Shown: piece after piece, positions 1-29,448 of the stretch
Position numbering within the stretch: the first letter of the stretch is position 1
Layout of the letters: each line of letters starts with the position of its first letter
Virus record (IMG/VR): IMGVR_UViG_3300025617_000080
Coordinates: 1 to 29,448 of that record
Direction: 5' to 3' (one strand)
Source of the DNA: a virus
Length of the DNA stretch: 29,448 nt
The notes under the pieces: model-generated
Told to the model about the DNA's origin: nothing
Databases searched by the model: none
The model's input: only the letters and a program-made list of their open reading frames with translations
Made by a program: the position numbers and the translations under genes

Positions 1-3000
1 TCTATCTGGAAATTTAGTTATATAAACTTCATATGCTGTGGCATCTGTACCAGGAACTACATTTGTTACTTCTCTTAGAACCGTCCAATATTGTGCGCTT
101 CTTTCAGGATACTTTATAACTTCTCCTGGATAATATGTTAGTGTAGCGTCCCATGTTCCTCTATCTATACCTGTATCTTGAATACAAGCATAATAGAAAT
201 TATTATATCTTACAATACTTCTCGATCTGTAGCCATCGCCTGGTTGTACAGGAACAGCAGGGCTTACGCTAGTATCTTGTCTTAGTCTAACACTGTAAAC
301 ATCTTTGTTTTTAGTAACAGTAAACAATGCTACTTCGTTAACTGGTCTGCTAACAATTCCTGAAATATTATTAAATGTGTTTGATCCAAGAATTGTACCA
401 TTTTCATTAACATCTTTTACAGTAATAATAAGATCGTTATTTTCTGTACCGCTTGGAGGCTGTCCGCCAAGTCGTGTACCTTGAATTAATATTCTATCGC
501 CAATAGCGTAACCTGTTCCGCCGTTACGTACTTCAACATCATAAATGCCTGCGCCGGTTACTCTGCTAATATCAAATGTTGCGTCAACACCTGTAGAACT
601 TACATCAACACCGTTAACATTTTCATATAGTGCGTTATCAAGTCCACTTGAACCTGTAGTTGATACAGCAATAACACCACCGTTGTCGTCGACTTGACTA
701 ACAGTTAATGTTACATCTCCACTTGTTCCTTCAATACCTTCAAACTTACCAATAGTAATACTCGAGCCAAAGAATTCACCATGTGCTTGTCTAGGACTTA
801 GTAGACTATTTCTAAGTTTCCATTCACCATTAACATATTCATAAATGTCTACAGCACCTTGTCTAGAATATCCTTTGTTTGAAAGAATTAATTCTGCTCC
901 TAGTGGATTTGCTTCAACATTTTCTACAACGTTCCAATCTTGTGTAGACAAGTCAATAGTACTTCCATCTCCAAAAACTCTGTTATTTGCTTTGTATAGT
1001 TTACCAGCAAACAGAACAATATCTCCGGGCTCATAATTAGCATTTGGATCAAACTGTTCTTTATAATTGCTAGGCATAAAACTAGCTTTTGGTGAACCAA
1101 CTGCTAGCCATCTACCATCAGCACTGGCTGTCATTACATCAGCATAACTTCCTAGCAAATAAGGTTGTAAGCCACTTAATGGTGTTAAGATTTGTAAAGG
1201 TACAAGACCCGACTCGCCTTGCGAATAAGCAATAACCGCAGAGTTTCTAATAACATCGCCGCCTGTTACAACAGCGCCTGGGTTACCAACAATAGTTTGA
1301 TTTAGTTCGGGAACATAAGTTACAGAACTACCTGTTCCTGTCGGGAACGCAATACCATATTCTGAAATTTCTGTAACATCATATTGTTTATTTCTTTCTA
1401 CAACTTCCCAATTACCAGTGTCTTGATTTTTATCAATAAAGACTTTTGATCCAACTGGTAACTTAGCAAATCCTCGATCTATTAATTCTGAATAATTTGC
1501 CACCCTTACAGATTCAAAATAACTCACAAAAGCAAATGTACTTTGATCTAACTCGGGTGGTTCTTTAAATCCTGCGATAGCAATAACTATGAGTTTAGGT
1601 CCAACTTCAGCAATTTGGTAGAATCCTGTAAGACCTTGAATACTATTAAGTCCAATAACTTGTCCAACTTCAAAGTTATGTACTCTATTTGTAATTAGAT
1701 ATACTTTATCAACATCAGGAGTTTCTAATGCTCCAATCAAAACATTGCTCACAGTATATCTATAAACATTCCATTTACCTGGCTCAAATGTTGTCCAAAC
1801 ATTATCTCCGTGTTTGATATCGTCAATTGAAATATCATTTAACAAGAATTCATCAATGCTGTTTCTTATCCACTCAACATCCTGAGCATACACATACCCT
1901 GCTGAATTTACAGCAACAGGATAATTTTTAACAGGTAACTTAAAATTAGTATTGCCTGTTTGATAATCGTTATCAGTTAGCAAAATATAGTTTTGATATT
2001 GTGTTTTGTCAAATCCAACACTGTCTAAAATAACAGGTTGTGGATTTAATTTAAACTCTTTTGCTCTTAATTCAAACTCAGCTTCAGTAAGTTGATCACT
2101 TCCGCCAATTGTTCCTAATCTAAATGCCCACTCTTCATTGATAACAATCTTATCATCGTCTACTTTACTAACTTTATCAAATACTTTTAGTATTGAATTA
2201 AGTGTTCCTTTTTCTCTACTAAATCCTTGGTATAACTGGAATTGAGCAGTTTCATCTTCAGCAATTTCTTGTAAGTAAGTTCTGCTTTGATAACCAACAG
2301 TATGCTTGGCTAATTTTTTCTGTGCTGAATTAATACCATCAATAGATGTTTCATAATAATCTTCAATTTGATTTGCTCTAAAATCAAAGTTAGGAACTAG
2401 TCCGCTTGTAGGATTACTATCAAGTTTACTCCACTTTGAGTTATCAAATGTATCAGTACCGTTTTGGAAAACCATACTAACATAGTTGTACTGTTTATAT
2501 TGAACTATATCGCCAATTCTATAATCTGTATATTGTTTCCATGGCGCTATATTAACTTTATCGAATATAAATCCAGGACTGGTATAATCTCCGTCCCAAT
2601 CAGTTGTTCTAAACCCAACACATTTAATTCTTTCTTGTCTGTAACCAGGGCCTTTATCAAAAATCACATCATTAAACAATGTTCTATCATCAAATATTGT
2701 TACATGTTCTTTTTGTACATAATTGATTTCAGCAAAGAAAATACCGTCATCTGTTTCTGCTGGCGCAATGTATAATTCATTAGGTCCTCTATATACTTCG
2801 ATATTTGCTGAATCAATTGAGGTTCCGTCGGCTTTTAAAATATTGTAATCATAGAAGCCATCTAATAAATTATCTGCTACTGCTCCTACATTTTGAAAAC
2901 GTAAAAGTGTGGCGGCAGGGCTTAGTGCTATAAGACTTCCTTCTGCCCAGTTGTGTGTGGTCCAGAATAATAATTCTCTTACTGAAGTTTCCCAGTTTTG

Positions 3001-6000
3001 TACAAGATTTAGATCTTTACTGTATTCATCAAAGACCATTCCTTGCGATTCTAAATAGCTACCGTAACCAAGTAAAAAGTCTACTACTTCTTGAACAGTT
3101 CCAAATATTGTATCGTATCTTAATGTTAATACATCAGCAGTATTGAATCTAGATCTCTTAATTGCTCTTGCGGCTCCTACTACAGGAACTTTATCAATTG
3201 GCGTCCATTGTCCGTCACTAAACTTTTCTGTAGATTGCTGTGCTATAGTAGATCTATAAAAATTATTTTGATATCTAACTAAAACACCTTTAGTGTAGAA
3301 AGAATTTTCATTCCATTCTATAAAGGATTCGCTTACGCCGCCGACTTCTAAAACAGGATCATTTTGTTGTGAAAAATAACTAAAGTAGTTAAAAACAGAA
3401 TTTAACTGATCATACCCGCCGACTTTATATCCGCCTTCGACTTTTTCAACTAGTACAGCACTATATCGAGTAGTCAATAAAGGAGCACTTGTGTTGAATA
3501 TAATTTCAAAGTTTTCGTTTGGTATGAAAATTCCAGTTTGTGTACTTTGAGGATTTTTGCTATCTAATAAGAATTTTTGCTGTGTTTGATCAACAAAGCC
3601 TTTCATTCTTGTGCTTAATCTTAAATCAAAGTTTCCATAAATGTCTATTAAAGATTGTTTTGTTCTTGAATTAGATTTTAAATAGTTTATTGTATAGATT
3701 AAAAATCCATCAGGTCTAATATTAGAATTCAAACTATCAATAATATCATCTACCTTAATAAATGTATTAGTGTTCTTACTAACAATCTGATTTAATTTAT
3801 TTTTTGTTAAAATATTTCTATCTAAATTTAAACTAATAGTTTCAAACGGACGCAATAATGATGCCGCAATCATTAAAGCAAACGGATATGAACTGCTTCT
3901 TCTCCATGATGCTTCTGCTGGAGAAATATCTCCAAAGGAAAAATCAGCACGATAATCTGTACTGTAATCAATAAACGATTGTGTTTCTAAAGGTAACTTT
4001 AAATTTCCATCAGCATTAACTGGCAAGTATTCAAGTAACAGTGGTCTTTTATATCTTTGATACTCTCCAGCTCTTTCACCTTGACGGACAATACCATCTC
4101 GGATATCTTCCCAAAGGATTAAGTTGTTGCTAGTATATGGCGCTTCGCCATATTCGCTATCCCACCAGTCTGGTTTAATACTAAAACCTAACATCTCCCA
4201 AGGAGTTAAATGAGGAGTTTGTGTATCATACAAATATTGATACAAGCCTCTCCAATGTTTAGGCATAGATTCTTGTCTTTGAATATCTAAGTTTTTGTTA
4301 TAAGTCCAGGTAAACGGATTATCTGAATAATAATTGTTGTCGTAAATATCGAGACCTTTAATGACCGGCCATCTTAAAAACTCAAGTTCTAAAATATTAT
4401 CTACTTGTTTCTTAGTAAATGTTCCGGATTTATTGTATCCTCCGTATAACTGATCAATATCTAGAAGATCAGTATCATACTGTTTTTTAATATTATTGTA
4501 GACTCTCTTTTCAAACTCTAGTAATAGATCGTCTCTAAAATCGTCATAAGCAATAGTAATACTACCGTCGTGTCCTTGTATTACTTTACGTGGTTCAACG
4601 TATGTTGTATCAATATAAATCTTTGGAATATAGGATTTATAAAGTCCGAGGCTTGTAGGAGTTTCTGGAATAAAATTAAAAGAAGTAGAATAATATTCTT
4701 TAATTTTTAAAACTTGTCCTTCGACTAAGTTTCTAGTAATTCTAACAAATCCAAATTCGCTATCAAACTCATAATCTACACCGTGTAATAATTGACTTTC
4801 ATCAAGATATAGATAAACCGCTTTTATACTTGGATTTGTTAAGTCAAAACTTTCAGTAAGAGCAAATGTTTTAATGCCCTCATCTTCTACAGTGTATGTT
4901 GTAACTTTGTGTGCGCCGCTACCGATCATATCGCTGTTAGAAAACGCAGAAGTGTCTGGTTTTGACGAACTAATCTGTGTAATAATATCGTCTAACAGTT
5001 TAACAATGTCGTCATCGCCAAATGGTACTCTTATCGCTTGGTTTAAGAGATTTGATTTAAAATTTTCATATCTCGATGCGGCATATCGCAGAGACTTTAC
5101 TATATTGTTATTTTTATCACATAGCAAAGGAAGTGACATTCCCGCCACTGTAACATGTTTTACAAAACGCTGTCCTTTATTTTGATATCCAGTAAGATCT
5201 CTTAAATTCCCTGCTCCAGGAAATATGCCAACAAACTCTTCAGTGTAATCTATCATCGAACGGAGATGATCAGTTGCCTGTCCAAGAGTGAAGTCTGTAA
5301 GCTCTTTGTTTAATGGGTTACGTTCTAGACTTTTAGGAAATTCATAAAATCCTAATTCTGGATCAATATCAGAAAATACTTTTAATGTAATTACATCGCC
5401 TTGACTAAAAATTTTAGATGTAAAACTAAATGTTCTTGTTGCTTCTACTGTATTAACAACAGTGTATGCTTCATTAAAATATACTCCGTTTAGATAGAAA
5501 TATAGTTTAGCTGTAGGATCATTACCCCAGTTAATATTTGTAAATATTACCTCGGAACCATCTGAAGGCATAGTATACGTCTGTACAATAGCTTGATCGA
5601 ATGTGTTATCAGATTCAATATAAAGATTATGGTATGTAAAATTATCTAAACTGTAATTTGTTTTAATATATCCAACATTAATCTTTGAAGTTACTGTTTC
5701 AGCATTAACTTGATATGTAAATAAATCAACATCCCAATTAGACTGTAATACAATATCTCCACTATTTTCGATTGTTTGATAAGAAAGTGGAAATCCTAAT
5801 TCATCATCATTAGGTCCTGTTCCTATTTTGTAAGAAACAATTTTTGAACCCTGGAATCCAGATGTTTCATATTTTGTTGTATCGCTAAAACTTACGCCGA
5901 CGGCATCAAAAACATCAAACAAAGGCGGTTGGTTAACACTATTTTTTTCTTGGCTTTTAATCCAATCAGTGCCATTAAAATGATACATTGTTCCAGCATT

Positions 6001-7575
6001 GATTTTACCGAACTTAACAATTACGCCTTCGCCTGCTAATGTATCAACATCATCTGCTTCAACTAAAGCAATCTGTAGATTGCTGGCTACATTATTATCT
6101 TGAATAGCAACTTTTTTAACAACAAAAATTTTATTTTTAACTAGTGGATCTTGATCTGCTGTGAATAAAATTCTTGCGCCTTCGAAAATATCAACATTAT
6201 CAATATTATAACCTGCGGTGCCTTCAATAGTAGAAAATACATCAGTAGTAAAATCATCAATAAAATCAACACTTTGTTTAGCAACAGAGCAATGATTAAC
6301 TAATTGTAGGTTAGAACTAAATTCAATAATTGGTCTTTTAGCTCTAGTAGTTTCTGCTAAGGCTGCTGGTACTTTATTGAATTGAGCACTGTATTCTATA
6401 ACAGATTTATGAAACCATTTGTTATAACGACTCCATGGGTTTCTATCAAGACTTGCTCTACTAATTGTAATATAATCTTTATTAGAAGGATAACTTAGCG
6501 CATCATCAAATGGTAAATCATCAAACCCGCCATCGTCAAATAACACATCAACATCATCATTAGCAATAGGTGGTAAATCTAACTCTTTAAAGTTTACGAG
6601 TTTAATTTCGTCTCCGACACCGTCTACTAGCCATTCGCTTTCGCCGTATTCTTGAGGTTCAACATTGCCACTGAATACTACTTTTAAACCATTAGTAAAT
6701 TCAATTCCGTTAGAACTTTTATAATTTTTCTTTCCTAAAATCTCTTCAGCAACATTAAGGAAAGTATTTTCAGTAATAGAAGCAATTCTAAATGTTCCTA
6801 CTTTGTCAATATCAGTTGAACTTTGAAAATATATTACATCCGGACTGTTTAGAGGAACTGTAAATTGTAATGTTCCTACTTCGGTTCCATTGTTAACAAC
6901 ACCTTCGTTATAATCTGCTTGGCTTGTTCCGTCAGTATTGTTTCTTCTAATTGTAAACGGGTCGCCGGGTGTGTTGATTTCAAACACATAAGTTTGACCT
7001 CTATATAAAGTAATAGCAGGATTAGGTGTTAGTCCGTCTGGGTATAAAACATAAGCAGTATCTTGACTTCTTACTCTATATGTTGATACAACTGTTTGTG
7101 CTTGTCCTTCAACTGTTACAGAGTTTGGACCTTGCGGTAACCAGTAATACTCTCTATAGTTGATAAACTTGTCCCAATCAATAGGTGGGTTCCATGAGTA
7201 GGATTTAACTTGGGTTGTTAAATCATCTCTTTCATTGTTATTGTTAAAAAACTTTAATTGATTTTTAACATCGATATAATCATAGAAATTAACAACACTA
7301 CCGTTGTCAGGATCTGTAATAACAACACCAGGTTCAAGCTGGTATGAATATCTTAAGGACTGTTCTTGATCTAAATAAACATCTTTGCTATTATATGTTC
7401 TTCCGTAGGATCTTCCAATATAACCAGATAATCTATCTAGCGTTCCTGGTTGGACCAACGGATCAAGTGTAGCACCTAAAAACTTTCTGTTAGCTGGACT
7501 TTTAAAAACTGTAGGTAACAGCTCGTATGTCTGTCTAACAGGAAGTTCACTTTGTTTAAAAATTTTCTTTTCCAT
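1..7575 (-). CDS. Giant virion/baseplate structural protein (gp7 position), partial
   Basis: This reading frame is open for 2525 codons from the ATG at 7575 to the left edge, so the C-terminus is missing. The start codon overlaps the gp6 stop by one base (TAATG), showing translational coupling. In T4 the gene after 6 is 7, the wedge initiator, but this protein is far longer than T4 gp7 (about 1030 residues) and I cannot show homology; the name rests on position. Near the N-terminus is the segment WDKFINYREYYWLPQGP, and in the middle PWEMLGFSIKPDWWDSEYG; I associate both with very large structural proteins of marine T4-like phages. Segments at roughly residues 1420-1460, 1677-1717, 2178-2216 and 2475-2500 share a pattern (aromatic, G-D/E-hydrophobic-V, Y, aromatic-Y, then a closing W) resembling CBM5/12-like carbohydrate-binding modules. 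Likely a baseplate or fibre-attachment component. No stop was met in frame; both ends were checked. Confidence 0.8.
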   Translation of the reverse strand, partial: MEKKIFKQSELPVRQTYELLPTVFKSPANRKFLGATLDPLVQPGTLDRLSGYIGRSYGRTYNSKDVYLDQEQSLRYSYQLEPGVVITDPDNGSVVNFYDYIDVKNQLKFFNNNNERDDLTTQVKSYSWNPPIDWDKFINYREYYWLPQGPNSVTVEGQAQTVVSTYRVRSQDTAYVLYPDGLTPNPAITLYRGQTYVFEINTPGDPFTIRRNNTDGTSQADYNEGVVNNGTEVGTLQFTVPLNSPDVIYFQSSTDIDKVGTFRIASITENTFLNVAEEILGKKNYKSSNGIEFTNGLKVVFSGNVEPQEYGESEWLVDGVGDEIKLVNFKELDLPPIANDDVDVLFDDGGFDDLPFDDALSYPSNKDYITISRASLDRNPWSRYNKWFHKSVIEYSAQFNKVPAALAETTRAKRPIIEFSSNLQLVNHCSVAKQSVDFIDDFTTDVFSTIEGTAGYNIDNVDIFEGARILFTADQDPLVKNKIFVVKKVAIQDNNVASNLQIALVEADDVDTLAGEGVIVKFGKINAGTMYHFNGTDWIKSQEKNSVNQPPLFDVFDAVGVSFSDTTKYETSGFQGSKIVSYKIGTGPNDDELGFPLSYQTIENSGDIVLQSNWDVDLFTYQVNAETVTSKINVGYIKTNYSLDNFTYHNLYIESDNTFDQAIVQTYTMPSDGSEVIFTNINWGNDPTAKLYFYLNGVYFNEAYTVVNTVEATRTFSFTSKIFSQGDVITLKVFSDIDPELGFYEFPKSLERNPLNKELTDFTLGQATDHLRSMIDYTEEFVGIFPGAGNLRDLTGYQNKGQRFVKHVTVAGMSLPLLCDKNNNIVKSLRYAASRYENFKSNLLNQAIRVPFGDDDIVKLLDDIITQISSSKPDTSAFSNSDMIGSGAHKVTTYTVEDEGIKTFALTESFDLTNPSIKAVYLYLDESQLLHGVDYEFDSEFGFVRITRNLVEGQVLKIKEYYSTSFNFIPETPTSLGLYKSYIPKIYIDTTYVEPRKVIQGHDGSITIAYDDFRDDLLLEFEKRVYNNIKKQYDTDLLDIDQLYGGYNKSGTFTKKQVDNILELEFLRWPVIKGLDIYDNNYYSDNPFTWTYNKNLDIQRQESMPKHWRGLYQYLYDTQTPHLTPWEMLGFSIKPDWWDSEYGEAPYTSNNLILWEDIRDGIVRQGERAGEYQRYKRPLLLEYLPVNADGNLKLPLETQSFIDYSTDYRADFSFGDISPAEASWRRSSSYPFALMIAASLLRPFETISLNLDRNILTKNKLNQIVSKNTNTFIKVDDIIDSLNSNIRPDGFLIYTINYLKSNSRTKQSLIDIYGNFDLRLSTRMKGFVDQTQQKFLLDSKNPQSTQTGIFIPNENFEIIFNTSAPLLTTRYSAVLVEKVEGGYKVGGYDQLNSVFNYFSYFSQQNDPVLEVGGVSESFIEWNENSFYTKGVLVRYQNNFYRSTIAQQSTEKFSDGQWTPIDKVPVVGAARAIKRSRFNTADVLTLRYDTIFGTVQEVVDFLLGYGSYLESQGMVFDEYSKDLNLVQNWETSVRELLFWTTHNWAEGSLIALSPAATLLRFQNVGAVADNLLDGFYDYNILKADGTSIDSANIEVYRGPNELYIAPAETDDGIFFAEINYVQKEHVTIFDDRTLFNDVIFDKGPGYRQERIKCVGFRTTDWDGDYTSPGFIFDKVNIAPWKQYTDYRIGDIVQYKQYNYVSMVFQNGTDTFDNSKWSKLDSNPTSGLVPNFDFRANQIEDYYETSIDGINSAQKKLAKHTVGYQSRTYLQEIAEDETAQFQLYQGFSREKGTLNSILKVFDKVSKVDDDKIVINEEWAFRLGTIGGSDQLTEAEFELRAKEFKLNPQPVILDSVGFDKTQYQNYILLTDNDYQTGNTNFKLPVKNYPVAVNSAGYVYAQDVEWIRNSIDEFLLNDISIDDIKHGDNVWTTFEPGKWNVYRYTVSNVLIGALETPDVDKVYLITNRVHNFEVGQVIGLNSIQGLTGFYQIAEVGPKLIVIAIAGFKEPPELDQSTFAFVSYFESVRVANYSELIDRGFAKLPVGSKVFIDKNQDTGNWEVVERNKQYDVTEISEYGIAFPTGTGSSVTYVPELNQTIVGNPGAVVTGGDVIRNSAVIAYSQGESGLVPLQILTPLSGLQPYLLGSYADVMTASADGRWLAVGSPKASFMPSNYKEQFDPNANYEPGDIVLFAGKLYKANNRVFGDGSTIDLSTQDWNVVENVEANPLGAELILSNKGYSRQGAVDIYEYVNGEWKLRNSLLSPRQAHGEFFGSSITIGKFEGIEGTSGDVTLTVSQVDDNGGVIAVSTTGSSGLDNALYENVNGVDVSSTGVDATFDISRVTGAGIYDVEVRNGGTGYAIGDRILIQGTRLGGQPPSGTENNDLIITVKDVNENGTILGSNTFNNISGIVSRPVNEVALFTVTKNKDVYSVRLRQDTSVSPAVPVQPGDGYRSRSIVRYNNFYYACIQDTGIDRGTWDATLTYYPGEVIKYPERSAQYWTVLREVTNVVPGTDATAYEVYITKFPDR

Positions 7576-10500
7576 TAAGTATTACTCGTCTTTGTTACTA
7601 CTTGTGAGTTAAGCAAATTCAGCTCAACTGCCGAAATGTTATCTACTACTTGAATATCATCAACAGTAGCGGCGCTTACAAAAATTTCATCTGGTCTTGA
7701 TTGAACTTCACTTAAACTACCGTATGCTCTGTTTTCTTGTTTTGGTACTAGAACAATGTTACTAATCTCTGGAGAATTGTCTTGGATAATGTATGCCAAT
7801 AATTCGCTAGAGTAAAATTTGTCTCCAAAGTCCCAGTTTTCAACAGCAAAATAATTTGTAATACTTCTAATAATTTTTACTTTTAAATCATTATCGTTTA
7901 CAGTCATGCTCTTGTTTTTAACAACCTTAAACGTTGCTTGGAAATCAGTATTTGCTTTGCTTCCAAATAATGGAAAATATGTTACAGGATGATAGATGAT
8001 TTCATCACTAATTGTTTTCATATTTTGAAGACCTGTACCAAATTGTATACGCAAACTTTCCGGAGTTGGAATTTCTGGCTGTGTAGTTGCTCCTAGCAAA
8101 TATTTTCTATAATTAATATCGTAAGTTCTTACTAACAAATACACATCAATAATATTGCTTACACTAGGATCAATTCTTCTGTCAATGCTTGCGTTATGTA
8201 TATATTGGAATTTTAATCCGCTCCTTCCGATATAGGCAACATACGATGGTTCTAGTATAAACGTTCTTGTTACTAGGTCAACTCTTTTAACAAAATTTTC
8301 TGCTTGATCATAAAAGTAAATTAATTGATTATGATCGTAATCATTTACATTTGTGTTTACTTCTTTATCTTGAATCAAAATAGTGTTGTCATCATTTTTA
8401 ATAAATTCAAGTTGTGTAAACCCAAACTCATCTGTTGTTTGATTGAAGAACAAATATTTGTTAGAAAGATCTGTACCTACAACATCATCAAAACTATCTG
8501 GATTGTCAATAACGCCATCGTCATCTGTGTCATAGAATGTAACTTTGACACTTTCATTGCTTTGATAGCCGTCATCAAATCTTACAGCATCGGCAATTTC
8601 AAATATATAATCATTTTTCAATGTTTGATCTTGGTCAATAATAGCACTAACTTGTAAAGCAGTAAATTCAGGATTTGAATCTCTTAAACTAATAATCTGT
8701 TCTGCTAACGCTGAAGCACTTAGTTCCTTGCCTTCTGGAATACTATTAATATCTAAAATTCTAACTTGGTCTTTAATAACTGTACGGGTTTTACTATCAT
8801 AGATTTTTTCATTCTTATCAAAATAAAATCTATTTTGTTTTTCACTTGAGAAAACATAATTTGTTCCTCTAACACGAACACGGAATTCGTCACCATCGTA
8901 AACAAACGCTAGAATCCAACTAGCATCAGCATTGGTATTTGTTGTGTTACCTGCTTGACCTAAACTAAAATCACTTGACAAATCAATATTGTTAGATGAG
9001 ATAACTCTCCAGTCTCTTTTCTCGATGTCATATCGTAATCCAAATGTTTGACTAGAGAAACTAAGATTTAAAATTTCTGTTTCAATATCTGTAGAAAGGT
9101 TACTAACAAATTTAGGAACAACTTGTGATGGTACTGCGCCTGATGGAATAGGTTCGCTTAATGTAATTGGACCAATGCCGCTAGAAAGATTACCAGCACC
9201 AGCATTTGTGCCATCGCCTACTACTCTTATAACTTTTGTCCAAATATATTTTTTATGTGTTTTATCTGTTGGATCATATGTAACTAATTCGCCATCTTTA
9301 AATGCCTGTGTGCTGTCGCTTGGAAGAAACTTAATTAAACTTCCAGCTTCAATAAATCTCAAGTTACTTGTTGTGTAAATGCCAACCTTAATTGGAAAAT
9401 TATCAAAGATGTTACCAAAATATCCTGTTGATCCATTTACATCTGTTGTTGAACGTAACCATTTCACACTAACATCACTTGTAAAAATTTTATCAAAGTT
9501 TGTTAGATAGAAATTATATGTTTCAAAATCTTCAATTACCGGCTCAATAGTATTTCTAATATAATTTAATACAATGTTTTTATTAGTGTAACGATAGCTA
9601 AAGTTTCTTTCAGTGTCTGTTCTGTACATTAAACCATCATCAGCAAAAACATTAACCATAGAATATTTTCCACTAGCATCAACAATATCAAAGTTTCTGC
9701 TAATACCACTAGATGTTCTATTAATTGCTTTTACTTTTAAAATTTCTTGCGAACTAGAAAGCGGAGCAAGATTGTAATCTTCTCCTGTGATCATTCTATT
9801 TTGTGTATAATATAATGCTGGTGCTTTTGTTCTGATTGAATCAATATCTTCTGATGGAGAGCTGTTTTCAACTGTTGATTGTAAAGACATTCCAATTGAA
9901 ATTGTATGGGTAACACCTTGACTGTTTTGATATTTTACATCAACACTAATGCCTCTCATGTCTTTTGGAGCAATGCTATAGCTCTCGCCTACTGAAGTTC
10001 TAAAGTAAACTCTGAATGTACCTCTTGGTAAATTACCAAAAGTACCATCTGAAAATAACACATCAATCGCATCATTTTCTTGTGTGATTACACTATAGAT
10101 ATTTTTTTCATTGCTGGTTAAACTATTATAGATAATATTATTACCTTCGATGTTTTCTACCTGTGTCCACAAAGTGGAAAGGTTGCTGTTCGCATCTAAT
10201 TGATATAACCAAACATCGTTATTATTAATATTTGTTGTCGTGATGCTAACTTGTTCATTAACAGTAGGCTGAGTTACTTCAAATTCAGCACTCTCTAATG
10301 TTCCTTGTTTAAACATCATAAAGAAACCAGTATTAGCACTAGCATTGCCTTTACCGTCTGTCTTGTAGATAAATCCGTATTGATTACCAGGCATTGGTGC
10401 TTCTTCATAAACATAATCTTCGTCAATGATAGAAGTGCTTGGAATTTCAAATCGTAAACTTCTTCCTGCTACAGGTTTGTTAAGATTAAAAATTGGAATA

Positions 10501-11084
10501 CGTGTATTTGTACTGTTGAATCTATATTGATCTGTTAACACACCGTTAATAGTTTTTTGAGCTTGGCTCTTTCCAAATTCTAAACTTGGCGCCATTGCGC
10601 TGTTTAAAACAGTAATAAACTGTTCGTACCAGTTAGGGTTAGTTGGATCATTCCACTGAATAGTTTGATTTGCTAGATTTGTTCCGTTTGAATCTGTTAA
10701 TGTTTCAGTAGTCGATACTGTAGTGAATTTCAAAAGACCATTTGCGGCAATATTACGCTTGGCATTATAAGAAAGCATACGAGCAATTCTTAGAACACTT
10801 TCTTTTCTGCTTGCTAGTTCGATAAAGTTTTCTCTGCTGTTTAGGTCTAGTCTAAACGCAATACTTTGTCCTAGGAAAGCAATGAGGTCAATAAGAGCAA
10901 CATATTCAGAACTTTCAATGTAATCGTTAAAATCTTCAGGATAGTTTTCTCTAAGATATTCAACCATCACACGACGTAGATTTTCAAAGTCATAAGACTT
11001 GAAATCTGCGTTTCGAAACGTTTGATATATCCTTGTCCAATCCTCTGCGAGGATCAAGTTGTTCTGTCTAGTTGTTGTTGTCAT
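7575..11084 (-). CDS. 6: Baseplate wedge protein gp6
   Basis: The 1169-residue product fits baseplate wedge gp6, which forms the inner ring of the baseplate and joins neighbouring wedges. The N-terminal 120 residues carry the family pattern: a segment about residues 13-50 leading to VEYLRENYPEDFNDY, then ALIDLIAFLGQSIAFRLDLN and the ARMLSYN helix. T4 gp6 is 660 residues, so this version carries a long middle and C-terminal expansion rich in beta-type sequence. It follows gene 25 after a 55-base gap and overlaps the giant downstream gene by one base. A possible ribosome site AGGA lies 13-16 bases ahead of the start, with GAGAG immediately ahead; a 7-codon frame starting at the ATG 7 bases upstream overlaps the start and is probably chance. 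Family assignment is firm; what the extra length does is unknown. Confidence 0.88.
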   Translation of the reverse strand: MTTTTRQNNLILAEDWTRIYQTFRNADFKSYDFENLRRVMVEYLRENYPEDFNDYIESSEYVALIDLIAFLGQSIAFRLDLNSRENFIELASRKESVLRIARMLSYNAKRNIAANGLLKFTTVSTTETLTDSNGTNLANQTIQWNDPTNPNWYEQFITVLNSAMAPSLEFGKSQAQKTINGVLTDQYRFNSTNTRIPIFNLNKPVAGRSLRFEIPSTSIIDEDYVYEEAPMPGNQYGFIYKTDGKGNASANTGFFMMFKQGTLESAEFEVTQPTVNEQVSITTTNINNNDVWLYQLDANSNLSTLWTQVENIEGNNIIYNSLTSNEKNIYSVITQENDAIDVLFSDGTFGNLPRGTFRVYFRTSVGESYSIAPKDMRGISVDVKYQNSQGVTHTISIGMSLQSTVENSSPSEDIDSIRTKAPALYYTQNRMITGEDYNLAPLSSSQEILKVKAINRTSSGISRNFDIVDASGKYSMVNVFADDGLMYRTDTERNFSYRYTNKNIVLNYIRNTIEPVIEDFETYNFYLTNFDKIFTSDVSVKWLRSTTDVNGSTGYFGNIFDNFPIKVGIYTTSNLRFIEAGSLIKFLPSDSTQAFKDGELVTYDPTDKTHKKYIWTKVIRVVGDGTNAGAGNLSSGIGPITLSEPIPSGAVPSQVVPKFVSNLSTDIETEILNLSFSSQTFGLRYDIEKRDWRVISSNNIDLSSDFSLGQAGNTTNTNADASWILAFVYDGDEFRVRVRGTNYVFSSEKQNRFYFDKNEKIYDSKTRTVIKDQVRILDINSIPEGKELSASALAEQIISLRDSNPEFTALQVSAIIDQDQTLKNDYIFEIADAVRFDDGYQSNESVKVTFYDTDDDGVIDNPDSFDDVVGTDLSNKYLFFNQTTDEFGFTQLEFIKNDDNTILIQDKEVNTNVNDYDHNQLIYFYDQAENFVKRVDLVTRTFILEPSYVAYIGRSGLKFQYIHNASIDRRIDPSVSNIIDVYLLVRTYDINYRKYLLGATTQPEIPTPESLRIQFGTGLQNMKTISDEIIYHPVTYFPLFGSKANTDFQATFKVVKNKSMTVNDNDLKVKIIRSITNYFAVENWDFGDKFYSSELLAYIIQDNSPEISNIVLVPKQENRAYGSLSEVQSRPDEIFVSAATVDDIQVVDNISAVELNLLNSQVVTKTSNT

Positions 11085-11139
11085 CTCTCATTTTGTCCTA
11101 TATGCTATTTACCGGTTAAAGAAAACAGGGCATTTAATT

Positions 11140-11580
11140 CTATCGATTAATTGTACGTCTATCAAAGTTTAAAACTAGTTGTTCGCTAGCGTCAAGTACG
11201 GCATAATCTAGATCTATTTCAATGCGAACACCGTGTTCTGTAGTATCTAGTACAATGCTATTAGCGTTTATTCTAGGATCTCTATTAATGATTTCTTCAA
11301 CGTCTGCTCTCATTCTTTCAAGGTTATCGTCATTCATCGGTTCAAACAGTAAATCCCATACTGATGTACCAAACTCTGGAAGTTGTAGTTTTTCACCTTT
11401 GCGAATATGAAAATGATTTAGTAAGTCTTGCTTAACTAAATCCATATCATATTGTTTAAAATGACTAGAACGATTTCTTGAGTTAAAACCTTTATATCTA
11501 AAAGCAGGAGAATCTGATCTGCTTCCTAGACTTGCTTGTGTAGTTTCTACTTTTTGTTGATTATAAATCTTCTTTGCCAT
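11140..11580 (-). CDS. 25: Baseplate wedge protein gp25
   Basis: This 146-residue protein is the gp25-like wedge component that helps start sheath assembly on the baseplate. The family core is visible from about residue 50: DLLNHFHIRKGEKLQLPEFG, then VWDLLFEP, a charged helix ending EEIINRDPR, and a final beta region ending LVLNFDRR. T4 gp25 is 132 residues, so the length is close; the extra residues are a basic N-terminal tail. The start has a good ribosome site (AGGAGA about 7 bases upstream) lying inside the last codons of gene 5, whose stop is 1 base before this ATG. The gene ends in TAG followed one codon later by TAA. It sits between gp5 and gp6, which matches other T4-like phages of this type. 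Confidence 0.93.
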   Translation of the reverse strand: MAKKIYNQQKVETTQASLGSRSDSPAFRYKGFNSRNRSSHFKQYDMDLVKQDLLNHFHIRKGEKLQLPEFGTSVWDLLFEPMNDDNLERMRADVEEIINRDPRINANSIVLDTTEHGVRIEIDLDYAVLDASEQLVLNFDRRTINR

Positions 11581-11581
11581 A

Positions 11582-13243
11582 TTATTCTCCTGCTATATCC
11601 CTATCAGTCTTTGGTGGCGCAAAAGCCAATGGATCGTTGTTTTCGTGGTTGTACCAAGGCTCATGTTGCGGAATGCGCTTCATAATGCTTTCTAGCGGTG
11701 TTGTACTTTGGTATTCGGTTCCTGCCCAAGGCAAAGTAATATCTGTTACTCTGTTTTGATGTGTTGACAAAGGTTCTGCTACAGCAACATCGCCTGTGTT
11801 TGTGTCTGCTGTTTCTGCTGGGTCACAATTCATTTCAATTTTATTTGCTGTTTCTCTGTGGAATGCTCCAGCATTAAAATTATTGCTACCTGTAGAAGTA
11901 ATTCTTGTGTTAGCACTAGCATTTGTATTCACATTTGTTGCTGTTAATTTAAAATCTGCTGTTACCGCTAAAGTAGAATTACCTGTAACGGCTTTTCTTT
12001 CAGCACCTTCGATTGATGTATCAACGTCTCCAGTGACTTTTGTTTTCATGAAACCTTCAACTATTGTTACTAGATCGCCTGCGGCCTCTACTTGTATCCT
12101 ACCAACACTTGAAGATGTGCCTCCTTCTCCTGATGGGCTTTCAGTATTTGTTCCTGCGGCTTTCATGTTGATATTTCTTCCTGCTTCAATGTTTACATCT
12201 CTCGAAGCATGAAAATTAAAGTCTTGTTGTGTATGAACACTAATGCTATCTTGAGCAAAAATATCAATCTTACCGTCGCTTGATAATTCGATCCAAGCAG
12301 TACCTCTACTGTTTCCAATATAAATTAAATCTTCTGAGTTATGAAGTAAAATTTGATGTCCTGTTCTAGTACGAATTCTAAAACTCTCACCGTATGGAAT
12401 TCTAGGATCTCCACTTTCACCTTTGGTTGTATCAGCATAATCTGGGCCACCGGCATCTTGTGTTGTTTTTCTCTGTAATCGATCATCGCCATCATCCATT
12501 ACAAGCTGTGTGCCACCTAACCTACTAGTTGGTCTTGGTTCAGTAGGATTTTCACTTGTTCCTTGTCTTGCTGTTTGTTGACCTGGTCTTCTATCTAATG
12601 GTCCAGGAGTGCTTATACCGTATACGTTAGATACACCGGCTCTACGCATTGTACTTGTATGAGAGCCTCTAAAAGCATCACCGATCAAACCGCTATCTAA
12701 TAAAAATCCAGCAATAGGATGTAGTGGTCTTGCGGCATTATCTAACCCTGATGGGTTTTCTCGGCGTTCTTCGATTGCTCTGTTTACTTCAGCTACAGGC
12801 AATACTGTAGTATCACCATATAATGCTTGCTGTTCTGGGCTAAGATCAACATTGCCAGAAGCGGCAATGCCTGGTACCATATGGTTAGCAAAATCGTCAG
12901 GAACAACACCTACCCAAAACCATTTTTGCGGATTAACCGTACTAATACACAATACTCTTGTACCAACATCAGGCGGTACAAAACTCATTCCATATGATTT
13001 TTGTGTGTCGCGAAACGCTTGATCGTTTCCTTGATTTTGTCCGTTGTATGCTACATTTGTTTGACCAAAAAATGGTGGGCAATAATACGCAGAAATGCCT
13101 TGGCCTTCAGAGCCAAAATCTGATCCACGATAACCGTCAAGGTTAACATACAGAGTTCCAAGACCAGTTTGTGTGTCGTGTCCAACTACTGTTGCTATTG
13201 TTGGGCCAGCCGCTACAACATTTGGTTGACTATGTGTCGTCAT
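11582..13243 (-). CDS. 5: Baseplate hub/tail spike gp5, lysozyme domain absent
   Basis: The 553-residue product matches the gp5 spike at the tip of the tail tube. Residues about 10-115 form the OB-fold-like N-terminal domain (TIATVVGHD, VPPDVGTRVLCI, KWFWVGVVPD). The C-terminal third, about residues 285-440, has the repeating short beta pattern of the gp5/VgrG triple-stranded needle (SFRIRTRTGHQILLHNSED, GKIDIFAQDSI, SRDVNIEAGRNI). T4 gp5 carries a T4-type lysozyme between these parts; here the linker of about 170 residues is Gly/Pro/Arg-rich and shows no lysozyme motif. The end contains MKRIPQHEPWYNHENNDP. The start overlaps the end of the upstream gene (ATGA) behind a strong GAGGAGG ribosome site. 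It puncturing the outer membrane is inferred from the family; it should not cut peptidoglycan itself. Confidence 0.9.
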   Translation of the reverse strand: MTTHSQPNVVAAGPTIATVVGHDTQTGLGTLYVNLDGYRGSDFGSEGQGISAYYCPPFFGQTNVAYNGQNQGNDQAFRDTQKSYGMSFVPPDVGTRVLCISTVNPQKWFWVGVVPDDFANHMVPGIAASGNVDLSPEQQALYGDTTVLPVAEVNRAIEERRENPSGLDNAARPLHPIAGFLLDSGLIGDAFRGSHTSTMRRAGVSNVYGISTPGPLDRRPGQQTARQGTSENPTEPRPTSRLGGTQLVMDDGDDRLQRKTTQDAGGPDYADTTKGESGDPRIPYGESFRIRTRTGHQILLHNSEDLIYIGNSRGTAWIELSSDGKIDIFAQDSISVHTQQDFNFHASRDVNIEAGRNINMKAAGTNTESPSGEGGTSSSVGRIQVEAAGDLVTIVEGFMKTKVTGDVDTSIEGAERKAVTGNSTLAVTADFKLTATNVNTNASANTRITSTGSNNFNAGAFHRETANKIEMNCDPAETADTNTGDVAVAEPLSTHQNRVTDITLPWAGTEYQSTTPLESIMKRIPQHEPWYNHENNDPLAFAPPKTDRDIAGE

Positions 13244-15348
13244 TCTGTGGTCCCTCCTCGATTAGGTAGATTTTGAGCTTGCTCTGGTACAGGAACTGCG
13301 TCGCCAACAAACAGAGGAGTTGTTGCCGCGCTGGTCTCGGCAGCGGCAGTTTCAAGTGAGACTCCAATTTGTTCTACTTCAGGATTAACTGTATTATCTC
13401 TATAAAGCTGTAATTCTTGAACAAATTGTCCGTCGCTAAACGTCGAAACAACTTTCATTAATCTATAAACTCCACTAAATGGATGATCTCTCTGTCCGTT
13501 TAATCTTTGTATGTAAAGAGATGATCCATTTTGTGGAGCATCGACAATAGTTCTAAATCTTACATATATCCTAACTTGTTCCCCTTCCCATGCCATGGAA
13601 TTCAAATCATTCGTTTCTGTTTGATTTCCAAATCCGCCAACAGGTATAAAATAAGGATCGCCTGTTATTTTTAATTTTAATTCTAGTTGTACTAGATTAG
13701 TATTATTACCTTCTCTATTTCTTCCACCAATAATTAAACCGTTAAGCCATCGATTAATCATAATTGCTGACGAATCAACTCCGGCACCACCAGGCACAGC
13801 TGGTTGAGCATTTACATCCGGATAAGAAAAATATGAAGCCGCTAATGATGTTAGTGATCGAGAATCGCCTTCTCCTGCATTCGCAGGAACTAGTTCTGTT
13901 TCTCCGACTGTTGGGTTATCTGAAGCGTTTCTCATTTGATCCCAGCTTCGAACATTTGTTGCTAGGTAAAAAAGATTGTTAAAATTCATATCGTAACTAA
14001 TAATGTCGTCATTTTGACCTGTGTACATATATGAGAACACTTTTCTAATTTTTGAATGTGTTACTACTGAATCCTCGATAACCGCAGATGGCGCTCTAAA
14101 CTGATCTCCTCTTACTCTATACGGAACGATAGTGTATATGTATGTTGTAGGGCGGCGGCCTGTTTGTGCGTCAAATTCTGTCGGTGGGCCAGATGCTCGT
14201 TGTCTTACTTGGATTGTCCACCACCAAAAATATCCATCACTATCTGTATTTTCTCTAGCAGTTCTAGCATAGGTAGTGTGACACATTACATCATCAATAA
14301 CTGTAAAAATTGTTGTTTGGGCACCGTCAGCACTTCCGTTATATATAAACCTTCTACCGCCGGTAGCAAGTCTTAAATTTACATTAGAAGGATCGTAGTC
14401 ATCTGGATTAATATATGATCTATTGCCGGGATCATTTTCCTGGATGTCAAATTCCATATCTTCCCATCCTGGAGGATTAGTAGTTTGTCCTCCGGGCACT
14501 CTTACATTACTAATATCTCCAAGTTGTACAATATACGTGTCAGCATATCTCTGTTGTCCACCACTTGTCAATCTCTGTTGATGGTTATTAAATCCAATAG
14601 CTATTCCAGATATTGTAGCACTAACATCATCTGTAATAATATCAAACGAAGCAGTATTTGGTACTTGTGATACAACATTTGATGTTGGATTACTAGTGCC
14701 AAACTCTAAACAGGTTACAGAATATTTAGAACCAGATTCATTTGCTGTAAAAGATATGTTAGCAACTCTTAAAGGAATATATTTTGTTGCTTGCGGAACT
14801 CTTTTTGGAGCACCGTTTTTATGGCCGAAAAAATCAATCTTCATCACATAACAGCAATGAGGAGAGCTAAAATGTGTATGTCCTTTTTTAAAGGCAGCAC
14901 CTAGCATACTATTAAAAAACAATCCCATGCTATAAGGTTCTTCAACATCAAATGTAACCTTGGCTAGTCCTGTGTTAATTGCTCTTGCGCCAGGCATATA
15001 ATGTGTAAATTTTAAATTGTCAACAAAAAACTCAGGGGCGCCGTATTGGGTGACCACACGATTACCAACATTTGGAATTGCTTCACCGGTTGAGGCAGCC
15101 GCGGCGTTGACTGGCGCACCAGTATATCCACTTTCACCTATTACTAATGCTCTTTGATCTTGTAGCCCGTCATTTAAATAACTGGCGCTATCATATTCTT
15201 CTCGAGAAACACACCCAAATGACATTCTATATGTTACAGATTCAAAATCTTTTAAAACATTATCAAGTTTGTTAGGAAATATGCCTAATAAAGGATCAAC
15301 TGTGGTTCCATTGCCAACAATATTGGATGTTCTTCCAACTATACTCAT
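13240..15348 (-). CDS. Virion structural protein, candidate gp27-like hub
   Basis: A 702-residue protein sits between gp53 and gp5 and is coupled to gp5 by an ATGA overlap. In T4-like tails gp5 binds a trimer of gp27, and no other gp27 candidate is visible here, so this is the best candidate for the hub. Supporting detail: the C-terminal part (about residues 620-665) reads FSGVYRLMKVVSTFSDGQF followed by a strand ending LQLYRD, which resembles the last beta domain of gpD/gp27-type tail hubs. A His/Cys cluster at about residues 157-166 (H157, H159, H164, C165, C166) could bind metal. The end is Ala/Pro-rich and probably flexible. The length is nearly twice T4 gp27 (391). Structural role is fairly safe from position; the hub assignment is inference. 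Confidence 0.6.
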   Translation of the reverse strand: MSIVGRTSNIVGNGTTVDPLLGIFPNKLDNVLKDFESVTYRMSFGCVSREEYDSASYLNDGLQDQRALVIGESGYTGAPVNAAAASTGEAIPNVGNRVVTQYGAPEFFVDNLKFTHYMPGARAINTGLAKVTFDVEEPYSMGLFFNSMLGAAFKKGHTHFSSPHCCYVMKIDFFGHKNGAPKRVPQATKYIPLRVANISFTANESGSKYSVTCLEFGTSNPTSNVVSQVPNTASFDIITDDVSATISGIAIGFNNHQQRLTSGGQQRYADTYIVQLGDISNVRVPGGQTTNPPGWEDMEFDIQENDPGNRSYINPDDYDPSNVNLRLATGGRRFIYNGSADGAQTTIFTVIDDVMCHTTYARTARENTDSDGYFWWWTIQVRQRASGPPTEFDAQTGRRPTTYIYTIVPYRVRGDQFRAPSAVIEDSVVTHSKIRKVFSYMYTGQNDDIISYDMNFNNLFYLATNVRSWDQMRNASDNPTVGETELVPANAGEGDSRSLTSLAASYFSYPDVNAQPAVPGGAGVDSSAIMINRWLNGLIIGGRNREGNNTNLVQLELKLKITGDPYFIPVGGFGNQTETNDLNSMAWEGEQVRIYVRFRTIVDAPQNGSSLYIQRLNGQRDHPFSGVYRLMKVVSTFSDGQFVQELQLYRDNTVNPEVEQIGVSLETAAAETSAATTPLFVGDAVPVPEQAQNLPNRGGTTE

Positions 15349-15349
15349 A

Positions 15350-15649
15350 TTAAATTCCTAATGATTGTCTAAGAGTATCTGCTCTCGGAACATAAATTAC
15401 AACACCTGCTTCAAAGTCAAAGACAGGATCTTTTATAATTGAGGGATTTCTCTGAGAAAAAACCCACCACAGTCCTGAATCTTGGTACAGAGAATGTGCT
15501 AGCAAGTCTGGTCTGTTATTAAACTTTGCTTCAATCTCATAAGCATAATCAGTTTCGTTAACTGGTACACTCCTCGGAACATACAGTCCTAAGTAATTAT
15601 TGTTCTGTGGCGTTTTATACCAAGGACTTGATGCTGAGTATTCTGCCAT
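15350..15649 (-). CDS. 53: Baseplate wedge protein gp53
   Basis: This 99-residue protein matches the short gp53 of marine T4-like phages, a wedge component that helps join wedges around the hub. The recognisable core is SPWYKTPQNNNYLGLYVPR at the N-terminus, then FNNRPDLLAHSLYQDSGLWW and VFSQRNPSIIKDPVFDFEAG, ending in a LysM-like IYVPRADTLRQSLG. T4 gp53 is about twice as long. The start has GAGG upstream, and its ATG overlaps by one base the TAA of the frame that continues gene 48 past an amber codon (see the readthrough entry). It is followed two bases later by the 702-residue gene. Assignment is good from motifs and order. Confidence 0.85.
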   Translation of the reverse strand: MAEYSASSPWYKTPQNNNYLGLYVPRSVPVNETDYAYEIEAKFNNRPDLLAHSLYQDSGLWWVFSQRNPSIIKDPVFDFEAGVVIYVPRADTLRQSLGI

Positions 15650-15720
15650 TATAATATTCCTCGTTGTCCGCCATTCATGTAATCACTATGGCTAAAGTTT
15701 CTAGTTCTTGCTCTATTCTA
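15649..15720 (-). other. Amber codon plus 22-codon in-frame extension of gene 48
   Basis: Gene 48 ends with TAG at 15720-15718. The same frame then continues for 22 sense codons and stops at TAA 15651-15649, whose last base is the A of the gene 53 ATG (TAATG). The extension contains RTRNFSHSDYMNGGQRG, which looks like ordinary protein, and the TAATG junction is the same arrangement as at the gp6/downstream gene border. This suggests either low-level stop-codon readthrough giving a longer gp48, or a nonsense change that shortened it. A chance open stretch of 22 codons is also possible. Confidence 0.45.
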
Positions 15721-16731
15721 GATAGGAGCACAAATAATTGTAATAGTACTATCCATTGGTACCCAATTAGGTTTACTTTTAATGTCAAGTATTCTTCTGT
15801 ACTGAACGTTTCTTGGTAATTCTACATTTACACTTTTAACAACAACATTAATACCGCCTTCTGACGTTCCAAACACATGATTTCCGTATCCGTAAAGTTG
15901 AGCAACTAACGGTGGATGTCCTTGAGGAATACTAGCCCCATAAAAACTTTTGGTCAACGTTCTTAAAAATCTAGTTGCGGCAATATAGTACTCGCCTTCT
16001 GCTTGATTTGAAACTGTAAAATTTGCTGAAATTGTAATGTCGTCAATACCACTGTTTTTATAGGCTTGCATATCAAAGTTATTGTGTACATAACTTTGTG
16101 AATTATAGTTTGCTTTGTAGTTTACTGATATAGTTGGTGTATAAGGAAATACAACACCTTTATGATCTTTAAGTGGAGACAGATAACTGTTAAAAGCATT
16201 GCTTGTAATAGCTGATCCTGTAGATGCTACCCTTATTGATACACGCCAGTCTTCCTCCGACGGAGGAACTGTAACTGCTGTAATGTCTTGTACTGTTCCT
16301 GCTTGAGCAATAGCATTATCAAATATACCTTCTAGAGATGAAATTAAGTTGTCGCCGATATTTTTTGCTTGTGCAGCAATACCTTCAATAGTTCCAATAA
16401 TGCCCTTACCGATGTTTACTAGGTTGGCTGCCGTTTGTACCAACGCTATAGCACCACCTAATACGCCTAGTGCTTTTTCAATTCCATTTATGCGTGGTTT
16501 GCCATTAATTCCAAACTGATAACTACCACTACCAGAAGATCCGCCAGTATTATTTGTAAAATTGTTGCCGTTAAAATTGCTAGGATCGGACCCTGACAAA
16601 TTAATTACGTTAGATCCAGGCACATACGTGGACGGCCCAGGCTTGTTCACTGTAATAGTATTAGTGATACCTGTTCCTCCAAGTGCGTTTACTTGTCCAG
16701 CGTTACTTTGTGCGTTAGTTGGTAATGCCAT
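15718..16731 (-). CDS. 48: Tail-tube cap/initiator of the baseplate (gp48/gp54-like)
   Basis: The 337-residue product fits the tail-tube initiator family (gp48/gp54), which sits on the hub and gives the tail tube its starting platform. Residues 1-80 are low-complexity Gly/Asn/Ser. A hydrophobic Ala/Gly/Ile helical stretch follows (about 80-145). The tube-like beta domain runs from about 160 to the end, with DWRVSIRVAS, GVVFPYTPTISVNYKANYN, DITISANFTVS, EYYIAATRFLRTLTKSFYG, PPLVAQLYGYG and a closing VPMDSTITIICAPI. T4 gp48 is 364 and gp54 320 residues, so length does not separate the two; gp48 is chosen because of its place before gp53. It is the first gene of the minus-strand block, with a late-promoter-like AATAAATA 28 bases upstream and GAGG 13 bases before the ATG. 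It ends at TAG, but the frame continues. Confidence 0.72.
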   Translation of the reverse strand: MALPTNAQSNAGQVNALGGTGITNTITVNKPGPSTYVPGSNVINLSGSDPSNFNGNNFTNNTGGSSGSGSYQFGINGKPRINGIEKALGVLGGAIALVQTAANLVNIGKGIIGTIEGIAAQAKNIGDNLISSLEGIFDNAIAQAGTVQDITAVTVPPSEEDWRVSIRVASTGSAITSNAFNSYLSPLKDHKGVVFPYTPTISVNYKANYNSQSYVHNNFDMQAYKNSGIDDITISANFTVSNQAEGEYYIAATRFLRTLTKSFYGASIPQGHPPLVAQLYGYGNHVFGTSEGGINVVVKSVNVELPRNVQYRRILDIKSKPNWVPMDSTITIICAPI

Positions 16732-16758
16732 TTTGGTGAAATTCCTCTATCTTTACTC

Positions 16759-16766
16759 TATTTATT
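16759..16766 (-). promoter_or_regulatory. Late-promoter-like element before gene 48
   Basis: On the minus strand the sequence reads AATAAATA, one mismatch from the T4 late promoter TATAAATA recognised by gp55. It lies 28 bases before the gene 48 ATG, a normal distance, and would start the whole minus-strand baseplate block. Its transcript start lies in the 66-base gap shared with gene 55 on the other strand. Confidence 0.6.
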
Positions 16767-16786
16767 TCAGCAATTATGTGCTATTA

Positions 16787-16792
16787 TATAAC
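16787..16792 (+). promoter_or_regulatory. Possible -10 element for gene 55
   Basis: TATAAC at this place is one base from the sigma-70 -10 consensus. No good -35 is visible at the right spacing. If used, the transcript would begin at about the upstream ATG of gene 55 and favour the internal start at 16819. Weak evidence. Confidence 0.3.
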
Positions 16793-16797
16793 TATTA

Positions 16798-17649
16798 ATG
16801 GAGAACAATAACCTTATTATGACACAGAGAAAAGTAAACTACTTAAACAATAAAGACCTCTTAAAAGAGATTCACAGAAGCAAAAATACATTTTGCTCAT
16901 ATGTTGATAAAGAACATAGAGACTACGATATTATTTTACCAAGCCTTGAAAAAATAAACAGACTTACTATTGCCGAAGCAAAGCGCAATAAAGCAAAGAA
17001 ATTAAGTCAAGAAGCATATGAAGCGGCAAAAGCCGTGAACAAGAAGGCTACAGCAAAAGAACACGAAGTTGATTATCGAAAAATTGAAAAATCCGAACTA
17101 ATTTTTCGTATTATGACGTTTGAACATATTCCTTTAGCACCTGGCAGAAAGAAGACAATCAAAACTGTTGCCGATTCGCATGAGCGAGTCAACTTTCCTC
17201 CTTTCCAACACTGGAAATTTGATGAAAATGACAACTTGATTTGTGTTGGAAAAAGCCATTGGGTTGGCGGAATGAGCAATGGTTATTTTTCTAAAACAGA
17301 CGGACAAGCAACAAATGAGCTTGCTCGCATGTGGATGAAACTTGTTGATCGATACGCTACTAGAGGCAACGTTCGCGGTTATACCTATAACGACGAAATG
17401 AAGGGGCAGGCCATTTTACAGCTAGCACAGATTGGATTACAGTTTGACGAATCAAAGAGTCAAAATCCTTTTGCTTACTATACTGCGGCAGTCACAAACA
17501 GTTTTGTGAGAATCATTAACATCGAAAAACGTAATCAAAATATTCGAGACGATATCCTTGAAATGAACGGCATGAATCCAAGTTGGTCTCGCCAAAACGC
17601 CAATGAAGGTGTTGGAATCGACAAAGAATCTGTTGACAAAAGCAAATAA
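16798..17649 (+). CDS. 55: RNA polymerase sigma factor for late transcription gp55
   Basis: The 283-residue product is the T4 gp55-type sigma factor that directs host RNA polymerase to TATAAATA late promoters. The N-terminal VNYLNNKDLLKEI aligns with the start of T4 gp55, and the sigma region-2-like core is at about residues 195-240 (RGYTYNDEMKGQAILQLA, GLQFDESKSQNPFAYYTAA, NSFVRIINIEKRNQNIRDD). T4 gp55 is 185 residues; here about 130 extra residues (about 31-165) separate the two parts, including HWVGGMSNGYFSKTDGQ. The T4 C-terminal clamp-binding end (a hydrophobic SLDFLYE type motif) is not seen; this protein ends in a polar, Lys/Asp-rich tail. Two starts are possible: 16798, with no ribosome site, or 16819, which gives MTQRKVNYLNNK, fits T4 better, and has GGAG upstream although 15 bases away. 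Confidence 0.9.
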   Translation: MENNNLIMTQRKVNYLNNKDLLKEIHRSKNTFCSYVDKEHRDYDIILPSLEKINRLTIAEAKRNKAKKLSQEAYEAAKAVNKKATAKEHEVDYRKIEKSELIFRIMTFEHIPLAPGRKKTIKTVADSHERVNFPPFQHWKFDENDNLICVGKSHWVGGMSNGYFSKTDGQATNELARMWMKLVDRYATRGNVRGYTYNDEMKGQAILQLAQIGLQFDESKSQNPFAYYTAAVTNSFVRIINIEKRNQNIRDDILEMNGMNPSWSRQNANEGVGIDKESVDKSK

Positions 17650-17661
17650 AGATCGTATACT
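17633..17661 (+). promoter_or_regulatory. Sigma-70-like promoter for genes 47-46
   Basis: TTGACA (17633-17638) is a perfect -35 and lies inside the end of gene 55. It is followed after exactly 17 bases by TATACT (17656-17661), one base from the -10 consensus. The expected transcript start is near 17668, just upstream of or inside the AGGAGA ribosome site of gene 47. This looks like an early, host-polymerase promoter for the recombination genes. Confidence 0.7.
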
Positions 17662-17680
17662 AGTATAGGAGACTGAAAAA

Positions 17681-18694
17681 ATGACGCTATTTAAAAAAGC
17701 GGCTTGTTTCACTGATATTCATTTCGGAATGAAGTCCGGAAGTCGAATCCACAACAAGGATTGCGAAGACTTCATTGAATGGTTCATTGGAGAAGCCAAA
17801 AAGGAAAACTGTGATGTTTGTATCTTTCTAGGTGACTGGCACCATAATCGTGCCACTACCGATGTTAGTACAATGAATTACAGTGTTAGTAACTTAGAAA
17901 AATTAAATGACGCATTTGATAAAGTTTATCTTATGCTAGGAAATCATGATGAATTTTACAAGGACAAACGTGAAATACACAGTTTAGAATTTGCTAGACT
18001 GTTTCCTAACATTGTTCCTGTAAATCAACCTATTACAGAAGGTGATGTTACATTACTACCGTGGTTAGTAGGCGAAGAATGGAAAAAAGTCAAAGATATC
18101 AAGTCAAGATATGTGTTTGGTCACTTTGAACTACCATTGTTTTATATGAACGCAATGGTACAAATGCCAGATCATGGTCAACTTCAGGCAGATGATTTTG
18201 TAAATCAAGAATATGTGTTTTCAGGTCACTTCCACAAGCGCCAGACCAAAGGGAATATTACCTATATCGGAAACGCATTTCCTCACAACTATGCTGACGC
18301 ATGGGATGATGACAGAGGAATGATGATCCTCGAGTGGGGAGGAACACCTGAATATCGAAATTGGCCTGGACAACCAGTCTATCGAACTTTTAAACTTTCA
18401 AAGTTATTAGAAAATTCTGAGAACCTACTAACACCTAAGATGCACTGTCGTGTAACTATTGATGTTCCTATTTCTTTTGAAGAAGCAAACTTTATCAAAG
18501 AAACATTCATGCCTCAATATGACTTACGTGAGCTCATGCTTATTCCTGAAAAGAAAGATATTGAAGCACAAGATTCTCAACCAATCGATTTACAATTTGA
18601 AAGTGTAGATACTATTGTTGTAAATCAAATTACAAATATCGAATCTGAAGCATACGATCAGAAACTGCTATTGGAGATCTATAATAACCTATGA
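17681..18694 (+). CDS. 47: Recombination endonuclease subunit gp47 (Mre11-like)
   Basis: This 337-residue protein is the nuclease subunit of the gp46/47 complex, which resects double-strand ends for recombination-dependent replication. All metallophosphoesterase motifs are visible: D12-x-H14 (TDIHFG), GDWHHN at 51-56, GNHDE at 87-91, GHFE at 147-150 and SGHFHKR at 181-187 with the GHxH pair. The C-terminal 90 residues would form the capping and gp46-binding part. T4 gp47 is 339 residues, almost the same length. The start has AGGAGA about 10 bases upstream. The gene overlaps gene 46 by ATGA, so the two subunits are coupled, and it has its own sigma-70-like promoter in the end of gene 55. Confidence 0.95.
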   Translation: MTLFKKAACFTDIHFGMKSGSRIHNKDCEDFIEWFIGEAKKENCDVCIFLGDWHHNRATTDVSTMNYSVSNLEKLNDAFDKVYLMLGNHDEFYKDKREIHSLEFARLFPNIVPVNQPITEGDVTLLPWLVGEEWKKVKDIKSRYVFGHFELPLFYMNAMVQMPDHGQLQADDFVNQEYVFSGHFHKRQTKGNITYIGNAFPHNYADAWDDDRGMMILEWGGTPEYRNWPGQPVYRTFKLSKLLENSENLLTPKMHCRVTIDVPISFEEANFIKETFMPQYDLRELMLIPEKKDIEAQDSQPIDLQFESVDTIVVNQITNIESEAYDQKLLLEIYNNL

Positions 18695-20469
18695 TTAAAA
18701 TTAAGAATCTAACAGTCCGTAACTTTATGAGCGTGGGTAATCAGACCCAAGCAATTGACTTTGATAAAGGACAATTAACACTTGTATTAGGCGAAAACTT
18801 AGATCTAGGCGGCGACGATAGTGGTGCTCGTAATGGTACTGGTAAAACCACCATCATTAACAGTTTAAGTTATGCTATCTATGGTCTTGCTCTTACAAAT
18901 ATCAAAAGAGATAACCTAATTAATAAAATCAACTCCAAGGGCATGTTGGTTACTTGTTCGTTTGAAAAAGACGGGCAAGAATATCACATTGAACGTGGAA
19001 GAAAGCCCAATGTTTTAAAACTTACCGTAAATGGCGAAGTATATGAAACTACTGATGCTGACGAATCGCAAGGCGATAGTCGAGAAACACAAAAACAAAT
19101 TGAAAAATTATTCGGTATGAGCCATAATATGTTCAAACATTTAATTGCTTTGAACACATATACCGAGCCTTTTTTAAGTATGCGATCAAATGATCAGCGA
19201 GATATCATTGAACAGCTACTTGGAATTACTTTGCTTTCTGAAAAAGCAAACGAATTGAAAGAACAAATACGCATCAGTAAAGATCTCATTCAACAAGAAA
19301 ACACAAAAATCGAAACTATTAAAATCAGTAATCAAAAAATTGAGGAATCGATTCAAAGTCTCGAACGCAAACAAAAATTATGGAACGATAACCATACATC
19401 TGCTGTTGATACTTTACAAAAAAGTATTTCCATGCTAGACAAGATTGATATCGATGCTGAAATTGAAGCACATCGCTGTTTAGAAAAGTTCAACGAAAAG
19501 AAAAAGAAAATTGAAGAAGCGCAACGCTGGATTGCTAGCATTGAAGCAGACAATACAAAGCAAGAAAAAACAATTTCAAAATTAGAAAACGAAATTGCGC
19601 TATTAAAAGAACACAAGTGTCATACCTGCGGTCAAGAATTACATGATCAACAGCAAGAAGAAATTCTAAAAAGCAAAGAAGACCAGAAAAAAGAAGCCGC
19701 ATTACAACTTTTAACTAATGACACACAGTGGCAAGAACATACCCAAGTTATAACAGATATTGGTGAATTAGAGTCATGTCCTGCTACACAATATGATAAC
19801 TTAGAAGAAGCTCTTAACCACAGAAACACACTAGAAAGTTTACAAAAAGAACTTGAAAACAAAAAATTAGATACAAATCCGTATGAAGAACAAATTGTAG
19901 AACTTAAAGATACTGCGTTACAAGAAATTAACTGGGAGGCTGTTAATGATCTAAACAAAGTAAAAGAGCATCAAGAATTCTTGTACAAACTTCTTACTAA
20001 CAAAGACAGTTTTGTAAGGAAACGTATTATTGATCAAAATTTAAATTATTTAAATATGCGGCTAAGTTATTATCTAGCAAAGATTGGCTTGCCACATACT
20101 GTAGAATTCCAAAACGATCTTACTGTTATTATTACACAATTAGGTCAAGATCTAGACTTTGACAACTTATCACGAGGCGAGCGTAATAGACTTATTCTAA
20201 GTTTGTCTTTTGCGTTTAGAGATGTTTGGGAAAGTTTGTATCATGGTATTAATTTACTGTTTATTGATGAGTTAGTAGACAGTGGTATGGACTCTAGCGG
20301 TGTTGAATCTGCTATTGCTATACTTAAAAAGATGACTAGAGAGCGTGACAAAAACGTGTTCTTAATCTCTCATAGAGACGATCTTACAACTCGTGTTAAC
20401 CAAGTTCTCAAAGTTATTAAAGAAAATGGATTTACATCCTATTCAAATGACGTTGAACTGGTGGAATGA
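18691..20469 (+). CDS. 46: Recombination endonuclease subunit gp46 (Rad50-like ATPase)
   Basis: The 592-residue product is the SMC/Rad50-type ATPase partner of gp47. In order: an N-terminal ATP-binding half with Walker A GARNGTGKTT at 45-54; a coiled-coil arm from about 180 to 300, rich in Glu/Lys/Gln; the zinc hook C310-H-T-C313, which joins two molecules at the tip; a returning coiled coil to about 440; and a C-terminal half with the ABC signature LSRGERNRL at 493-501 and Walker B LLFIDELVDSGMD at 522-534. The arm is short, as in T4 (gp46 is 560 residues). Genes 47, 46 and the following small gene overlap by ATGA at each border, so they are translated as one unit. Confidence 0.95.
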   Translation: MIKIKNLTVRNFMSVGNQTQAIDFDKGQLTLVLGENLDLGGDDSGARNGTGKTTIINSLSYAIYGLALTNIKRDNLINKINSKGMLVTCSFEKDGQEYHIERGRKPNVLKLTVNGEVYETTDADESQGDSRETQKQIEKLFGMSHNMFKHLIALNTYTEPFLSMRSNDQRDIIEQLLGITLLSEKANELKEQIRISKDLIQQENTKIETIKISNQKIEESIQSLERKQKLWNDNHTSAVDTLQKSISMLDKIDIDAEIEAHRCLEKFNEKKKKIEEAQRWIASIEADNTKQEKTISKLENEIALLKEHKCHTCGQELHDQQQEEILKSKEDQKKEAALQLLTNDTQWQEHTQVITDIGELESCPATQYDNLEEALNHRNTLESLQKELENKKLDTNPYEEQIVELKDTALQEINWEAVNDLNKVKEHQEFLYKLLTNKDSFVRKRIIDQNLNYLNMRLSYYLAKIGLPHTVEFQNDLTVIITQLGQDLDFDNLSRGERNRLILSLSFAFRDVWESLYHGINLLFIDELVDSGMDSSGVESAIAILKKMTRERDKNVFLISHRDDLTTRVNQVLKVIKENGFTSYSNDVELVE

Positions 20470-20732
20470 GCACAGAATCGCATGACAAACTAATTCGAGC
20501 TTTTCAAGAGTATTTTAAATGGCAAGATAAGTTTGAATATGGCGGATCGGATGCGGCAGGCATCAAAGCAAGGTATTGGCTGAGCGAAATACGTAATTTT
20601 GCCAGCGACAGGCGCAATGAAATACAAAACAAAAGGCAACAACGCAAGGCAACCAGAAAAGGCGTGATAGGACGACCCAAGAAAGTAAGTAATGCTGATG
20701 ATGACGAATCCAGCATGGACTTACCAGAATAA
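20466..20732 (+). CDS. Small charged protein of unknown function
   Basis: An 88-residue protein starts inside the gene 46 stop (ATGA) and is therefore very likely real and coupled. The N-terminal 50 residues look helical (DKLIRAFQEYFKWQDKF, then KARYWLSEIRNFASDRR). The rest is strongly basic (NKRQQRKATRKGVIGRPKKV), including an AT-hook-like GRPKK, and ends in an acidic tail. The basic segment suggests nucleic acid binding, which would suit its place behind the recombination nuclease, but this is inference. The following gene begins inside its last codons. I do not recognise a named family. Confidence 0.7.
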   Translation: MSTESHDKLIRAFQEYFKWQDKFEYGGSDAAGIKARYWLSEIRNFASDRRNEIQNKRQQRKATRKGVIGRPKKVSNADDDESSMDLPE

Positions 20733-21159
20733 AGAAATTCATTCAATTCCTGAGGAATATGAAGGGTTTGTCTATCTCATTACTAATCTAAAAACTGGGC
20801 AAAAGTACGTAGGCAAGAAACTAGCCAAATTTAAAACCACAAAGCCACCACTCAAAGGCAAAAAAAACAAACGTAGAGGTTACAAAGAAAGCGATTGGCG
20901 TGAATACTGGGGATCCAGTGATAGACTAAACGCAGATGTAACCGCACTAGGCCCAGAAAACTTCACAAGAGAAATTCTATATCTATGTAAAGGCAGAGGC
21001 GAAATGTCCTACATTGAGGCAAGAGAACAATTTGACCGCCGTGTATTAGAAAGCGATGAATATTACAACGGAATTATTAATGTTAGAGTTGGCGGATCAG
21101 ATAAGTTACGACAGGCATTGCTAGAACACTCCATCAAGGCAAAGCAATCCAACACATAA
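20692..21159 (+). CDS. GIY-YIG nuclease family protein
   Basis: This protein of up to 155 residues has a GIY-YIG domain, the fold of the T4 Seg/I-TevI homing endonucleases and related nucleases. The two strands are GFVY (25-28) and YVG (39-41); conserved basic and aromatic residues follow in KESDWREYWGSS (66-76), and the probable metal-binding glutamate is E109 in SYIEAREQF. No separate DNA-binding domain such as a zinc finger is visible, and the protein ends soon after the catalytic fold. Starts at 20692, 20698 and 20701 are all in frame; the shorter ones (MTNPAWTYQNKE) look more like relatives I know. It overlaps the upstream gene by up to 41 bases. Whether it is a mobile endonuclease or a fixed repair/recombination nuclease cannot be told; coupling with 47-46 favours the latter. 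Confidence 0.8.
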   Translation: MLMMTNPAWTYQNKEIHSIPEEYEGFVYLITNLKTGQKYVGKKLAKFKTTKPPLKGKKNKRRGYKESDWREYWGSSDRLNADVTALGPENFTREILYLCKGRGEMSYIEAREQFDRRVLESDEYYNGIINVRVGGSDKLRQALLEHSIKAKQSNT

Positions 21160-21358
21160 GGTTGGCGGGCCAGTTTGCAAATACCGCTGTGGAAAAAGTC
21201 TCCGTATAGGAACACACGTACACGTTGATCGACACACCAGAGTGTGGAAGCCATCAAAAGAATTGGGCTCACTGGTTGACGTAGATAGAATGTTGGCTGT
21301 CGAAAAACTGCACATTACACATAAAAACCGTATGCAATAGGAACGAAGCAACGGGTAT

Positions 21359-21403
21359 TATACGGTGTAGCGTATATTTTAAGAATATACGGTATAGCGT
21401 ATA
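21359..21403. repeat. Pair of 18-base near-palindromic repeats
   Basis: TATACGGTGTAGCGTATA at 21359-21376 and TATACGGTATAGCGTATA at 21386-21403 differ at one base and are separated by 9 bases (TTTTAAGAA). Each copy has TATACG/CGTATA arms and can form a hairpin with a 6-base loop; the spacer with its flanks can form a third, TATATT/AATATA. A matching CCGTATA at 21202-21208 could pair with TATACGG of either copy. Such paired palindromes suit a protein-binding site or alternating RNA stems. Confidence 0.75.
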
Positions 21404-21496
21404 AGATGTCGACGTAGGTTGGGAAAGGTCAGAGCCCATTGTGTAGCAGTATAACAAACACCTACTTCCAAGTCTCGGCTGGTGGCGAACTCACAT

Positions 21497-21582
21497 GAAG
21501 CGCAATTTTGAGATTAGATGGGACCGTAACAGGTTCCGTCTGACTGAAACAATCTACATGATGCTAAAATTGCTTCGCAATT
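21497..21582 (+). promoter_or_regulatory. Nested stem domain with a competing hairpin
   Basis: Three stems nest here: 21497-21499/21574-21576 plus 21502-21509/21566-21573 (outer, 11 pairs with a 2-base bulge), 21511-21515/21551-21555, and 21516-21525/21532-21541 (10 pairs including two G-U, loop GTAACA). The 3' side of the outer stem is also the 5' side of a different hairpin, AATTGC-TTC-GCAATT (21568-21582), so the two folds exclude each other. The competing hairpin is followed by an A/T-rich stretch but not by a clean T run. Confidence 0.5.
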
Positions 21583-21622
21583 AAATTATTACATAAATAT
21601 CTATAACAAAAGATCTGAAAAA

Positions 21623-21669
21623 TGTCTTTGAGCGATTAGCGATAAAGACAAGTGAGCTTTAGCTCACTT
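21623..21669 (+). terminator. Tandem hairpins before the late promoter, possible terminator
   Basis: TGTCTTT/AAAGACA (21623-21629/21644-21650) is followed directly by a perfect 8-pair hairpin AAGTGAGC-TTTA-GCTCACTT (21650-21669). No T run follows on either strand, so a classic Rho-independent terminator is not shown. They may block upstream transcription or act as an RNA processing site just before the late promoter at 21678. Confidence 0.4.
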
Positions 21670-21677
21670 AATACAGT

Positions 21678-21685
21678 TATAAATA
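21678..21685 (+). promoter_or_regulatory. T4-type late promoter
   Basis: Perfect TATAAATA, the gp55 recognition sequence, 20 bases before the start codon of the 423-residue gene and directly after two hairpins. Confidence 0.8.
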
Positions 21686-21705
21686 AGAGACTTTAGAGAA
21701 TAGAT

Positions 21706-22977
21706 ATGAGACTTAATCAATTAGAAAATATTCACAATAACGACTTAACTGAAGCGCCTTTAGGCTTCTTAAAGAAAACAGGTCTAGGTATTAAAAGCAA
21801 GTTTGGTAGTAGAACTGCTAGAGGTGAATTAAGCTCAGGTAAAAAAGCAAATCAGTTATACAACGATTACCTAGAGTATGTTGGAAAATTTTCTAAAACG
21901 TTTGACTCAAATAAACCCACTACTGATTCATTGATTGCTTTTCTAGGTGATACACTAGGTCTTGATAAAAGAGAATTTGCTCAAATAATTGATAAAGAAG
22001 TACAAGCGTCTCAACCACAACAACAACAAGAACCACAAGAGCCCACAATTGATGAACCTGTTGATGAGCCAAAGGCACAAAGTTCAACAGATCCGAATAA
22101 TCCTCTTAAGATGGGCAACAAGTCAAATATTAAAACTCCTGGGGACATTGGTAATTTAGATTCTGATAAATCAATTCCTGGTGGTACAACAATGCCTACA
22201 CAACAAACTAGTGCTGAAAAAACAGCAACAGGAGCGGCTACACAAACTATTCCATCAATGGCACCTAAAAAGCCAGGTGTGCGTCCACAAGGTGGCGGCA
22301 AAGTAAAAGGACAACTTAGTCAAACGCCAACTGCTATCAAGAAAAGAAATGCTAGAGCAAAAGCCGGTAGTCAGCTACAATTAATGTCTATGTATAGCGA
22401 GGATGTTCAACGTTATAGAAAAAACTTTGATCGTATTGATTGGTCATTAAAAGAAGATGCTGAATACTTTGATGCTTTAAAATTTATGGGCATTATGGAA
22501 GCAGAACTATCTAAAAACATTGTTAGTAAAATACTAGGTATTGCAGCTGAAAAAGTTGATAAACAAGCACCACAGCAAGCACCACAAACTCAACAACAAC
22601 CAGATGACGCACAAGGATCAGCAGGTGACGAGCCTGAAGAGCCAAAAGACAATCGAGGAATATTTAAGAAAGCAATTCAAGGGTTTAAAGCTGGTATTGC
22701 TGATCCTGAGAATCCAAATCCTCAAATGGATCAAGATAGAGAACAAGCAAAATCTGGACAGATAAAAGGTTCTTTAAATTATCAGCAGATTAGTAAACAA
22801 TTTCCAGGAGTTGATCCTGTATTGCTTAGACGTTCGTTCAGTAAGAGTATTCAAGGTAAAGAACTTACAAGACAAGAAACTACTGTTATGTCGCAAGCAA
22901 TGGGAGAACTTCTAAAGAAGGATCCCGCAGAAACTGTAAAAGTTATGAACTTGTTTAAACAAGCAAGGGAAGTTTAA
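21706..22977 (+). CDS. Gln/Pro-rich protein of unknown function, late expressed
   Basis: The 423-residue product has a folded-looking N-terminus (residues 1-105) beginning MRLNQLENIHNNDLTEAPLG and continuing with FLKKTGLGIKSKFGSRTARG, a pattern I associate with uncharacterised proteins of marine T4-like phages. Residues about 105-215 and 285-310 are Gln/Pro/Thr-rich and probably disordered. Helical segments lie at about 220-280 and 350-423 (ISKQFPGVDPVLLRRSFSKS). No enzyme motif, signal peptide or membrane segment is visible. A perfect late promoter and AGAGAA upstream point to late expression, so a virion or assembly protein is likely. Its TAA overlaps the stop of the convergent minus-strand frame. 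Function unknown. Confidence 0.75.
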   Translation: MRLNQLENIHNNDLTEAPLGFLKKTGLGIKSKFGSRTARGELSSGKKANQLYNDYLEYVGKFSKTFDSNKPTTDSLIAFLGDTLGLDKREFAQIIDKEVQASQPQQQQEPQEPTIDEPVDEPKAQSSTDPNNPLKMGNKSNIKTPGDIGNLDSDKSIPGGTTMPTQQTSAEKTATGAATQTIPSMAPKKPGVRPQGGGKVKGQLSQTPTAIKKRNARAKAGSQLQLMSMYSEDVQRYRKNFDRIDWSLKEDAEYFDALKFMGIMEAELSKNIVSKILGIAAEKVDKQAPQQAPQTQQQPDDAQGSAGDEPEEPKDNRGIFKKAIQGFKAGIADPENPNPQMDQDREQAKSGQIKGSLNYQQISKQFPGVDPVLLRRSFSKSIQGKELTRQETTVMSQAMGELLKKDPAETVKVMNLFKQAREV

Positions 22978-23171
22978 AAGAAAGGTAATCCACTTTCCTT
23001 AGTGGTTTCCATATTCTGTTTTACAATAGAAATAATAATTTCTCTTTCATCAACACTGAGATTCATAGATTCAGTAAACGAGAGACCTCCCCTCATATAC
23101 CAAACAGCTCGCATTGCTTCTGTTTTTATTTGCTTAGCCTGCTCATCCATGGCTTTCGTCTCGGCAAGCAC
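22974..23171 (-). CDS. Small hub-assembly-like protein (gp51 position), probably made as a frameshift fusion with gp26
   Basis: As a separate gene this would be 65 residues from a GTG at 23171 with no ribosome site, 11 bases after gene 26. The frame is open further upstream to 23232, inside gene 26, and there reads FFRKRLSALDINNVLAETKAM, which looks like real protein. The core is EAMRAVWYMRGGLSFTESMN and the end is ETTKESGLPFF, a pattern I associate with the small gene after 26 in marine T4-like phages, where T4 has the assembly factor gene 51; homology to T4 gp51 is not demonstrated. The most economical reading is that it is translated by -1 frameshift from gene 26 (see slip site), giving a fusion of about 393 residues. 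An internal ATG (residue 8) is another possible start. Confidence 0.65.
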   Translation of the reverse strand: MLAETKAMDEQAKQIKTEAMRAVWYMRGGLSFTESMNLSVDEREIIISIVKQNMETTKESGLPFF

Positions 23172-23210
23172 GTTATTAATATCTAACGCCGAAAGCCGTT
23201 TCCGAAAAAA
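23153..23210 (-). promoter_or_regulatory. Programmed -1 ribosomal frameshift signal in gene 26
   Basis: On the minus strand the heptamer T TTT TTC occupies 23210-23204 in gene 26 frame (codons 315-317, D-F-F), a standard X-XXY-YYZ slip site. After an 8-base spacer comes a stem: CTTTCG (23195-23190) with CGAAAG (23158-23153), enclosing GCGTTA (23189-23184) with TAACGT (23175-23170), loop of 8 bases. The two helices stack on the 5' side with an 11-base bulge opposite. A shift here enters exactly the frame of the downstream small protein, before the gene 26 TAG at 23185. Confidence 0.7.
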
Positions 23211-24154
23211 TCCGCTTGATCCAATGTTAAGCTAACATCCCATTCGTGTTTACATTCTTCGTTTTCACATGTTGAACGGAAACTAGCCATTTTACCACTT
23301 TTTTGACTTTTACTAATAGCATCATTAATTGTGCTGAACACACTTTTATCTGCTTTTTGTAGAAACTCTTTAATATATACTGGATTATCTGTTGAACCTT
23401 GAGCACTATCAATTTTTACAACACATTGTACAGCAGTGTCAAGTGTTAAGTCAGTTAATTTAATAAAACTTTCTTGGAACAATGTCATTTTCTTTTGATC
23501 ATCGATTTTATCATCGTTGATAATAGAAAAGATACGCTGGTGTTCAAACGACTTTAACGCAGTTTTAGTAATTTCTTGATAATTCATTGGCCGTAAATGA
23601 ATTAACATATCAGTACCAATTTCAACTGACGTAGCAAACTCAATTGATCTCAAATTATCAAGTACTGTTCTTAGATCTACTGCTTTTTCGTTTTGTGTTT
23701 GACATTTTGGACAAGTAGCATTTACGTCCATTGTTTCGCCATATGTTGCCATTCTAATAGCACACAGTACAGCATCAACATCTAAACTTGGCATGCTCCA
23801 AGCATTTTTAATAGATGGAATACAACTTTGTATTACTTCAACAATAGCAGAGCCATTCATTAAAGCATCTGGTGTTTTGAAAAGCAATTCGTCACGTGCT
23901 GTCATAGCATAGACTGGATGCTCTCCGGTTTCTGGAGTTTCCAAACTTCCTTGAGGCCAAAATTTGCCTCCACTTGGAAACTCTACATGAATCTTTGGCT
24001 GTCTAAAGTATCCAGCTAAAGGATTTCCTGATGCTTGAGGCTTTTGTTCCAATGGAACTTGAGCTTGCGGCACAGCAGTTTGTGGCATATTAGATGCCTG
24101 TTGCGCCTGTGCTTGTACAAAAGCATTAGGATCAAATTGATTGTTTTCGGCCAT
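23183..24154 (-). CDS. 26: Baseplate hub/assembly protein gp26-like
   Basis: The 323-residue product resembles the T4 gp26-like family of baseplate hub proteins. The first 48 residues are Gln/Ala/Pro-rich and flexible. The core begins PKIHVEFPSGGKFWPQGS and continues with VYAMTARDELLFKTPDALMNG. Two cysteine pairs, C148-x2-C151 (CPKCQTQ) and C296-x4-C301 (CENEECKHEW), would bind one zinc. T4 gp26 is 208 residues and lacks the N-terminal extension. The end contains a -1 slip sequence at codons 315-317, so two products are likely: this one and a longer fusion with the next frame. A perfect late promoter lies 35 bases upstream on the minus strand. Confidence 0.78.
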   Translation of the reverse strand: MAENNQFDPNAFVQAQAQQASNMPQTAVPQAQVPLEQKPQASGNPLAGYFRQPKIHVEFPSGGKFWPQGSLETPETGEHPVYAMTARDELLFKTPDALMNGSAIVEVIQSCIPSIKNAWSMPSLDVDAVLCAIRMATYGETMDVNATCPKCQTQNEKAVDLRTVLDNLRSIEFATSVEIGTDMLIHLRPMNYQEITKTALKSFEHQRIFSIINDDKIDDQKKMTLFQESFIKLTDLTLDTAVQCVVKIDSAQGSTDNPVYIKEFLQKADKSVFSTINDAISKSQKSGKMASFRSTCENEECKHEWDVSLTLDQADFFGNGFRR

Positions 24155-24166
24155 GTTTTTGTTCCT

Positions 24167-24174
24167 ATAAATAG
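24167..24174 (+). promoter_or_regulatory. T4-type late promoter (plus strand)
   Basis: Perfect TATAAATA, 59 bases before the ATG at 24234. It drives the tape-measure-like pair. It lies inside the 5' leader of gene 26 on the opposite strand. Confidence 0.8.
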
Positions 24175-24188
24175 TATTAGTGTACCAG

Positions 24189-24196
24189 TATTTATA
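24189..24196 (-). promoter_or_regulatory. T4-type late promoter (minus strand)
   Basis: Perfect TATAAATA on the minus strand, 34 bases before the gene 26 ATG. It faces the plus-strand late promoter, 14 bases apart, so the two transcripts share complementary 5' ends. Confidence 0.8.
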
Positions 24197-24233
24197 TGCG
24201 CAGAAAACTGGTAATTTTAATCTTGGATGTTAA

Positions 24234-26843
24234 ATGGCAAAAACAACAGTTGAAATATTAGGCGGACAACTTGACGGAGCAATCCTAGAAAATGCCGCTT
24301 CTGAAGAAACTCTCAAACAACTTGTAGCCGCTATTAGCGGCGGTAGTGGCTATTCTGCTAGCGGCGGCGGAGCAAGTTCTATGGTAGGACGCACACCAGC
24401 AGGAATGATTGCTGGAGGTGTAGTTGGTGCTATTGGCAGTTCAATCAAAGGTGCTGTAAATCAAATTGGAAATGTAGCAGGCACAACAGGCGCATTTGCT
24501 GGAATGCTGTTAAAAGGCCAAGGAAATTTAAGCGCATATACAAAAACTTTAAATGAACAGGTTATTAAACAGATTCCTGTATTTGGAAAATACTTAGGTG
24601 CTGTCGGCGGCGCTGTAACTGGTACCGTACAAGAATTTGAAAGATGGAATAAAACCTTACAATCTTTAACTGCTAGCGGTGCTACATTTAATAATAGTAT
24701 TATACAAATGATGCATGCTAGTACTAAATCGTATCTAACCCTTGATCAATTTTCAGACTTAGTATCTAAAAACTCAGCTACTATGAGAATCTTAGGTGAA
24801 ACAGTTACACAAGGTGCTCAAGCATTTAGTGATTATTCTTATGCTGTTTTAAATGCTAGCGGACCTGCTAGAAAAACATTGATATCTATGGGTTACACTA
24901 TTCCTCAAATTAACGATCAGTTGGTTAGATTTTTAGATGTTAACTATCGTGGAACACGACAAGATCAAATAAACGAAACACAAGTAGCAAATTCATTTGT
25001 TGAATATCAAACGCATTTACATAGACTTACAACATTAACAGGTAAACGTTCAGATCAACTTGAACAAGAAATGGAATCGGCAAGAAATGATGCGGCATTC
25101 CAGTTAAGATTAGCACAGTATCCTGTTGAAATTAGAGCACAACTTAATCAACAACTTGCGGCATTCACAGCAATGCACGGTGCGGGCGCCGCAGAATTGT
25201 TTAAGGCTAGATTCTTAGGATTAAATCCGATGACAGATAATGCCGGCCTTATGAACATGATGTTTCCAAATCTTATATCAGAGATAGACAATTCAATTGC
25301 TCAAGCTCAACAAGGTGGACAAACTCTAGAACAGAGAAATAGTGAAACAGCTAATCTTATGGTTAGATTATTAAGAAGCGGTGCTAACAGTATTCAAGAA
25401 TTCCGTCCTTTATTAGAAGCGGCTGGTGTAGGCGCAAACGAATTAGATGGTGTTGCTAATGCTTCAGCTACCATGGCACAAAATTTAGCCCGTATGGGTA
25501 TTGATATTGAAAACGTATCTGATGATGAATTACACGCACTAGTTCAAGCACAGATGGATGAGATGAATCAAAGAGAAACATTTACTCAAATTCTAAGACA
25601 GTTCCAAACAGCAATGGGTGATTTTAGAGTAGCATTCTTCGAAACTCTTATGAAGCCAGGTGGTCCTTTAAACGAATTTAGTAAAATGATGGAAGAACAG
25701 CACCTTGATACTAAGATTAGAGAACTAGGTGTTACAATGGGTAATTTTGTTAGAGAATATTTGCCTGATGTTGTTACATTCTTTGCTGGATTTGCTACTG
25801 ATCCAGGAAGGCAGTTGTTTAAAGAACAAATAGGTTATTTGTTTGAAACTGTCGGTGCTTACTTTATGAACTATCTGCCAAGGCTAATGGGTATTGATAT
25901 AGATCCGCAGATATTACAAAGCGATTTACAAAATATTAGAAATAGGTACGATCCGATATTCCAAAATCTCAATAGATCAAGAGATATTGCTGTAGACGAA
26001 ATGCTATCAAGACCAAACAGAGGAGAAGGTGCTGTTGCTGACACAGGTGGACAAGATCTTTCAAATTTAACTCCTCAAGAACGAATGGCAATACAAGTTT
26101 ACAGATCATTTATTGCTCAAGGTCTTCCTGATGATGTTGCTAGAGCATTAACAGCAGAAGTAGCTAGAGAAAATGCGTTTAATCCTGATTTAATATTTGG
26201 ATCCCACTCTGATCCTTACAACAATGTAGAAAATGTTGGTATGATATCTTGGCAGGGCGCAAGAAGAACAGCGTTTTTAGATTGGATGACTTCAGGCGGA
26301 TTTATAGGATCAGATGGTAGAATTGTACGAAGTCAAGCATCGTTGAATCATCAAGCTGCATTTTTAGTTAACGAAATCCAAAACAATCCATCATATCAAG
26401 CAACAGAGGATTATATTGGTGGCGCAAACAGAACGTTTGAAGGGTTACACGATGTTCTAGGCAGGAACTATATTAGGTGGAGAATTGATGATCCTAATTA
26501 TAGATCAAGCGGCTTTAATAATATACGAGGCGGATATAATATTCTTAATAGAGGCCTCGGATCTCTTAATCCAGATGAGATGAGAGCAGGTTCTCTAGGA
26601 GCTTACGGATCGCTATTTGCTGATATGGGCGGAAAAGAAGTCGAAGTACACAATGAAGAAGCGATAGTATCACCAGGCCAGTTAACTAGTGAAATGATGT
26701 CATCGGCTGAAGATTCATACGCTGGCGTTAACGATTTAAATCAAAAACTTAGTGCGTTAATTGCTTTAACACAGCAAAGATTAGATATCAGTGAACGACT
26801 TGCTGAAAAAATGGCTACAAACAGTAACAAACTGTATGCTTAA
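24234..26843 (+). CDS. Tape-measure-like virion protein with C-terminal tail-lysozyme-like domain
   Basis: This 869-residue protein has a Gly/Ala/Ser-rich N-terminus (EETLKQLVAAISGGSG, then alternating Gly-Ala helices to about residue 135), a long helical middle to about 590, and a distinct domain at about 605-775. That domain matches the pattern of phage tail lysozymes: AEVARENAFNPDLIFG, where E646 sits where the catalytic Glu of the usual ESGFNP motif lies, then VGMISWQGARRTAFLDWM and SLNHQAAFLVNEI. It then ends in a coiled-coil-like segment after EEAIVSPGQLTSEMM. Expected to be carried in the tail tube or virion and to open peptidoglycan during DNA entry. The neighbouring downstream gene is a paralog. 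T4 gp29, the tape measure, is 590 residues; direct homology is not visible, so the tape-measure role is inference. Confidence 0.68.
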   Translation: MAKTTVEILGGQLDGAILENAASEETLKQLVAAISGGSGYSASGGGASSMVGRTPAGMIAGGVVGAIGSSIKGAVNQIGNVAGTTGAFAGMLLKGQGNLSAYTKTLNEQVIKQIPVFGKYLGAVGGAVTGTVQEFERWNKTLQSLTASGATFNNSIIQMMHASTKSYLTLDQFSDLVSKNSATMRILGETVTQGAQAFSDYSYAVLNASGPARKTLISMGYTIPQINDQLVRFLDVNYRGTRQDQINETQVANSFVEYQTHLHRLTTLTGKRSDQLEQEMESARNDAAFQLRLAQYPVEIRAQLNQQLAAFTAMHGAGAAELFKARFLGLNPMTDNAGLMNMMFPNLISEIDNSIAQAQQGGQTLEQRNSETANLMVRLLRSGANSIQEFRPLLEAAGVGANELDGVANASATMAQNLARMGIDIENVSDDELHALVQAQMDEMNQRETFTQILRQFQTAMGDFRVAFFETLMKPGGPLNEFSKMMEEQHLDTKIRELGVTMGNFVREYLPDVVTFFAGFATDPGRQLFKEQIGYLFETVGAYFMNYLPRLMGIDIDPQILQSDLQNIRNRYDPIFQNLNRSRDIAVDEMLSRPNRGEGAVADTGGQDLSNLTPQERMAIQVYRSFIAQGLPDDVARALTAEVARENAFNPDLIFGSHSDPYNNVENVGMISWQGARRTAFLDWMTSGGFIGSDGRIVRSQASLNHQAAFLVNEIQNNPSYQATEDYIGGANRTFEGLHDVLGRNYIRWRIDDPNYRSSGFNNIRGGYNILNRGLGSLNPDEMRAGSLGAYGSLFADMGGKEVEVHNEEAIVSPGQLTSEMMSSAEDSYAGVNDLNQKLSALIALTQQRLDISERLAEKMATNSNKLYA

Positions 26844-26854
26844 AGGTATAGAAA

Positions 26855-29448
26855 ATGAATGAAGTTAAGTTTATACATGATGCGCTAGGCCAAAGTACTA
26901 TTAGTAATATGGCCACTGAAGCAACTCTTAAAGAGTTACTTGAAGCAATTGGCGGATCATCTAACAGCACCGGTAGCACTAGACGAGGATCAAAAAATAG
27001 TTTAAGTAAACTTCCATCAATGTTTAAATCATTCGGTGATGGTGTAAAATCATTTGAACGTGGTGTTAAATCTACACTTACTCCATTTACAGGATTTGTA
27101 AGTTTATTATCACAAAACGAAACAAGGATGAGCGCATTCGGAACTCATCTTAATGACAGTGTAATTTCTAGACTTCCTTGGGTTGGCGGCGTATTTGGTG
27201 CGGCAGCTGGTGTTGCTATTGCTGGTGTACAAACACTAGAATCATGGGAACAGATGACTTCAAAAAATGTTCCAGCTGGAGCAACTTTTGGTAATAGTCT
27301 ACTTAATTTTGTTGAGTTTGCTGGACGCAGTAGATTATTTTTAACAGAATACCAAACACTAGTATCTGAAAATATTACAAAGTTTAATTCTATTGGTCCA
27401 ACTACAGACACTGGATTAAGACTGTTTTCACGTTTTAGCAAAAGTTTCTTTGAAGCTAACGAAGATGTTGTAGCACGTTTTAGAACAATGGGTTATACTT
27501 TTTCGGATATTAATTCTCAAGCACTTGACTTTTTATATTACACTCAAAGAGGAATTGACAGGACTGTAAATGTAAACAAAGAAGTTCAACAAGAATTTGC
27601 TGGATATGTTAGACAGTTTGACATGCTTAGTAAGTTACTAGGTATGTCAGATGACGAGAGGAATCGAAGAAGCGATAGTGTTTTAGGAAACGCAATGTTC
27701 CAGCTTCGCATAAATCAGAGAACTGATATCCAAGCAGGCAGAATCACCAGAGCGGCACAAATGGCTACTGCTTTATATGGTTCAGAAGTTGCTGAAATCT
27801 TTATGGCTGGTGAGTTTTCAACAGGAACAGCATTACAAGCAGGTGCTAATCTTGGATTGTTAATGCCAGCGGCAAGAGAAATGGTTGGACAATTATATGA
27901 CCTAGCATTAAACAACAATTTATCAGAACAAGAATTTACTTCTGAAATGGATCGTTTATTAGCTAATCAATTATTTCAATCAGCAAATGATATTGACAGT
28001 ATACAATCATTAATCAATACATTATCGGTTAGTGGAATGGATCAAGGCATGTATGGTTCTCTTAGTGGGATCCTTGAAACTATTGTTGACAAGGGCATAC
28101 GAGGAAAAACTGTTGAAGAAATTCAAGATATGATTGCTGAAGCTCGTAGACAACAAGGTGCTAGCGAATCGATTGGCAAAATTCTTAATGCTATATCAGA
28201 TATGGCTAGAAATTTTAGTAGTGGATTCTTAGAAGGATTAATACCTAATTTACGTGATGTTGGCGATCTTCTTGCCCAGTATAATATTCCAGAATTATTT
28301 AGAGTAATGGGACAACGATTTGCTGAGTTTGTTCCATACGCATGGGATTGGATCAAAGACTTTTTCGATATTGTTAAAACTCCCGAAGGAAGAGATTATC
28401 TAGCACAGTTAGCTGAGATTTGGGTAAGAACAAACAGTAGTCTAATGGCAACTAGATTACAATACGGTTTTGGTAGACTACTTACAGCATTTAATCCATT
28501 TCAAACTGAGGAAGGATACTCAAGCGGAGATTACCTTCAAGATCAACTAGAACGACTAGGAAGATTTTTAGGTGCGGATTTAGGAAACCCTTTGAGGGTA
28601 ACAGGTCCAGAAGCCCAACGAGAAATGGGTTTAGATCGTTTTTCTGGAGCAGCCGCTGGCGGCGGTGTACGCAGAAGATTTGAGTTAGGTGGCGAAACTC
28701 CTACTGGTATTAACGAGCCGTATGAAGGTCAAGTAGTTTATCCAAATCTTGAAGGTGCTGGCATTGATCAATTTGGCGCAATGGTTTATAGAGGCGGTAG
28801 ATTCCTCCCACAGATTGGTGATTTTACTGGAGGCAACATATCTAGGGCCTATTCTCCAGAAGCACAAGCTCTTGCTTTAGAGCAAGCTAGATTAGAAACA
28901 CCTGAAAATTCAAATCTAGCATTAATACAATTACCTGATGGTAGTACTGTTAGAGTAAACAGAAAATATGCTACTCATTATCAAATGCTTGTTGATGCGC
29001 TATCAACATTTGGAGTTCCGATAACCGGAGCAACTGGATATCAAGAAAATTCACACGGTGGATGGATGTATGGTACTGGACTTGCTATTAATTCACCAGA
29101 AAATTTAGGAGCATATCTAGACGATCAAGAAATGTCGTCATTACATGCTTGGATGCAAAGTGTAGGACTTGCTAGAAGTCTAGTTACAAATCCAGATAAT
29201 TGGTCAGATGATGAACGAGCTGAATGGGATCAACAACGAAGAATGATTGAAGAATTGGGAATATTCAACTTCTACGGTGATGGCAGAGCACATGGCACAA
29301 GAGACGAGTTTAGGACAGGAACACTAGAAGAAACTGGAAGATTGTTTAACGATTTTGGTAGAAAACGTAGAGTGAGATTAACAGGCGATAAAGCAGTCCT
29401 TACTAGAGAACAATATGAAGTAATTAAAGACGCATCTGCTCAGATTCC
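26855..29448 (+). CDS. Tape-measure-like virion protein, paralog of the upstream gene, partial
   Basis: The frame opens at ATG 26855, 11 bases after the previous stop, and runs off the right edge (864 complete codons, no stop). It is collinear with the upstream protein: ATEATLKELLEAIGGS against ASEETLKQLVAAISGG, GATFGNSL against GATFNNSI, MGYTFSDINSQ against MGYTIPQINDQ, and Gly/Ala helices at the same place. The C-terminal part differs: there is no lysozyme-like motif, but at about residues 700-740 YATHYQMLVDALSTFG is followed by TGYQENSHGGWMYGTGLAIN, which loosely recalls M15 D-Ala-D-Ala carboxypeptidases (SGYR, then H-x(n)-G-x-A-x-D), though the usual Asp is Asn. That enzyme idea is weak. 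The end (GDKAVLTREQYEVI) resembles the EEAIVSPGQ segment of the first copy. Both are likely co-transcribed from the late promoter at 24167. Confidence 0.68.
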   Translation, partial: MNEVKFIHDALGQSTISNMATEATLKELLEAIGGSSNSTGSTRRGSKNSLSKLPSMFKSFGDGVKSFERGVKSTLTPFTGFVSLLSQNETRMSAFGTHLNDSVISRLPWVGGVFGAAAGVAIAGVQTLESWEQMTSKNVPAGATFGNSLLNFVEFAGRSRLFLTEYQTLVSENITKFNSIGPTTDTGLRLFSRFSKSFFEANEDVVARFRTMGYTFSDINSQALDFLYYTQRGIDRTVNVNKEVQQEFAGYVRQFDMLSKLLGMSDDERNRRSDSVLGNAMFQLRINQRTDIQAGRITRAAQMATALYGSEVAEIFMAGEFSTGTALQAGANLGLLMPAAREMVGQLYDLALNNNLSEQEFTSEMDRLLANQLFQSANDIDSIQSLINTLSVSGMDQGMYGSLSGILETIVDKGIRGKTVEEIQDMIAEARRQQGASESIGKILNAISDMARNFSSGFLEGLIPNLRDVGDLLAQYNIPELFRVMGQRFAEFVPYAWDWIKDFFDIVKTPEGRDYLAQLAEIWVRTNSSLMATRLQYGFGRLLTAFNPFQTEEGYSSGDYLQDQLERLGRFLGADLGNPLRVTGPEAQREMGLDRFSGAAAGGGVRRRFELGGETPTGINEPYEGQVVYPNLEGAGIDQFGAMVYRGGRFLPQIGDFTGGNISRAYSPEAQALALEQARLETPENSNLALIQLPDGSTVRVNRKYATHYQMLVDALSTFGVPITGATGYQENSHGGWMYGTGLAINSPENLGAYLDDQEMSSLHAWMQSVGLARSLVTNPDNWSDDERAEWDQQRRMIEELGIFNFYGDGRAHGTRDEFRTGTLEETGRLFNDFGRKRRVRLTGDKAVLTREQYEVIKDASAQI

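Follow-up and report, generated by a model that had tools for sequence, protein, structure and literature searches.

Genomic context and the gp26 gene

The window, which is the whole stretch of DNA analysed here, is a virus record of 29,448 bases. Its minus strand carries at 23183-24154 a gene predicted to encode a protein of 323 aa, referred to here as gp26 or the short tail assembly chaperone (TAC-N). The protein matches the T4_baseplate profile PF12322 (E 1.3e-14) with 54.9 bits, above the gathering score of 24.5, as well as the baseplate hub family phrog_150 (E 4.8e-19). According to a Foldseek search its AF2 model (pLDDT 87) resembles T4-like baseplate hub proteins, with weaker matches to proteins of phiKZ-like phages. 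Solved structures similar to gp26 were retrieved neither by sequence search nor by Foldseek. Two cysteine pairs of gp26 (C148 and C151, C296 and C301; window 23702-23713 and 23252-23269, minus strand) are invariant in an alignment of 16 sequences, which suggests a putative zinc site.

The divergent neighbour of gp26 at 24234-26843 on the plus strand encodes a tape-measure-like protein of 869 aa with a tail lysozyme domain (PF18013, E 3e-7) and a weak match to TMP_3 (E 0.0013). A homologue of this gene is located divergently from gp26 in 52 loci; in cyanophage Sf-FS3 the chaperone locus is followed by a tail-lysozyme protein on the same strand. Further genes of the window include an open frame (1-7575, minus strand) that spans 2525 aa or more and runs off the left end of the contig, a protein of 283 aa with a weak, sub-threshold match to Ntox15 (16798-17649, plus strand; E 0.0085) and a SegE-like GIY-YIG endonuclease (20692-21159, plus strand; PF19835, E 8.5e-35), which is encoded downstream of SbcD/SbcC-like (gp47/gp46) genes.

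A conserved slip site at the end of gp26

The final codons of gp26 are GCG GAT TTT TTC GGA AAC GGC TTT CGG CGT TAG. An earlier note on this DNA had placed a slippery heptamer, T TTT TTC, in the frame of gene 26 at 23210-23204 (minus strand), and GAT TTT TTC was indeed read there. The 0-frame stop TAG (23185-23183) follows six codons beyond the slip site.

The note had also proposed that the heptamer be sought in relatives, where it proved to be kept at the same position in all those examined. An in-frame T TTT TTN was detected at the C-terminus of gp26 in 102/102 loci (99 TTC, 2 TTT and 1 TTG), a set that includes near-duplicates and amounts to 91 distinct downstream stretches. This set of window-type and related loci comprises the window itself, loci from IMG/VR (L014-L100), 13 isolates (Phosso, Atu_ph07, XaC1, PA5oct, 121Q, RaK2, SCTP-2, Vibrio 2.275, Munch, BF, GAP32, XacN1 and CM1) and four further phages, namely Rhizobium phages IC12 and RL38J1, cyanophage Sf-FS3 and Aeromonas phage phiAS5. 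The 13 isolates share the heptamer at 26-38% identity, and it is present in a fragmentary locus (L019), too. For the 80 loci that the gp26 alignment brought in, recruitment relied on a single peptide pattern distant from the slip site. At other codons of gp26 the same in-frame pattern occurs only twice among 30,192. A second search that started from a cyanophage gp26 yielded cyanophage-type loci, all of which (80/80) carry the heptamer.

T4-like phages outside both sets were checked as well. Pseudomonas phage Cygsa01 has a small frame at the -1 position without the heptamer, and T4, Aeromonas phage 31 and Acinetobacter phage Stupor have neither the small -1 frame nor the heptamer. Many marine relatives (L015 and many of L031-L099) carry a second heptamer, A AAT TTT, which overlaps T TTT TTC, so that tandem slip sites are possible in these loci.

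The -1 frame extension

A -1 slip at this site would lead into an extension (TAC-C domain) that occupies 23204-22974 on the minus strand and ends with the stop TAA at 22976-22974. The -1 frame of the window is free of stops down to this codon, beginning at 23231 as stated in the earlier note, and runs into the small frame that had been regarded as a gene; the products, predicted there to have 323 and about 393 residues, amount to 323 and 393 aa. No relative has a stop in the -1 frame ahead of the small frame, and in every locus carrying the heptamer this frame continues uninterrupted past the 0-frame stop.

The extension is characterised by the conserved motifs FFRxRxL...WYMRGG...LSxEERxII...LPFF. 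The residues F F R x R/K I/L L follow directly after the slip, W-Y-M-R-G is found at residue 36 and the C-terminus reads LETTKKSGLPFF. An AF2 model of the domain is helical (pLDDT 87), and no convincing family was detected for it in Pfam, PHROGs or NCBIfam.

Several relatives have the small frame annotated as a separate gene, which would be translated, through reinitiation after gp26 or translational coupling to it, from a start of its own (GTG at 23171-23169 or ATG at 23150). Such an arrangement may find some support in the cyanophage-type loci, all 80 of which have an ATG as codon 5 past the slip; since this codon is conserved, a separate small product may be made in that type. However, the ATG and GTG codons of the window-type loci are spread across 20 positions, of which the best is kept in 25/98, and the conserved peptide with FFRxRxL starts right at the slip site and precedes every start codon. 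The GTG, which the earlier note had rightly described as devoid of a ribosome site (no Shine-Dalgarno-like sequence lies within its reach), is moreover not conserved, as codon 13 encodes Ile in 78/84 relatives. Furthermore, in 18 of the 87 loci that contain the motif it is preceded by no ATG, GTG or TTG, and PA5oct lacks a start codon in the entire frame. Taking into account these loci and the Ile at the position of the GTG, a separate gene is unlikely in the window-type group. It would also leave the invariant T TTT TTC unexplained, and we consider it very improbable as an explanation of the locus.

The two phenylalanines might alternatively be retained for reasons of the protein, with the heptamer as a by-product. 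T4 gp26 has FF near its end as well (FFELL), written TTC TTT. However, it is the codons that are fixed in the present loci: T TTT TTC is used in 99 of the 102, in comparison to none of the 37 further FF dipeptides of gp26, a single one of which is encoded by T TTT TTT. In addition, neither the heptamer nor a -1 domain behind gp26 occurs in T4, which possesses gene 51 in place of that domain. The chance that protein constraint accounts for the heptamer thus appears slight. Finally, a homopolymer error in sequencing or assembly that split one gene, as the six consecutive T of a metagenome contig might suggest, is practically negligible and already refuted by the relatives, given that the same layout recurs in more than 180 records including the complete isolate genomes of RaK2, 121Q, Atu_ph07, PA5oct and phiAS5, and that the 0-frame stop of the window-type loci lies 10-40 nt past the start of the slip site. 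The conservation rules out chance and sequencing error and, for the window-type group, all but rules out a separate gene.

Potential stimulatory elements

The clade of the window shares a conserved helix, GGCTTTCG/CGAAAGCC, that follows the heptamer after a spacer of 6 nt. Its 5' arm (GGCUUUCG) is located at 23197-23190 and pairs with the 3' arm (CGAAAGCC) at 23158-23151 (both minus strand). With 10 bp tested, 65/70 cells are paired in this clade, compared to at most 34 when the arms are slid by 1-3. The other 81 sequences have a different helix at +5/+36 with G-C to A-T exchanges on both sides, and here 538/729 cells are paired as against at most 389 in slid controls. The 60 nt past the slip are more stably folded than shuffled sequence, with a mean folding z of -2.16 compared with -0.18 and -0.23 for control stretches, these values being based on mononucleotide shuffles and on related sequences that are not independent.

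The stem postulated in the earlier note is thus conserved and covarying as an element, although its spacer is 6 nt rather than 8 and the two-helix fold drawn there is not the conserved helix. The minimum-energy fold of the window is of modest stability (z -1.87) and likewise differs from the conserved helix. The two-helix fold was rejected as the conserved stimulator in favour of GGCUUUCG/CGAAAGCC.

A different element was detected in the cyanophage type, where a Shine-Dalgarno-like GGAGG ends 10 nt ahead of the heptamer in 67/80 loci (L108-L187); no such motif was found upstream of the slip in 98 window-type loci. An upstream Shine-Dalgarno stimulator resembles the dnaX arrangement. Since GAG GGN encodes a conserved Glu-Gly, protein constraint may contribute to the conservation of GGAGG. 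Judging from the sequences, there are apparently two kinds of stimulator, a downstream stem in the window type and an upstream Shine-Dalgarno-like GGAGG in the cyanophage type.

Relation to T4 genes 26 and 51

T4 gp26 and gp51 are listed among the hub assembly chaperones (PMC3004832). When compared by hhalign, T4 gp26 aligned with the short product (probability 98, E 6.1e-13) and T4 gp51 with the frameshift product (probability 97, E 1.6e-11), the N-terminal part of gp51 on gp26 and its C-terminal part on the -1 domain; the -1 domain alone gave a weak alignment with gp51 (probability 76, E 2.4e-5). Since the whole frameshift product finds its counterpart in T4 gp51 and the short product in T4 gp26, we regard the locus as a tail assembly chaperone locus (TAC-N/TAC-NC). 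The profile alignments furthermore indicate that the one slipping gene of the window corresponds to two genes in T4, with T4 gp26 homologous to the short form and gp51 to the long form.

The earlier note had considered the small protein to be of gp51 type. This holds in so far as it matches the C-terminal domain of gp51; it does not correspond to the whole of gp51, which spans the fusion. An assignment of the small frame to gp51 by position was rejected, as T4 gene 51 is divergent from gene 26. That T4 encodes both proteins as separate genes, as likewise stated there, is borne out. The difference to the present locus is that these are two divergent genes without the slip heptamer, T4 gene 26 running into gene 25.

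Proposed mechanism

The anatomy of the locus, its conservation, the covariation and the homology of the fusion with T4 gp51 are directly supported by the present analysis. We regard it as highly likely that gp26 is a T4-like TAC-N and that a -1 slip on T TTT TTC, helped by the stem, gives rise to a TAC-NC of 393 residues. Conservation of the heptamer, the open -1 frame and the covariation of the stem all support the suggestion of the earlier note that a -1 frameshift serves here as a device similar to that of lambda G/GT.

Based on the sequence features described above, ribosomes very probably slip back by one base near the end of gp26 in some rounds of translation. Aided by the stem-loop 6 nt downstream, a fraction of them would slip at 23210-23204, bypass the stop at 23185-23183 and add 76 residues to yield the TAC-NC of 393 residues. 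By analogy to lambda G/GT, the short and the long form may then cover the tape measure protein and bring in the tube subunits. The slippage in this phage, its rate and a role of the two forms as chaperones of the tape measure protein are inferred.

The product that is commonly labelled "hypothetical protein" or "baseplate hub assembly catalyst" in numerous marine and jumbo T4-like phages most likely represents the C-terminal domain of a frameshifted chaperone rather than a gene of its own. The Foldseek matches to the gp26 model include uncharacterised proteins of RSL1, RSF1, RP12, Special G and Eowyn (phiKZ-like or other jumbo phages), and on account of such matches the chaperone fold may extend past the T4-like phages. 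A wider scenario, which we put forward as a rather doubtful one, would have the frameshifted chaperone ancestral to the T4-like superfamily, the TAC-N fold present in uncharacterised proteins of 380-550 residues from phiKZ-like and other jumbo phages, the stimulators (stem or Shine-Dalgarno) swapped between lineages and the slip replaced by two genes in T4. The more than 180 aligned loci offer a collection of naturally occurring versions of a single slip site, for which two types of stimulator are apparent.

Comparison with known systems

Vladimirov, Gautam and Davidson (2022, Virology 566:9-15) reportedly found frameshifting to be a conserved trait of several T4-like groups, T4 itself making use of genes 26 and 51. 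The identification of these genes in T4-like phages is credited to them in two later papers: poly-T slips in the TAC-N genes of T4-like phages are cited from that work in PMC12846349, and according to PMC10885494, which also cites it, some T4-like phages carry separate genes for the short and the long chaperone instead of frameshifting. Judging from these accounts, a frameshifted chaperone is already reported for T4-like phages and the present locus is a further example. The logic shared by the tail chaperones of T4-like phages and lambda, which the earlier note had put forward, had been proposed before for T4-like phages by Vladimirov et al. in 2022, whom both PMC12846349 and PMC10885494 cite. 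As far as described there, the T4-like TAC-N/TAC-NC agree with the present locus in the gp26-family short form, the long form with a C-terminal domain and the -1 frameshift in groups other than T4. This contig and its marine relatives are additional members, and the covariation of the stem and the two apparent kinds of stimulator were worked out here.

A -1 frameshift in tail chaperones has also been described for other myoviruses, the Vandenendeviridae and Andersonviridae (PMC12846349). These resemble the present loci in a -1 frame that is open in every genome, a poly-T motif and a downstream frame formerly regarded as a hypothetical protein. They differ in the motif, GTTTTT, and belong to other phage families.

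Lambda G/GT, as reportedly described by Xu, Hendrix and Duda in 2004, makes a minor, longer form of a tail chaperone through a -1 slip close to the 3' end of the gene, and the proposed slip at the present locus resembles it in this respect. Lambda G/GT uses a different slippery heptamer. The tape measure gene of lambda is located downstream on the same strand, whereas the tape-measure-like gene of the window is divergent. The present locus ties T4 gp26 and gp51 to the lambda G/GT scheme.
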